Positions 1-56,966 of a stretch of DNA of 56,966 nt are shown piece after piece. The translations under genes and the position numbers were made by a program. The DNA is from Clostridia bacterium (GTDB lineage Bacteria; Bacillota; Clostridia; Lachnospirales; Anaerotignaceae), in contig JALCQR010000003.1 of NCBI GenBank assembly GCA_022651385.1, positions 1 through 56,966 on the forward strand, read 5' to 3'. Within the stretch, counting starts at the first letter, position 1; every line of letters starts with the position of its first letter. Under the pieces are notes generated by a model, which saw only the letters and a program-made list of their open reading frames with translations, was not told the DNA's origin and ran no database searches.

Positions 1-123
1 AACCCATCTTGTAACATGTGTTTTGCCGGTTCCTAAAATATGCGCACTTTGCCTGTAAGACATACCGTCATTAATAACCCTTAAAACTGCTTCCAGTTTT
101 TCTTCATAAGAATACTTTGACAA
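1..123 (-). CDS. IS3-like transposase OrfA, partial (N-terminal end only)
   Basis: This frame runs off the left edge of the window. It begins at a TTG codon at 121-123, preceded by a GGAGGTG ribosome-binding site at about 130-136. The visible 41 residues start MSKYSYEEKLEAVLRVINDG and continue with SYRQSAHILGTGKTHVTRW. That is the N-terminal helix-turn-helix layout of IS3-family OrfA proteins, in which a basic EEKL..V segment is followed by a second helix in the S.R..A..LG pattern. OrfA proteins bind the element ends. The DDE catalytic domain (OrfB) would lie outside the window. Family assignment rests on a short stretch, so another HTH-containing transposase is possible. Confidence 0.7.
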   Translation of the reverse strand, partial: MSKYSYEEKLEAVLRVINDGMSYRQSAHILGTGKTHVTRWV

Positions 124-135
124 AAAAATGCACCT

Positions 136-166
136 CCAAATGTTAGATATTTTGTCTAACATTTGG
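136..166. promoter_or_regulatory. Perfect 12-bp inverted repeat in the IS leader
   Basis: CCAAATGTTAGA at 136-147 is the exact reverse complement of TCTAACATTTGG at 155-166, around a 7-base loop. With one bulged base the pairing extends outwards to about 130 and 171. One arm contains bases of the transposase ribosome-binding site, so the hairpin could limit translation, or the palindrome could be an operator or part of the terminal inverted repeat. Confidence 0.5.
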
Positions 167-218
167 GGTGCACTTCAAATGGCGTCCCTTTTTGTATAAT
201 GCTATTTTTATTTGACTT

Positions 219-989
219 TTATAACTTTATATTTATGTACTGACCTTTTTCTTTATTGCTATATATTTGATAATTGTTTTGTGATTTATTATTTGCATCA
301 TTGTTTTTTTCAGTGTGTTTTTCATATTCCGAATTTGTCAAATAATTTTTCTGATTAACGCTACATTGGTCATCTTCATTATCTCGGGATTCATCATTGT
401 CTTTTGCATTCTCAATTTTTTTATTGCTGTCGGAAAGTTTGGATATCATATTGGATGAAACAATATTAACTTGTGCATTCGTATCTGCAAGCTCTGACTC
501 TTTAATGTCTGTGGATTTGCCCATCGCGCTATTAAATTGTATTTCACTCTTTAATGTGTTGACTTTTCCGTCCAAATTGGTTTTTACAGAATGTGCTGTA
601 GATGCCTGCTTCATAGAAACACCGGCATTTATAAGGCCCTGCATGGTAGAATTTTCAATAACATCATAATTCTGTGTCTCTTTTTTTCCTGTAGCTGAAT
701 TTGCCTGAGAATTGTCAGTTAATTTTGCGCTATTTTCTTGCATAATTGCCATTCTTCGCTGCGCAGCCTGTTTATTTAAGTCTTGAAGCTGCTGCTGCAG
801 TTCCTTTTGCATAATCATTTTTTCCTCTGGGCTCATTTTATCATTATCAGCAAGATTTTGCAGTTTCTTCTGCACATCTTCTATTTGTTTTTGAATAGAC
901 TTAAGACAGCTGTCCTGATTTATATTGCTTTTATTCTGCGCTTTACTAAAATTGGCAGAGTTTACCCCTATTCCATTTGTAATTAACAT
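219..989 (-). CDS. FlxA-like coiled-coil protein
   Basis: A 256-residue protein rich in Asn, Gln, Ser and Lys with no membrane segment or signal peptide. Residues about 28-80 form a heptad-like region with QKQIEDVQKKLQNL, then SPEEKMIMQKELQQQLQDLN. This is the pattern of the FlxA-like family: a coiled coil, a short linker, EEK and a second coil ending in LN.Q. The rest is low-complexity and polar. In Escherichia coli, flxA belongs to the flagellar regulon and its molecular role is unknown. Translation starts at ATG 987-989 behind AAGGGGAG. A flagellar-sigma-like promoter lies just upstream. No other flagellar gene is present in the window, and the gene sits directly beside an IS end. The family call is moderately sure; the function is unknown. 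Confidence 0.6.
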   Translation of the reverse strand: MLITNGIGVNSANFSKAQNKSNINQDSCLKSIQKQIEDVQKKLQNLADNDKMSPEEKMIMQKELQQQLQDLNKQAAQRRMAIMQENSAKLTDNSQANSATGKKETQNYDVIENSTMQGLINAGVSMKQASTAHSVKTNLDGKVNTLKSEIQFNSAMGKSTDIKESELADTNAQVNIVSSNMISKLSDSNKKIENAKDNDESRDNEDDQCSVNQKNYLTNSEYEKHTEKNNDANNKSQNNYQIYSNKEKGQYINIKL

Positions 990-1036
990 AATAATCTCCC
1001 CTTCAATGCTAATTCTTTTATATATTCCTTATTATT

Positions 1037-1063
1037 AAATCGGATAATAAAAAAAAATCTTTA
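1037..1063 (-). promoter_or_regulatory. Candidate sigma-D/FliA-type promoter of the flxA-like gene
   Basis: On the minus strand TAAA (1060-1063) is followed after exactly 15 bases by TCCGATTT (1037-1044). The flagellar sigma consensus is TAAA-N15-GCCGATAA. The -35 box and spacing are perfect, and the -10 box matches 5 of 8 positions including the CCGAT core. The start codon is about 48 bases downstream. Confidence 0.45.
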
Positions 1064-1090
1064 GTATTTTTCATATATTCTTCATATTTA

Positions 1091-1134
1091 AGCACTAAAA
1101 AAGCATCTATCAGATTAGATGCTTTTTTAGTGCT
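1091..1134. terminator. Strong hairpin between gpsA and the flxA-like gene
   Basis: AGCACTAAAAAAGCATCTA (1091-1109) pairs perfectly with 1116-1134 around a 6-base loop, giving 19 base pairs. The plus side is followed by ATTTTTT. The minus side, downstream of gpsA, has only the AT-rich TAAATATGAA. It is probably the end of the rnhB-to-gpsA operon, but the U-tract favours the plus direction. Confidence 0.6.
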
Positions 1135-1146
1135 ATTTTTTAACCA

Positions 1147-2142
1147 TCAATAAATTTCTTCTTTTCCGTCGCGGTTCATAAGCTCAACAACGCCCTCACG
1201 CACATCCTGGCCCTCAAAGAGCACTTTGTTAACAGTTTCTGTAATAGGCATCTCCACGTTGTATTCTTTAGCAAGATCATAAGCCGCTTTTGCTGTATTT
1301 ACACCTTCTACAACCATATGCACCTCTTTAAGCGTATTTTTTAGAGATGTTCCCTTCCCCAAAAGTATTCCTGCACGTCTGTTTCTTGAGTGCATACTTG
1401 TACATGTTACAATTAAATCTCCCATTCCTGAAAGTCCGTTAAAAGTAAGCGGATTTCCTCCCATTTTAACACCGAGTCTTGCTATTTCCGCAAGTCCTCT
1501 TGTCATAAGAGCCGCTTTTGTATTATCTCCAAAACCAAGGCCGTCATTTGCTCCTGCTGCAAGAGCAATTACGTTTTTAAGGGCAGCACCTATTTCAATA
1601 CCTATTTCATCAGAGTTTGTATAAATCCTGAATGTTGGATTCATAAACTCACTTTGAATCATTTTTGCCACATTCATATCGTCACAAGATACAACACATG
1701 CAGTAGGTATGCCTTTTCCAACTTCTTCAGCATGGCTTGGTCCTACCATTGTACATACTTTACATTGAGGAATACATTCCCTTATTACCTGTGAAAGACG
1801 TAAAAGGCTCCCTCTTTCAAGCCCTTTTGCCACATTTACTATTACCTGCTCCGGTTTAAGAAAAGGTGAAAAAAGCTCCATGTTTTCTCTTACAAACTTC
1901 GACGGTATCGCCATTATAACTATATCAGCACCGCCAACTGCTTTTAGTCTGTCGTTTTCTGTTATTATACTTTCGTTTATCTTTATTCCCGGAAGATATT
2001 CTTTGTTTTCATGCTCTGCTCTAATTTTTTCGGCTTCTTCTTTTCTTCTTGACCACAGTTTAACCTCATGTCCATATTTATCAAGCATTACAGCCAATGC
2101 CGTACCCCAGCTTCCAGAACCCACAACAGTCACTTTTTTCAT
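1147..2142 (-). CDS. gpsA: NAD(P)H-dependent glycerol-3-phosphate dehydrogenase
   Basis: Reduces dihydroxyacetone phosphate to sn-glycerol 3-phosphate in the cytoplasm, supplying the backbone for phospholipid synthesis. The 331-residue length is normal for GpsA. An N-terminal Rossmann motif GSGSWGTAL lies at residues 8-16. VGPSHAEE lies mid-protein. The catalytic-domain segment GAALKNVIALAAG holds the family's active-site lysine, and the LSGMGDLIVTCTS and SRNR segments are typical. It starts at ATG 2142 behind GGAGG. It is the last gene of the rnhB-yraN-pgeF-DUF512-der-plsY-gpsA run. It directly follows plsY, whose enzyme acylates the product, so the two make the first two steps of phosphatidic acid synthesis. 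A long hairpin follows the stop. Confidence 0.97.
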   Translation of the reverse strand: MKKVTVVGSGSWGTALAVMLDKYGHEVKLWSRRKEEAEKIRAEHENKEYLPGIKINESIITENDRLKAVGGADIVIMAIPSKFVRENMELFSPFLKPEQVIVNVAKGLERGSLLRLSQVIRECIPQCKVCTMVGPSHAEEVGKGIPTACVVSCDDMNVAKMIQSEFMNPTFRIYTNSDEIGIEIGAALKNVIALAAGANDGLGFGDNTKAALMTRGLAEIARLGVKMGGNPLTFNGLSGMGDLIVTCTSMHSRNRRAGILLGKGTSLKNTLKEVHMVVEGVNTAKAAYDLAKEYNVEMPITETVNKVLFEGQDVREGVVELMNRDGKEEIY

Positions 2143-2160
2143 ATTATGTAATCCTCCGTA

Positions 2161-2760
2161 CTATTTTTTACTAAATACCGCATTTTCATTTCCGTTTATT
2201 ATTCTTACAATGTTGCCTTTGTGCTTTACCACGGCAATAACCGCCATAATTAATGTCACAATTGTTATTTCATAGTTAACTGCACATAAAAAGCACATTA
2301 TAGGAATGGAAATCACAAATGCCAACGAACCCATTGACACATATCCTTTGATTTTCAGACCAATTGCTCCTATTATTGTAGATATTACCGCCGCAACAGG
2401 GTTTACAAATGCAAATATACAGGCATTCATCCCCAAAGATGAAGCTATTCCCTTTCCGCCTTTGAATTTCAAATAAAACGGAAAGTCATGGCCAAGCATT
2501 ACTCCCAAAGACGCATATATGCCTGCTACATTGCTTTTATATATTGCATAGCAAATACAAAACGCAACTATTCCTTTTACAACATCGCATAAAAACGTAA
2601 CGGCACCGGCTTTTTTACCTAAAACCCGCAAGGCATTTGTTGTACCTAAATTTCCGCTGCCATATTTTCTTATATCTTTTTTCATGGCCATGCTTACAAA
2701 ATATGCTGTTTGAATACAGCCTAAACAATATCCTATCAATATACAAATTATCCTGAACAC
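2161..2760 (-). CDS. plsY: Acyl-phosphate:glycerol-3-phosphate acyltransferase PlsY
   Basis: An integral membrane enzyme that moves an acyl group from acyl phosphate to glycerol 3-phosphate, forming lysophosphatidic acid. The 199 residues contain about five hydrophobic segments and all three PlsY signature loops: GSGNLGTTNALRVLGKKAG (34-52), KFKGGKGIASSLG in the middle, and VKHKGNIVRI near the C-terminus. The length is typical. The start codon is GTG at 2758-2760, two bases after the der stop codon. It lies between der and gpsA in the same orientation, and gpsA makes its substrate. Confidence 0.96.
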   Translation of the reverse strand: MFRIICILIGYCLGCIQTAYFVSMAMKKDIRKYGSGNLGTTNALRVLGKKAGAVTFLCDVVKGIVAFCICYAIYKSNVAGIYASLGVMLGHDFPFYLKFKGGKGIASSLGMNACIFAFVNPVAAVISTIIGAIGLKIKGYVSMGSLAFVISIPIMCFLCAVNYEITIVTLIMAVIAVVKHKGNIVRIINGNENAVFSKK

Positions 2761-2762
2761 CT

Positions 2763-4082
2763 TTAGTCTTTCCTTTCACGAACAACAAAATGTATAGGAG
2801 TGCCTACAAAACCGAAATTATCTCTCAGCTGATTTTCAATATACCTTCTGTATGAGAAGTGAAGCAGTTCTCTGTTATTTACAAAAAGTACAAATGTAGG
2901 CGGCTTTACAGTAGCCTGCGTAATATAATAAATCCTTAGCTGTCTGCCCTTGTCACTTGGCGGCTGCTGCATTGCCATTGCATCTATAAGCACATCGTTT
3001 AACACACCTGTGCTAATTCTGAGGTTATTGTTTTCTCTTACAGCTTTAATGGTATCAATGAGTTTATTAAGTCTTTGTCCGGTTTTGGCTGAAATAAATA
3101 CCTTAGGGGCATATGACATATAACTTAACTCATTTGCAATGTTTTTTAAAAATTCATTCATGGTTTTGTCGTTTTTTTCAACATCATCCCACTTATTAAC
3201 TGCTATTACAGTAGCTTTTCCTCTCTCATGAGCTATTCCGGCAATCTTTGAATCCTGATCCGTAACACCCTCATTTGCATCAATAACAAGTACAGCCACG
3301 TCACATCTTTCCACCGCTGCAACAGCTCTTATTATACTATAACGCTCAATATCTTCTTTAATTCTGCTTTTTCTTCTCATGCCGGCTGTGTCTATAAAGA
3401 CATATTTCTGTCCGTCTATCTCTATTTCAGTATCAATAGCGTCGCGTGTTGTACCCGCTATATCGCTTACAATCAGCCTGTTCTCTCCAAGGATTTTATT
3501 TATAAGAGATGATTTGCCAACATTTGGTTTGCCTATAATAGCTACTCTTATTTTGTCTTCTTCTTTATCTTCTTCAGAATCATCAGGAAAATACTTAACA
3601 ACTTCATCCAGCATATCGCCGATGCCAAGCATATTAACAGATGAAACAGGAATAGGATCTCCCATTCCCAATGAATAAAACTCATATACATCAAGACTCA
3701 TTTTTGTCATGTCGTCAACCTTATTTACAGCAAGCACGACGGGTTTTTTGGCACGTCTTAATATATTTGCAACTTTTGTATCGGCGTCTGTAACTCCCTG
3801 TCTTACATCAGTTACAAAAATAATTATATCCGCCGTCTCTATAGCAATTTCCGCCTGAGTCAAAATATGTTTTAAAATAACATCATCGGCATTAGGCTCC
3901 ATACCGCCTGTATCAATTAAAGTAAATCTTTGCCCAAGCCAATCTGTTTCTGCATAAATTCTGTCTCTTGTAACACCGGGCGTATCTTTTACAATTGATA
4001 TTCTCTCGCCCGCTATTTTATTAAAAAGCGTTGATTTACCAACATTTGGCCTTCCAACGACAGCAACTATCGGTTTGCTCAT
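2763..4082 (-). CDS. der: Ribosome assembly GTPase Der (EngA)
   Basis: A tandem-domain GTPase needed for 50S subunit maturation. The first G domain shows GRPNVGKS, DTPGVTRD, DTGG and NKVD. The second shows GKPNVGKS, DIAGTTRD, DTAG and NKWD. A C-terminal KH-like domain follows, ending in the family-typical GTPIHFVVRERK. I chose the ATG at 4080-4082 (439 residues) because TAAGGAGG sits at the right distance upstream and the protein then begins MSKPIVAVVGRPNVGKS. A longer in-frame start 39 bases upstream would overlap the preceding gene and lacks a ribosome-binding site. The Shine-Dalgarno site overlaps the stop codon of the DUF512 gene, suggesting translational coupling. Confidence 0.97.
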   Translation of the reverse strand: MSKPIVAVVGRPNVGKSTLFNKIAGERISIVKDTPGVTRDRIYAETDWLGQRFTLIDTGGMEPNADDVILKHILTQAEIAIETADIIIFVTDVRQGVTDADTKVANILRRAKKPVVLAVNKVDDMTKMSLDVYEFYSLGMGDPIPVSSVNMLGIGDMLDEVVKYFPDDSEEDKEEDKIRVAIIGKPNVGKSSLINKILGENRLIVSDIAGTTRDAIDTEIEIDGQKYVFIDTAGMRRKSRIKEDIERYSIIRAVAAVERCDVAVLVIDANEGVTDQDSKIAGIAHERGKATVIAVNKWDDVEKNDKTMNEFLKNIANELSYMSYAPKVFISAKTGQRLNKLIDTIKAVRENNNLRISTGVLNDVLIDAMAMQQPPSDKGRQLRIYYITQATVKPPTFVLFVNNRELLHFSYRRYIENQLRDNFGFVGTPIHFVVRERKD

Positions 4083-4092
4083 CTTTTCCTCC

Positions 4093-5403
4093 TTAGTCGA
4101 TAATGGCTTTGATAAAATCACTGCCGCTATCTCCCGTTATACGTATTTTTATGTTAAGATTCTTTTCAATATCAGAAATATCCATATCATCAAGCAGCAC
4201 TGTTTCACCGCTTCTTAAAAGATTTTTCGGCAGACAAAGAAATTCTCCCAGGTCTTTGCCTGTAAGCTGTTTAATTATATCCCGTCCTGTAAGAAGTCCT
4301 GAAACGGAAATTTTACCGCCAAAAAAATCATTATTTATAGCATACACATTTATTTTAAGCCCATTAAATTTTTCTTCAAGACTTTTGGACAATTTTTTTA
4401 TAAATTCATAAGCCGCCGTGCCTGTTGCCAACGAAACCTTACGCTTTATATTTTTGCTTTTAATTCCGGATAAATACTCATTAAACTCATTTTCCATAAG
4501 TGAAATCATACCAACGCCGTTTTCAATCTGGGGAAAGTCCTCATATTCCTCACATTTTGGAAATTTCATTTGTGCGTTGAGATAAAATTCATCGGCTATA
4601 AACACAAAAGAGCTTCCAATTTCTTTTTTTAACTTTTTCTGCCATTTTGTTATAAGCTTAATAACATCTCGGCTGCTTTCTTTATCAAAAGGAGTCATGG
4701 GATAAAGTCCGCTCCGGTATCTTGTAAGTCCAATAGGCACAACAGACAAGCTTTGTCCGTGAGGATAATATCTTGAAAGGTCGCTTATTGATTTGTCAAG
4801 AACTTTTCCGTCGTTAATTCCGCGGCACAACACTATCTGAAAATTCATCTCAATTCCGGCTTTTGCCAGCATGTCAAGTTTTTCCATAAGCTGGTCTGCA
4901 AAACGATTATTGAGCATTTTTTTTCTAAGTTCCATATCGGTTGTATGAACAGATACATTTATAGGCGATAAATGATAAAAAACAATTCTCTCAAGGTCTT
5001 CATTTTTCATATTAGTAAGAGTTACATAATTGCCCTGAAGAAATGAAAGTCTTGAGTCGTCGTCTTTAAAATACAGAGTTTTTCTCATTCCTTTTGGAAG
5101 CTGGTCTATAAAACAAAATATACATTTGTTTCGGCAGCTTTTGGCATCGTCCATTAATCCGCTTTCAAATATTATACCGAGGTCCTCATCATAATCTTTT
5201 TCTATTTCGGCTGTACATTCTTCTCCCTGTTTTGTTTTTATTCCTACCTCGATATATTCATCCTGAATTAAATACCTATAATCAAATACATCAAGCACAG
5301 GTTTTCCGTTTATAGACATAAGTATGTCTCCGGGCTCAATTCCAAGCTCTTCGGCTATGCTGTTTTTTTCAATTTTAACAATTACATTTTCTTTAAACTT
5401 CAC
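4093..5403 (-). CDS. PDZ, radical SAM and DUF512 protein
   Basis: A 436-residue protein. An N-terminal PDZ-like domain (residues 1-65) has IAEELGIEPGDILMSINGKP. It is followed by CRNKCIFCFIDQLPKG, a CxxxCxxC iron-sulfur motif of the radical SAM type, and then by the C-terminal DUF512 region with the FFGGKISVSGLLTG and LLRSGETVLLDD segments. This family is widespread in Clostridia and often lies immediately upstream of der, as here; its reaction is not established. The start codon is GTG at 5401-5403 behind AAAGGAG, one base after the pgeF stop. The link to der suggests a role around ribosomes or translation, which is inference from context only. Confidence 0.88.
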   Translation of the reverse strand: MKFKENVIVKIEKNSIAEELGIEPGDILMSINGKPVLDVFDYRYLIQDEYIEVGIKTKQGEECTAEIEKDYDEDLGIIFESGLMDDAKSCRNKCIFCFIDQLPKGMRKTLYFKDDDSRLSFLQGNYVTLTNMKNEDLERIVFYHLSPINVSVHTTDMELRKKMLNNRFADQLMEKLDMLAKAGIEMNFQIVLCRGINDGKVLDKSISDLSRYYPHGQSLSVVPIGLTRYRSGLYPMTPFDKESSRDVIKLITKWQKKLKKEIGSSFVFIADEFYLNAQMKFPKCEEYEDFPQIENGVGMISLMENEFNEYLSGIKSKNIKRKVSLATGTAAYEFIKKLSKSLEEKFNGLKINVYAINNDFFGGKISVSGLLTGRDIIKQLTGKDLGEFLCLPKNLLRSGETVLLDDMDISDIEKNLNIKIRITGDSGSDFIKAIID

Positions 5404-5404
5404 C

Positions 5405-6208
5405 TTAAAACTCCTTTAGCATAAGGTATGCAGCCATGCTTCCTCTGTTATTTCCCATATTTCTGTGAGAATAAAAAAGCTCAGGAGAACATTTTGTACA
5501 CAAGTTTGTAACTTCAATATTTTTTTCAGGTATGCCTGCTTCTTCCATAAGTTTTTTGTTAACGCCCCAAAGGTCAATTTTGTATCTGTCTTTGTCATTT
5601 TCATCATTAAATATAAAATCATTCGTAAAATCAATATTTTTACGAAATTCTTTTACAACAGGCTCGTCTACCTGAAAACAGCATTTACCAATTGAAGGTC
5701 CGATTGCGGCAATAATATCCTGAGGATTGCATCCGTATGTATCAGTCATTTTTTTAACCGTGGCCTCGGCCATACGCGCCGCCGTACCGCGCCATCCGGC
5801 ATGAGACAAAGCTATAACTTTCTTTTTTACGTCAAGAAAGTAAAGCGGCACACAATCGGCATGAAATGTACATAATACAACGCATGGCTCATCTGTTACA
5901 TATCCGTCATAACCGCATATATCACATCCGCAGTCCTTTTTCCCCACGTTCAGCACATGCGTTTTATGTATCTGTTTTCCGCATACAATATTTTTAGGAT
6001 TAAAACCCACGGCATTTGAAAGCCTTTTTAAGTTTTCGTCTACGTTTTCTTTTTTGTCGCCTCTTGTGTAGCTTATATTAAGGCTCTCGTAAACTCCTTT
6101 GCTCACACCGCCTATGCGGGTTGAAAAGCAGTGATTTACAAGACCTGAATTTTCAAGATTTTCAAACACACAGTACTTTATATTATTTTTTTCCTCAATA
6201 TGCAACAA
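5405..6208 (-). CDS. pgeF: Purine nucleoside phosphorylase / laccase-domain protein (PgeF, YfiH family)
   Basis: A 267-residue protein of the multicopper-oxidase-like laccase domain family (DUF152, YfiH). Members of the family have been shown to act as zinc-dependent purine nucleoside phosphorylases and adenosine deaminases, and the E. coli member is linked to peptidoglycan editing. The metal-binding pattern is visible: an N-terminal histidine in NHCFSTRIGG, a cysteine in TFHADCVPL, and a histidine in SHAGWRGTA. The start is TTG at 6206-6208; a second TTG follows at once, and GGGAG lies upstream inside the end of yraN. It sits in the rnhB-gpsA operon, one base before the DUF512 gene. Family membership is sure; the physiological substrate here is not. 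Confidence 0.9.
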   Translation of the reverse strand: MLHIEEKNNIKYCVFENLENSGLVNHCFSTRIGGVSKGVYESLNISYTRGDKKENVDENLKRLSNAVGFNPKNIVCGKQIHKTHVLNVGKKDCGCDICGYDGYVTDEPCVVLCTFHADCVPLYFLDVKKKVIALSHAGWRGTAARMAEATVKKMTDTYGCNPQDIIAAIGPSIGKCCFQVDEPVVKEFRKNIDFTNDFIFNDENDKDRYKIDLWGVNKKLMEEAGIPEKNIEVTNLCTKCSPELFYSHRNMGNNRGSMAAYLMLKEF

Positions 6209-6211
6209 TAT

Positions 6212-6574
6212 TCACTCCCAAAAAGCATTTTCTATATGCCTTATATAAATCTTTTCAAGCACAAGAATTTCTATTACATCAAATCTAAATTCAAAATTAG
6301 ATTTATTTTCTTCAGATATAAAATTTTTAGCAGTCTCAATTATTTTCATTTGTTTTCTGGCGTCCACAGCCTCCGACGGCATACCGTTTTGAGTTCCGTA
6401 TCTTAATTTAACTTCTACAAATACTATCAAGTTATCTTTTTTAGCTATTATGTCTATCTCGCCGTCGCGTTTTCTATAATTTCTCTTTACAATCTCATAA
6501 CCCTTTTTTACAAGCTCCCGTGCCGCCAGTCTTTCACCAAAATCGCCCTTTGCCTTATTTTTATCTTTAGACAT
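6212..6574 (-). CDS. yraN: YraN/UPF0102 endonuclease-fold protein
   Basis: A 120-residue cytoplasmic protein with a restriction-endonuclease-like fold. The family signature is clear: GERLAARELVKKGYEIVKRN, then a GEIDIIA motif, then VFVEVKLR, so the acidic and lysine positions expected for the E-D-EVK nuclease core are present. Its function is unknown. Across bacteria it is frequently beside rnhB, as here, and its start overlaps the rnhB stop by 8 bases. A role in DNA or RNA processing is a guess from fold and neighbour. Confidence 0.9.
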   Translation of the reverse strand: MSKDKNKAKGDFGERLAARELVKKGYEIVKRNYRKRDGEIDIIAKKDNLIVFVEVKLRYGTQNGMPSEAVDARKQMKIIETAKNFISEENKSNFEFRFDVIEILVLEKIYIRHIENAFWE

Positions 6575-7343
6575 TTAAAGCACCTGTATATTTTTTCACA
6601 AAGCTTCTTCTATGTATAGGACATATACCATTTTTAATTATGGCGTCAATATGAGCTTTTGTGCCGTAGCCTTTGTTTTCGGCAAAATCATATCCCGGAT
6701 ATATTTTGTCGTATTCAGTCATCATTCTGTCTCTGTACACCTTAGCGATAATGCTTGCTGCACCTATCGAAATACTTTTTGCGTCACCTTTTATAATGCC
6801 TTTTTGCTTTATATTTATATCGGGTATTGTAAGTGCGTCAATAAGCACAAAATCAGGTTTAATCTTTAGTCCGTCTACTGCAATGCTCATTGCCTTTTTT
6901 GTTGCCTGAAGTATATTTAACTCATCTATTTCCTCATGCGACACTACGCCGAAAGAATACGCCAAAGCCCTGTTTATAATTTCATCATAAAGCTGTTCTC
7001 TTCTGGCAGCCGTAAGCTTTTTGGAGTCATTTATTCCCTCAATAAGGTCGCCTTCTTTTAAAATAACGGCAGCCGTTACAACAGGGCCGGCAAAAGGCCC
7101 TCTGCCAACCTCGTCTACACCGGCAACAAATTTGTATCCGGCACTATGACATTGATTTTCATAAAAGCACAACTTTTTAAGACGTTCCTGTTCAAAATAA
7201 AAACCGTCATATCGCTTTTTGGCCGACTCAATCAATTTAATTACGCCTTTTCTTTCATCAGCTTCAAATTTAGTTATTATCTGCGGTATGTCTTCAATAC
7301 ACGCACTTTCAACTATATTTTTAATTTCATTAATACTTTCCAA
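6567..7343 (-). CDS. rnhB: Ribonuclease HII
   Basis: Cleaves RNA in RNA-DNA hybrids and removes single ribonucleotides misincorporated into DNA. It has an N-terminal helical extension as in Bacillus RnhB, then the catalytic VDEVGRGPFAGPVVTAA segment (first acidic pair near residues 77-78 of the chosen start), GDAKSISIGAASIIAKVYRD, and YPGYDFAENKGYGTKAH. I place the start at TTG 7341-7343 (258 residues). The sigma-A-like promoter at 7381-7409 predicts transcription from about 7374, which would leave the longer ATG start (7373) without a leader. AAGGCGG lies 11 bases before the TTG. It is the first gene of a seven-gene operon. Confidence 0.93.
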   Translation of the reverse strand: MESINEIKNIVESACIEDIPQIITKFEADERKGVIKLIESAKKRYDGFYFEQERLKKLCFYENQCHSAGYKFVAGVDEVGRGPFAGPVVTAAVILKEGDLIEGINDSKKLTAARREQLYDEIINRALAYSFGVVSHEEIDELNILQATKKAMSIAVDGLKIKPDFVLIDALTIPDINIKQKGIIKGDAKSISIGAASIIAKVYRDRMMTEYDKIYPGYDFAENKGYGTKAHIDAIIKNGICPIHRRSFVKKYTGALNV

Positions 7344-7380
7344 TTTAAACAGCACCGCCTTAAATATAACCATAATTTAA

Positions 7381-7409
7381 AGTATACACACATTTATATA
7401 TATTGTCTA
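7381..7409 (-). promoter_or_regulatory. Sigma-A promoter of the rnhB-to-gpsA operon
   Basis: TAGACA (7404-7409), a 17-base spacer and TATACT (7381-7386) on the minus strand. The predicted transcription start is near 7374. Confidence 0.75.
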
Positions 7410-7451
7410 CATTAAAAACAAACAGGTTTTATATTTACTTATTATCGCAAA

Positions 7452-7486
7452 AAACCCATATCTCCGAAAACAGAGAATATGGGTTT
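7452..7486 (-). terminator. Rho-independent terminator of rnjA
   Basis: On the minus strand AAACCCATAT, then GAG/CTC with one bulge and an 8-base loop, then ATATGGGTTT followed by a run of T (7447-7451). It lies 7 bases beyond the RNase J stop codon. Confidence 0.85.
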
Positions 7487-7492
7487 CAAAAT

Positions 7493-9163
7493 TTAAACTT
7501 CCATAATAATCGGCAGTATCATAGGGCTTCTTTTTGTTTCCTGCCATACATATTCTTTTAAAGCGTCTTTAATAAGGTTTTTTATATACGTCCAGCCAGT
7601 CATACCTTTAAATTCACATTTCGAAAGCGCCTCAGATACTGCTTTTCTTGCGCCTTCCATAAGGTCCTCAGATTCTCTTACATAAACAAATCCTCTCGAA
7701 ATTATATCTGGTCCCGCAAGTATTGTGCCGCTTTCTTTTTCCATTGTGACAACAACAACCATAAGCCCGTCTTCTGAAAGATGGCGTCTGTCACGCAGCA
7801 CGATATTTCCAACATCCCCAACACCAAGTCCGTCAATAAGCACTTGGCCTGCCGGGACAGTACCGTTTACCTTAGCACCGTTTTTTGAAATCTCAAGCAC
7901 ATCACCGTTGCCCATAAGAAAAATATTTTCTTTAGGTATACCCATTATAAGAGCAATCTCTTTATGGCTTGTAAGGTGCATATACTCTCCGTGCACAGGC
8001 ATAAAATATTTTGGCTTTGTAAGTGCAAGCATTAGTTTAAGTTCCTCACGGCAGGCATGGCCTGAAACATGCACATCGGCTATTCCCTCATAAACAACAT
8101 CTGCACCTTTTTTCAAAAGTTCATTTATTACTTTAGAAATCATCTTTTCGTTTCCTGGTATGCTTGAAGCACTTATTATTATCTTGTCTTCAGGTTTTAC
8201 AGAAACCTGCTTATGCTCAGACGAGGCTATACGTGAAAGTGCGCTCATAGGCTCACCCTGTGTACCTGTTGTAATGATTACAAGCTGGTCATCAGTGTAA
8301 TTTTTAATTTCAGTAATATCAATGAGAGTGTTTTCAGGAACGGTAAGGTAATCTAACTCTATTGATGTCTTTACAGCATTTACCATGCTTCTGCCTACAA
8401 TTGCAACTTTTCTTTTGTACTTTGCCGCCGCGTCCATTATCTGCTGAATCCTATGGATATTTGACGAGAATGTGGCAACCATTATTCTGTTTTTCGGAGT
8501 ATCCTCAAATATCCTGTCAAATACAAGCCCTACCGACTTTTCAGACATTGTAAAGCCTTTTCGCGAAGCATTTGTGCTATCGCTCATGAGAAGCAATACG
8601 CCTTGTTTTCCAAGCTCAGCAAATCTTTGAAGGTCAATTACTTCTCCCCCGATTGGGGTATAGTCGATTTTAAAATCACCTGTATGCACTATTAATCCGA
8701 GCGGTGTCGTAATCGCAAGCGCCACAGCGTCAGCTATTGAATGGTTTGTGTGTATAAACTCAACTTTCATCTGCCCCAGCTTTATTGATTCTCCCGGTAC
8801 AACCACATACCTTTTGGTCGATTCCATAAGCCCATGTTCTTTAAGTTTGTTTTCAAGAAGTCCTATTGTTAAAAGTGTGCCGAAAACAGGCACATTAAGC
8901 TCCTTTAAAACATAAGGCAACGCCCCTATGTGGTCCTCATGGCCATGGGTTAATACTATACCGCGTACCTTTTCGCTGTTTCTCTGAAGATAAGTTATAT
9001 CCGGTATTACCATATCTATTCCGAGCATGTCATCTTCAGGAAATGCGAGCCCACAGTCAATTACGATTATATCTTGGCCATATTCAATCGCTGTCATGTT
9101 TTTCCCGATTTCGTGCAGTCCGCCAAGAGGTATAATCTTTAGTTTCGGTTTTTTTGCTGCCAA
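7493..9163 (-). CDS. rnjA: Ribonuclease J
   Basis: A metallo-beta-lactamase/beta-CASP ribonuclease with 5'-3' exonuclease and endonuclease activity, central to mRNA turnover and rRNA maturation in Firmicutes. It has 556 residues, the normal length. The zinc-binding HGHEDHIG lies at residues 73-80, and further metal-site histidines appear in HTNHSIADA and HTGDFKID. The beta-CASP region contains MSDSTNA, and PVHGEYMHL carries the last catalytic histidine. The start at ATG 9163 is preceded by AAAGGAGG. It stands alone, with terminators on both sides, so it is probably transcribed as a single gene. Only one RNase J is visible here; rnjA rather than rnjB is a best guess. Confidence 0.95.
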   Translation of the reverse strand: MAAKKPKLKIIPLGGLHEIGKNMTAIEYGQDIIVIDCGLAFPEDDMLGIDMVIPDITYLQRNSEKVRGIVLTHGHEDHIGALPYVLKELNVPVFGTLLTIGLLENKLKEHGLMESTKRYVVVPGESIKLGQMKVEFIHTNHSIADAVALAITTPLGLIVHTGDFKIDYTPIGGEVIDLQRFAELGKQGVLLLMSDSTNASRKGFTMSEKSVGLVFDRIFEDTPKNRIMVATFSSNIHRIQQIMDAAAKYKRKVAIVGRSMVNAVKTSIELDYLTVPENTLIDITEIKNYTDDQLVIITTGTQGEPMSALSRIASSEHKQVSVKPEDKIIISASSIPGNEKMISKVINELLKKGADVVYEGIADVHVSGHACREELKLMLALTKPKYFMPVHGEYMHLTSHKEIALIMGIPKENIFLMGNGDVLEISKNGAKVNGTVPAGQVLIDGLGVGDVGNIVLRDRRHLSEDGLMVVVVTMEKESGTILAGPDIISRGFVYVRESEDLMEGARKAVSEALSKCEFKGMTGWTYIKNLIKDALKEYVWQETKRSPMILPIIMEV

Positions 9164-9236
9164 AAAAAGTCCTCCTTTAGTTTTATTTTTTCCGTTCCTC
9201 TTTTATTTTTTGGCTGATGTTTTGCATAAAAATAAA

Positions 9237-9277
9237 GCAGAAAGGTCTATTCCGCCCCATTCAAAAGACATTTCTGC
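9237..9277 (-). terminator. Terminator of the ireB-ruvX-DUF1292 operon
   Basis: On the minus strand GCAGAAA, one mismatch, GTCT, a 17-base loop, AGAC, one mismatch, TTTCTGC, followed by TTTATTTTT. It lies 14 bases past the DUF1292 stop. Confidence 0.75.
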
Positions 9278-9291
9278 AAAATTTTAAAAAA

Positions 9292-9594
9292 TCAGTCATC
9301 TATCTCAACATCGTACTCATCACTTGAAAGCTGAAAAATAGATGCTATTTTGTCAAACTCATTGTCATCTTCAATAAGTTCATATACATCTTCTTCACCA
9401 TCAGATGCGGCTTTTCTGAATATTGCAGCCTCAGCATCTTCTTCGTCGATAAGTTCCGATTCAATAGCAAGTATATATTCTTTGCCGTTATCAGTAATTT
9501 TGTCTAATACAATAAAATCAGTTTCCTCTCCTGTTTCGTCAGTAAGAGTAATTGTTTCAAGTTCATCCATTAAATCATTGTCATCAATAGACAT
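9292..9594 (-). CDS. DUF1292 (YrzB-type) protein
   Basis: A very acidic 100-residue protein with the DUF1292 core ITLTDETGEETDFIVLDKI, then YILAIESE and IFRKA. The family is widespread in Firmicutes and its function is unknown. The ATG at 9592-9594 has GGAGGAG upstream. A longer in-frame start (9612) would contain that ribosome-binding site, so I reject it. The start overlaps the ruvX stop by 11 bases. It is the third gene of the conserved ireB-ruvX-DUF1292 trio (yrzL-yrrK-yrzB in Bacillus subtilis), which implies translational coupling. Confidence 0.9.
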   Translation of the reverse strand: MSIDDNDLMDELETITLTDETGEETDFIVLDKITDNGKEYILAIESELIDEEDAEAAIFRKAASDGEEDVYELIEDDNEFDKIASIFQLSSDEYDVEIDD

Positions 9595-10048
9595 TATCTT
9601 TCTCCTCCGCATTATCGCTGTGATTCGTTTTCAGATAGTTAAGGTAACCCTGCAATATAAATACTGCAGCCATTTTATCAATTACGCCTTTCCTTTTATC
9701 ATGGCTCAAGCTGGCCTCAAGCAAATATCTGTCCGCCGCCACCGTGCTCAGTCTTTCATCCCACAAAACCACATCTATATTTTTAAACCTTTTTTCAATA
9801 CGTGCTTTGTAGGCATTTGTTTTCTCACATCGGCTTCCTTCCGTGCCGTCCATATTTTTAGGATACCCAAGAACAATTTTTTCTATTTTATATTTATCTA
9901 TTAATTCGGCAATGCGTCCGAGACTTTGTTTGTACTCAGCTGGATTATTTCTTCTGATTATCTCAAGCCCCTGAGCAGTCCAGCCAAATTCGTCGCTTAC
10001 AGCAACGCCGACCGTTTTGTCACCATAGTCAAGGCCAAGTATTCTCAC
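9584..10048 (-). CDS. ruvX: YqgF/RuvX pre-16S rRNA nuclease (putative Holliday junction resolvase)
   Basis: A 154-residue RNase-H-fold protein. It starts MRILGLDYGDKTVGVAVSD, the first catalytic aspartate segment. LGYPKNMDGTEG follows in mid-protein. DERLSTVAADR and a final DKMAAVFILQGYL complete the set of acidic residues. The family was first annotated as a Holliday junction resolvase, and E. coli YqgF is implicated in 16S rRNA 5'-end processing. It is the middle gene of the ireB-ruvX-DUF1292 operon. The length is normal. Confidence 0.94.
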   Translation of the reverse strand: MRILGLDYGDKTVGVAVSDEFGWTAQGLEIIRRNNPAEYKQSLGRIAELIDKYKIEKIVLGYPKNMDGTEGSRCEKTNAYKARIEKRFKNIDVVLWDERLSTVAADRYLLEASLSHDKRKGVIDKMAAVFILQGYLNYLKTNHSDNAEEKDNVY

Positions 10049-10061
10049 AACTTAAACCACC

Positions 10062-10331
10062 TTATTTTTCAGTATTATTTTTTATATAACTGTCAACAAG
10101 CTCCTCAAGAAGCTCATCTCTTTCAAGCCTTCTTATTATGCTTCTTGCGTTATTGTAACTTGTGATATATGTAGGATCGCCCGAAAGTATATAGCCTACA
10201 ATCTGGTTTACAGGATTATAGCCTTTTTCAGCAAGTGCCTTATATACGGCAACAAGTATCTTTTTTGCCTCTGAATCCTTATCTTTTTCAGCAGCATTAA
10301 ACTGCATTGTCTCGTTAAATTTTTTATCCAT
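10062..10331 (-). CDS. ireB: IreB family regulatory phosphoprotein (UPF0297)
   Basis: An 89-residue protein matching IreB/YrzL along its whole length, with the hallmark [20 protein letters not shown] followed by [17 protein letters not shown]. In Enterococcus faecalis IreB is phosphorylated by the PASTA kinase IreK and affects cephalosporin resistance. The N-terminal [12 protein letters not shown] holds the threonine (about residue 8) in the position where the family is phosphorylated. It starts at ATG 10331 behind GAGGAG. A candidate promoter lies at 10382-10410. It is the first gene of the trio with ruvX and DUF1292. Confidence 0.93.
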
Positions 10332-10381
10332 ATGGCTTCACTCCTCAGGCACTTTTTTTTATAACGATATATCTTACAATA

Positions 10382-10410
10382 ATGATAATATAAAACCACC
10401 TAATATGCAA
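10382..10410 (-). promoter_or_regulatory. Candidate sigma-A promoter of ireB-ruvX-DUF1292
   Basis: TTGCAT (10405-10410), 17 bases, TATCAT (10382-10387) on the minus strand, just beyond the mtaB stop codon. Confidence 0.55.
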
Positions 10411-10421
10411 ACAGTAATTTT

Positions 10422-11714
10422 TTATTCTATAATTTTTCCGTAAGCTTTTTCATTTTTATAACTTTCAATTATGACATTTTTTATAGTATTTTTTAGCTCA
10501 TTTTCCGTTTTAACCCAAACATTTATATAATTTGAGGTATGTCCTTCATAATAATCGCCGTTTCGCTGCTCAAAAAGCACAGGCAAAGTTTCACCAATAA
10601 ATTTTTCCCCAAACTCAGCTTCGCTTTCTTCGCTTGCCTTTATCATCTTTGCCGAACGCTCAGCTTTAACCGAAGACTTTATTTGTTCCTTCATTTTGGC
10701 TGCCGGAGTTCCCTTTTTAGGCGAAAACGGAAAAACATGTATCTTACTAAACTTGATTTTCTTTGCAAATTCCAAACATTCCAAAAAATCTTCTTCAGTT
10801 TCCCCAGGAAAGCCAGTTATAATATCAGTTGTTATAGCCACATCAGGCCAAGCCTCTCTAAGCATATTAATTGCATCTTCATATTTTTCGGCAGTGTAGT
10901 GTCTGTTCATTGCCTTTAAAGTCTTATCACATCCGCTTTGAAGCGACAAATGAAAATGGTGACACAATTTTGGCATATTTTTTATTTCATTAATAAAATT
11001 TTCCGTAACTATGCTTGGCTCTATGGAACTTAATCTAATTCTTTTTATGCCGTCAAACTGCGATACTTTTTTCATAAGCGTTACAAGATCGCTTTTATGA
11101 TTATCTTTTCCATATGATGCCGCATGTATTCCGGTAAGTACAATTTCTTTAAACCCGTTTTTTTCTAATACACCGACTTCATCAAGTATATCCTGCTCAT
11201 CACGGCTGCGTATAGGTCCTCTTGCATAAGGGATTATGCAATATGAGCAAAACTGACTGCACCCATCCTGAATTTTAATATATGCTCTTGTACGTCCCGC
11301 AAGTTTGTTTACGGATATTTTCTCAAATTCTCTTTCATTCATTATATCTTCAACAAAACATGCTTTTTCTTTTGTTTTCAGAAATTTTTCAACTTCGTCT
11401 ACAATTTTGTTTCTTCCGCTTGTGCCGACAATAATATCTACTTCATCAATTTTTTTTATATCATCCGTTGACACCTGTGCATAGCATCCTGATGCCACAA
11501 CCACGGCATTTTTATTGATTTTTTTTACACGCCTTAAAATCTGGCGCGATTTTTTATCTCCGTAATTTGTTACCGAACACGTATTTATAACATATATATC
11601 GGCATAGTCGGTAATATTTACAATTTCATATCCTCTTGCTGCAAACTCCTCAGCCACCGCTTCACTTTCAGCCTGATTAACCTTGCACCCAAGAGCAAAA
11701 CTTGCTACCTTCAT
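10422..11714 (-). CDS. mtaB: tRNA t6A37 methylthiotransferase MtaB
   Basis: A radical SAM enzyme that adds a methylthio group to N6-threonylcarbamoyladenosine at tRNA position 37. The N-terminal UPF0004 domain shows LGCKVNQAESEAV, NTCSVTNYGDKKSRQ and ASGCYAQ, which hold the second cluster's cysteines. The radical SAM motif is CSQFCSYC in DGCSQFCSYCIIPYARGP. A TRAM-like C-terminal domain follows. GCKVNQ and the TNYGDKKSRQ segment favour MtaB over MiaB. The chosen start, ATG 11712-11714 (430 residues), has GAGGT upstream; a longer start would overlap the HAD gene. It begins 5 bases after the HAD gene stop. Confidence 0.93.
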   Translation of the reverse strand: MKVASFALGCKVNQAESEAVAEEFAARGYEIVNITDYADIYVINTCSVTNYGDKKSRQILRRVKKINKNAVVVASGCYAQVSTDDIKKIDEVDIIVGTSGRNKIVDEVEKFLKTKEKACFVEDIMNEREFEKISVNKLAGRTRAYIKIQDGCSQFCSYCIIPYARGPIRSRDEQDILDEVGVLEKNGFKEIVLTGIHAASYGKDNHKSDLVTLMKKVSQFDGIKRIRLSSIEPSIVTENFINEIKNMPKLCHHFHLSLQSGCDKTLKAMNRHYTAEKYEDAINMLREAWPDVAITTDIITGFPGETEEDFLECLEFAKKIKFSKIHVFPFSPKKGTPAAKMKEQIKSSVKAERSAKMIKASEESEAEFGEKFIGETLPVLFEQRNGDYYEGHTSNYINVWVKTENELKNTIKNVIIESYKNEKAYGKIIE

Positions 11715-11719
11715 TCTTT

Positions 11720-12508
11720 TTACCTCGTAAGACACAGCTTTTTTATTTCCCTGATAACCGCATCGGAATCATTTGTACCGGTAATAAAAGCTGCTTTTTC
11801 CTTTAATTTTTCATCAGCGTTTTCCATGGCAAAACTATATCCTGCTTCCTCAAACATTACTTCATCGTTAAAATCATCGCCAAACACAGCCGTTTCATCA
11901 AAACCGATTCCGAGCATTTGTTTTATTTTTCTTATTGCAAGGCCTTTGCTTACTCCTTTTTCCACAAAGTCTATACAGTTTTTCCCTGAAAGCGTAACAT
12001 TGCAGTCATTTGCAAAAATACTTTCCATAGGGGAAAAGTCCCGCCTGAAATCCGTACTCGTATCAGTAACGGATAATTTTACAAAATCATCATCAATACT
12101 TTGAACTTTATCAGCAAATTCCGTTACGAATCCAAAATATTTCGACATGTTTTTACATAGTTTTTCATTATTGGAATATGCCTTTTTAAGTCCGCTTAAG
12201 AAAAAAGTAAGGTTATCGGTCTTGTTTACAAAATCACACAATTTATATACGGTTTCACGCTTCATTTTTTCCACAAAAACAGTCCTGCCTCTGTATTTCA
12301 CATTGGCTCCGTTTTCACATATTAAAATAATACGGTCCTTAACAGGTGCAAATATCCGTTCAATGCTGGAAGACTGTCTTGCGCTTGCCACTGCAAAATG
12401 TATTCCCTTCTCTTCAAGCTTTGGGATTAAGTTAAATATATCAGTATCAAAAGTTTTATCACTTCTTAAAAAAGTTCCGTCCAAATCTGTTGCAATAAGT
12501 TTAATCAT
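11720..12508 (-). CDS. Cof-type HAD-IIB phosphatase
   Basis: A 262-residue cytoplasmic hydrolase of the haloacid dehalogenase superfamily, subclass IIB. Motif I is LIATDLDGTFLRSDK at the N-terminus. The motif II region lies near AVASARQS, and the C-terminal motif IV is FGDDFNDEVMFEEAGYSFAM. The C2B cap lies between. Such enzymes dephosphorylate sugar phosphates, nucleotides or vitamin phosphates, and sequence alone does not give the substrate. It sits between the unknown 181-residue gene and mtaB, probably co-transcribed with both. Confidence 0.88.
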   Translation of the reverse strand: MIKLIATDLDGTFLRSDKTFDTDIFNLIPKLEEKGIHFAVASARQSSSIERIFAPVKDRIILICENGANVKYRGRTVFVEKMKRETVYKLCDFVNKTDNLTFFLSGLKKAYSNNEKLCKNMSKYFGFVTEFADKVQSIDDDFVKLSVTDTSTDFRRDFSPMESIFANDCNVTLSGKNCIDFVEKGVSKGLAIRKIKQMLGIGFDETAVFGDDFNDEVMFEEAGYSFAMENADEKLKEKAAFITGTNDSDAVIREIKKLCLTR

Positions 12509-12518
12509 GTTTCACCAA

Positions 12519-13064
12519 TCAATTTATTCTTAATACAAGAGGGAGAATAAGCATGGCAATATTTACATCCTTGCCAGATATCCAGATTACATACGGCTTT
12601 AAAGCGCACCATTTCCCCTTCTTTGTATTTTTGCTTTCAACTATTTTCTGAATTTTGTCAATATTGGTCAGTATTTCTTCCCTTTCAGAATTTCCAAGAC
12701 CATTCATATTTAATATTACTTTCCTTGTGTCCTCAAATGACAAATCATAAAGTCTGCCCTCGACACCTTCATTAATAAAGTATTCTTTAACCGCCTCATT
12801 GCTATAATTATTAGCTCTAAACATCTCAAGACGCTGAATGACCTTACGCACATTATTTTTATACTTTTCCGTAGTTTTTTCTTCACCCTCGAAAACAGTA
12901 ACAACTTCGAGGCCGTCTGAAAGGCCGTCTATAATATCATTATACCTTAAAACTAGCATATTAAAAAGGCCCTCGAGTCTATTTAAATCATTCGGATACT
13001 GGCTAAAAATCTGTCTGCTTTGTTTAATATCGTCATCAAGCATCATTTTTGTAACATCATCCAT
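12519..13064 (-). CDS. Unrecognised protein upstream of the HAD phosphatase and mtaB
   Basis: A 181-residue protein I cannot assign. It is largely helical and acidic at the N-terminus, starting MDDVTKMMLDDDIKQSRQIF. The middle region (about 75-140) is charged and also looks helical. The C-terminus is a short hydrophobic stretch (VNIAMLILPLVLRI) that is too close to the end and too short to be a clear membrane anchor. The start has no strong ribosome-binding site (GGCTGGTGATAAAAT precedes it). A sigma-A-like promoter lies at 13097-13125, so it is probably the first gene of the unknown-HAD-mtaB operon. Confidence 0.75.
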   Translation of the reverse strand: MDDVTKMMLDDDIKQSRQIFSQYPNDLNRLEGLFNMLVLRYNDIIDGLSDGLEVVTVFEGEEKTTEKYKNNVRKVIQRLEMFRANNYSNEAVKEYFINEGVEGRLYDLSFEDTRKVILNMNGLGNSEREEILTNIDKIQKIVESKNTKKGKWCALKPYVIWISGKDVNIAMLILPLVLRIN

Positions 13065-13096
13065 ATTTTATCACCAGCCTTAAAGGTTTATTCTTA

Positions 13097-13125
13097 ATTG
13101 TATCACACAAGCAAGTATAAAACAA
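13097..13125 (-). promoter_or_regulatory. Candidate sigma-A promoter of the 13064-to-10422 operon
   Basis: TTGTTT (13120-13125), 17 bases, TACAAT (13097-13102) on the minus strand. It lies in the 77-base gap after cbiC. I see no terminator hairpin there, so read-through from the cobalamin operon is possible. Confidence 0.5.
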
Positions 13126-13141
13126 TATTTTAACAAAACAA

Positions 13142-13777
13142 TTATGGCAGTTTGGATGCCATTATAGCCAAAGCGTTTACAATAGCCGTCGCAACAGTGC
13201 TCCCGCCCTTTCTGCCGTCGGAAATTATATACGGTACATCAAGAGTTTTTATAAGCTCCTTTGACTGCACCACATTTACAAAGCCAACCGGAACACCTAT
13301 TATAAGCACAGGACAGGCTTTTTTTGATTTTATTAAATCATATAGTTCAACAAGCGCCGTGGGAGCATTGCCAATAGCAAAAATATATTTTCCGCCGTCC
13401 ATGCAGGCTTTTATCATGCTGGCCTGAGCACGTGTGGTACCGTTTTTTTTGGCATACTGTGCAACATCGCCATCGCTCATAAAACATTTTACATTAACCC
13501 CAAATTTTTCAAGCCGCTTTTTATTAATTCCGGCTTTAATCATATTTGTATCAGAAATTATATCGACACCATTTCTTATGGATTTAAGAGCTGTTTTTAC
13601 AGCACTGTCGGAAAAAACAAGGCTTTTCTCAAATGAAAAATCGGCTGTGGCATGAATTACTCTTTTCACTATAGGCTTTATTTCTTCATCAATTTTTGTT
13701 TCAAGTTCGCTTTCAATTATTTCAAAACTTCTCTTTTCAATATCTGCCGGAAGTATGTTTTCAAGTTTGGTTTTCAA
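13142..13777 (-). CDS. cbiC: Cobalt-precorrin-8 methylmutase CbiC
   Basis: Moves the C-11 methyl group to C-12, giving cobyrinic acid at the end of corrin ring assembly. The 211 residues carry the CbiC/CobH signature: IEKRSFEIIESEL near the N-terminus, VKRVIHATADFSFEKSL with the catalytic histidine, and TRAQASMIKAC, APTALVELYDLI and GVPVGFVNVVQSKE. It is the last gene of the cobalamin operon. Its start overlaps the cobA (btuR) stop by a few bases. Confidence 0.95.
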   Translation of the reverse strand: MKTKLENILPADIEKRSFEIIESELETKIDEEIKPIVKRVIHATADFSFEKSLVFSDSAVKTALKSIRNGVDIISDTNMIKAGINKKRLEKFGVNVKCFMSDGDVAQYAKKNGTTRAQASMIKACMDGGKYIFAIGNAPTALVELYDLIKSKKACPVLIIGVPVGFVNVVQSKELIKTLDVPYIISDGRKGGSTVATAIVNALAIMASKLP

Positions 13778-14295
13778 TATTCTATCCCCTTTCGGGCAGC
13801 TACTCCCCTTTCATAGGGATGACGGATACATTTCATTTCGGTTATGTAATCAGCCCTGTCAATGAGATATTTTTGTGGCTCTCTGCCTGTAGCCACTACT
13901 TCAACCCCTTTTTCACAAAGTTTTATTATTTCTAATACTTTATTTTTTTCAATAAAACCGTATTTAAGTGCCGACAAAGCTTCATCCAAAACAACCAGTG
14001 TGTTTTTATCTGTTAAATCATTAATGCATGTATCAAGAAGTTTTGAATAAGCAGTCTTTGCTTTTTTCTTCAGCGTATCATCCATATTCCAATAAAAACC
14101 AAAGTTTTCATCGCATCTTAAAACATTAATGTTTGAAATATTTTCGAGAATATTTATTTCGCTGCTTTTTATGCCTTTCATAAACTGTACAAATATCACT
14201 TTCATTCCGCTTCCGGCAGCACGAACACAAAGCCCTATCGCAGCAGTTGTTTTTCCTTTACCGTCACCGCAATAAATATGAAAATACCCCTTCAT
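13774..14295 (-). CDS. btuR: Cob(I)yrinic acid a,c-diamide adenosyltransferase (CobA/BtuR/CobO type)
   Basis: Attaches the 5'-deoxyadenosyl group from ATP to the cobalt of cob(I)yrinate diamide or related corrinoids. The P-loop GDGKGKTT lies at residues 10-17, in the family's HIYCGDGKGKTTAAIGL context. VIFVQFMKG and LDEALSALKYG follow, and then ATGREPQKYLIDRADYITEM. The 173-residue length is normal for the type. Its ATG shares a base with the cobQ stop codon, so the two are translationally coupled. Confidence 0.94.
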   Translation of the reverse strand: MKGYFHIYCGDGKGKTTAAIGLCVRAAGSGMKVIFVQFMKGIKSSEINILENISNINVLRCDENFGFYWNMDDTLKKKAKTAYSKLLDTCINDLTDKNTLVVLDEALSALKYGFIEKNKVLEIIKLCEKGVEVVATGREPQKYLIDRADYITEMKCIRHPYERGVAARKGIEY

Positions 14296-15776
14296 TATTT
14301 CATCCCCATTATTTCATAAATCAAATCCAAATCAATGCTCTTTCTTACATTGTCTGCAAGCAAATCATATTGTTTTTCTCTGTAGCTTTGGTAATCAAAT
14401 TCTTTGCCTTTTTCTATTCCCTTGATTTTGCAGAGCATTGCTTCCATGCCGTCAATCATATCCTGACTGTCAAAAATACCGTGAATATACGTTCCAAAAA
14501 CATTTTCCGAAACACACCCGTCATTTTTTAAATCATCGGTTTTGCTAAAATATAAGCCACTATTGCAAGTTGTTTTTCCCATGTGTATTTCATATCCATG
14601 AAATTTCCTGCCTGAAAGAGACCCAAAAATACCATCAAGTTTACATACTTTTCCGCTGGTTTGTCTCTGATTTTTTTCTTCCTCAAAAACAGTGTCAATT
14701 GGCAAAAGCCCCAAACCGTTAATTTTTCCGCCGCCTTCTGTGTTATATGGGTCGCTGAGCAAATTCCCAAGCATCTGGTATCCTCCGCAGATACCTATAA
14801 TCGGCGTATTCTTTGACCCAGCCTTTTTAATTTCGCCTTCTATGCCGTTTTGCCGCATCCATTTTAAATCTGAAATTGTGCTTTTGCTTCCCGGAATAAT
14901 AATTAAATCTGGATTTTTAAGCTGTCCGCGTTTTTTTACATATCTGACAGATACGTTTTCGATATTTTCAAGAGGTGAAAAATCAGTAAAATTTGAGATT
15001 TTCGGAAGCCTAATTACCGCAACATCAATTGCATTTGTCTTTGTTTCATTCTCAAGCTTTGAGCTCAAGCTGTCCTCATCATCAATATCAACATTTATGT
15101 AATCTATTACACCCATTACAGGGATTTTGCATAAGTCCTCAAGTGTTTTAAGTCCCGGTTCAAGTATTTTTTTATCTCCTCTGAACTTATTTATAACAAG
15201 CCCTTTTATAAAATTTCTTTCGTTATTGTCAAGAAGCATAACCGTCCCGTAAAGCTGAGCAAAAACCCCGCCTCTGTCTATATCACCGGCTAAAAGCACA
15301 GGTGAGTTAAGCATTTTGGCAAGACCCATATTTACAAAATCGTCTTTTTTGAGGTTAATTTCGGCCGGACTTCCTGCCCCCTCGATAACAATAATGTCTG
15401 CTTCTTTTTCAAGCTCCTTAAAAGCATGCAGCACATCAGGTATAAGCTCTTTTTTAAACTTATAATAGTCCGAAGCAGACATGTTTTTTAATACTCTGCC
15501 GTTAACTATTACCTGAGAACCCACATCTGTTGTAGGTTTTAATAGCACGGGATTCATATATGACGTCGGTTCGGTTTTGCAGGCTTCGGCCTGTACAGCC
15601 TGCGCTCTGCCAATCTCAGAGCCGTCTTTTGTAATAAATGAATTTAGCGCCATGTTTTGTGATTTAAATGGTCGTACTCTGTATCCGTCTTGAGTAAAAA
15701 TACGGCAGAGAGCTGTGCATAAAAAGCTCTTCCCGGCATTTGACATGGTACCCTGAATCATTATTTTCTTTGCCAA
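14295..15776 (-). CDS. cobQ: Cobyric acid synthase (CobQ/CbiP)
   Basis: Amidates adenosyl-cobyrinate a,c-diamide at positions b, d, e and g using glutamine and ATP. The N-terminal dethiobiotin-synthetase-like domain starts with a P-loop-like GTMSNAGKS (9-17) and has KSQNMALNSF and MNPVLLKPTTD. The C-terminal class I glutamine amidotransferase domain has the nucleophile cysteine in GICGGYQMLG and GYEIHMGKT, and a histidine near TYIHGIFDS. The 493-residue length is normal. It lies between the threonine-phosphate decarboxylase and btuR genes. Confidence 0.96.
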   Translation of the reverse strand: MAKKIMIQGTMSNAGKSFLCTALCRIFTQDGYRVRPFKSQNMALNSFITKDGSEIGRAQAVQAEACKTEPTSYMNPVLLKPTTDVGSQVIVNGRVLKNMSASDYYKFKKELIPDVLHAFKELEKEADIIVIEGAGSPAEINLKKDDFVNMGLAKMLNSPVLLAGDIDRGGVFAQLYGTVMLLDNNERNFIKGLVINKFRGDKKILEPGLKTLEDLCKIPVMGVIDYINVDIDDEDSLSSKLENETKTNAIDVAVIRLPKISNFTDFSPLENIENVSVRYVKKRGQLKNPDLIIIPGSKSTISDLKWMRQNGIEGEIKKAGSKNTPIIGICGGYQMLGNLLSDPYNTEGGGKINGLGLLPIDTVFEEEKNQRQTSGKVCKLDGIFGSLSGRKFHGYEIHMGKTTCNSGLYFSKTDDLKNDGCVSENVFGTYIHGIFDSQDMIDGMEAMLCKIKGIEKGKEFDYQSYREKQYDLLADNVRKSIDLDLIYEIMGMK

Positions 15777-15779
15777 AAT

Positions 15780-16841
15780 TCAGCCTTCTTTCCGTATCTT
15801 AGTCCATGCCTTTATTAAATTCATATTTTCGTCATGCCGTCTTATGGCAATTCTATAAAAGCCTTCTTTTAAGCCTATATAATTTCGGCAGTCTCTTATT
15901 AAAAAACCTTCTTTAAGCATTTTTTCTCCAAAGTTTTCTTTTTCTTTAAAGAAAATATAATTTGCGTCTTTTCCTATAATTTTTACATCTAATTTTTCAA
16001 GGTTTGAAATTAAATATTTTTTTTCGTTTGATATGTATTTTTTTGTTTTAGATTCAAACTCTTTATCGTCAAAACTGTGTTCCCCTGCCTTTTGAGCCAA
16101 ATTAGATACATTCCATGTCTGAAGGCACGATGAAATTTTATTAATCATTTTCTTGTTTCTGCAAAGCCCATATCCAAGTCTTATACCGGGTATTGCATAA
16201 AATTTTGTAAACGCTTTTATAATTAAAACATTATCATTTTCATCAAGCAAATTTTTTACGCTTACACTTTCTCCATTATCAAGAAAATCATTAAAGCACT
16301 CATCAACAATCAAAACAGTATGTGTTTTTAGGCAGCGGGCATATAAATTTTTTATAAACTCAAAGCTGTATGTATTGCCAACAGGATTATTGGGATTAGT
16401 AAAAAACACAATATCTGTTCCGTCGTTTATTTTATCAATGAAATCCATGCCTGCAATAAAATCTTTATTTTCATCCAAAAAATAACGTTCTATATTACAT
16501 CCGCATGCTGAAAGCGCCTTTTCATATTCCGCAAAACAAGGTGCCATAAGAAGTGCTTTTTTAGGTCTGAAAGCAAAACAAACAGCAAAAATCAATTCCG
16601 CAGCGCCGTTTGTACATATTATTTCTTCACTGCCAAATCCTTCTTTTTTTGAAACAGCCTCTTTAAGCTTTCTGCATTTCGGATCAGGGTAATGCACACA
16701 GTTTTCTATTTCCTCTAAAATTGCTTTTTTTACATTTTCAGGTATTCCAAGAGGATTAATATTTGCAGAGAAATCACAAACATTTTTATATGAATAAATA
16801 TCCCCTCCGTGTTTATGCCTTAAATCTTCCATATTTTCCAT
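15780..16841 (-). CDS. cobD: Threonine-phosphate decarboxylase CobD-like, PLP-dependent
   Basis: Makes (R)-1-amino-2-propanol phosphate from L-threonine phosphate, the linker joined to cobyric acid by CbiB. A 353-residue fold-type I aminotransferase relative of HisC. It starts with the CobD signature RHKHGGDIYSY and DFSANINPLG, has TNPNNPVGN, and has an IVDECFNDF aspartate. The PLP lysine is the K in IIKAFTKFYAIPGIRLGYGL. The start overlaps the end of cbiB by 22 bases and has AGGGTGG upstream. HisC is excluded mainly by context and the RHKHGG start. No threonine kinase (PduX) gene is visible nearby. Confidence 0.93.
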   Translation of the reverse strand: MENMEDLRHKHGGDIYSYKNVCDFSANINPLGIPENVKKAILEEIENCVHYPDPKCRKLKEAVSKKEGFGSEEIICTNGAAELIFAVCFAFRPKKALLMAPCFAEYEKALSACGCNIERYFLDENKDFIAGMDFIDKINDGTDIVFFTNPNNPVGNTYSFEFIKNLYARCLKTHTVLIVDECFNDFLDNGESVSVKNLLDENDNVLIIKAFTKFYAIPGIRLGYGLCRNKKMINKISSCLQTWNVSNLAQKAGEHSFDDKEFESKTKKYISNEKKYLISNLEKLDVKIIGKDANYIFFKEKENFGEKMLKEGFLIRDCRNYIGLKEGFYRIAIRRHDENMNLIKAWTKIRKEG

Positions 16842-17788
16842 ATTACCACCCTTACTACTATTATTAAAATAAGCGCTAAAATCGAGCTTAGATACATCAT
16901 TTTATTGGCACGTTTTATGTCGCTGTGGTCTATTGGTCTTAAATCATCGCCTATATACTCTTTTTTAACAAGTTTTCCGAAATACCAAGCGTCACCGGCA
17001 AGTTTAAGTTCAAGTGCTCCGGCGCAGACTGATTCTGTTTGAGCCGCATTTGGACTTGAATGGTTAAACCTGTCCCGTTTAAATATATAAACTGCGTTTT
17101 TTATGTCATATCTCAAAAAAAACGTGGATACAATCATAAGCATTGCAGCAATACGCGAAGGCAGAAAATTAAAAATATCATCAGCTATAGCAGCAGCTTT
17201 TCCAAAATGCAAATACCTGTCGTTTTTGTATCCTACCATTGAATCCATAGTGTTTACGGCTTTATACACCATTCCCAATATTGGCCCTCCAATCATTATA
17301 TAAAACATTGGCGCAATAACCCCGTCGGATGTATTTTCAGCCACAGTTTCAATTGCCGCTTTTGTAACACCTTCATCACTCAACTTTTCCGTATCACGGC
17401 CTACTATCATAGAAACAGCTTTTCTTGCCGAATCAAGTGTACCGTTTTCAAGCTCGTCATATACTTTCATGCTTTCTTTTTGCAAAGAACGAGCCGCAAT
17501 CACCTGCCAGCACATTATTGACATTACAATTCGTTTTGCTAATTTTCCAAAAATGCCGAAAGCAAAAATTACATAATATGATGCCAAAAAAGTTAATAAA
17601 ACAACAATAATAACTAAAATAACCCCTGCAATCTCAAGACCTTTTTCAGTCTTGAATTTTTTTCTCAAAATATTTTCCGTTTTGCTTATTATAATTCCGA
17701 TTAATTTTACGGGGTGCGGCAAAAAATGTGGGTCTCCAATTAAAAAATCAATTATAAATCCTGCTATTACTGCAATAATAGTATCCAT
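16820..17788 (-). CDS. cbiB: Adenosylcobinamide-phosphate synthase CbiB
   Basis: A membrane protein that couples aminopropanol phosphate to adenosylcobyric acid. It has 322 residues with several hydrophobic segments. Family motifs are IDFLIGDPHFLPHPVKLIG at the N-terminus, AVETVAENTSDGVIAPMFY, YKAVNTMDSMVGYKN, and SPNAAQTESVCAGAL. The length is normal. It sits next to cobD, which supplies its substrate, in the cobalamin operon. Confidence 0.95.
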   Translation of the reverse strand: MDTIIAVIAGFIIDFLIGDPHFLPHPVKLIGIIISKTENILRKKFKTEKGLEIAGVILVIIVVLLTFLASYYVIFAFGIFGKLAKRIVMSIMCWQVIAARSLQKESMKVYDELENGTLDSARKAVSMIVGRDTEKLSDEGVTKAAIETVAENTSDGVIAPMFYIMIGGPILGMVYKAVNTMDSMVGYKNDRYLHFGKAAAIADDIFNFLPSRIAAMLMIVSTFFLRYDIKNAVYIFKRDRFNHSSPNAAQTESVCAGALELKLAGDAWYFGKLVKKEYIGDDLRPIDHSDIKRANKMMYLSSILALILIIVVRVVIWKIWKI

Positions 17789-17794
17789 TTTTAA

Positions 17795-18358
17795 TTACCT
17801 TTCAATATTTTTTAATATCATTTCACTATAGTCAAAATCAGCTGTGATATATTCTCCGTTTTTAAGCTGCCAATTATAAAAATCCGTATCCGTAAATCTT
17901 TCAAAAATCGACATTATAACACCGCCATGAGTAACAACAGCTATTTTATTGTAATTCTTATTATAAGCATCTTTTGCTATATTTAAAAACCCCTCAACAC
18001 ATCTTTTTTTAAATTCATTTGTGTCTTCGCCGCATGGAAAACCTAATTTACCATTGCTTTTAAGCCAACTAATATATTTATCGTCATTTTTCAGTTCTTC
18101 ATAATTTTTATACTCAAAACAGCCAAAATCGCATTCGGCTATTAATTCACAAACATTTACCTGTTTTTTTGGAAACAAAATTTCGGCTGTTTGGATACAC
18201 CTTTTCATAGGGCTTGAATACACAGCGTCGACGTTGGTTCTTACAATATTTTCAAGTAAAGCTATGCCGTTTCCCGAAAGGCCTTCATCCGTTTTGCCCA
18301 CATATCTTCTCTCTTCGTTTCCTTTAGTCATTCCATGTCTGAAAAATGTAATTTTCAT
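17795..18358 (-). CDS. cobC: Alpha-ribazole phosphatase CobC (histidine phosphatase family)
   Basis: Removes the 5'-phosphate during nucleotide-loop assembly (alpha-ribazole or adenosylcobalamin phosphate). The 187 residues include the phosphoglycerate-mutase-like FFRHGMTKGN, where the histidine is phosphorylated, then YVGKTDEGLSGNG and YSSPMKRCIQTAEIL, with the second histidine in VVTHGGVIMSI. The assignment from the general histidine phosphatase family to CobC rests on its place between cbiB and the cobU-like gene. It begins 4 bases after the stop of the CobU-like gene. Confidence 0.88.
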   Translation of the reverse strand: MKITFFRHGMTKGNEERRYVGKTDEGLSGNGIALLENIVRTNVDAVYSSPMKRCIQTAEILFPKKQVNVCELIAECDFGCFEYKNYEELKNDDKYISWLKSNGKLGFPCGEDTNEFKKRCVEGFLNIAKDAYNKNYNKIAVVTHGGVIMSIFERFTDTDFYNWQLKNGEYITADFDYSEMILKNIER

Positions 18359-18362
18359 TATT

Positions 18363-18737
18363 TCATCCCTTAATTTTTATACCTATTCCGCACATTACAG
18401 AATATATTTCATCGGCATTTTCAGCCATTTTAGTGTATACTCTGCCCTCATAATCTCTAAGTTTTCTAAGCTTTTCATCAATAGGCACTATTCCGCAGCC
18501 TCTTTGAATAATTACTATTATCTTGTCATTATTTTTCTTGCAAAAGTCATTTGCATATTTTTCTGCGTCAACACCATTTTCATACCACTTTTCTACTATG
18601 TCATTCATCGTATATATGATTTTCAAATTAGTGTTCTTATTATTCGATACAACATAAACATCTTTTTTTTGCAGATTAAATTTATTAAAAATAAAATCAA
18701 GCTCATGCTGAAATTTACCGCTTATTATAAGTGTCAT
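18363..18737 (-). CDS. Short CobU-like protein lacking the P-loop
   Basis: A 124-residue protein. Its C-terminal half follows CobU closely: RGCGIVPIDEKLRKLRDYEG (79-98), then an AENADEIYSV segment and a final GIGIKIKG. In true CobU these frame the guanylyl-transfer and kinase product region. Its N-terminus starts like CobU (LIISG), but the Walker A motif GGxxSGKS is replaced by SGKFQHEL, and the protein is about 50 residues shorter than the intact CobU encoded at 19496-20017. It is therefore unlikely to bind ATP/GTP in the usual way. A regulatory subunit, a corrinoid-binding helper or a decaying duplicate are all possible. It lies between cobS and cobC, with the same orientation and close spacing, and the frame is intact. 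Confidence 0.75.
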   Translation of the reverse strand: MTLIISGKFQHELDFIFNKFNLQKKDVYVVSNNKNTNLKIIYTMNDIVEKWYENGVDAEKYANDFCKKNNDKIIVIIQRGCGIVPIDEKLRKLRDYEGRVYTKMAENADEIYSVMCGIGIKIKG

Positions 18738-18749
18738 TTATATTCCTCT

Positions 18750-19499
18750 TTAAATTTTTTCGCATATAATCGCTGAAAGTAAAATAAGAGCCTCGCATAC
18801 CTGAAGGAAATATCCGGCCAAGTCGCCTGTTACCCCTCCAAACTCTTTATATGAAAATATCTTGTAATAAATCAAAGTCAGCAAAGCCACAATTACGGCA
18901 ACTGCTCCAAAAAATCTAAAATATAAACATATAATAACTGAAACAATTGCAAAATATATTATTATTACTTTAGCTGTAAACTTAGAATCTGCACTGTCTT
19001 TAAATGTAAAAAGCAAGCCGTTATTTTTAGCACATTTAAACTTTACAGCCGCAAAAGCACTGAGTATTCGAGAAAGCACAAATCCAAAGCAGCCTATAAA
19101 TAAAGCAGTTTTTCCCGCTTCATACCACATTGCAAAATCAAAAATCATGTAGCTTACAAGATATATAACTGCAAACGCCCCAACATGTGAATCAGAAAGT
19201 ATTTTAAGCTTCTCATCTTTTCCTTTCCATGAATGTTTGGCGTCACATGTATCTATAAATCCGTCAAGGTGTATGCCGCCTGTAATAACAACAGGAAGAA
19301 CAGTTAACAAAACCGCTTTAAATAAATTTGAGAAACCGAGCATTTCACATAAAATTATTGCTAAGTATTCGCATATTCCTATAAAAACACCTACAAACGG
19401 GAAAAAGCAAAGAATGTATTTCATATTGGTTTTCTCCCAGTCAACTTTAGGTACCGGAATACGTGAAAACATTGAAAAAGCCATAAAAAACGAGTTCAT
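18750..19499 (-). CDS. cobS: Adenosylcobinamide-GDP ribazoletransferase CobS
   Basis: A membrane enzyme that joins adenosylcobinamide-GDP to alpha-ribazole (phosphate), making cobalamin (phosphate). The 249 residues have about six hydrophobic segments. Signature regions are FSRIPVPKVDW near the N-terminus, the acidic GGIHLDGFIDTCDAKHSW, which coordinates the metal, and GGVTGDLAGYFLQVCE near the C-terminus. Its start overlaps the cobU stop by 4 bases. The order cobT-cobU-cobS is a classical nucleotide-loop group. Confidence 0.96.
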   Translation of the reverse strand: MNSFFMAFSMFSRIPVPKVDWEKTNMKYILCFFPFVGVFIGICEYLAIILCEMLGFSNLFKAVLLTVLPVVITGGIHLDGFIDTCDAKHSWKGKDEKLKILSDSHVGAFAVIYLVSYMIFDFAMWYEAGKTALFIGCFGFVLSRILSAFAAVKFKCAKNNGLLFTFKDSADSKFTAKVIIIYFAIVSVIICLYFRFFGAVAVIVALLTLIYYKIFSYKEFGGVTGDLAGYFLQVCEALILLSAIICEKI

Positions 19500-20017
19500 T
19501 TTTTACCTTCTTTATATTTAATAGGAACAGAAAACAAAACTTCGGTAACGTTATCGACAATATTTCCCAGCATATAATTAATATCACCAAGAGTTTTCAT
19601 ATACATTTCTGTTTCATTGCCATAAATGCAGTCTTCACTAAAAATATCATTTGATACAATTATTACATTTTTACTTTGGTCTATTATATTCTTAACGCCA
19701 AAAAAAATCTTTTCGGCAGCGTTTTTTTCTCTTAATTCAAATATTTCGTTTGCTGTAAGGTTAGATAAGCATTCAATTAAAACCGTACTGCTTTGGTCAA
19801 GCTTTAATTCATGAAAATTGTAATATTTTTCTATTGTTTCAAAACCCTTGTCCGCTCTCATTTCACGGTGTTTTGCTATTCTTTTATTAGCCTCATCGCC
19901 ATAGGGAATCATTGCCGCAATATAGTATAATTTGCCTTTGCCTTTTATTTTCATACAAAGGTTTTCGGCATACTCACTTTTTCCGCTTCCGCTTCCGCCG
20001 ATAACAAGCTCAGTCAT
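19496..20017 (-). CDS. cobU: Adenosylcobinamide kinase / GDP transferase CobU
   Basis: Phosphorylates adenosylcobinamide and transfers GMP to it. The P-loop GGSGSGKSEYAENLC is at the N-terminus, followed by AAMIPYGDEANKRIAKHREMR with the histidine that forms the GMP adduct, and VLIECLSNL. The chosen start, ATG 20015-20017, has AAGGTG upstream and gives 173 residues. An ATG 18 bases further upstream lacks a ribosome-binding site. The start overlaps the cobT stop by 8 bases. The protein ends without the strong C-terminal GIVP..R.fRD segment being obvious, yet that segment is present in the separate CobU-like protein at 18363-18737. Confidence 0.9.
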   Translation of the reverse strand: MTELVIGGSGSGKSEYAENLCMKIKGKGKLYYIAAMIPYGDEANKRIAKHREMRADKGFETIEKYYNFHELKLDQSSTVLIECLSNLTANEIFELREKNAAEKIFFGVKNIIDQSKNVIIVSNDIFSEDCIYGNETEMYMKTLGDINYMLGNIVDNVTEVLFSVPIKYKEGKK

Positions 20018-21095
20018 CACATACACCTTTTTCATAATTAATATAAGCTTTCATATGTATTTCTTCAAATGTACTCATTTTGTTATAAATTTCCGCCGCC
20101 ATTTGAAAAAGCGGTATTACAGCTACTGCTCCCGTACCTTCACCAAGGCACATATTGCAGTTTATGTATGTTTCAAGCCCCAGCTTGTCCAATATAAGTC
20201 CTGACGCACTTTCATTTGATATATGAGAAGCTAAAATATAGTCGATACACTTGTCGCAAAGTTTTACTGCCATTAAAGCCGCCACAGATGAAATAAATCC
20301 ATCAATTATAACAGGTACTCCAAAAACAGCCCCGCCTATAAACAGTCCCGTCATTGCCGCAAGCTCAAGTCCCCCGCCGTCGGCATACAGACTCAGATAA
20401 TCACCAGTAAAATTTTTTGTTATTCTTTTAATAGTTTTTTCAACAACAGATATTTTATTTATGTATCCTTCTTCGCAAAGCCCGGCACCCTTGCCTGTAA
20501 CTTCTTCGGCTGATTTATTTAAAACGGCAGCACATAAAACACTGCTTGGTGTTGTGTTTCCTATTCCCATTTCTCCGGTTGCAATGATTCTGTATCCCTT
20601 TTTAACAAGCTCCCCCACGGTGTTTATGCCTACTGAAATTGCCTTTTTACATTCTTCATATGTCATTGCAGGTTCAATAAGAATATTTCCTGTACCTTTT
20701 TTTATCTTTCTGTCGCATACTTTAAACGGCATGAGCTTTTTATTTTCGTAATTTTCACAATCAATTCCCACATCAACAGGGAAAATATCTACACCGGAAA
20801 ACTTACTCATTATTGTAACAGATGTATCGGCATTTTGAAAATTATCAGTTACTAATTTTGTAATTGAATTGTCCGTCTGCGTTACGCCCTCGCTGACAAC
20901 ACCATGGTCGGCACACATTATAACCAATGCTGCCTTTTTTATATCAATTTCATTATATGAATGAAAAATACCAGCCATTTTGCTTATTGCATTTTCAAGC
21001 TTTCCAAGACTGTGAATCGGTTTTGCAATGCTGTCCCATTTATTTTCGGCATAAAGCTGTGCTTTTTTATCAAAATCTTGTATCTTCAGGTTCAT
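20010..21095 (-). CDS. cobT: Nicotinate-nucleotide:dimethylbenzimidazole phosphoribosyltransferase CobT
   Basis: Activates the lower-ligand base by exchange with nicotinate mononucleotide, giving alpha-ribazole phosphate. The 361 residues contain all family landmarks: an N-terminal LGKLENAISKMAGI, MCADHGVVSEGVTQ, IATGEMGIGNTTPSSVL, GKGAGLCEEGY, DGFISSVAALMAVKLC and the catalytic glutamate region CLGEGTGAVAVIPL. Length is normal. No genes for making the base (bza or bluB) are in the window, so the lower ligand is unknown. Confidence 0.96.
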   Translation of the reverse strand: MNLKIQDFDKKAQLYAENKWDSIAKPIHSLGKLENAISKMAGIFHSYNEIDIKKAALVIMCADHGVVSEGVTQTDNSITKLVTDNFQNADTSVTIMSKFSGVDIFPVDVGIDCENYENKKLMPFKVCDRKIKKGTGNILIEPAMTYEECKKAISVGINTVGELVKKGYRIIATGEMGIGNTTPSSVLCAAVLNKSAEEVTGKGAGLCEEGYINKISVVEKTIKRITKNFTGDYLSLYADGGGLELAAMTGLFIGGAVFGVPVIIDGFISSVAALMAVKLCDKCIDYILASHISNESASGLILDKLGLETYINCNMCLGEGTGAVAVIPLFQMAAEIYNKMSTFEEIHMKAYINYEKGVCDD

Positions 21096-22453
21096 TTTTT
21101 CTCCTTATATTCCAAACATTTTTTCATAAAGCAGTAAACGGCGTCAATATTTGAGTAAAAATACAAATGCGGAAATCCAGCGTAAATATATTTTGATAAA
21201 TGCCCGCAATACCAGCTTTTGCCTGAAATAGGCTTAACGGCAGAAAATCCGTTTCCGTTATCGCTGCTGTCAAAATAATGGAATTCATGTCCGCGCAAAA
21301 CAGTGCCGCATTTGCCGAATAGAGAATCATTCTTAGATGTAAGGCTAATATACCCGAATCTGCCAAGCCTTTTTGTTTTCCAAACATCAATGTCAAAAAT
21401 GTCAGCCATTTTAAATTTTCTACCGTTATTTTCTATACATCTACAAGTATACATATATCCGCCGCATTCCGCAATAATTGGCATTTTTTTATTTACAGCT
21501 GAATTTATACTTTTAATTGTATCAGTATTACTTGATAATTTTTCGGCATACAGCTCAGGATATCCGCCGCCAATCAATAAACCATCGGCGTTTTCCGGAA
21601 CTTTTTCATTTTTAAGAGGAGAAAAATATTCTATTTCGGCTCCCATTCTTTTCAGAATATCGATGTTATCCTCATAATAAAAATTAAAAGATCTGTCTTT
21701 TGCGCATGCAATAACCACATTTTCATCAAGTTTAGGAATTCCTATTTCTTTATATGAAATTTTTTTCGGATTATATGCTATTTTTTTTAGTTTGTCTAAG
21801 TCTATGCATTCCCCTGCTATATCAGCAAGTTTATCAATTTTTAAATCAATATTCTTAATATTTTCGGGAGTCATAAGCCCAAGATACCTGCTTTCAAAAC
21901 ACAATTCTTTAACTTCCGGCATGTATCCCAAAACCTCAATATCCGTCTCTTTTTCTATACATTTTTTCAGCATAATAAAAACAGATTTTGATACTCTGTT
22001 TATAATTATACCTTTAATTCTGCTGTCTTCTCTGAAATTTTTCATGCCCGAAACTTCAGCCGCCAAAGAAATACCGGAGCCTTTTCCATCAACAATAAGT
22101 ACAGTATCAGTATTCAAAACAACTGCCGTTTCATAAGCGCTTGCATTAACCGTGCTGCCTCCAAGCCCGTCATAATATCCCATTGCGCCCTCAATTAAGG
22201 CAAAATCACAGTTTTTCGAGTTTTTGTCAAAAATCATTTTTACTGTATTCTCATCCGACATAAACAAATCTAAGTTTCTGCACTCGTTTTCAGTTATTCT
22301 GCTATGAAACATGGGGTCGATATAATCGGGGCCGCATTTAAAAGACATTACGTTTAATCCGCTTTTTTTAAGTGCTTTAAGCACCGCGGCAGTTATTGTA
22401 GTCTTTCCGCATCCGCTTTTAGGCGCTGAAAACATAATACGATAAGTGCTCAT
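21092..22453 (-). CDS. cbiA: Cobyrinate a,c-diamide synthase (CbiA/CobB)
   Basis: Uses glutamine and ATP to amidate the a and c side chains of cobyrinic acid. The N-terminal P-loop-like segment is APKSGCGKTTITAAVLKAL, followed by FKCGPDYIDPMFH and LIEGAMGYYDG. The C-terminal glutamine amidotransferase domain has GGGYPELYAEKL and the cysteine in AECGGYMY. It ends with the family's FPHLYFYSN. The 453-residue length is normal. Its start overlaps the fusion gene stop by 4 bases, and its stop overlaps the cobT start. Confidence 0.95.
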   Translation of the reverse strand: MSTYRIMFSAPKSGCGKTTITAAVLKALKKSGLNVMSFKCGPDYIDPMFHSRITENECRNLDLFMSDENTVKMIFDKNSKNCDFALIEGAMGYYDGLGGSTVNASAYETAVVLNTDTVLIVDGKGSGISLAAEVSGMKNFREDSRIKGIIINRVSKSVFIMLKKCIEKETDIEVLGYMPEVKELCFESRYLGLMTPENIKNIDLKIDKLADIAGECIDLDKLKKIAYNPKKISYKEIGIPKLDENVVIACAKDRSFNFYYEDNIDILKRMGAEIEYFSPLKNEKVPENADGLLIGGGYPELYAEKLSSNTDTIKSINSAVNKKMPIIAECGGYMYTCRCIENNGRKFKMADIFDIDVWKTKRLGRFGYISLTSKNDSLFGKCGTVLRGHEFHYFDSSDNGNGFSAVKPISGKSWYCGHLSKYIYAGFPHLYFYSNIDAVYCFMKKCLEYKEKK

Positions 22454-24426
22454 TTTACATCACCGCCAAACGAAATAACGTATACAGGATTATCTGATTT
22501 CATCATGTTGTAATTTCCGACTTTTTTGTTTTTAGCTGTAAAAAGCTGAACAATTTCCATATCATATCCCAATTTTTCAGAAATCAACTTTGCTTCGTTT
22601 AATGTCTCCAATGTTATAGCAGTAATTACAAACCTGACGTTTGGATTTTTCTCATACATATATTTAACTATTTCTTTCATTTTTCCGGACGAGCCGCCAA
22701 TGAAACAGTGAGTCGGAATACTGCTACACTCCTTTAAAATCTGAGGTGCCGTACCATAAATCAAAGTTATATTATACGCCCCAAATTTTACTATGTTTTT
22801 ATTTAAAAGTTCAACTGCTTCAGAATTTTTCTCGACGGCAAATACCTTTCCCCTATATGCCAAAAGAGCAGATTCTATGCTTACAGAGCCTGTGCCGGCA
22901 CCAATATCATATACAACAGAGTCTTCCGAAAGATTTAATTTAGACATAACAATTGCTCTTATTTCGCTTTTTGTCATGGGAATATTTGACCTAATAAATT
23001 CATCATCAGTTATACCAATTCTTATTTCCCTTTGCTTAGCAAAATCATTTTCGATATAAACAATACTTAACGAAGAAAATTCTGTATTAATAAAATTTTC
23101 AGGTTTTCCAAACGTTATTTTTTCATTATTATATGACAAATTCTCTCCCACGTATATTTTGAGATTTTCCAATCTATATTTAATAAAATCCGAACACATT
23201 TTATTTATATCACTGCCGCTGCCAATTATTATTATACATTTTTTATTGTATCTTACAGCGTCAATGTAATTACATTTTTTACCGTGAAGGCTTAAAAATA
23301 CTGCGTCTTCATAACTTTTGCCAATAGTATTCATAAAATACACGTAAGATGAAATACCGCACAAAACGTCATATTTGATTTTTTTATCTTTAAGCCACTT
23401 AATAAGTTTTTCTGCACCACTGTAAAATCCCATATCGCCTGAAAAAAGAGCCGCAAAGCAATTATTTTCACTTTTCTCAATTTCATCGGCAATTATGTCT
23501 GCTTTATATTCACTGCAGCAGTTTTTGCCAAGTTTAATAAACGGTTCGATAATACGTTCAGCACCAAAAATTACATTACTTTGCTCTATGGCTTTTTTGC
23601 TTTTTTCAGTTAAAAGCGACATGCCTCCGCAGCCTATTCCTATAACATAAACATGTTTGTTGTTTGAATATTTTTCATTAATTATAGACTTTACCTGTTC
23701 CAAACTAAAACCTTTTAAATCGCTGTTTTTAATTATAACAGCAGTAATACCGGCTTTTTTTGCCGCCGAAAGTTTCTCAAAAAATCCGCCAGTTTTTCCG
23801 CTTTCTTTTGTAAGCAAATATTCTGATTTTGTTTCTTCAATTAGGCATTGATTTAATTTTTCACTAAACGGACCATGAATACAAATTATGTTTTTTTCAT
23901 TTATCCCGGCTTTAAGACATTTCTCTATGGAATCACAGACCGGCAAAATTCTTACATACAGTCTTTCATTAAAGTTTGGTATAACGTTTAATTTATCAAT
24001 ATCGCGGCTTCCTGTAGTAACAAAAATATTACCTGTTTTGTGGCTTAAATACTCAGCCGCACTTGACATATTGTCAACCCATACAGCTTTAAGCCCTTCA
24101 AAACTGCTGTCACACTTTGTATCTCTTGAAAGTCTTATATACTCAAGGCTGCATTTTTCACATGCTGTTTTTATATTTTCGGTGGCATTTTTAGCAAAGG
24201 GATGAGTTGCGTCAACGGCACATGAAAAATCTTCGCTTTCAATAAGCTGTTCAATTTGTTTTTCATCAAGCCGACCTTCCCTAACAGAAATATATTGATT
24301 TTCCGAAATTAAATTTTTACCATAATCCGATACCACACAGAGCAGCGTACTTATTTGTTTATCCGATAAAAATTCGGTTAAATTTCGGCCTTCCGCCGTA
24401 CCGCCGAAAAGCAATATACGTTTCAA
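22450..24426 (-). CDS. cbiJET: CbiJ-CbiE-CbiT triple fusion (precorrin-6A reductase and C5/C15 methyltransferase, decarboxylating)
   Basis: One 658-residue chain carrying three consecutive corrin steps. Residues 1-250 are the reductase CbiJ/CobK, with FGGTAEGR (7-14), DATHPFAKNA (72-81), TTGSRD and KESGKTGGF. Residues about 258-460 are the C5 methyltransferase CbiE of the SAM-dependent tetrapyrrole methylase fold, with VYVIGIGCGGMSLLT and LFSGDMGFYSGA. Residues about 470-658 are the Rossmann-type C15 methyltransferase and C12 decarboxylase CbiT, starting GITDDEF and with YDIGAGTGSVSIESA (506-520). No frame break joins the parts, so the fusion appears genuine. CbiE-CbiT fusions are the CobL of the aerobic pathway; here the reductase is fused too. 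Confidence 0.93.
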   Translation of the reverse strand: MKRILLFGGTAEGRNLTEFLSDKQISTLLCVVSDYGKNLISENQYISVREGRLDEKQIEQLIESEDFSCAVDATHPFAKNATENIKTACEKCSLEYIRLSRDTKCDSSFEGLKAVWVDNMSSAAEYLSHKTGNIFVTTGSRDIDKLNVIPNFNERLYVRILPVCDSIEKCLKAGINEKNIICIHGPFSEKLNQCLIEETKSEYLLTKESGKTGGFFEKLSAAKKAGITAVIIKNSDLKGFSLEQVKSIINEKYSNNKHVYVIGIGCGGMSLLTEKSKKAIEQSNVIFGAERIIEPFIKLGKNCCSEYKADIIADEIEKSENNCFAALFSGDMGFYSGAEKLIKWLKDKKIKYDVLCGISSYVYFMNTIGKSYEDAVFLSLHGKKCNYIDAVRYNKKCIIIIGSGSDINKMCSDFIKYRLENLKIYVGENLSYNNEKITFGKPENFINTEFSSLSIVYIENDFAKQREIRIGITDDEFIRSNIPMTKSEIRAIVMSKLNLSEDSVVYDIGAGTGSVSIESALLAYRGKVFAVEKNSEAVELLNKNIVKFGAYNITLIYGTAPQILKECSSIPTHCFIGGSSGKMKEIVKYMYEKNPNVRFVITAITLETLNEAKLISEKLGYDMEIVQLFTAKNKKVGNYNMMKSDNPVYVISFGGDVK

Positions 24427-24440
24427 AAAAACACATCCTT

Positions 24441-25169
24441 TTATATTCTGTAGCCGCGAGGCGTAACCATAAACCCATTTATAATTTTAGTTTTTGAATT
24501 ACCTACAAAAACTGTTGTAAACATGTCGGCTTCATATGTTTCAAGGCTTTCAAGTAACATTATTTTTCTTTCTTCTCCATGTCTTCCAATATTTTTAACT
24601 ATTCCACAGACTGTATTTTTGTCTCTATACTGTTCAATTATTTTACATGCTTTTTTTAAATAATCATGCCGTTTTTTGCTTGACGGATTATAAATGCATA
24701 TGACAAAATCACCCTCAGCCGCCATACGAAGTCTTTTTTCAATTGTATCCCAAGGCGTCAATAAATCACTTAAACTTATTACAGCAAAATCACTTGTTAT
24801 AGGTGAGCCAAGAATTGCACCACCGCTGAGTGCCGCTGTAATTCCCGGCACAATTTCTATTTCGACGTCCTTAAAATTTTCGGATAGTTCTATAATAAGT
24901 CCGGCCATTGCGTAAACTTCAGCGTCTCCGCTTGATATTATTGCCGTAGTTTTTCCCTCATGTGCTGATTTCAAAGCCGCCAAACATCTGTCTTTTTCTT
25001 TTTTCATAGGAGTTTCAATAAATTCTTTACCGGCAAAATATTCTTTTATTAAATTGATATAAACGGTATATCCCGCAATTACATCACATTTTTTAAGCGT
25101 TTCACATGCCTTTACAGTCATTTGCTCATAGCTTCCCGGTCCTATGCCAACAACATAAAGTTTATTCAA
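24441..25169 (-). CDS. cbiH: Cobalt-precorrin-3 C17-methyltransferase CbiH (CobJ)
   Basis: Methylates C17 and closes the ring-contracted macrocycle. It is a 242-residue SAM-dependent tetrapyrrole methylase with LYVVGIGPGSYEQMT at the N-terminus, ISSGDAEVYAMAGL, VPGITAALSGGAILGSPI and YNPSSKKR. It ends in FTTVFVGNS and VTPRGY, typical of CbiH/CobJ. I chose TTG 25167-25169, which has GGGGTG upstream and overlaps the cbiG stop codon. A longer ATG start at 25202 would lie well inside cbiG. Confidence 0.94.
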   Translation of the reverse strand: MNKLYVVGIGPGSYEQMTVKACETLKKCDVIAGYTVYINLIKEYFAGKEFIETPMKKEKDRCLAALKSAHEGKTTAIISSGDAEVYAMAGLIIELSENFKDVEIEIVPGITAALSGGAILGSPITSDFAVISLSDLLTPWDTIEKRLRMAAEGDFVICIYNPSSKKRHDYLKKACKIIEQYRDKNTVCGIVKNIGRHGEERKIMLLESLETYEADMFTTVFVGNSKTKIINGFMVTPRGYRI

Positions 25170-26202
25170 AAACCACACCCCATTTTTCACATGCAGCTGC
25201 AAAAGTCATACCGTCATGGCTGATTTTTTTTATTATTATTTCTCCTCCGTTTGATGCCAAAACAGCAGCTCTTTCACAAACATTGTCAGTTCCTGTTATG
25301 TTTTTCACAAAAACAGATGAAGAAAACTTGCCCTCGGCAGTGTTTAGTTTTTCAGCCGAAAAAAAATATAAAGGCCATTTTTTATCAGCCGCAAAATCAA
25401 TAAGTCCCTTTTCCCCATGTTTTATATCAATTGATGAAACAGAACTTACAGCTTGTTCAAAAATATGTCCTTTTTCTAAACAGCTGGTAACAAAGCAAAG
25501 CAGTTTTTCTTTTTCAGTATCTTTTCTGCAGCCTATTCCTATATGGACTTTCTGAGGCACAAGATGAATTGTATTTTTGCAATTTGATTTGTTTGTATAT
25601 ATTGAAACACATACACATGTGTCGCATTTCCCGCTTTTTGTAAGGCCGTCCGGCAATTTTTCACCATTATAAACATCACAAATAAACGCTACTTTTTTAC
25701 CGCTCAGTATTTCCGAAGATATCTCTTTTGTCATATCTTTTTCAAGTATATTAAGTTCATTCTTTTTTGCAAAAACGTCAACTGCAAACTTATGATTTAT
25801 GTCGGTTGCAGTAGTAATTATAAGCTGCGAACCAAGCGTATCTGATATTATTTTGGAAAATTCATTTGCTCCGCCCATATGCCCACCTATAATTGGTATC
25901 GTATAAAGTGCTTTTTCATCCACAACTATGACGGCAGGGTCCGTAAATTTATCCTTTATATATGGCGCCACAGCCCTTACTGCAATTCCGACAGCACCTA
26001 TAAAAAGTATAATGTCTGACATATCAAAAGCCATTTGAGTCCATTCGCTTAATTTGTTCATTGAAATAAGACCATATTTTTTTGCGTATTTTTCAATTGA
26101 ATAGCTTTTTGCATTATAACCTTTTCTTTGCAGATTCCGTCCAAGTTTTCGGTTTATCATACTCCCATTTTCAGTAAAACTAATTATTGAAACGTAAATC
26201 AT
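25162..26202 (-). CDS. cbiG: Cobalt-precorrin-5A hydrolase CbiG
   Basis: Opens the delta-lactone and releases the C20 fragment as acetaldehyde, a step specific to the anaerobic pathway. The 346 residues have the N- and mid-domain motifs FIGAVGIAVRAVAPYIKDK, DPAVIVVDEKALYTIPIIGG and GGHMGGANEFSKII, and the C-terminal CobE-like domain starting HIGIGCRKDTEKEKL. It lies between cbiF and cbiH. Its start overlaps the cbiF stop by 4 bases. Confidence 0.95.
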   Translation of the reverse strand: MIYVSIISFTENGSMINRKLGRNLQRKGYNAKSYSIEKYAKKYGLISMNKLSEWTQMAFDMSDIILFIGAVGIAVRAVAPYIKDKFTDPAVIVVDEKALYTIPIIGGHMGGANEFSKIISDTLGSQLIITTATDINHKFAVDVFAKKNELNILEKDMTKEISSEILSGKKVAFICDVYNGEKLPDGLTKSGKCDTCVCVSIYTNKSNCKNTIHLVPQKVHIGIGCRKDTEKEKLLCFVTSCLEKGHIFEQAVSSVSSIDIKHGEKGLIDFAADKKWPLYFFSAEKLNTAEGKFSSSVFVKNITGTDNVCERAAVLASNGGEIIIKKISHDGMTFAAACEKWGVVFE

Positions 26203-26960
26203 TTTGAGTCACTCTCATTTCTGAACATTGTCGAAAACGAGGGATCATATAGCTTTGACCTTTCAAATTCACTGTTTAAAACACGTCCGATTATTATTAG
26301 AGCTGTATTTTTAATGTTTTCTCTTTCGGCTGTTTTTTCAAGCTCATCAACAGTACATATAAATTTTTTCTCATCCGGCCACGACGCTTTATAAACTATA
26401 GCCGCCGGAGTATCGCCGCTTAAACCGCCTTTTTTAAGTTTTTCTGTAAGCACTCCCAAAAGCGCGGCACTTAAAAAAACAACCATAGTGCAATTATGCT
26501 TTGCAAGAAGTGAAATATCTTCTTTTTCAGGCATTTTTGTTCTGCCTTCGGTGCGTGTTATAATTACAGTCTGTGAAACATCAGGAAGGGTATATTCTAA
26601 ATTAAGAGAAGCCGCAGCAGCACAAAAAGAGCTTACTCCCGGACATACTCTGTATTTTATATTTTCTTTTTCAAGTATTACCATTTGTTCTTTTATTGCC
26701 CCATAAATTGACGGGTCTCCGGTATGAAGCCTAACTGTATTTTTATTGGCTTTTTCAGCAGCTTTTATTGCTTTTATCACTTCTTCAAGAGTCATATAAG
26801 CACTGTTATATACCTTGCAGTCTTTTTTTGCATATTTTAAAAGTTCCTTGTTTACAAGAGAACCGGCGTATATTATCTGGTCGGCATTTTCAATAAGCTT
26901 CATACCTCTTACAGTAATCAGGTCCTCGGCTCCCGGCCCTGCCCCAACAAAATCGACCAT
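26199..26960 (-). CDS. cbiF: Cobalt-precorrin-4 C11-methyltransferase CbiF (CobM)
   Basis: Methylates C11 of cobalt-precorrin-4. A 253-residue tetrapyrrole methylase: MVDFVGAGPGAEDLITVRG at the N-terminus, YAGSLVNKELL, HTGDPSIYGAIKEQM, CPGVSSFCAAAASL, LPDVSQTVIITRTEGRTKMP and the C-terminal IGRVL. The SQT..I.TR..GRT stretch is characteristic of CbiF/CobM. It starts directly after the cbiL stop codon. Confidence 0.96.
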   Translation of the reverse strand: MVDFVGAGPGAEDLITVRGMKLIENADQIIYAGSLVNKELLKYAKKDCKVYNSAYMTLEEVIKAIKAAEKANKNTVRLHTGDPSIYGAIKEQMVILEKENIKYRVCPGVSSFCAAAASLNLEYTLPDVSQTVIITRTEGRTKMPEKEDISLLAKHNCTMVVFLSAALLGVLTEKLKKGGLSGDTPAAIVYKASWPDEKKFICTVDELEKTAERENIKNTALIIIGRVLNSEFERSKLYDPSFSTMFRNESDSK

Positions 26961-27653
26961 TTATTGTTTCACATCCTTAACAATAACTGTAGTAAAGTAT
27001 CCCATTTTTTCATCGGCTTTGTTTATATCATCAAATATTTTCTCGCTTTCATAACCGCAGTCGGATACTGCATACGTTTTGAAATCTTTGATATTTTTCA
27101 GCTTTTCTCTAATATCTTTAATTGAGTTACCGGATTTCATAAATACTTTTGTTCCGTCCATATTCAGAAATTTTTCAGTATCGCTGTGCGCCGCAGGTAT
27201 GATAGTAATTGGCTTTCTCATTTCAGTAAGCGAAATATTAAGTGCAGCGCTTACAGCACAAAAGCTCGGCACTCCGGCAATCATCTCTGTTTTAAATCCG
27301 TCTTTTTTTACAATATCGTTTATATATCCAAAAGTTGAATAAATAGAAATATCTCCAATGCTTATAAAAGCCACATTTTTTCCCTTAATAAGATAATCTT
27401 CTATTATTTCAGCGTTTTTTTCATGCTGTTTTTTTAATATATTTTTGTCTTTTACCATAGGAAAACTTAGGTCAAGCAAAATTTTATCATTTAAATCCAC
27501 AACATGTTTTACTATATCAAGAGCAGCGTTTTTTTCGCCTCCGCTTTGGGGAACAGCTATTATTTCAGCAGCTTCAAGCATTTTAACTGCTTTAAGTGTT
27601 ATAAGCTCATAATCCCCGGGACCAACTCCCACTCCGTAAAGTATTCCCTTCAT
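26961..27653 (-). CDS. cbiL: Cobalt-precorrin-2 C20-methyltransferase CbiL (CobI)
   Basis: Adds the C20 methyl group to cobalt-precorrin-2. A 230-residue tetrapyrrole methylase with GILYGVGVGPGDYELITLKA at the N-terminus, the dinucleotide-like ISIGDISIYSTFGYI, AGVPSFCAVSAAL and YFTTVIVK at the end. The start ATG 27651-27653 has GGAGG six bases upstream; a start 12 bases earlier would include that site. Start and cbiD stop overlap as ATGA. Confidence 0.95.
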   Translation of the reverse strand: MKGILYGVGVGPGDYELITLKAVKMLEAAEIIAVPQSGGEKNAALDIVKHVVDLNDKILLDLSFPMVKDKNILKKQHEKNAEIIEDYLIKGKNVAFISIGDISIYSTFGYINDIVKKDGFKTEMIAGVPSFCAVSAALNISLTEMRKPITIIPAAHSDTEKFLNMDGTKVFMKSGNSIKDIREKLKNIKDFKTYAVSDCGYESEKIFDDINKADEKMGYFTTVIVKDVKQ

Positions 27654-28780
27654 TTTTTCCTCCATTTTGCAAGTATTTTTTCAGCTCCTGAACTTTCTGC
27701 CAAAAGACCGTATTTATTGCTGAAAAACACTATACCTATGTTGCTTTCTTTATCAACATGCCGCATAATATACATCTGAGCACGTTTTACGGCATAATCC
27801 ATTGTTTCTTTTAATAATCCGTACCGGTTAATTATATCAAGAGCTTCATCGCATACGGCACAGTCAAATATTTTTTCAACGCCTTTTTTGTCAATTCCAA
27901 ATAACGCGGCATATGAGGCAAGTATTTCCATACGGCAGTCACCCATAGCCGAATGTGTATTCATTATTCCGCCTGAAAGTTTTATAAATTTTCCTATATG
28001 CCCCACAAGAAGTATATCTTTAAAATGTTCCTGTGAAGCCTTTTCTACAGCCACTCCGACAAAATTTGAACATTTAATATACTGTACACCCTTAATGCCC
28101 ATTTTCTTAATATAACTTTCACCGTAATTCCCCGGAGTAATGATAATTTTATCGCTTCCAGATTTTCTTATTACTCCTATTTCAAGCTTTACGGTATCTG
28201 CCAAAGCCTTTAGACTTTTAGGCTCAACTATTCCGCTTGTTCCTATTATTGAAATTCCGCCCACAATACCGATGTTGGGATTAAACGTCTTTTCAGCTGC
28301 TTTTTCGCCTTCAGGTACAAAAATCGTTATTTTAATTCCGTCTTTATAATTTGAATTTTCACATACTCTCTTTATTTCAGTCTGAATCATTTTTCTCGGC
28401 ACAGAATTTATAGCAGCGCTTCCAACCGGCTGGTCAAGACCTTTTTTAGTAACTCTGCCTACACCCTTTCCGCCTTCAATCTCAATACCGCTTTTCGTTT
28501 TTTCAGCCTTAGCATATATCAACAGTCCGTCTGTAGCATCATAGTCATCCCCACCGTCTTTTTTCACGGCACACGAAGTAAAATTTTCGTTTAAATCTAT
28601 GTCATATATTTCAGTTTTAACCTCAATGCCCTTTGGAGTCATAACTGATGCTTCATTACACTTTCTTTTGTTCAAAAGCATATACACGGCAGCTTTTGAT
28701 GCAAGAGCTGCGCAAGTTCCCGTTGTGTATCCAAATCTCAACTTTTCATTTCCTATATACTGATAATACTCAAACGGCAT
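27650..28780 (-). CDS. cbiD: Cobalt-precorrin-5B C1-methyltransferase CbiD
   Basis: Methylates C1, a hallmark of the anaerobic cobalamin pathway. The 376 residues begin with the CbiD signature RFGYTTGTCAALASKAAVY. DDYDATDGLLIYA, GGKGVGRVTKKGL, PVGSAAINSVPRKMI and GIVGGISIIGTSGIVEP follow, and then ITPGNYG and LLVGHIGKFIKLSGGIMNTHS. I chose ATG 28778-28780 with GAAGGGA upstream over an ATG 21 bases earlier that overlaps the cbiK end. The next gene overlaps its stop. Confidence 0.96.
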   Translation of the reverse strand: MPFEYYQYIGNEKLRFGYTTGTCAALASKAAVYMLLNKRKCNEASVMTPKGIEVKTEIYDIDLNENFTSCAVKKDGGDDYDATDGLLIYAKAEKTKSGIEIEGGKGVGRVTKKGLDQPVGSAAINSVPRKMIQTEIKRVCENSNYKDGIKITIFVPEGEKAAEKTFNPNIGIVGGISIIGTSGIVEPKSLKALADTVKLEIGVIRKSGSDKIIITPGNYGESYIKKMGIKGVQYIKCSNFVGVAVEKASQEHFKDILLVGHIGKFIKLSGGIMNTHSAMGDCRMEILASYAALFGIDKKGVEKIFDCAVCDEALDIINRYGLLKETMDYAVKRAQMYIMRHVDKESNIGIVFFSNKYGLLAESSGAEKILAKWRKK

Positions 28781-28790
28781 GTTTTTCCCT

Positions 28791-29567
28791 TCATATACCA
28801 AGATATTTTTTCATGTGCTCAACATAAATATCTGTAATTTCTTCATACTCTCCAAGACCTTTTATTAACGTGCGAGCTGATATACCTGCGTTTTCAAACT
28901 TATTTTTCCAGCTGTCAGGTCCTTCTCCGGCCATGTCATTTCTTGCATGGTCTCCTGCTACAAACATAAAAGGCGTAAGCAAAACTTTTTTAAATCCACG
29001 TTCTTTTACAATTTCTATTACTTCATCAATTCCCGGGTATGCCTCAACAGTACCTACAAAAAAATTTGAGTATTTTTTTTGCTCAAATATATATGCAAGC
29101 GCCGGATATACAATATTCATTATATGTTTTGTTCCATGGCCCATAAGCACAACAGCCTCGCCGGCATTATATTTTATTTTTGATGAAAGCATATCGGCAA
29201 TTTTGCAGCAGTCCTCCGTTGAAGCAATAAGAGGTTTTCCAACTGAAATTTTTTTAAATTTTTCAATATAAAATTTACAGTCATCACATAATTTTTCATA
29301 TTCAATACCGGAAATAACATGAGTTGGCTGAACATAACACTCACCATATCCGGAATTCAAAGCAAAATTAAGAGCTTCTTTTACATTAAAGATATTTATA
29401 TTTTCATTTCTTAGTTTGTTTATTATAGTTCCGCTTGTAAAAGCACGGCAAACATCAAATCCTTTAAAATCTCGTTCTATTTTATCTTCAAAATTCTCAA
29501 TGCTCTTTTTTCTTGTATCCGAATAACTTGTACCAAAACTTACAACAATAATTATTTTTTTATTCAT
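28791..29567 (-). CDS. cbiK: Sirohydrochlorin cobaltochelatase CbiK
   Basis: Inserts cobalt into sirohydrochlorin, the entry step of the anaerobic branch. The 258 residues have KKIIIVVSFGTSYSDTRKKS at the N-terminus, YVQPTHVISGIEYE, VVLMGHGTKH with a metal-binding histidine, VGTVEAYPG and LLTPFMFVAGDHARNDMAGE, which holds the second histidine. That pattern is CbiK rather than CbiX. I chose ATG 29565-29567, preceded by GGGAAATTATT; a longer frame start at 29603 would lie within the leader. It is the first gene of the operon behind the riboswitch. Confidence 0.95.
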   Translation of the reverse strand: MNKKIIIVVSFGTSYSDTRKKSIENFEDKIERDFKGFDVCRAFTSGTIINKLRNENINIFNVKEALNFALNSGYGECYVQPTHVISGIEYEKLCDDCKFYIEKFKKISVGKPLIASTEDCCKIADMLSSKIKYNAGEAVVLMGHGTKHIMNIVYPALAYIFEQKKYSNFFVGTVEAYPGIDEVIEIVKERGFKKVLLTPFMFVAGDHARNDMAGEGPDSWKNKFENAGISARTLIKGLGEYEEITDIYVEHMKKYLGI

Positions 29568-29634
29568 AATAATTTCCCAATCTTTTAATACAAAAACAGC
29601 CATTTCATTTAAGAAACGGCACCAAAATAAAATA

Positions 29635-29669
29635 AAGCAAAGTACGTTGGCCCGCCGTACTACAGCTTT
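29635..29669 (-). terminator. Riboswitch-linked terminator of the cobalamin operon
   Basis: On the minus strand AAAGC, a 3-base bulge, AGTACG, a 9-base loop, CGTACT, a 2-base bulge and GCTTT, followed by ATTTTATTTTGG (29622-29634). It lies between the aptamer and cbiK, so it is the likely expression platform. Confidence 0.8.
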
Positions 29670-29675
29670 CTTTCA

Positions 29676-29828
29676 AAAAAGGCAGGTCTTCTGACTTAGG
29701 CTTACGCTGTCTGCGCCTTCCCGTATAATACAGTGACTTTATGCAGACATTAAAAACCATTACAGCGGCGGCACCGTGAAGGAATTCCTTACTTCCCTAT
29801 TATCCGACTAAAAGCCGGCACCTTTAAG
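29676..29828 (-). promoter_or_regulatory. Cobalamin riboswitch aptamer
   Basis: On the minus strand the aptamer has the 5' GGTGCCGGC segment, GGGAAG, a central TTCACGGTGCCGCCGCTGTA stretch (the conserved CACTGCCCCCGCA.CTGT region in variant form), and near its 3' end GTCAGAAGACCTGCC, the B12 box. AAAGG and CCTTT close the P1 helix. The terminator between it and cbiK fits ligand-induced repression of all 18 genes from cbiK to cbiC. Confidence 0.93.
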
Positions 29829-29843
29829 AAATATATTGTAATT

Positions 29844-29872
29844 ATTTTAACTTCTTATACAATTAATGTCAA
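29844..29872 (-). promoter_or_regulatory. Sigma-A promoter of the cobalamin operon
   Basis: TTGACA (29867-29872), 17 bases, TAAAAT (29844-29849) on the minus strand. The predicted start lies about 10 bases upstream of the riboswitch. Confidence 0.85.
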
Positions 29873-29888
29873 CAACACAAATAAAAAA

Positions 29889-29908
29889 GGCAGGCAAAAT
29901 AACCTGCC
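29889..29908 (-). terminator. Terminator of the marR-family gene
   Basis: On the minus strand GGCAGG, an 8-base loop, CCTGCC and TTTTTT (29883-29888). It separates the MarR gene from the cobalamin promoter, whose -35 box begins 10 bases further on. Confidence 0.88.
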
Positions 29909-29935
29909 GATAATAAAAATACTAAAACAATATTT

Positions 29936-30532
29936 TCAAAATCTAAAACCATTATGAAATTCACGTCTTCCGCTGCCGCACATTCTGTCAAAATTATCAC
30001 CATGAAAATGGCCGCGATTCCTATTCATTTCATGACAGCGCGTGTCAAATTTATCCGACTGCAATTCATCGCTTTTCTTAGACAATGCATTTTCCATGGA
30101 ATTAATTAGTTTTTCCAAAAGTTCCGAAAGTTTCGCCTTATCTTCTTCAGATAAACCCAGGCACCATGACTCTGCATCTTTTTGTCTTGGATTAACAAAC
30201 TCTTTTTCCGCTTTCCGTCCTTTATCGGTAATAAATACGTTTATCACTCGTTTATCATTTTCATTTTGACGGCGCTCTACATAACCGCTTTTTTCAAGCT
30301 TGGCAACCAATTCTCCAAGCGAAGAAGGACGAATATCTAATTTTTCAGTTATTTCACTCTGAGTTAAACCATCTTCTTTAGCAAGAATGTGCAGCACAAG
30401 CCCTTGACCACGTCCTATAAAATTTCTAAATTCATGATTAAAATAACGATGCTCAATATGAGCAAGTCTGTATGATAAATTTGTACAGCTTCTTATTTGT
30501 TCTAAAATTTTGTTTGAATAATTATTCCCCAT
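29936..30532 (-). CDS. MarR-family transcriptional regulator with His/Cys-rich tail
   Basis: A 198-residue protein with a MarR winged-helix domain: GLVLHILAKEDGLTQSEITE and then LDIRPSSLGELVAKLEKSGY form the recognition helix, and ERRQNENDKRVINVFITDKG forms the wing. A dimerisation helix follows. The C-terminal tail of about 34 residues is unusually rich in His, Arg, Asn and Cys (RCHEMNRNRGHFHG and FDRMCGSGRREFHNGFRF) and might bind metal or ligand. I chose ATG 30530-30532 because GAGGAG precedes it; the ATG at 30550 overlaps that site. It probably represses its own promoter through the palindromes at 30557 and 30616. The regulated partner may also be the hydrolase encoded on the other strand; that is inference. 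Confidence 0.88.
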   Translation of the reverse strand: MGNNYSNKILEQIRSCTNLSYRLAHIEHRYFNHEFRNFIGRGQGLVLHILAKEDGLTQSEITEKLDIRPSSLGELVAKLEKSGYVERRQNENDKRVINVFITDKGRKAEKEFVNPRQKDAESWCLGLSEEDKAKLSELLEKLINSMENALSKKSDELQSDKFDTRCHEMNRNRGHFHGDNFDRMCGSGRREFHNGFRF

Positions 30533-30556
30533 ATAAAAATCACTCCTCATAAATAT

Positions 30557-30568
30557 TAAGGTACCTTA
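30557..30568. promoter_or_regulatory. Palindromic operator-like site 1 (TAAGGTACCTTA)
   Basis: A perfect 12-bp palindrome between the -10 box and the ribosome-binding site of the MarR gene. It is the expected position for an autorepressor site. Confidence 0.6.
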
Positions 30569-30575
30569 TATTTTT

Positions 30576-30604
30576 ATAATACATCTACATTGTTTAAAAG
30601 TCAA
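30576..30604 (-). promoter_or_regulatory. Sigma-A promoter of the marR-family gene
   Basis: TTGACT (30599-30604), 17 bases, TATTAT (30576-30581) on the minus strand, bracketed by two AGGTACCT palindromes. Confidence 0.75.
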
Positions 30605-30613
30605 GAAATATTT

Positions 30614-30626
30614 TTAGGTACCTTAA
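30614..30626. promoter_or_regulatory. Palindromic operator-like site 2 (TTAGGTACCTTAA)
   Basis: The core AGGTACCT (30616-30623) repeats site 1, and its centre is 57 bp away from it. It lies just upstream of the -35 box of the MarR promoter. Confidence 0.55.
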
Positions 30627-30718
30627 TATTTTTTAAAGAATCATGTTACTATTATAAAGTTCTATTTAAAAATCTTACAAATAAAAAAATAATAGATTAA
30701 CATATTGATTAAGAATTG

Positions 30719-30747
30719 TTGACTTTTCCAGCGTTTTATAGTAAAAT
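30719..30747 (+). promoter_or_regulatory. Sigma-A promoter of the alpha/beta hydrolase gene
   Basis: TTGACT (30719-30724), 17 bases, TAAAAT (30742-30747). This leaves a leader of about 170 bases before the start codon. The leader contains an 18-codon frame (ATG at about 30802) without a visible ribosome-binding site. Confidence 0.6.
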
Positions 30748-30923
30748 TATATAAATTAGAAGTTACAAAAGGTTACTGTTTACATCAGAATAACAGCAAA
30801 ATGAGCAAATCGTCATCCAGCAAACCTTCCGATCCCAAACTGAAAATCGACGGATAGAAGGAACACACGGGATGGATGCTCCAAAGCTGCCAAAGCATTA
30901 TTATTAAGAGGGGAGCTAAAATA

Positions 30924-31715
30924 ATGAAAACAATTACCACTTCAGACGGAGTAAAAATTGCCTACAGCCAGACTGGTAAAGGCAAGGATCTTGTTATGGT
31001 TCATGGCTATGGATGCTCGAGTCTTTACTTCAAACGAAATATTCCGGCGCTGGCTAAGCATTTCAGAGTTACTGCAATCGACCTTCGCGGTCATGGTGAA
31101 TCGGAAAAAACCATGAAAGGTCCTCGAATCTCACGACTCGCATCAGACATACATGAGCTTCTCGAATATCTTGATATCTCTGATGCAGTATATTTGGGAT
31201 GGTCTATGGGTTGCTCAGTCGGATGGTCTTACTGGGACATGTTCCAAAAAGACAGACTGTCAAAGTTCATCTTTGTAGACGAGCCTGCACTCGGCCTTGA
31301 CACCCCTATCAATCCCAGTCACCTTCTGAACTATCAACAGACTCTCGATTTCATGGGTTCCTTGGCCGCAGATAAGCAGACAACCCTAAATGGTTTTATC
31401 GGCGGTATCTTAATTAACAAGGAAAATGATGTTTCCGATTTGATTGAGTCAAGCTGTAAAATAGAACCGAGCTTTGCTGGACGATTGTTTTACAACCACA
31501 TGGTTACCGATTGGAGCGATGTGCTTCCGACTATAGATATTCCGGCGTTAGTAATCTCGGGAAAAAAGAGCTTCTTCAACCCTGAACTCGTAAAGGCAAC
31601 GGCCAATCTGCTTCCGAAAGCAAGATTGGAAATCTTCCCGGAAACTGGTCACCTTATGTTCTTTGAGGAAGCGGAGCGTTTCAATAATATAGTGACTAAA
31701 TTCATTGAAAAATAA
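30924..31715 (+). CDS. Alpha/beta fold hydrolase
   Basis: A 263-residue cytoplasmic protein with a standard alpha/beta hydrolase layout. The oxyanion region is MVHGYGC (25-31), DLRGHGES follows, and the nucleophile serine is S94 in LGWSMGCS. The C-terminal histidine lies in FPETGHLMFFEEAERFN. The usual acid after strand 6 is not obvious: PALVISGKKSFFNPE has serine where GxxD normally sits, so the acid may be elsewhere or altered. The start ATG 30924 has GAGGGGAG upstream; an earlier in-frame ATG lacks one. It is one of few plus-strand genes here, and its more GC-rich codons (CTC, GGC, ACC) suggest recent transfer. The substrate cannot be told. A terminator follows. Confidence 0.85.
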   Translation: MKTITTSDGVKIAYSQTGKGKDLVMVHGYGCSSLYFKRNIPALAKHFRVTAIDLRGHGESEKTMKGPRISRLASDIHELLEYLDISDAVYLGWSMGCSVGWSYWDMFQKDRLSKFIFVDEPALGLDTPINPSHLLNYQQTLDFMGSLAADKQTTLNGFIGGILINKENDVSDLIESSCKIEPSFAGRLFYNHMVTDWSDVLPTIDIPALVISGKKSFFNPELVKATANLLPKARLEIFPETGHLMFFEEAERFNNIVTKFIEK

Positions 31716-31734
31716 CTTCAAATCGTATAAGCCA

Positions 31735-31763
31735 AAGCTGGGGGATATACAAACCCCTAGCTT
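31735..31763 (+). terminator. Terminator of the alpha/beta hydrolase gene
   Basis: AAGCTGGGGG (31735-31744) pairs with CCCCTAGCTT (31754-31763) with one mismatch, then CGTTTATTATATT. The T-rich tail is modest. Confidence 0.7.
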
Positions 31764-32176
31764 CGTTTATTATATTAATAAAATTATAGGAACTATTACA
31801 AGATTTCATTTATGACATCAAACTCCATGAACAATTCTCTGCTTCTTTATACGACTTTTTGGGCTGTGTAATAAAATGGAAAGATAACTGCCTATCCAAA
31901 AAATATGAAAATTTTATCTCCATTATTTTCGTGTTAACCGTTTAGAATAGAATATCTTTGAATTTTGAATTACCTAAACAGGTTAATAGGATGAAATGGC
32001 TTTATTGAAAACCGAGTTTAATACATATAAACTTATGATGAGACAGTTGCTTCCAGAAGTGTAACTTCATGAGCAAAGCTGTATACTGATTCCGGCGTTA
32101 TTGGCAGTAGGCCTTTTATTTTGCTTATTTTTATGTTATAAAAATATTTTTTGGTGTAAATTTTAGTGTAAATAAA
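31764..32176. other. Gene-poor stretch between the hydrolase and rnpB
   Basis: About 400 AT-rich bases without a convincing gene. There is a 37-codon minus-strand frame at about 31820-31930. There is also a plus-strand frame from 31996 that is broken by a stop at 32062-32064 and continues to 32166. Neither resembles a protein I know. Confidence 0.6.
31996..32166 (+). pseudogene. Possible remnant of a small membrane protein, split by a stop codon
   Basis: In one frame 22 codons starting MALLKTEFNTYKLMMRQLLP reach a TAA (32062-32064) and continue, still in frame, for 33 more codons with a hydrophobic segment CILIPALLAVGLLFCLFLCY before TAG. If the TAA is a mutation the intact protein would have about 56 residues and one membrane helix. 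No clear ribosome-binding site is present and the opposite strand is also open, so chance is a fair alternative. Confidence 0.2.
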
Positions 32177-32214
32177 AAATACAAGGATTCAAGTTTCCTC
32201 AAAGCCTTGTATTT
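32177..32214 (-). terminator. Terminator of rnpB
   Basis: On the minus strand AAATACAAGG, an 18-base loop, CCTTGTATTT and TTTATTTA. It begins 18 bases after the mature 3' end of RNase P RNA. Confidence 0.75.
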
Positions 32215-32232
32215 ACTGAGTTTTTATTAATA

Positions 32233-32560
32233 TGAGCAAGTCTGTAAGCCGGGTTCTGTATTAGACGGTCATCTATCTTGGTACACCGTTGCCGGTGTCA
32301 TCATGCGGTCACATATATAAGCAGGACGAGCAATCCCTTTGCGCTTAACCGACCTTGCTTCAGGTGGGGTTTACAGAGCCCCGTATGTTACCATACAGGC
32401 GGTGAGCTCTTACCTCACCTTTCCATCCTTACCGTAAATACGGCGGTTTATTTCTGTTGCACTTTCCTTGGAGTCACCTCCACCGGCCGTTAACCGGCAC
32501 CCTGCTCTGCGAAGCCCGGACTTTCCTCTCCCAAAGGAGCGACCATCTGGCTTACTCACT
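32233..32560 (-). ncRNA. rnpB: RNase P RNA (class A)
   Basis: The catalytic RNA that matures tRNA 5' ends. The minus strand carries the universal GAGGAAAGTCCGGGCTTCGC and AGAGCAGGGTGCC (CR-I), then AAAGTGCAACAGAAA. The 3' CR-V stretch AGAACCCGGCTTACAGACTT follows. The 5' TGAGTAAG and 3' CTTGCTCA pair as helix P1 with one G-U. GGTAAGAGCTCACC forms P12-like pairing. The layout fits the A type rather than the Bacillus B type. A promoter lies at 32567-32595, within or next to the end of the kinase gene, so transcription starts near 32560. Confidence 0.97.
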
Positions 32561-32566
32561 TTAAAA

Positions 32567-32595
32567 ACTATACCATATACAAATATTTATGTCAA
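32567..32595 (-). promoter_or_regulatory. Sigma-A promoter of rnpB
   Basis: TTGACA (32590-32595), 17 bases, TATAGT (32567-32572) on the minus strand. The transcription start predicted from it, near 32560, coincides with the 5' end of RNase P RNA. Confidence 0.85.
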
Positions 32596-32612
32596 ATGTA
32601 AAATTTTATTTA

Positions 32613-34292
32613 TTAATTTACATCAAATATGCTTCCGCCAACAAATTCTTTTATAAGCGAATTGTTTGGTATTGCCTCAGGGCTTGCACAAAGGAAATAA
32701 TCAAGAAACTTTATAAGCCTGTGGGCAATTATATACTGCGGCATAGTTGCGTCTATCTGCATAAGCAAAGGCTCTACATACACTTTTAAAACACTTAATT
32801 CGTAAATTGTAGCCGAATTAAAAATTACATTTGCATTTTCCTGAAAAGGAAAAATATTCCTTTCTTCTCCTCTTCTTACGTCACGCCATGTTTCAATTGT
32901 AGCGGCTGCATCTCTTCCTCTCGACCTGAAATCTCTTGCTATTCGCCTTATAAGACGGCTGTCGGAAGTTGAAATTCTATTATGGCAGTCTACATTTAAC
33001 TGTGTCATAGCGCTTATAAATATTCTGTATTTTTTTTCATTCGGTATCATTTTTGTAAGCTCATCATTAAGACCGTGTATTCCCTCGCATACAATAACAT
33101 CGCCCTTATCAAGCTTAACAGGAGTGCCGCCGACTCTTCTTTTTCCCAATATAAAATCAAATGACGGTATAAGCGCTTCTTTTCCGTCAATTAAATCGCT
33201 TAAATCTTGGTTAAATTTATCTAAGTCAAGAGCATTTATATTCTCATAATCAGGATGTCCCTCAGCATCGAGAGGTGTTTTGTCCCTGTCAAGAAAATAA
33301 TTGTCCATGCCAATTGTATGCGGCTTTAAACCGTTTACGCGAAGCTGTATGCAAAGACGCTGTGCAAATGAAGTTTTGCCAGACGAGGAAGGTCCGGCAA
33401 TAAGTATTAGCTTTACCTTGTCTTTTCTTGCGGCAATTTCATCAGCAATACGCGCAATCTTTTTTTCGTGGAGCGCTTCATTTATTCTTACAAGCTCAGC
33501 AAAATGCCCATGAGCTATAGCATCGTTTAAGTCGGCAACATTTTTTACGCCCATAAGCTCACACCACCGTAGCTGTTCCATAAAAACTGCGGAAATTTTT
33601 TCAAATCCTTTTATTTCATTAAATTTTTCAGGATTTTTTCTCGACGGAAGCAAAAGAAGAAATCCGCTTTCATATTTTTTTAAGTCAAAGTTATTAATGT
33701 ATCCTGTCGAAGGCACCATATAACCATAATAGTAGTCATAAAATTCGCCGATTTTATAGGCACTTACACGCGAAATTTTCATATATTTCAAAAGCCTTGC
33801 CTTATCTTCCATCCCCTGCTGCATTGAAAGTTTTACGGCTTTTTCAGTAGATATTTCAGGCTTTTCTATGGTGATATTTTCTTTTGAATACTCATGCATT
33901 TTATCAACTATATTTTTTAAAAGTTCATCATCCACATTAACGCCGTCTTTATGTATCTCACAATAGAGATTGCCGTTAAGCGAGTTTTCAATAACAATTT
34001 TTGTATCCATACCAAAAATATCTTTTATGCTTTTTACAAGCAGAAATGAGGCACCCCTTGCATACACAACAGAGCCTTCATAATTTGTTGTGTCAAGAAA
34101 TTCAATATCCATGCTTTCAGGTATTTCCGAGGCAAGTTCGTAAAGCAGATTGCTTGATCTTGCAATAGTTATTATGCCTTTATGTTCTTTTCTGAAATTA
34201 ACTGAAAGCTGTTCAAATGTTGTTCCCTTTTCAATTTCAATAGTTTTATCTCTTTTTTCTGTTTTAACTGTAACAGTGAATTTTTCCGACAT
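32613..34292 (-). CDS. TGS-domain nucleoside kinase (uridine kinase-like)
   Basis: A 559-residue protein in three parts. The N-terminal 65 residues look like a TGS domain (VTVKTEKRDKTIEIEKGTTF). Residues about 70-250 resemble the editing-type domain of threonyl-tRNA synthetase (for example KLSMQQGMEDKARLLKYM). The C-terminal half is a P-loop kinase of the uridine kinase/phosphoribulokinase type: IAGPSSSGKTSFAQRL, IGMDNYFLDRDKTP, EGIHGLNDELT and RLIRRIARDFRSRG. Proteins with this architecture are found across Clostridia and are usually called nucleoside kinase; the in vivo substrate is unsettled. It starts at ATG 34292 behind AAGGAG, 14 bases after nif3. Confidence 0.88.
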   Translation of the reverse strand: MSEKFTVTVKTEKRDKTIEIEKGTTFEQLSVNFRKEHKGIITIARSSNLLYELASEIPESMDIEFLDTTNYEGSVVYARGASFLLVKSIKDIFGMDTKIVIENSLNGNLYCEIHKDGVNVDDELLKNIVDKMHEYSKENITIEKPEISTEKAVKLSMQQGMEDKARLLKYMKISRVSAYKIGEFYDYYYGYMVPSTGYINNFDLKKYESGFLLLLPSRKNPEKFNEIKGFEKISAVFMEQLRWCELMGVKNVADLNDAIAHGHFAELVRINEALHEKKIARIADEIAARKDKVKLILIAGPSSSGKTSFAQRLCIQLRVNGLKPHTIGMDNYFLDRDKTPLDAEGHPDYENINALDLDKFNQDLSDLIDGKEALIPSFDFILGKRRVGGTPVKLDKGDVIVCEGIHGLNDELTKMIPNEKKYRIFISAMTQLNVDCHNRISTSDSRLIRRIARDFRSRGRDAAATIETWRDVRRGEERNIFPFQENANVIFNSATIYELSVLKVYVEPLLMQIDATMPQYIIAHRLIKFLDYFLCASPEAIPNNSLIKEFVGGSIFDVN

Positions 34293-34306
34293 CCAAAAAT
34301 CACTCC

Positions 34307-35095
34307 TTAAATATGTTTAAAAACCTGCCCGTCACATTCCGACTCAATTACTAAAATGTCGGTATTTTCCCTCAAATATTCAGCAATAACATGCACAATT
34401 ATGTTTTCCGTGGCGTAATGTGTGGCATCAATCAGGTTTATTCCTTCTTCTATAGCTTTTTGAGCCTCATGAAATTTAACATCAGCAGTTATATATGTAT
34501 CACATCTTTTGGCAACCGCTTCATTCATAAATTCCATTCCAGTTCCTGTACAAAGTCCAATCTTTTTAACTTTGCCGGATGTACTGCCTATAATTCTTAT
34601 ACAGTCAAGTTTTAACTTTTTCTTTAAAACTTCTGCAAATTCACCCAATGTTGTTTCTTTTTCAAGCTCTCCAATTCTTCCAAGGCCGTTAGGCATTCCG
34701 TCTTGTTCTGTGCTTACAGCAAGCGGCTCTGTATTTTTTAGCCCTATTATTTCACATAAAGCATCGTTAGTTCCGCCGAAAGCAGTGTCAAGATTTGTGT
34801 GCATTGCATAATGATTAATATTGTTTTCAATAAGCAGCATTATTCTTCTGCCAAGAGCAGTATCATCATTTATTTTCTTAATTGTGCCAAAAATCATAGG
34901 GTGATGAGTTACAATCATATCAACCTTTTTCTCAACGGCTTCTTTTGCTACGTCATCCGTTACATCCAAAGCAACAAGCACTTTTTTAATTTCTCTGTTT
35001 CTTTTTCCTATAACAAGGCCGGGATTATCCCAGTCCTCAGCCAAATAAAGGGGTACTTTTTTTTCAAGTATCTGTATTATTTTTGCGGCATTCAT
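34307..35095 (-). CDS. Nif3-like dinuclear metal-centre protein (DUF34)
   Basis: A 262-residue cytoplasmic protein of the NIF3/YqfO family. The metal-binding VTHHPMIFG lies at residues 62-70. AMHTNLDTAFGGTNDALC and a final DATHYATENIIVHVIAEYL with a further histidine complete the dinuclear site. Its role is debated (a GTP cyclohydrolase I type 2 name is in use). The start ATG 35095 has AAGGAGG and lies 32 bases inside the end of trmK, so the pair is translationally coupled; trmK-nif3 is a common Firmicute pair. Confidence 0.93.
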   Translation of the reverse strand: MNAAKIIQILEKKVPLYLAEDWDNPGLVIGKRNREIKKVLVALDVTDDVAKEAVEKKVDMIVTHHPMIFGTIKKINDDTALGRRIMLLIENNINHYAMHTNLDTAFGGTNDALCEIIGLKNTEPLAVSTEQDGMPNGLGRIGELEKETTLGEFAEVLKKKLKLDCIRIIGSTSGKVKKIGLCTGTGMEFMNEAVAKRCDTYITADVKFHEAQKAIEEGINLIDATHYATENIIVHVIAEYLRENTDILVIESECDGQVFKHI

Positions 35096-35756
35096 AAAAT
35101 ACCTCCTTATATTCTTCTGTTAAAGCAGCAATCTTTTTATAATCACGATTGTTTTCAGACATATGTGACAATACATCTTCATATTTTTTTAATCTTTCTT
35201 CAATATAGTCAGTAAATACTTTTGTCTTTTTCTCAAGCAAAATTTTACCGAAAAAATAATCTTTTTCGGAACTGTATTTTTCAACGCCTTTTACAGCGTT
35301 TATAACATTATAGTACTTTCCGGCGTCAAAAACCATTACTTCATTTATTATTTTAAACCCAAGTTCATGTGCTTTTTTTCTGACGCAATAAAAATCTCTC
35401 TGAGGCTGCAAAACCAGCTGTTTGACTGTTTTAAGTACACTTTTACCTTCATCAAGAATTTTGCATATCAAAATCCCGCCCATACCTGCAATTACTATTG
35501 TTTCAGCTTCATTTTCCGAAACACAGCTTAAGCCGTCACCGAGTCTTATTTTAATTTCATTTTCAAGACCGCTTAATTTAATATTTTCCGCAGCCTTTTC
35601 AAGCGGCCCCTTATTTACATCACAAGCTATAGCTTTTTTTATTTTATCATTTTTTATCAGATAAATAGGCAGATATCCATGGTCGGTTCCAATATCAGCA
35701 ATGGTGTCATACAAAACCTCATTGGCAACAGCCGAGAGCCTTTTTGACAATTCCAT
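35064..35756 (-). CDS. trmK: tRNA (adenine22-N1)-methyltransferase TrmK
   Basis: Makes m1A22 in tRNA using S-adenosylmethionine. The 230 residues begin with LSKRLSAVANEV and the SAM-binding ADIGTDHGYLP (20-30), then ACDVNKGPLEKA, IRLGDGLSCV and the DPPY-like position IVIAGMGGILI. KQLVLQPQRDFYCVRKKAHE follows. The last third is coiled coil. The family usually precedes nif3, as here. It starts 4 bases after the stop of the copper-amine-oxidase-domain gene. Confidence 0.93.
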   Translation of the reverse strand: MELSKRLSAVANEVLYDTIADIGTDHGYLPIYLIKNDKIKKAIACDVNKGPLEKAAENIKLSGLENEIKIRLGDGLSCVSENEAETIVIAGMGGILICKILDEGKSVLKTVKQLVLQPQRDFYCVRKKAHELGFKIINEVMVFDAGKYYNVINAVKGVEKYSSEKDYFFGKILLEKKTKVFTDYIEERLKKYEDVLSHMSENNRDYKKIAALTEEYKEVFYECRKNNTDT

Positions 35757-35760
35757 ATTC

Positions 35761-36636
35761 TCATTCCTTATAATTTAAAATAACGGTTTTGTTTTCATCA
35801 TCCCACTTTATTTTTTCATCGCTTATACCCAAAAATGCAGCAATATCTCTGAGACTTAAAAACATTCTGCCGTTTTTTATTTCCGCCGGAGATACACAAG
35901 AAATTTTTACTCCTTTAATATTCATTGTATTATCGCCTACAGTAAATGACGCCACCCTGTCGCCAAGCATAACCGTTGCCGTTTTGCTTGCATCATCCCA
36001 TGATACAACAGCCGAGCCGTTCAGCTTTTCCGTAATTGCTCTTAAAGGAAGCATTACTCTGTTTTCTTGTATATAAGCTCCGTCGGAATTGCCTTCAGCT
36101 GCTGAAATTTTTATTTCCGGAGATGTATTATCATCTTTAACCAAAGTTAAATAATTACTGTCTAATACAATGTACTTTGTATCAAATCCGCTTGAATTTG
36201 AATCATATGTCTGGCCGAATATATTATTCGGATAATCATCGCTTTCCTCTGTTACTATTTCAAGAGGATAAGTACCGTAAGAAAGATTGTTGTCAAGCTT
36301 TAATTTCACATTTGTAAGCTTTATTGTAGAAGGTTTTGTGCTTTCTTTTGAAATTTTAATTTTTATTAAATCACCGTCAACTGATACGGACCCTATTTTA
36401 ATATCGCCTTTTTCAACAACACTTTCTATTCCGTCCTCAAATTCAACATGTTTGCATCTTAAGTATAAATATTTGTCTTTCTTAAAAGCTCCTGCTCCAG
36501 ATTCCGTTATTAGAATATCTTCCGAATCAAGCTGTCTTACACCCATGTCATATTTAACCACGTTTTCGGCAAACACGGGCACTGTTGCAAAACTCATAAT
36601 CAAGGCCATTATAATCAATGCTAATCTTTTCTTCAA
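35761..36636 (-). CDS. Secreted protein with copper amine oxidase-like N-terminal (stalk) domain
   Basis: A 291-residue protein with a signal peptide, KKRLALIIMALIMSFATVPV with cleavage near FAE. The middle region (about 30-165) is beta-rich and unassigned. Residues about 185-290 are the copper amine oxidase N-terminal-like domain, made of two repeats: MLPLRAITEKLN...VSWDDASKTATVML and MFLSLRDIAAFLG...IKWDDENKTVIL. This domain is a non-catalytic wall-associated module common in Clostridia. I chose TTG 36634-36636, behind AAGGAG with 8 bases spacing; GTG at 36645 abuts the same site. The gene lies just after the rpoD terminator and just before trmK, so it may be expressed by read-through. Confidence 0.85.
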   Translation of the reverse strand: MKKRLALIIMALIMSFATVPVFAENVVKYDMGVRQLDSEDILITESGAGAFKKDKYLYLRCKHVEFEDGIESVVEKGDIKIGSVSVDGDLIKIKISKESTKPSTIKLTNVKLKLDNNLSYGTYPLEIVTEESDDYPNNIFGQTYDSNSSGFDTKYIVLDSNYLTLVKDDNTSPEIKISAAEGNSDGAYIQENRVMLPLRAITEKLNGSAVVSWDDASKTATVMLGDRVASFTVGDNTMNIKGVKISCVSPAEIKNGRMFLSLRDIAAFLGISDEKIKWDDENKTVILNYKE

Positions 36637-36665
36637 TATATTCACTCCTTATTAAAAATTCAAAT

Positions 36666-36695
36666 CGGCTGCCGAAGTAAAAGCTCCGTCAGCCG
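36666..36695 (-). terminator. Probable terminator after rpoD
   Basis: On the minus strand CGGCTG, an imperfect inner stem with an AGCTTTTACT loop, CAGCCG, then ATTTGAATTTTTAAT. It lies 7 bases beyond the rpoD stop. The short T runs suggest partial termination. Confidence 0.6.
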
Positions 36696-36702
36696 TATTT
36701 TA

Positions 36703-37776
36703 TTATTCCAGAAAATCTTTTAATTTTTTGCTTCTTGAAGGATGTCTAAGTTTCCTTAAAGCTTTTGCCTCAATTTGTCTTATCCTTTCACGAGTTACTT
36801 TAAACTCACGGCCAACCTCTTCAAGAGTTCTTGCTCTGCCGTCGTCAAGGCCGAATCTCAGGCGTAAAACCTTCTTTTCCCTGTCGGTAAGCGTGTCAAG
36901 CACTTCCATAAGCTGTTCTTTAAGAAGTGTATATGCCGCAGCATCTGCCGGAGCAGGAATGTCGTCATCAGGTATAAAGTCTCCCAAATGGCTGTCTTCT
37001 TCCTCGCCTATAGGTGTCTCAAGAGAAACCGGCTCCTGAGCTATTTTCATTATTTCTCTTACTTTGTCAACAGGCATAAGCATTTCGGTGGCAAGCTCGT
37101 CCGCTGTCGGTTCACGTCCAAGCTCTTGTATAAGCTGCCTTGAAATTCTTATAAGCTTATTTATAGTTTCAACCATATGAACAGGTATACGTATTGTTCT
37201 TGCCTGGTCGGCAATGGCTCTTGTTATGGCCTGTCTTATCCACCATGTAGCATAAGTGCTGAATTTATAGCCTTTGTTATAATCAAATTTTTCAACTGCT
37301 TTAATTAAACCAAGATTTCCCTCTTGTATAAGGTCAAGAAAAAGCATTCCTCTGCCCACATATCTTTTAGCTATGCTTACAACAAGACGAAGATTGGCTT
37401 CCGCAAGTTTTTGTTTTGCCGTTTCATCACCCTGCTCCATTCTTTTAGCTAATTCAATTTCCTCATCGGCACTTAAAAGAGGCACCTTACCAATTTCTTT
37501 AAGGTACATACGGACAGGGTCATCTATATTTATACCTTCAGGAAGGGAAATATCTACTTCTTTTTCAACTTCTTCATCCACGTCCATAGAACCAAGAATA
37601 TCCACACCCTGAGCTTCAAAGTATTCATAAATTTTGTCTATCTGATCCGGCTCAAGTTCAAGCTCACCCAAATAGTCCATTACTTCTTTATACTCAAGTA
37701 CGTTTTTTTTCTTTTTGGCAATGGCAACAAGTTCTTTTAATCTTGTAAGCAGTAATTGCTCATCTGCTGGTTTCAT
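36703..37776 (-). CDS. rpoD: RNA polymerase primary sigma factor RpoD (sigma-A)
   Basis: Directs RNA polymerase to housekeeping promoters. The N-terminal region 1.1 is short. The core carries [15 protein letters not shown] (1.2), [20 protein letters not shown] and [20 protein letters not shown] (2.1-2.2), and [20 protein letters not shown] (2.3-2.4). Region 3 has [20 protein letters not shown], and 4.2 has [20 protein letters not shown]. The ATG at 37774-37776 gives 357 residues and has AGGAAGGATCTA upstream; a longer start would include that site. It follows dnaG by 37 bases, the classical dnaG-rpoD order. Confidence 0.97.
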
Positions 37777-37813
37777 TAGATCCTTCCTCTCAGTTCCTGT
37801 TTTTCCCAAATTT

Positions 37814-39601
37814 TCAAAGTTTTATGTCAATGTCTTCTATTTCTTTTTTTGCTTTAATAATTTTTTGCAATTGTTCAATTGTTGTTGCACTTGATGCCAA
37901 ACAATCAAGCTTGCTTCTTTTAATTAAACGTATTTCTTCAGTCAGAGCTTTCGACAGTTCTTCTGAGCTTGAGTAATCAACATTTGCTGAAAATACAGCC
38001 GCAGCTTTCTGCTGTTTTTCATCTGTGTCAAAAATACTAACTGCATCTGCCGGTATTATATTCTTCCCGCTTTCAATAAAAGATGACGCATATTCCATGA
38101 GATGAGAATAATCACTATCTGGAAAATCATCGGCTTTTAAAAATTTTTTAATTTTAAAATATAAATCAGTATTGTCACAGCATAAAAAAATTATGTTTTT
38201 TTGTGCCTGAATAACTCCGCTTGAATTGGAGATACTGTTTTTGACCGAAATATTGCTGCTGAAATTTTGTATTTTTTTTCGTTTGCTTTCATAATAAAAG
38301 TTACGGTCACGTTTTTTGTCGGTATCAGATATTTCTTGAATTACAGCAGTATCGGAAATTCCTGTTTCTTTTGAAATTTGCTTTATGTACACTTCTCTTT
38401 CAATAGGCGAATGAATAGATGAAATAAGCTTCGCAGCCTCACGTGTAAAAAGAATTTTCTGTTCTTCGTCAGCCATATTGTATTTCTTTTTCGCACAGTT
38501 GATTTGAAATGTCATATAGCTTACAGCATCAACAAGCAATTTTCCAAATTCCAGAGAGCCTTTGCTTTTTATAAACTCATCCGGGTCTTTTCCGTCAGGC
38601 ACCTGCATAACCCGTACTCTGAAACCACCGTCAACAAGAATCGGGATTGCACGAAGCGCCGCATTTTCTCCGGCTTGGTCACTGTCAAAAACAAGAATTA
38701 CATCGGAAACAAATTTTTTTAGAAGCATTGCGTGTTCATGGTTAAATGCAGTTCCTAAAGACGCCGCAACATTTTTGAAACCGGCCTGAAAAATCGTAAT
38801 AAGATCCATATATCCTTCAACAATTATGATTTCTTTTTTTTTCGCGGTCTTTGCGAAATTCAAGCCGTATAAATTACGTTTTTTACTGAAAATCATAGTT
38901 TCGGGAGAATTAAGGTATTTCGGTTCACCCTTTTCCATTATCCTTCCGCCGAAAGCTATACATCTTCCACGAACATCAAAAATGGGAAACATAAGCCTGT
39001 TATAAAATCTGTCATGAAATCCGTGCTTATATTTATCTGCCATTATAAGTCCGCTTTCAAGCATAGCTTTTTCACTGAATCCTTTGTTTTTAAGATACTC
39101 ATAAAGTGCTGCCTTGCTGTTCGGAGCATATCCCAAACCAAATTTTTTCTGAATAGATAAGCTTATTTTTCTTTTGTTTACGTACTCAAGAGCTCTATTC
39201 CCCTCAGAAGAGTGAAGCGCCTTATAAAAGAAAAGCCCCGCCTGTTTATGTATTTCATATAATTCCTCTCTCAGCTTGACTTTTTCCGCTTCTTCTTTTG
39301 TATACTCGGCTTCAGGAAGCTTATATCCCGCCCTGTCCGCAAGCTTTTTTAATGCTTCAACAAAATCGATGCCTTCAATTTTCATTATAAAGCCAATAAC
39401 GTTTCCCGCTGCACCACATCCAAAACAATAAAAAAGCTGCTTTTCCGGATTTACTGAAAATGACGGTGTATTTTCATTATGGAAAGGACATAGCCCAAAA
39501 TATGAGCTTCCCTGTTTTTTGAGAGGTACATATTCTCTAATCACCTCAACTATGTCGTTGCGAAGTCTGACCTCCTCTATAACTTCCCGTGGATAAAGCA
39601 A
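37814..39601 (-). CDS. dnaG: DNA primase DnaG
   Basis: Makes RNA primers for DNA replication. The 595 residues begin with a zinc-binding domain: CPFHNE (C38, H41) and [12 protein letters not shown] (C59, C62). LDSGLI..., [19 protein letters not shown] and [13 protein letters not shown] belong to the RNA polymerase core, and [15 protein letters not shown] and [15 protein letters not shown] to the Toprim domain. The C-terminal part would bind helicase DnaB. The start is TTG at 39599-39601 with AGAGGTG upstream. It is followed by rpoD, and no clear promoter was found in the 227-base gap upstream. Confidence 0.96.
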
Positions 39602-39846
39602 TAAAAAGCACCTCTTTCAAAAACATATTTACCCAGAAAGTATGCTGTAAAAATTTTGCTACATAATATATACTCAAAATCAGGTCTACCCTATTCTAAT
39701 ACTTCTTTTTTACTCAAAATCCTTTTTTTCTTTAGATTTTTCTTTATAAAAAGGACAATTATTTCATTTTTGATACAAAAAATCCTAAAATTCGGTAGAC
39801 TTTATAATAAAAATGCTTTAAAATAAATTTGATTGGAGGTATGTTT

Positions 39847-40209
39847 ATGCCAGCTATAAAAATTGAAATGGGAAACAAATGGAAGATTGAAACAGCAGTT
39901 TCAGTAAAAAATATTGTAATGGCAGAAGTTAAAAATATATTTGGTTTAAACTCAGCAGACAGAAATATACGTGTAATTCGTTATGACCAAGATTTATTTG
40001 AACTAAAAGATCCTTATGAAATTTTTATAGAAATTCAGCTTGTAACAGGAAAAAACACTGATTTTAAACGTCAGCTTTATAAAAATATTGTAAGCTCTCT
40101 TGAGCAGAAAACTATTTTTAAAAAAGAAAATATATTAATCTTTTTAAATGAACAGCCGTCTGAGAATTGGGGTGTTAAAGGCGGAATAGCAGGATGTGAC
40201 ATTATGTAA
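39847..40209 (+). CDS. Tautomerase-family protein
   Basis: A 120-residue protein that begins MPAIKIEMGNKW, giving the N-terminal proline (Pro1 after Met removal) that serves as catalytic base in 4-oxalocrotonate tautomerase relatives. The later segments IFIEIQLVTGKNTDFKRQLY and ILIFLNEQPSENWGVKGG match the PxENWG..G end of the tautomerase_2 group. I chose ATG 39847 because GGAGGT lies six bases upstream and Pro must be residue 2; an earlier in-frame start would bury that proline. A single-gene unit on the plus strand. Its substrate is unknown. Confidence 0.75.
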   Translation: MPAIKIEMGNKWKIETAVSVKNIVMAEVKNIFGLNSADRNIRVIRYDQDLFELKDPYEIFIEIQLVTGKNTDFKRQLYKNIVSSLEQKTIFKKENILIFLNEQPSENWGVKGGIAGCDIM

Positions 40210-40259
40210 AGCAAAGTTACATTTAACTATTTTTCTTTCAACTTTTAACTAAAAATGTA

Positions 40260-40288
40260 TTGCTTTCGCATTTAGAATACGCTACAAT
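40260..40288 (+). promoter_or_regulatory. Sigma-A promoter of the GGDEF/EAL gene
   Basis: TTGCTT (40260-40265), 17 bases, TACAAT (40283-40288), about 44 bases before the chosen start codon. Confidence 0.65.
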
Positions 40289-40331
40289 TAATGGTATATA
40301 ATGCCTTTTTTTGATTCGAGGTGTGACTGCA

Positions 40332-42239
40332 TTGTTGAGCAATATAGATTATGAAGTTTGTGCACTTATAATACTTATAATGATTTTAGCGCTGTTAAAA
40401 GTTGAAAACAATGTTAGAACTTTTTCTAACAAAATTTTTCTTTTTATTGTTATATTTGGAATTTTTGATGTATTTCTTGATATTATATCAACTGTTATGG
40501 TTTCGTTCCCCAAACTGTATCCTGCCTTTTGGCAGGACATATGTCTGTGGGTTTTTTATGCTTTTCAGCTTTTATTGCCTTTTACTTTTTTTCTTTATGT
40601 TACTTCGCTTCATAACTCGTTAAAAAAGAAGTCTCTGCCGGTTATATTTTTATGCAGTATATTTTTCATTATAATGACAGTAATACTTATTACAAACAAA
40701 TTTACAGGTCTGCTTTTTAGCTTTGACAGTTCAGGAACTTATGTAAGAGGACCTTTTTATCCGTTTATTTATATTTATGGATTAATATATATGATAATTG
40801 TATTAATAGACGCTTATATACATAAGAAATTTATGCAGAAGAAATATTTTATAGCAATAATTGAGTTTATGATTATTAATATAGTTACTGTATTGGTTCA
40901 GTTTTTTAGAAACGATATTTTGCTTACAGGATTAGGCATTGCAATAGCACTTATTGCGCTTTTAATTACAGTAAACAATCCATATGAAATGGTTGACTCT
41001 CTGACAGGGCTTTTTGACGCTTCAGGTCTTAAGGAATCCCTCACTCATTGCTATAATATGCATAGCGGAGTATGTCACATAATAGTAATAGCCTGTGATA
41101 ACGTTAAGAGAATAAATCTTGTTTTCGGTTTTGAAGAAGGAAGCAAACAAATTAAGGCTATAGCAGACATGCTCAAAAAAAGTGTCGGTAAAAAAAATGC
41201 GTTTCGGTTTGTCGGCGACCGTTTTGTGCTTTTGTGTCATGATGATAAGCAATACAGCAATGCTGTAGAAAATATAAAAACTTATTTTTCAAAACCTCAT
41301 AAAATAAATGGAATTGACGCAAAACTATCGGCATGTGTATGCTGTATTCCAAATCCGCAAATACATAAAACGCCCGAAAAACTTCTCGACTTTCTCGATT
41401 ACATAGTTGGCAGAGCAAAAAAAATGGGAAACGGAACACTTCTTTATGTTGACAGAGAAATAGAAGCTCAATATTTTAGGCGCAGAAAAATTGAAGAATA
41501 CTTGTATAAAGCAGTTGAGCAAAAACTATTCGAGGTATATTTTCAACCTATTTATTCCACAAAAAGCGGCTGTTTTGAAAGTGCCGAAATCTTGGTTCGG
41601 CTAAGGCATCCTACACTTGGAATGATTTCACCGTCAGAATTTATACCTATTGCCGAAAGCAACGGCGAGATAAATCAGGTTCAAAACTGTATACTGCACA
41701 AGGCATGCGAGTTTATAAACGAATGGCCTGAAATACTTACAAAAATAAATTATTTTAAATTCAATATGTCACCTGCTATATTTTTAAATACTAATTTAAG
41801 CGAGGATATAATTAAAATTATTAAGTCATACGATATATCGCCTTCCGTTTTTCAGTTTGAAATCACTGAGACCACGGCAACAGTATATGAAAAAGAACTT
41901 ATGCTTTGGGTTAAAAACATAAAAAATGAGGGGGCCGGATTATGTCTTGACGATTTCGGCTCAGGTTTTGCAAATCTCAACGTTATAATGAAGCTTCCGT
42001 TTGATGTCATTAAAATAGACCGTTCAATGCTTATTGATGCTTTGCTTGACAAAAAATCAAAGGTATTATACGAAAGTATAGTAAAAATGATAAGACATCT
42101 TGGATTTACGGTGGTTTCCGAGGGAGCTGAAACCGAGGAGGATATAGAATTTTTACACTCAATAAACGTTGACTGTATTCAGGGGTATTATTATTCTAAA
42201 CCTTTGCCGCCAGATGATTTCGTAAAACTTATACTTTAA
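40332..42239 (+). CDS. Membrane c-di-GMP phosphodiesterase with degenerate GGDEF and EAL domain
   Basis: A 635-residue protein. The first 210 residues have about seven membrane helices and no known sensor domain. A GGDEF-like domain (about 221-370) begins DSLTGLFDASG, but the active-site motif is RFVGDRF, so cyclase activity is unlikely. The EAL domain (about 395-635) keeps the catalytic set: EIL (near 419) in AEILVRLRHP, the asparagine in FNMSP, FEITET, CLDDFGSGFANL (near 540), IKIDRSM, SEGAET and QGYYYSKP. It is therefore probably an active phosphodiesterase for cyclic di-GMP. I chose TTG 40332 behind GAGGTG; TTG and GTG starts nearby are possible. A perfect 16-bp tandem repeat spans the stop. 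Confidence 0.9.
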   Translation: MLSNIDYEVCALIILIMILALLKVENNVRTFSNKIFLFIVIFGIFDVFLDIISTVMVSFPKLYPAFWQDICLWVFYAFQLLLPFTFFLYVTSLHNSLKKKSLPVIFLCSIFFIIMTVILITNKFTGLLFSFDSSGTYVRGPFYPFIYIYGLIYMIIVLIDAYIHKKFMQKKYFIAIIEFMIINIVTVLVQFFRNDILLTGLGIAIALIALLITVNNPYEMVDSLTGLFDASGLKESLTHCYNMHSGVCHIIVIACDNVKRINLVFGFEEGSKQIKAIADMLKKSVGKKNAFRFVGDRFVLLCHDDKQYSNAVENIKTYFSKPHKINGIDAKLSACVCCIPNPQIHKTPEKLLDFLDYIVGRAKKMGNGTLLYVDREIEAQYFRRRKIEEYLYKAVEQKLFEVYFQPIYSTKSGCFESAEILVRLRHPTLGMISPSEFIPIAESNGEINQVQNCILHKACEFINEWPEILTKINYFKFNMSPAIFLNTNLSEDIIKIIKSYDISPSVFQFEITETTATVYEKELMLWVKNIKNEGAGLCLDDFGSGFANLNVIMKLPFDVIKIDRSMLIDALLDKKSKVLYESIVKMIRHLGFTVVSEGAETEEDIEFLHSINVDCIQGYYYSKPLPPDDFVKLIL

Positions 42240-42260
42240 TTAAATTATACTTTAATTAAA
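42229..42260. repeat. Perfect 16-bp tandem duplication over the stop codon of the EAL gene
   Basis: TTATACTTTAATTAAA occurs at 42229-42244 and again at 42245-42260. The first copy contains the stop codon of the EAL gene. It could be a replication slippage product. Confidence 0.75.
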
Positions 42261-42533
42261 AAAGACATATCCACAAAAAACGTAGATATGTTTAGAGGCT
42301 GTCGATAAAATCGACAGCCTTTTGTCAAAATCCTGATTTTGACAAGTACTGTATGTATAAACAGATGAGTTCCAGAGGCAAAAATGCCTTGAAACTCACT
42401 GTTTTCCTCGACGGAAATGAATTCCGTCTGCGGATTAAAGTTGGGAAACTTACTGTTTCCCAAACCCTTCTGCTTCACTTTAAAATTTTTGACGAGTTGG
42501 ACTTATAACAATAATACGTAGATATGTCTTTTT
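42259..42533. terminator. Remains of a shared bidirectional terminator, interrupted
   Basis: AAAAAGACATATC (42259-42271) pairs with GATATGTCTTTTT (42521-42533). Removing the insert and one direct-repeat copy brings the two arms together around a 13-base loop. That would be a symmetric terminator between the convergent EAL and glyQS genes. Today the arms are 249 bases apart, although GACATATC can still pair with GATATGT at 42285-42291. Confidence 0.5.
42280..42527. repeat. Hairpin-rich repeat element flanked by a 12-bp direct repeat
   Basis: A 224-base insert (42292-42515) is bracketed by ACGTAGATATGT at 42280-42291 and 42516-42527. It holds at least five hairpins: GGCTGTCGA/TCGACAGCC (42297-42319), TTGTCAAAAT/ATTTTGACAA (42322-42345), GAGTTCCAGAGGCA and partner (42367-42396), ACGGAA/TTCCGT (about 42411-42427) and TTGGGAAA/TTTCCCAA (about 42441-42463). 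There is no coding gene in it; a 77-codon frame on the minus strand is a by-product of the repeat. Its ends show no obvious terminal inverted repeats. It looks like a non-autonomous, structured mobile repeat, which is inference. Confidence 0.6.
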
Positions 42534-42544
42534 ATTTTGTTTAA

Positions 42545-43948
42545 TTAAAACATAATCTTTTCAGAAATATAACTTTCAAGCTCGTCAATCTTAATTCTGA
42601 CTTGCTCCATTGAATCTCTGTCTCTTACGGTAACGGAGCTGTCAGTTTCTGTATCAAAATCTATTGTAATACAGAAAGGAGTGCCGATTTCATCCTGTCT
42701 TCTGTATCTTTTTCCTATACTTCCGGCCTCATCATAATCAACATTGAATTTTGAAGCAAGCATTGAATGGATTTCCTCTGCTTTGCCGCTCAGCTTTTTG
42801 CTTAAAGGAAGCACGGCTGCTTTAATTGGAGCAAGTGCCGGATGAAGATGAAGTACTGTTCTTACATCTTCTTTTCCATTTTTCACGCTTACAACTTCCT
42901 CATCATATGCGTCACATAAGAAAGCCAGTGTTACACGGTCTGCCCCAAGCGAAGGCTCGATACAGTAAGGAATATATTTCTCATTCTTGTCTTGGTCAAA
43001 ATATGTCAGGTCCTCACCCGAGAACTGCTGATGCTGTTTAAGGTCAAAATCAGTTCTGTCGGCAATACCCCAAAGCTCACCCCAGCCGAACGGGAAAAGA
43101 TATTCAATGTCTGTAGTAGCTTTGCTGTAATGGCTTAATTCTTCTGGAGAATGGTCACGCACTCTTGTATTTTCAGTAGTAAGGCCAAGATTTTTAAGGA
43201 AGTCTACAGCAAATGATTTCCAGTATTTAAACCAGTCAAGGTCGGTACCCGGCTCACAGAAAAACTCAAGCTCCATTTGTTCAAACTCTCTTGTTCTGAA
43301 AGTGAAGTTACCCGGGGTTATCTCGTTTCTGAATGATTTTCCTATCTGTCCTATACCGAAAGGAATCTTCTTTCTCGTTGTTCTCTGAACATTTTTAAAA
43401 TTGACAAAAATACCCTGAGCCGTTTCAGGACGAAGATACACAATATTTTTGCTGTCTTCCGTAACACCCTGAAAAGTTTTAAACATAAGGTTAAACTGTC
43501 TTATGTCTGTAAAATTGTGGCCGCCGCATGACGGACATGCAATATTGTTTTCTTTAATGAAATTAACCATTTTTTCATTGCTCCAGCCGTCGGCTACTTC
43601 TCCCTGATGTCCGTGAGTGTTAAGGTATTCCTCAATTATTTTGTCTGCTCTGAACCTCTCGTGACAGTCCTTGCAGTCCATAAGAGGATCGCTGAATCCG
43701 CCTACATGGCCCGAAGCAACCCAAGTCTGAGGGTTCATAAGAATTGCACAGTCTACTCCAACATTGTACTTACTCTCCTGTACAAACTTTTTCCACCATA
43801 ATTTTTTAACATTATTTTTAAGCTCAACGCCAAGAGGACCGTAATCCCATGTATTTGCCAGTCCGCCGTAAATCTCGCTTCCCGGATATACAAATCCTCG
43901 TGCTTTAGCAAGCCCAACTATTTTTTCCATAGTCTTTTCAACTGCCAT
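42545..43948 (-). CDS. glyQS: Glycyl-tRNA synthetase, alpha2 dimer type
   Basis: Charges tRNA-Gly. The protein has 467 residues and belongs to the class II single-chain type of bacteria such as Bacillus relatives and Clostridia. [30 protein letters not shown] is typical (key residues KARGFV and DYGPLG). The zinc site includes [11 protein letters not shown] and [20 protein letters not shown] and [13 protein letters not shown] form motif 2 vicinity, and [16 protein letters not shown] follows. The C-terminus has the anticodon-binding domain. The ATG at 43946-43948 has AAGGAGGAG upstream, while a longer frame start would run into the T-box leader. Regulated by tRNA-Gly through the T-box. Confidence 0.96.
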
Positions 43949-43965
43949 TTTATAACTCCTCCTTA

Positions 43966-44174
43966 AATAAAAAAACCTTTCATCTCCTGCGTTTAAGCAA
44001 GGGACGAAAGGTAATCTTCCGCGGTTCCACCCTTTTTGGCATTCTGCCCTCTTAATAAAAATATGCTCCGAAGCTCCGTTCATGTTTTAGAAATATCATC
44101 TTTTCACCGGCGATGACTCTCTTTGATTTCTCTGTTCACTACTCTTCTTCATCAACGCACTATATTACTTAACG
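43966..44174 (-). promoter_or_regulatory. Glycine T-box leader of glyQS
   Basis: On the minus strand AAGGGTGGAACCGCGGAAG (44016-44034) is the universal T-box sequence that pairs with the uncharged tRNA acceptor end. AGAGAGTC and GCCGGTGAAAAG are stem I features. GAACGGAGC carries a GGA triplet at 44075-44077 in the specifier position, a glycine codon. A terminator (43975-44012, ACCTTTCATC with GACGAAAGGT) with a T run overlaps it as expected. Uncharged tRNA-Gly should favour read-through. Confidence 0.92.
43975..44012 (-). terminator. Attenuator terminator of the glyQS T-box
   Basis: ACCTTTCGTC and GATGAAAGGT pair on the minus strand (one G-U), followed by TTTTTTT. It competes with the antiterminator that contains the T-box sequence. 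Confidence 0.85.
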
Positions 44175-44180
44175 AATAAT

Positions 44181-44209
44181 AATCTATCAAATACAGCATG
44201 TTTTGTCAA
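44181..44209 (-). promoter_or_regulatory. Sigma-A promoter of glyQS
   Basis: TTGACA (44204-44209), 17 bases, TAGATT (44181-44186) on the minus strand. It lies just beyond the asnB stop codon. Confidence 0.75.
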
Positions 44210-44216
44210 GATATTT

Positions 44217-46058
44217 TTATGCCGCATCCTCAAAAAAGTCTTTATGCCAAACAAGAAACATATAAATTGTCCATATTTTCCTGCTGTTGTCGGCTTTTCC
44301 GTTTTTATGGTCGTCAAGAAGATTAACTATTTCTTTCGTCTTGAAGAATTCCTGTGCAGCTTTGCTCTTAAAGGCACTCTTTACTTTCTCATAATACTTG
44401 TCCTCTTTAAGCCAGATTCTTATTGGAACAGGAAACCCAAGCTTCTTTTTCTCAGCTACCATGTCAGGCAAATATTTATTTGCGGCATGACGCATAGCAA
44501 CTTTTGTGTTCTTCTTTGTAACCTTATATTTTTTAGGTATATGCCTTGCAACATCAAATACTTCTTTATCAAGGAAAGGCACTCTTACTTCAAGCGAATG
44601 AGCCATACTCATTTTATCGGCCTTGAGAAGAATGTCTCCTATAAGCCATAAATTAAGGTCTATATACTGCATACGTGTAACATCGTCTTTTCCTTTAACC
44701 TTATTATAAAGCGGCCTTGTAATGTCCTGAGGTGATATTTTTCCGCTTACATGCTTTAAAATTTTTTCTCTGTCTTTTTTTGAAAACATGTTTGCATTTC
44801 CTATAAATCTTTCTTCAAGGTCTTTGCTTGCTCTTATAATATAATTTTTGCCTTTAATTTTAAACGGCACTGCTGATGCAACGGCTGCCATGGCTTTTCT
44901 TATAGGCTTTGGTATCCACTGCATAGGTTTAAGAGCATCAGGCTCTTTATAAATATTGTAACCGCCGAAAAACTCATCGGCACCCTCTCCTGAAAGTGCA
45001 ACCTTTACATGCTCAGAAGCTGTTTGGCTTACAAAATAAAGTGCAATTGCGGCAGGGTCCGCAAGAGGCTCGTCCATATGATACTGAACTTTGGGTATTA
45101 CGTCCCAATACTCATCAGTAGTTATAAGTTTGCTGTAATTGTCGATTTTGATTTTCTTTGATAGAGCTTTTGCGTAATCAATTTCGTTGTATTTTGCATA
45201 ATCAAATCCAACGGTAAATGTTTTGTCTCCGTGAAAACAAGCGGCTACATAGCTTGAGTCAACGCCGCTTGAAAGAAATGAGCCTACTTCAACATCGCTT
45301 ATTTTATGACGTTTAATTGAATCCTGCATGGCGTTATCAATATCCCTTACCGTCTGGTCAAAGCTTTTGTTTTCATCTGCGTCAAATACCGGGCTCCAAT
45401 ATCTTTCTATATTTGCCTTGCCGTTTTCAAATGTAAGACAGTGTGCCGGCATAAGTTTATATACACCCTTAAAAAAAGTCTCCGGAAGAACGGAATACTG
45501 GAATGAAAGATAATTTTCGAGAGCGTCCTGATTTACTTCCTTTTTAAATCCTGGATACTCAAGTATGCTTTTTATCTCAGAACCATATACAAGATTTCCG
45601 TTTATTACCGCATAGTAAAAAGGTTTTATGCCGAAATAATCCCTTGCCCCAAATAATCTTTTGTTTTTGCTGTCCCAGATTACAAACGCAAACATGCCTC
45701 TTAACTTGTTAAGCATGTCCTTTCCATACTCCTCATAGGCATGGATTAAGCACTCAGTATCTGAATTATTACTGAAAACATGTCCTTTCTGTATAAGCTC
45801 GTCCCTTAAAATCTGATAGTTATATATTTCCCCGTTAAATGTTATAACCACATCTCCGGTCTCGTTGTACATTGGCTGAGAACCGTTGTCAAGGTCAATT
45901 ATACTCAGTCTTCTAAAACCCATTGCCACATCCTCGTCTATATGTTTTCCCGCACTGTCAGGACCGCGATGTATAATTTTATTCATCATTTTAGTAAGAA
46001 CAGAGTCCCTGTCCTCACTTTCTTTCAGCTTGCCGGTAAACCCACATATACCGCACAT
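44217..46058 (-). CDS. asnB: Asparagine synthetase, glutamine-hydrolysing
   Basis: Makes asparagine from aspartate, glutamine and ATP. The 613 residues begin MCGICGF with the catalytic Cys2 of the Ntn glutaminase domain, followed by HRGPDSAGKHIDEDVAMGFRR (key residues RGPDS) and FNGEIYNY. The ATP pyrophosphatase domain has SGVDSSYVAACF and HMDEPLADPAAIALYF. Its VALSGEGADEFFGGY and ADKMSMAHSLEVRVPFLD are characteristic. I chose ATG 46056-46058 so that cysteine is residue 2; AAGGAG precedes it at a distance of about 9 bases. It has its own promoter, at 46101-46129, and no T-box is visible upstream. Confidence 0.95.
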   Translation of the reverse strand: MCGICGFTGKLKESEDRDSVLTKMMNKIIHRGPDSAGKHIDEDVAMGFRRLSIIDLDNGSQPMYNETGDVVITFNGEIYNYQILRDELIQKGHVFSNNSDTECLIHAYEEYGKDMLNKLRGMFAFVIWDSKNKRLFGARDYFGIKPFYYAVINGNLVYGSEIKSILEYPGFKKEVNQDALENYLSFQYSVLPETFFKGVYKLMPAHCLTFENGKANIERYWSPVFDADENKSFDQTVRDIDNAMQDSIKRHKISDVEVGSFLSSGVDSSYVAACFHGDKTFTVGFDYAKYNEIDYAKALSKKIKIDNYSKLITTDEYWDVIPKVQYHMDEPLADPAAIALYFVSQTASEHVKVALSGEGADEFFGGYNIYKEPDALKPMQWIPKPIRKAMAAVASAVPFKIKGKNYIIRASKDLEERFIGNANMFSKKDREKILKHVSGKISPQDITRPLYNKVKGKDDVTRMQYIDLNLWLIGDILLKADKMSMAHSLEVRVPFLDKEVFDVARHIPKKYKVTKKNTKVAMRHAANKYLPDMVAEKKKLGFPVPIRIWLKEDKYYEKVKSAFKSKAAQEFFKTKEIVNLLDDHKNGKADNSRKIWTIYMFLVWHKDFFEDAA

Positions 46059-46100
46059 GTATATCAACTCCTTAAGGATGAAAATTTTTCATAGTAAATA

Positions 46101-46129
46101 ATTTTATCACATATATACACCTAAAGCAA
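46101..46129 (-). promoter_or_regulatory. Sigma-A promoter of asnB
   Basis: TTGCTT (46124-46129), 17 bases, TAAAAT (46101-46106) on the minus strand. Confidence 0.65.
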
Positions 46130-46154
46130 GATATACATATCCAGTATATAACAG

Positions 46155-46544
46155 CTACATTATAATTTTAAACACACTTTCCATAAGAAGTCCGGCAATA
46201 AACCAAACCGGGGCATAATCAATGCGTATAAGCCCGTAAACGTTCATTTTGCTGTCTTTATAATCCCACGGGCATTCTCCGAGAGTCTTTTCAAGAATGA
46301 AACCTGAGGCATATTCTGCTGCAAAAATCAGCACCATATACACACATCCTCTCACTGCCACAGGGAAACCTTTGAGGCTTACATATATCGGCTCAAAAAA
46401 GACGGCCGAGCCATAAATCGGAAACATCCAAATTGATGTGAAGCCTCTAAGTTCCTTATCACCTTTTAAAAGCCCGCAAAATCCTGTCCAAAATACTTCC
46501 ATAACAATGCCGAGGCATCCAAAAACCAAAAATTGTTTTATCAT
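46155..46544 (-). CDS. Small membrane protein of the putative ABC-transporter type IV (CmpB) family
   Basis: A 129-residue protein with about four membrane segments. It follows the PF06541-like pattern: an N-terminal GCLGIVMEVFWTG, then IWMFPIYGSAVFFEP, a helix with AAEYASGFILEKTLGECPWDY (key residues E.tlG..pWDY), then NVYGLIRIDYAPVWF. Despite the family name, no ATPase partner is nearby and the function is unknown. No good ribosome-binding site precedes the ATG at 46544, and TATAAT lies only 8 bases upstream of it, so a leaderless or nearly leaderless transcript is possible. It lies just after spoIIP. Confidence 0.7.
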   Translation of the reverse strand: MIKQFLVFGCLGIVMEVFWTGFCGLLKGDKELRGFTSIWMFPIYGSAVFFEPIYVSLKGFPVAVRGCVYMVLIFAAEYASGFILEKTLGECPWDYKDSKMNVYGLIRIDYAPVWFIAGLLMESVFKIIM

Positions 46545-46573
46545 ACTTCTATTATAAAGTGCGCTTTTAAATT

Positions 46574-47656
46574 TTATTCTGACAAAATTACCCTTGATAA
46601 TACATCTGCAAAAGGCATCATGGCATTAAGTGCTTCCTCCTTTGTATTTGTCTGGGCACCAACTTCAACAAGCATAGATTTTGGTTTCATATTAAGGCTA
46701 TAGCGGTAAGCGTTCAGGTATATTTTTCGTGTAAGTGTGGGATACAGTTTGTTTGCGGCAAGTTTTACACGAAAGCTAAGCGCCAAATTTGTGTCAAGAT
46801 TAGGATTAGGAAGCGAATCGATAGGGTTTACCTGTCCGTTTTCGTTAAGACGGCACAGCCCGTTAAAAAGCATTACATCCGCACATTGTTTTCCGTTTAT
46901 TGTTTCTACACGGTGTACATTGTCAGGCACACCGTCACGGTGTATATCTATGCAGACTTCTATTGAAGGGTTGTCTTTTAATATCTTTTCAATATTAGGC
47001 TCCATTCTCTCATATGCGCCTAATACACTACGTTTTCCGTTTACAAGGTCATATCTTCCGGAATCATGAATTACTTCTATTCCCCTTGCCTCAAGCTGTT
47101 TTTTAAGTTCTTCGCCAACACCCCAAACTCCCTCGCTTAAGGTTAAGCCTTTCGATGTATCACTGTCGGCATACATTTCACAGGAATGTGTATGAAAAAT
47201 TAAAACTTTCGGACCGCCTGTACTTTTGTCTATAGATAAATCCATTTTCATAAACCTGTCAATGTCAATATCCGACTGATTAAGCTGTGTTCTTGAGTCA
47301 ACAATATAAAAATTATTCTTCAGATAATTGAAATTTTTCAGCTTACCAATATCAGCCTCAGTTATGTTTAGCGGTTTTTCATCATCTGTCGCCAAATTTA
47401 TATCAGTTTCAGGCTGAATCGCCAGTTCTTCCCTTGTTAATGTATCGGTATATACAGGGTCAGAATCGGAATATGTATTATTACTTGTTTTTTCATCAAA
47501 TAAAGTGTCGGAATTATTTTTAATCACATTTGCTGTCTGAATAGTCTTATTTCCGGCTAACTTAACAGCCGAAGCTACAGCCACTGCACATATCATTATG
47601 CCGAAGAACATGTTTTTAATAAATGAACAGGTATCAAATCTGCTCCTATTTTTCAT
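46574..47656 (-). CDS. spoIIP: Stage II sporulation protein P (SpoIIP)
   Basis: A membrane-anchored cell-wall amidase and endopeptidase that, with SpoIID and SpoIIM, thins septal peptidoglycan during engulfment. The N-terminus has a single membrane segment (FIKNMFFGIMICAVAVASAV). The catalytic domain has KVLIFHTHSCEMYADS with the two metal-binding histidines and glutamate, EVCIDIHRDGV, and a C-terminal MLVEVGAQTNTKEEALNAM. I chose the ATG at 47654-47656 (360 residues), behind AAAGGAC and GGGG. The much longer frame starting at 47884 would overlap the divergent lipoprotein gene and lacks a site. In known spore-formers it is under sigma-E; I could not confirm a sigma-E promoter. Confidence 0.93.
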   Translation of the reverse strand: MKNRSRFDTCSFIKNMFFGIMICAVAVASAVKLAGNKTIQTANVIKNNSDTLFDEKTSNNTYSDSDPVYTDTLTREELAIQPETDINLATDDEKPLNITEADIGKLKNFNYLKNNFYIVDSRTQLNQSDIDIDRFMKMDLSIDKSTGGPKVLIFHTHSCEMYADSDTSKGLTLSEGVWGVGEELKKQLEARGIEVIHDSGRYDLVNGKRSVLGAYERMEPNIEKILKDNPSIEVCIDIHRDGVPDNVHRVETINGKQCADVMLFNGLCRLNENGQVNPIDSLPNPNLDTNLALSFRVKLAANKLYPTLTRKIYLNAYRYSLNMKPKSMLVEVGAQTNTKEEALNAMMPFADVLSRVILSE

Positions 47657-47757
47657 ATCCCCAAGTCCTTTAATAATTATTTTCATCTGCATATGTATAC
47701 ATATATGCTTAAAAGTCAAAAATAATAACATAAAACTGAAAGGAAAGAAGTAATAAC

Positions 47758-48573
47758 ATGAAAAAATTTTTAATTTTGTTTTTAGCCGTGTTTCTTTTTT
47801 CGGGATGTGAAAAGTACAAACCATCAAGCCCTGCCGTTTACACATCTGTACAAAAAGCTCCTGAAAGAACATACAGCTATTCATACGGCATTAAAGGAGA
47901 CAGCTTTAAAACTGTTTCGGAACTAAATTATATAACTTTTCCACATCAATACTACTGTATTGAAAGCAAAATGCCCGATTTTCCGCAGGCTTTTGTTTTT
48001 GAGTCTATTATAGAGGGTAAAACACCTATTGTAACAGTGCCTTATACATCTTCTGTAAAAGATATGATTTTATTCGCAAAAAAAGCAGGTGAAGTTAATT
48101 CGCCTATACTAATAGATTTATTTCCATATAACAATAAACTTGATTCAAAATATTCTGAAAATTACGAAACCGCTTATAAACTTTTAAAAAAATTCAGTGC
48201 CAATTCCAAAATCATTCACTCTTATCCTATTGGATATGACGGCCGCGAAACTAAAGACTGTGACTATACGGGAATAACATATTATGAAGATGATATATAC
48301 AACAGTGTTGAAAGGACATCAAAGATTAAGGACATATCCGAAGATGTCCCTTCATTTATTTTTTTCGGAGTGAGCAGCTATAACAGTGACTCAAACACAT
48401 ATGACTCAATTAAGGCAAGCAAATTCATTTCATATTTTTATAAAAACATATGCTCCCACACTCCGAATATTGTAGCAGTAGTATATGATGAGTATAAAGA
48501 CGAAAAAAACAATTACAGAATCATCGACTTTCCGGAAACACTTGAGGCTTATAAAAATCTAAAAAACTCTTAA
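47758..48573 (+). CDS. Lipoprotein of unknown function
   Basis: A 271-residue protein with a lipoprotein signal, MKKFLILFLAVFLFSGC, in which Cys17 would be lipidated. The mature part has no motif I can name. It alternates hydrophobic strands and helices, with GKTPIVTVPYTSS, PILIDLFPYNNK, FIFFGVSSYN and a final VAVVYDEYKDE, an order that would fit a TIM-barrel glycosidase-like fold, but the catalytic pair is not visible. It is divergent from spoIIP, with a 101-base shared upstream region, and lies before ogt. AAAGGAAAG lies at a suitable distance before ATG 47758. Confidence 0.75.
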   Translation: MKKFLILFLAVFLFSGCEKYKPSSPAVYTSVQKAPERTYSYSYGIKGDSFKTVSELNYITFPHQYYCIESKMPDFPQAFVFESIIEGKTPIVTVPYTSSVKDMILFAKKAGEVNSPILIDLFPYNNKLDSKYSENYETAYKLLKKFSANSKIIHSYPIGYDGRETKDCDYTGITYYEDDIYNSVERTSKIKDISEDVPSFIFFGVSSYNSDSNTYDSIKASKFISYFYKNICSHTPNIVAVVYDEYKDEKNNYRIIDFPETLEAYKNLKNS

Positions 48574-48628
48574 AAACTCTTAATTTGACATTCAAAGTAT
48601 GATATAATTCATTAGGAGGTGTTTTAGT

Positions 48629-49117
48629 ATGTATCAATGCTGCGTTAAATGTCCAATAGGATTTGCCAAAATCGAGGGCAATGATGATGGAATTACAAAA
48701 ATTGAAGTTACCGATATTCCTGTTGATGATTCCGAATACATAACAGATGAAATGAAAAAATGCCGCCGTCAGCTTACAGAATATTTTAACGGAAAAAGAA
48801 AAAAATTCGATTTAAAACTTATATTTTCAGGTACAGAATTTCAAAAAAAGGTCTGGAAAGCTCTTATGGACATACCTTACGGCAAAACCGCAAGCTACAA
48901 AGAAATTGCATGTGCCATAAACAGCCCCAATGCAGCCCGTGCCGTTGGAAATGCCAATCATAACAATAAACATTGGATAGTTGTTCCCTGCCACAGGGTT
49001 ATAGGCTCAAACGGCGATTTGTGCGGCTACGGAGGCAGTATTTGGAGAAAGGCGAAGCTTTTGGAATTTGAGAAAGAAAACATAATTAAAAATAAGGCGA
49101 AGCCTATTGAAGTTTAG
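48629..49117 (+). CDS. ogt: Methylated-DNA--protein-cysteine methyltransferase
   Basis: Repairs O6-alkylguanine by transferring the alkyl group to its own cysteine. It has 162 residues. The catalytic IVVPCHRV has C121; GTEFQKKVWKALMDIPYGKTASYKEIA (key residues FQ..VW.AL..IPYG) precedes it, and NAARAVGNA contributes the arginine finger. A C-terminal helix ends the domain. The ATG at 48629 has TAGGAGGTG upstream. A TATAAT is found at about 48601, but a matching -35 box is not clear. A terminator hairpin follows at 49201-49237. Confidence 0.95.
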   Translation: MYQCCVKCPIGFAKIEGNDDGITKIEVTDIPVDDSEYITDEMKKCRRQLTEYFNGKRKKFDLKLIFSGTEFQKKVWKALMDIPYGKTASYKEIACAINSPNAARAVGNANHNNKHWIVVPCHRVIGSNGDLCGYGGSIWRKAKLLEFEKENIIKNKAKPIEV

Positions 49118-49119
49118 TT

Positions 49120-49161
49120 CAAGCCTTTTTAAAGGCTTGCAGGGTTGGTGGGACAGAGTCC
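49120..49161. repeat. Hairpin repeat remnant downstream of ogt
   Basis: CAAGCCTTT/AAAGGCTTG (49120-49139) is followed by a GC-rich stretch with CAGG..GGGAC..GTCC..CCTG, ending at about 49165. The GC-rich, multi-hairpin texture differs from the surrounding AT-rich gaps. It resembles intergenic repeat families, but I cannot confirm other copies in this window. Confidence 0.4.
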
Positions 49162-49200
49162 TGCCGGTTTTTATTACTTTATAAGCGCATTTTTAAAGGG

Positions 49201-49237
49201 TTAGGGGAGCTTTTTGCAAGTGAAAAAGCTCTCCTAA
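49201..49237 (+). terminator. Terminator of ogt
   Basis: TTAGGGGAGCTTTTT (49201-49215) pairs with AAAAAGCTCTCCTAA (49223-49237) with one G-U, followed by the T-rich ATTTATTCTTTTATAC. Confidence 0.75.
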
Positions 49238-49320
49238 ATTTATTCTTTTATACAATTTTATTTTTAATATAGGTTTTTTTACACGCTGAAGCGTGTCCTG
49301 TTTAAGGGCACGCTTAAAAT

Positions 49321-50163
49321 TTACTCAATTATAAAATTGTCAATAAGTCTCGTTTTCCCTATATATACTGCAACCGCCGTAAGTATTGAGCCTTCTATTT
49401 TATCAATGACTTCAATATTAGGATAACTTACAACTTGTACATAATCTATTTTAGCAAGGGGCTCTGTATTTATTATATTTGAAACCTTGGCAATAATTTT
49501 TGAACAGTCTTTTTCTCCTGCTTTAACCATATTTTCGCCTTCCGTCAGGGCTTTATGAAGTATCGTAGCCGCTTTTCTTTCATCGGCACTGAGATATACA
49601 TTTCGCGAGCTTTTTGCCAAGCCGTCACTTTCTCTGACTATGGGACAGCTTATTATTTCGGAATCAATATTAAGGTCTCTTACCATTCTTCTTACTACAG
49701 CAATCTGCTGGGCATCTTTCTGACCAAAATATGCCTTGTCCGGAGTAGCTACATGGAGAAGTTTTGATACAACTGTACATACACCTCTGAAATGTATAGG
49801 CCTGCTTTTGCCGCAAAGTTCATGTTCGGGAGTTCCGGCATCAACATATGTTGAAAAATTTGAAGCGTACATTTCCGACGGTTCCGGATTAAAAATAAGA
49901 TTTGCTCCGGCTTTTTCACAAAGTTCGGTATCTCTGTTTATATCTCTTGGGTATACTGAAAGATCTTCATTCTGACCAAACTGTATAGGATTTACAAAAA
50001 TGCTTACAACAACTCTGTCATTTTCCTTAACTGCTCTGTCTATAAGGCTTTTATGACCATCGTGAAGGTAACCCATAGTAGGAACAAGACCTACAGTTAA
50101 GCCTTCTTTTTTCCACTCTTTGATTATGTTTCTTGCCTCACTGATGGTATGTACTAATTTCAT
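49321..50163 (-). CDS. panC: Pantothenate synthetase PanC
   Basis: Joins pantoate and beta-alanine with ATP to make pantothenate. The 280 residues carry GLVPTMGYLHDGHKSLI with the HIGH-like DGH, VVSIFVNPIQFGQNED, YPRDINRDTELCEKAGA, FRGVCTVVSKL, YFGQKDAQQIAVVRRM, KSSRNVYLS and a C-terminal strand. The ATG at 50161-50163 has AAAAGGGG about 12 bases upstream; a longer frame start at 50235 is rejected because it includes the site. No panB or panD is in the window. It has its own promoter inside the end of pyrE. Confidence 0.96.
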   Translation of the reverse strand: MKLVHTISEARNIIKEWKKEGLTVGLVPTMGYLHDGHKSLIDRAVKENDRVVVSIFVNPIQFGQNEDLSVYPRDINRDTELCEKAGANLIFNPEPSEMYASNFSTYVDAGTPEHELCGKSRPIHFRGVCTVVSKLLHVATPDKAYFGQKDAQQIAVVRRMVRDLNIDSEIISCPIVRESDGLAKSSRNVYLSADERKAATILHKALTEGENMVKAGEKDCSKIIAKVSNIINTEPLAKIDYVQVVSYPNIEVIDKIEGSILTAVAVYIGKTRLIDNFIIE

Positions 50164-50238
50164 TTCATTCTGCATCCCCTTTTGGTATACTTTTTTTGTG
50201 TGTGCGACACTGAAAATGCCACAATTCAGTATCACATC

Positions 50239-50267
50239 ATTATAAGTAATTTTATCAGAATATGCAA
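50239..50267 (-). promoter_or_regulatory. Sigma-A promoter of panC
   Basis: TTGCAT (50262-50267), 17 bases, TATAAT (50239-50244) on the minus strand. The -35 box lies in the last codons of pyrE. Confidence 0.75.
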
Positions 50268-50914
50268 TATTTTTTCATATATTCCTCCATACGACCAAGT
50301 ACGTCAGAATATTCCTTTTTTGTTTTCAGATAATCAAAAATATCCATTACAGTAATTATTGCGTGTACATTAAGGCCAAATTCTTCTTTTACTTCCATAA
50401 CTGCAGTTTTTTCCGGGTTATTGCCGACCTCACAGCGGTTTACCGATATAAACATATCATTTACTTTAACATCCGCTGCCGATTTTAATATAGGCATTGT
50501 CTCTCTGATTGCGGTTCCGGCCGTAATAACATCCTCGATTATTATTACACGGTCCCCGTCTTTAGGCATATATCCTACAAGATTTCCGCCCTCTCCATGG
50601 TCTTTTTTTTCTTTTCTGTTAAAGAAATACGGCTTATCCATATTGTACTCATTTGCGAGATTTGCCGCTGTAGCCGCAACAAGTGGTATGCCTTTATACG
50701 CAGGCCCGAACATTGCGTCAAACTCACATCCACATGTGTTTTTTATTAATTTTGAGTAAAACTTAGAAAGTGTAGCTATCTGTTTTCCTGTTCTGTAATT
50801 TCCGGTATTTACAAAATACGGCGTTTTTCTGCCGCTTTTAGTAATAAATTCGCCGAAACGCAAAACATCGGCACTCAGCATAAATTCTATAAACTCAAGT
50901 TTTGAAGCATCCAT
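50255..50914 (-). CDS. pyrE: Orotate phosphoribosyltransferase
   Basis: Adds phosphoribose to orotate, giving orotidine monophosphate. The 219 residues carry the PRPP motif VIIIEDVITAGTAIRETMP, GPAYKGIPLVAATAANLA and the FFNRKEKKDHGEGG loop. The KSGRKTPYFVNTGNYRTG stretch is typical of PyrE. It is the last gene of the pyr operon, 19 bases after pyrD. GAGGACAG precedes the ATG at 50914. The product is decarboxylated by PyrF, which could be the gene truncated at the right edge. Confidence 0.96.
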   Translation of the reverse strand: MDASKLEFIEFMLSADVLRFGEFITKSGRKTPYFVNTGNYRTGKQIATLSKFYSKLIKNTCGCEFDAMFGPAYKGIPLVAATAANLANEYNMDKPYFFNRKEKKDHGEGGNLVGYMPKDGDRVIIIEDVITAGTAIRETMPILKSAADVKVNDMFISVNRCEVGNNPEKTAVMEVKEEFGLNVHAIITVMDIFDYLKTKKEYSDVLGRMEEYMKKYCIF

Positions 50915-50933
50915 TTTCTGTCCTCTTTTCTTA

Positions 50934-51845
50934 TCAGTCTATTATACCTCTGATTTCAGAAAGATTTTTAATATTATTTTCATACATAAATTTTTCTATT
51001 CCGTCTGCAATTTCAGTTGTAGCTTTCGGATTCATAAAATTGGCTGTGCCCACCGAAATCATAGTCGCTCCGGCCATAATAAACTCAATTGCGTCATCGC
51101 TGTTAATTATTCCGCCCATTCCTATTACAGGAACATCAACACATTTGCATACCTGATACACCATTCTTACGGCAACCGGTTTTATTGCAGGACCTGAAAA
51201 GCCGCCTATTTTATTAGCCAAAACAGGCTTACGTTTTTTAATGTCTATTTTCATTCCCATAAGAGTATTTATAAGAGATAAAGCGTCAGCACCTCCGCTT
51301 ACAGCAGCTTTGGCAATTTCGGTAATATCAGTTACATTGGGGCTTAATTTGACAATCAATGGTTTCTTGCAATATTTCTTTACGCTTTTTACAACTTTTT
51401 CAACCATCGGTGCCACAGTACCGAAAGCAATACCCCCTTCACGTACATTTGGGCATGATATATTAAGCTCAAGCATGTCCACATCGGCGTCAGACATTAT
51501 CTCTGCAATGTCGCAGTATTCCCCGATTGTGTGGCCGCATATATTTACTATAATCTTAGTATCATACTTTTTAAGAAAAGGAATATCGTTTTCAATAAAC
51601 CATTTTGCACCGGGATTTTGAAGTCCGACTGAATTAAGCATGCCGCCGTAAACCTCGGCAATCCTCGGCGAATCATTTCCCTTCCACGGTACAGAAGAGA
51701 CACCTTTAACTGTAACGGCACCAATCCTGTTAATGTCAACAAAATCCGAAAATTCCCTTCCCGAACCAAATGTTCCGGAAGCCGTAGTGACAGGATTTTT
51801 CATTTCAATACCGCATATATTTACAGTAGTATCAATGTCAGTCAT
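50934..51845 (-). CDS. pyrD: Dihydroorotate dehydrogenase B, catalytic subunit
   Basis: Oxidises dihydroorotate to orotate using FMN, passing electrons through PyrK to NAD. The 303 residues carry MKNPVTTASGTFGSG, the GAVTVKGVS lysine, GMLNSVGLQNPG, MLELNISCPNVREGG with the active-site cysteine, LIVKLSPNVTDI, INTLMGMKIDIKKRKPVLA, GGFSGPAIKPVAVRM and IGMGGIINSDDAIEFIMAGA. This is the class 1B type paired with PyrK. Its start overlaps the pyrK stop by 8 bases. Confidence 0.97.
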   Translation of the reverse strand: MTDIDTTVNICGIEMKNPVTTASGTFGSGREFSDFVDINRIGAVTVKGVSSVPWKGNDSPRIAEVYGGMLNSVGLQNPGAKWFIENDIPFLKKYDTKIIVNICGHTIGEYCDIAEIMSDADVDMLELNISCPNVREGGIAFGTVAPMVEKVVKSVKKYCKKPLIVKLSPNVTDITEIAKAAVSGGADALSLINTLMGMKIDIKKRKPVLANKIGGFSGPAIKPVAVRMVYQVCKCVDVPVIGMGGIINSDDAIEFIMAGATMISVGTANFMNPKATTEIADGIEKFMYENNIKNLSEIRGIID

Positions 51846-52614
51846 CCCAAATCACCTCGTCACTCATAAAAACAGGTCCGTCCTTGCATACTTTCAGATT
51901 CTGCCAGTCGCTGTCGCCTTTTTTCTGTATTTTGACGGTACAGCCTACACATGCCCCGATTCCGCAGGCCATTCTCTCCTCAAGTGATATCTGCGCCGGT
52001 ATATTGTTTTCTGCTGCCCATTTTGAAACATATTTAAGCATTATTTTAGGTCCGCACGAAAAAAGCATATCCCCTTCAGGCTGTATATCGTTTAAAAGCT
52101 CTACAACATTTCCTTTCATTCCGGTGTTTCCGTCATCAGAACATATAAAAACCTCAGCACCAAGATTTCTGAAATCATCTTCATAAATCGGTTTACTTTT
52201 TGCACCCAAAAACACAAATTTCCGGCCTTCAATATGTTTGCAAAGTTCAACAAGAGGCGGTATTCCTATTCCGCCGCCAACTATTATGTTTTTCTCATAT
52301 TTTTTAGACAAATCAAATCCGTTTCCCAAAGGCCCCACAACTTTAAGCTCACAGCCGACAGGACATTTACTGAAAAAATCTGTACCTTTTCCCACAACTT
52401 GATACGTTACAATAATATTTCCCTCTATGGCATCTATTTCATTAATGCTTATAGGTCTGGGAAGAATATTCTCCCCAAGACCTGTATAAATATTTATAAA
52501 CTGACCGCTTACCGCCATTCTTGAAATTTCAGGAAGTGACAGAGTCATTCTGAAAATGCTATCTTGAATTTCCTCATTTTCAAGAATCTCGGCCATTTCA
52601 ATTATCTTTTGCAT
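51838..52614 (-). CDS. pyrK: Dihydroorotate dehydrogenase B, electron transfer subunit PyrK
   Basis: Carries FAD and a 2Fe-2S cluster and links PyrD to NAD. In its 258 residues FINIYTGLGENILPRPISI holds the flavin-binding RPIS, GPLGNGFDL and VGGGIGIPPLVEL form the NAD-binding region, and the C-terminal CGIGACVGC with a later VCKDGPVF supplies the four cluster cysteines. The ATG shares its A with the carB stop, so it is translationally coupled to carB. It overlaps pyrD at the other end. Confidence 0.96.
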   Translation of the reverse strand: MQKIIEMAEILENEEIQDSIFRMTLSLPEISRMAVSGQFINIYTGLGENILPRPISINEIDAIEGNIIVTYQVVGKGTDFFSKCPVGCELKVVGPLGNGFDLSKKYEKNIIVGGGIGIPPLVELCKHIEGRKFVFLGAKSKPIYEDDFRNLGAEVFICSDDGNTGMKGNVVELLNDIQPEGDMLFSCGPKIMLKYVSKWAAENNIPAQISLEERMACGIGACVGCTVKIQKKGDSDWQNLKVCKDGPVFMSDEVIWDD

Positions 52615-55600
52615 TATTTTTCAACTGCCTTTATCTCTTCAAGTGCTATTACTTTAACACTGTCTGTTGTTATATTGCTTTCCATTACATCCATAAGTGC
52701 GTTCATTGTGTCAAGCGATGTCATAAGAACTACTGAACATTCGGCTGCAGTTCTTCTTATTTTAAATCCGTCGCTCTGTGCTCTGTTGCCTTTATTAGGA
52801 GTGTTTATTATAAGGTCAATCATTCCGCTTCTTATTGAATCAAGAACATTCGGCACACCTTCGCTTATTTTTCTTACTATCTTAATATGCTCAATACCGT
52901 TTGAAGTAAGGAAGTTTGCCGTACCGTCTGTTGCAAGGAATCTGTAGCCAAGCTGTTCAAGACGCTTTGCTATAGGCAGAAAATCATCCCAATCCTGAGG
53001 CTTTATAGTTACAAGAGCAGTACCGTTTTTGCGGGGTACTACTGTTCCGGCTGCAATAAATCCTTTATACAAAGCATGTTTAAGGTCACGTCCGACACCG
53101 AGTATCTCACCTGTAGACCGCATTTCAGGCCCGAGAGAAACCTCAACATCAGGAAGTTTTTCTGTTGAGAATATAGGCACTTTAATACATACTTTATCAG
53201 GCGTTGGGCAAATACCGCCTTTATAACCCTGTTCTTTCAGTGATTTTCCAAGCATTACATTAGTTGCAATATCTATTATAGGTACACCTGTTACTTTGCT
53301 TATATATGGCACTGTACGGCTTGAACGAGGATTTACCTCAATTATGTTAAGCTGACCATGGTAATCAATAAACTGAATATTTATCATACCAATTACTTTA
53401 AGAGCAACCGAGATTTTCTTGGTTACATCTATAATCTGTTCAATTATGCTTTCAGAAAGATGCTGTGGCGGATAAAGTGAAATTGAATCTCCGGAATGCA
53501 CGCCTGCTCTTTCAAGATGTTCCATTATGCCCGGTATAAGCACATCCGTTCCGTCACAAATCGCGTCTACTTCTATTTCACGGCCTAAAAGATATCTGTC
53601 AATAAGAACTGGATTTTTGTTGTCCTTTGCAAATGCTGCCTCAAGATATTTTCTTATCTGTTTTTCCTCATATGTTATTTCCATTCCCTGACCGCCGAGA
53701 ACATATGACGGACGCACGAGAACTGGATATCCCAGCTCCGAAGCCGCCTTAATGCCTTCTTCAACACTCCATACGGCATGTCCCTTTGGACGGCTTATAC
53801 CAAGAGTTTCAAGAACCTCGTCAAATTTTTCTCTGTCTTCAGCCGCGTCAATCTGTTCAGGCTTTGTGCCATAAATCGGGCAATTCATTTCTTTAAGGAA
53901 TTTGGCAAGCTTGATTGCTGTCTGACCTCCGAACTGAAGTATTATTCCGTCCGGCTTTTCAAGCTCTATTACATTAAAAACGTCCTCTTCGGTAAGCGGC
54001 TCAAAGTAAAGCTTATCAGATGTATCAAAATCTGTTGAAACCGTTTCAGGGTTATTATTTATAATGATTGTCTCAACTCCGGCTTTCTTAAGCGAAAGCA
54101 CCGAGTGAACTGAGCAGTAGTCAAATTCTATTCCCTGTCCGATTCTTATAGGACCTGAGCCGATTACTATTACTTTTTTCTTGTTGCTCGGCGCCGACTC
54201 ATTCACTTGGTCATATGTTGAATAATAATATGGAGTTGCTGCCTCAAATTCCCCGGCACATGTATCAACCATTTTATAGACAGGGATTATATTCCATTTT
54301 TCTCTCAGAGCCATTATTTCAGGCGGCTGTACACCCAGAAGGTCTGCCATGCCTTTATCAGAGAAACCTTTCTTTTTGTATTCTCTGAGTGTATCCTCAT
54401 CCAAGTCTTTCAAAGTCATTGTTTTGAGTTTTTCTTCCATGTCGACAATTTTCTTAATCTTTTTAACAAAGAATTTATCCATGCCTGTAATTTCGCAAGC
54501 CATGTCAACTCTGTAATTTCTTCTTAAAAGCTCCGCAAGGTCGAAAAGTCTTTCGTCGTCAGGTTTTGCTACTCTCTTTTTAAGCTCCTCAAGTGTTTTT
54601 GAGTGGCTGTATTTTCTTTCAAGAGTATACTGTCCTATTTCAAGAGAACGAACACCCTTTAAAAGCGCCTGTTCAAAACTGTTTCCTATGGCCATAACCT
54701 CGCCTGTAGCCATCATCTTTGTTCCGAGATTACGTTTTGCCGTTCTGAATTTATCAAAAGGCCATTTTGGTATTTTGCAGACAACATAGTCTAATGTAGG
54801 CTCAAAGCAGGCACATGTTTTCTTTGTTACAGCGTTTTCTATCTCGTCAAGATTATATCCGAGAGCAATTTTTGCAGCAACTTTTGCAATCGGATATCCT
54901 GTTGCTTTTGACGCAAGGGCCGATGAACGGCTTACACGAGGGTTAATCTCTATTACGGCATAATTGAAACTTTTAGGGTCGAGAGCAAACTGAACATTGC
55001 ATCCGCCTTTTATTTCAATTGAGTCAATTATATCAATAGCGGCTTTTCTTAGCATCTGATATTCTCTGTCGGCAAGAGTCTGGCAGGGAGCCACAACTAT
55101 GGAGTCGCCCGTGTGTATTCCTACAGGGTCCACATTTTCCATTGAGCATACCTGTATACAGTTTCCGGCACCGTCTCTCATTACCTCAAATTCTATTTCT
55201 TTCCAGCCTTTTATGCTTCTTTCTATAAGCACCTGCCCTACACGGCTTAAATGAAGTCCATGCGCAAGTATCTCACGCAGTTCGTCTTCATCATCGGCAA
55301 TGCCTCCGCCTGTTCCGCCAAGAGTATAGGCTGGTCGCACAATTACAGGATATCCTATCTTTTCAGCAAAATTTAAGCCGTCTTCAATATTTGTAACTAT
55401 ATCACTTTCAACTATAGGCTGATTTGTCTTTTCCATAAGGCGTTTGAATGAATCTCTGTCCTCGCCTTCTTTTATAGACTCAATTGATGTGCCAATTACT
55501 CTTACTCCGTATTTTTGAAGTATTCCCTTTTCGTAAAGCTCACATGAAAGATTAAGTCCGGTCTGTCCTCCCATTCCGGCTATAAGAGAATCAGGTTTTT

Positions 55601-55841
55601 CTTTTGCTATTACTTTTTCTACAAATTCAGCTGTAAGCGGCTCAATATATGTATGGTCCGCCATACCTCTGTCTGTCATTATAGTAGCAGGGTTGCTGTT
55701 TACAAGCACAACCTCCACACCTTCGCTTTTTAAAGCCTGCACTGCCTGTGTTCCCGAATAGTCAAACTCGGCTGCCTGTCCGATTACAATAGGGCCTGAA
55801 CCGATTACGAGAACTTTTTTTATAGTATTATCCTTAGGCAT
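52614..55841 (-). CDS. carB: Carbamoyl-phosphate synthase large subunit
   Basis: Makes carbamoyl phosphate from bicarbonate, two ATP and ammonia delivered by CarA. The 1,075 residues contain two ATP-grasp halves: [19 protein letters not shown] begins the first and [17 protein letters not shown] the second, each with family-typical [16 protein letters not shown] segments and EVNPR(V/S)SR. The C-terminal MGS-like domain ([18 protein letters not shown]) is the allosteric region. I chose ATG 55839-55841 with AGAGGTGG upstream; a GTG three codons earlier is less likely. It overlaps the carA stop by 8 bases. Confidence 0.97.
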
Positions 55842-56922
55842 TATCTCCACCTCTTTCTATTACTTCAAGAAATCTGTCAAAAAGGAATCCTGAGTCAAGC
55901 GGTCCCGGACAAGCCTCAGGATGGAACTGAACGCTGAATATCGGAAGCTTTGTATGTCTGATTCCCTCAATTGTATTGTCATTTATGTTTATAAACGCTG
56001 CTTCCACATCTTCAGGAAGGTCGCATACTACATACTCATGATTCTGGCTTGTAATATATACACGTCCTGTTTTAAGGTCTTTTACAGGATGATTTCCGCC
56101 GTGATGGCCGAACTTCATTTTCTTTGTATCACCGCCGAGGGCAAGATTTATAAGCTGATTGCCCATACATACACCTATAACCGGTTTTTTGCCAATTATC
56201 TGTCTTACCATTTCTATTATTTCCGGAACATCCTTCGGGTCCCCAGGGCCGTTTGAAAGAAATACCGCATCCGGATTTGCAGCAAGTATTTCGTCTGCCG
56301 GAGTAAATGCCGGGAATACCGTAAGACGGCAGCCTCTCGATACAAAACCCTTTATCAGACCCTTCTTTGTACCCATGTCAACAAAGGCAATATGCTTTCC
56401 CGGGCCGGAAATTTCGTATTTTTCTTTAATTGTTACATCTCTTATTACATTTTTGTTGTTAAGACTTTCAAATTTACGCTTTATCTGGCCTTCAGTAAGG
56501 TCATCACTTCTTAATGTGATTATTCCTCTCATTGTGCCCACATCACGAATTGTTTTAGTAATTGCTCTTGTGTCAACACCTTCTATGCCTGTAACTTTGT
56601 TCTGTCTTAAAAAGTCGTCGAGGTCTATTTCACATCTGAAGTTGCTCGGGAAATCGCATTTTTCCCTCACAACAAAGCCTTTGAGCTTTGGTCCGTCAGA
56701 TTCCATGTCATCAAGGTTAATGCCGTAGTTTCCAATAAGCGGATAAGTCATTACGACAATTTGGCCCGCATATGAAGGGTCCGTGAGAAGCTCTTCATAA
56801 CCTGTCATTCCTGTGTTGAAAACTACCTCGCCAACGGTTTCTTTAAGATAACCGAAAGCTTTTCCGCTGAATCTCATGCCGTTTTCAAGTATAAGTTCGG
56901 CTTTCATAGTTTTTTCATTCAT
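55834..56922 (-). CDS. carA: Carbamoyl-phosphate synthase small subunit
   Basis: A glutaminase that feeds ammonia to CarB. The 362 residues have the N-terminal CarA domain ([20 protein letters not shown], key residues EVVFNT.M.GY, then [22 protein letters not shown]) and a class I glutamine amidotransferase domain: [26 protein letters not shown] with the nucleophile cysteine, GHHGGNHPV and [13 protein letters not shown] chose ATG 56920-56922 behind GAGGAG; the ATG nine bases upstream abuts that site. Its start overlaps the stop of the gene cut by the right edge. Confidence 0.97.
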
Positions 56923-56966
56923 AAAATACATCTCCTCAAATCTGCTTTCATATCAAGAACCGCCTG
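56919..56966 (-). CDS. C-terminal end of an upstream pyr-operon gene (pyrF or other)
   Basis: Sixteen codons read to a TGA that overlaps the carA start in the ATGA arrangement: [15 protein letters not shown]. Length is too short to name the product. In related operons pyrF often precedes carA, so orotidine-5'-phosphate decarboxylase is a guess. Confidence 0.4.
   Translation of the reverse strand, partial: QAVLDMKADLRRCIL

Follow-up and report, generated by a model that had tools for sequence, protein, structure and literature searches.

A hairpin-rich MITE of Anaerotignaceae and an IS1182-family element lie between duplicated terminator stem-loops

The hairpin-rich repeat between two convergent genes of the window (the whole stretch of DNA that was analysed, 56,966 nucleotides of a Clostridia bacterium contig) is very probably a MITE moved by an IS1182-family transposase, which chooses intrinsic terminators by the shape of their hairpin and duplicates the whole stem-loop upon insertion. 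Copies of the repeat are dispersed in its own genome and family, whole hairpins are duplicated beside them, a related genome carries one hairpin at a site without the element, and matching ends are found on an IS1182-family element that duplicates hairpins in the same way.

At the window locus, an ORF encoding a GGDEF/EAL protein (40311-42239, + strand; Pfam EAL and GGDEF over cut-off) has its 3' end towards the element, and the convergent glycine--tRNA ligase gene lies downstream (ORF 42545-43948, - strand; Pfam; NCBIfam NF003211 and TIGR00389 over cut-off, the former with 707 bits versus a cut-off of 312). The stops of these genes, at 42239 and 42545, are 305 bases apart. The region folds at -102.4 kcal/mol compared with a mean of -51.5 kcal/mol for shuffled sequences (z -11; 0 of 200 shuffles as good). 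The first-pass annotation had described convergent genes, a hairpin-rich insert and a 12-bp direct repeat around 224 bases, and in these observations it was right: the 12 bp ACGTAGATATGT occur at 42280-42291 and again at 42516-42527, and the fold contains five hairpins.

The same annotation read the locus as an insertion into the loop of a terminator, with a 12-bp duplication and the hairpin split between the two flanks. The exact repeat agrees with such an event, and so do the joined flanks, which with the element removed give a strong symmetric hairpin (-15.3 kcal/mol), just as had been anticipated. However, ACGTAGATATGT is only the best-kept part of a 28-nt direct repeat (42264-42291 and 42500-42527; 21 of 28 positions identical, 75%), the left flank alone folds into a complete terminator hairpin (-9.1 kcal/mol), each side of many other copies carries a complete hairpin, and an empty site shows just one, all of which makes loop insertion very improbable. 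The target duplication in the window is the whole terminator stem-loop, about 28 bp and not 12 bp in its loop, with a full hairpin originally on each side. Its left copy (42259-42294, boundaries ±3 nt) folds alone and follows the duplication pattern of other copies, while the right one (42500-42533) has a decayed 5' arm and folds at -3.0 kcal/mol, with the T-tract kept. The duplication is decayed, and the flank repeat of the window alone reaches just p = 0.010 against mis-paired flanks.

The MITE itself, recognised by its copies in the genome and the family, spans 205 bp on the + strand (42295-42499, boundaries ±3 nt), its ends being set by copies with clear target duplications, and is built of five hairpins. 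All its parts are given on the + strand. The left terminal inverted repeat (TIR), GAGGCTGTCGA, is doubled into hairpin 1 (42295-42320), as seen from its inverted repeats and from the comparison of copies, and precedes hairpin 2 (42322-42345; inverted repeat and fold). The core is composed of hairpins P1 (42360-42404; folded, with arms that co-vary over copies), P2 (42410-42428; fold and co-variation) and P3 (42441-42463; inverted repeat, fold and co-variation), and the right end TTTTTGACGAGTTG (42486-42499) is, by eye, a diverged form of the consensus TTTTTTGACAGTCTG. The consensus TIRs, CAGGGTGTCGAAAAA on the left and TTTTTTGACAGTCTG on the right, are imperfect and have diverged in the window copy, yet they match those of the IS1182-family element described below. 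Two further statements of the annotation hence need correction, namely that terminal inverted repeats are lacking and that the element is not a standard MITE: with TIRs and a target duplication it does fit a MITE, albeit one with an unusual type of target. The only ORF listed over the element is antisense and encodes 77 aa, far too short for a transposase.

Concerning the internal organisation, the MITE core is modular, with a longer and different P1 region in some copies (L053 and L034), of which L053 has AAGGCAATAAATCCCTATTTCTGC twice. An extra three-hairpin module of about 60-66 nt was observed at one of two fixed places in 14 of 16 stretches fetched from genus g2, most of which were picked because their matches were split. 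It lies inside P1 in L202-L204, L209, L210 and L215, and in the P3 loop in L205-L208, L211-L213, L215 and L218, as well as in L038 and L042. By eye, the P1 module reversed resembles the P3 module, and L210 carries the P1 module twice in tandem.

As expected for a mobile, structured and gene-less repeat, which is what the annotation had proposed, the element is not confined to the window. A search of its own genome yielded 33 matches at E<=0.001, with 23 separate places of at least 60 nt including the window; the other 22 show 73-94% identity to the window copy, and of the 10 remaining matches, 8 are antisense matches of one hairpin at those same places. Matches occur in 43 of the 58 family genomes, which represent 15 of the 17 genera. 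With a covariance model, the core was detected in 52 of the 392 genomes that sample the order: besides 43 in the window's family, these comprise nine from two more families, namely seven from f12 and two from f17. Three records of a named collection contain an exact 29-base core pattern, two of them being Lachnospiraceae MAGs and one an uncultured Clostridia bacterium. A lack of further copies would have refuted the annotation, and these searches contradict it.

To assess the duplication of the target, each of 71 copies from the own genome, relatives and named records was searched for the strongest direct repeat linking its two flanks. The set excludes a duplicate record (L033), copies short of flank, and core matches that fall short of 1e-14 or stop before position 80 of the model. 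The null consisted of all 71x70 mis-paired flank comparisons, some orthologous pairs included. The flank repeat lies above the 99th percentile of this null in 36 of the 71 copies and above the 95th in 38, and does not exceed the 99th in the remaining 35; several copies are orthologous (those of genomes G001, G004 and G005), hence not all are independent. Half of the 12 own-genome copies analysed have p<0.01.

Most of these flank repeats are complete hairpins. For example, L079 has the same 27 bases, AAACATGCCCTGCAAAAAGGCATGTTT, on either side, which form a complete stem-loop, and exact duplicate stem-loop pairs are also present at L048, L051, L068, L084 and L092. Among the 37 MITE copies scoring at least 13, at least six pairs form inward from the ends of the duplication in 25 left and 21 right hairpins, versus 4.5% of null windows taken singly and 9-11% for the better of two, the latter for MITE and IS sets. 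A T-tract to the right or an A-tract to the left of the hairpin accompanies 30 of the 37 sites, compared with 20% of random positions. The suggestion that terminator hairpins would be the target at other copies as well is thereby borne out.

An autonomous element with the same habit is found in a genome of a related genus (G021), in which an IS of 1483-1484 bp occurs in 11 near-identical copies at 10 distinct sites, the flanks of L100 and L102 being identical. Its transposase scores 376.2 bits with the IS1182 model NF033551 (cut-off 270) and is over cut-off for PF13751 and PF05598; together with its TIRs and palindromic target, this places it in the IS1182 family. The IS starts with CAGACTGTCAAAAAA (the TIR) and ends with GACAGTCTG, and each copy lies between duplicated hairpins of 20-35 bp, 10 different hairpins in total, which are free of mismatches in 9 of the 11 cases and diverged in two (L105 and L109). 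At least six pairs form from the ends in all 22 hairpin copies (11 of 11 on each side; null 5.5%), and a T-tract on the right or an A-tract on the left is present at 10 of 10 sites, against 20% of random positions. In five of the 11 copies a + strand ORF ends 32-39 nt upstream of the IS. From the first 40 and last 45 bases of L095 and others, by eye, a terminator-like hairpin with a T-run is seen just inside the left end and another hairpin at the right end, and these may shield the transposase gene from read-through.

No orientation bias of the elements relative to the terminator emerged: A versus T runs stand at 6:5 for the 11 IS copies and at 19:10, with 8 ties, for the 37 MITE copies. The idea that the element is always co-directional with the upstream gene was dropped. 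In terms of tract calls, a right T-tract alone is found in 4 of 10 IS sites and a left A-tract alone in none, and the MITE sites are even (5 and 4). Neighbouring genes are convergent at 4 of 11 IS and 18 of 70 MITE loci, according to crude ORF calls that are too noisy to be relied on.

The ends connect the two elements. At its right end the MITE consensus reads TTTTTTGACAGTCTG, which when reverse-complemented gives the left end of the G021 IS, CAGACTGTCAAAAAA. Next to the duplication, GACAGTCTG is matched at seven or more of its nine positions in 17 of the 37 MITE copies (null 1.4%), the left end is matched in 25 (null 0.6%) and both ends in 16, while 20 of these 37 copies with a flank repeat show no good right-end match. 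IS loci in three more genomes (G025, G023 and G014) have similar ends directly adjoining a hairpin. The core model, in turn, gave one weak match among IS loci (E 0.0016, L101), so that IS and MITE have just their ends in common. Because the core is not found in the partner IS, the MITE did not arise from this IS through deletion alone.

Whether the partner is the right one has to be weighed against its distribution. PF13751 is found in just 6 of the 58 family genomes (PF05598 in 5), yet the MITE is in 43 of them, and within the window's own genome the transposase was not found, either with PF13751 and PF05598 at 0.001 or with the protein at 1e-20. Together with the core's absence from the partner IS, the sparse transposase would suit a different, unseen enzyme moving the MITE, its IS1182-like ends being the outcome of convergence. 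This is unlikely in view of a consensus right end identical to the IS end and of the peculiar duplication of whole hairpins common to MITE and IS. We therefore favour an IS1182-family transposase, and the window copy would have been moved by one of the G021 type or a similar one. The transposase is detected at 1e-20 in 39 of the 392 genomes from the order. Of the 17 IS1182 loci examined outside the family, five show whole-hairpin duplications (L154, L159, L160, L167 and L170; families f6 and f12), one (L153) has a 15-bp repeat that is not a hairpin (p 0.011), and the other 11 show nothing above chance, several of them being cut by contig ends. At L154, in genome G068, the IS1182 copy apparently lies in a hairpin that directly abuts a second IS copy at that copy's right end, which would suit nested or adjacent insertions.

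Empty and filled sites were compared in the genus of G001, G004 and G005, the window's genus being represented by one genome. At the place of copy L090, G001 has hairpin, element and hairpin, whereas G005 has one hairpin without the element; its sequence matches both the left and the right flank of L090 through that hairpin, with an overlap of 34 bases. G004 has a single diverged hairpin there, also without the element. A second site is occupied in all three genomes, by the element in G004 and G005 (L040 and L038) and by a different copy in opposite orientation in G001. The annotation's call for empty sites in relatives is thus answered for L090, and no such site was obtained for the window copy itself. 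Tandem terminators are common in bacteria, and two of them could have existed beforehand with the repeat between them, or the pair could stem from a later duplication. The one hairpin of the empty site refutes this for the sites examined, and the 11 near-identical IS copies, which are bordered by duplicates of 10 distinct hairpins and in 9 cases show no mismatch between these, make it hardly credible in general.

Duplication upon insertion thus being the preferred reading, a mechanism can be proposed. For DDE transposases a fixed stagger of the cuts is usual, and ISfinder gives variable direct repeats for IS1182. Since the length of the duplication varies among copies of one IS yet ends at the hairpin feet, the stagger appears to be set by structure. 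The transposase would pick an intrinsic terminator via its hairpin shape and attach the element on each strand to the outer (5') foot of the stem-loop, the attack presumably falling at the base of a cruciform or hairpin that has been extruded. Gap repair would then copy the entire stem-loop, yielding a complete hairpin on each side and a target duplication that equals the hairpin in length (about 20-40 bp). PMC5678879 draws a hypothetical scheme of this kind, pathway b, in which a stem-loop joined at its 5' feet would be duplicated in full, and the present elements behave accordingly.

The core hairpins pose a question of their own, i.e. whether their pairing is maintained in RNA or in DNA. 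A conserved structured RNA (a 3' UTR or small RNA) kept for its fold, with mobility incidental, would account for several features. In P2 and P3, 97.4% of cells are paired and 10 of 16 pairs have two-sided changes (52 sequences), with 65 such cells versus 15.9 in shuffles (0 of 500 as many); the pairing of the P1 arms reaches 8.44, against 6.85 at most in 500 permutations of the arms; and many linker positions between stems are nearly invariant across many genera. The G-U share among deviating standard pairs is also similar to that of RNase P RNA (8/72, 0.111, versus 61/432, 0.141). Taking all standard pairs, however, G-U makes up 1.0% in the MITE and 13.4% in RNase P RNA. At deviating cells, moreover, the MITE stems have 17 G-U versus 37 A-C, the reverse of RNase P RNA with 61 versus 20 (Fisher p 5e-7, the cells not being independent). 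The RNase P figures come from 30 family genomes, those with the highest scores among 51 with a match, and refer to alifold pairs, while the MITE cells were taken from the best local helices; P1 supplies 19 of the 37 A-C cells. Hairpin 1 alone goes in the opposite direction (5 G-U and 1 A-C). No Rfam family is over gathering score at the element, for the window copy and four other copies. An RNA kept for its fold is thus rather improbable, somewhat more so than an unseen transposase. Because A-C mismatches exceed G-U pairs, unlike in RNase P RNA, the comparison leans towards stem pairing being maintained at the DNA level, through template-switch correction or DNA hairpins, and not via selection on RNA. 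Elsewhere in the window, a class A RNase P RNA (32229-32558, - strand) and a cobalamin riboswitch (29664-29840, - strand) are over the Rfam gathering score.

A broader view, which we put forward tentatively and hold to be somewhat doubtful, is that shape serves as the measure of the target for one branch of the IS1182 transposases: the stagger would correspond to the feet of an extruded terminator cruciform, with no fixed spacing, and the duplication to one hairpin of any length. The MITEs of this branch would be palindrome arrays, whose pairing is kept at the DNA level over several families of one order because DNA hairpins matter for transposition.

Other mobile elements share some of these traits. 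Group IIC introns also insert at intrinsic terminators, without target duplication, and carry a ribozyme; the window's Rfam matches at gathering score are RNase P and cobalamin alone, with no group II intron among them and none at the element. The REP/PATE elements of IS200/IS605 insert without target duplication, and copies of the window family have such duplications. The closest parallels, IS1272 and TnSha1 of staphylococci, likewise have an IS1182-type transposase and insert at inverted repeats that share no sequence consensus. These are often terminators, as RNA-seq confirmed for five of the seven TnSha1 sites that were sequenced (PMC4923244). As far as the consulted parts of these papers describe, IS1272 replaces inverted repeats with no target duplication (PMC5678879), and both insert in hairpins with deletion and no duplication (PMC4923244), the stem-loop being replaced or partly deleted; here, in contrast, the whole stem-loop is present on both sides. 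Bacterial MITEs in general, in the sections of PMC10969869 at hand, are similarly short, gene-less and dispersed, with TIRs, target duplications, strong secondary structure and an autonomous partner elsewhere; unlike them, the present family has a terminator-like hairpin as target and a duplication whose length follows it. The pneumococcal BOX, RUP and SPRITE repeats, likened by description alone, are modular, interspersed and at times nested, but no duplication of a whole terminator is described for them in the portions consulted (PMC3049150, PMC10969869). In the open-access literature searched, as far as its texts were available, we recognised no report of whole-terminator duplication by an IS1182 element, nor of this repeat family. 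The IS1182 family and stem-loop targeting are hence known, and the duplication mode and the repeat family are not in that literature.

The duplication provides the missing counterpart to the stem-loop deletion of IS1272, and the empty and filled sites make a tractable set. Duplications of 20-35 bp among near-identical IS copies of one genome, ending at hairpin feet, render shape-directed target choice directly testable. Finally, the insertion mode suggests entry between genes with little harm, as one hairpin and a T-tract stay at the far side.
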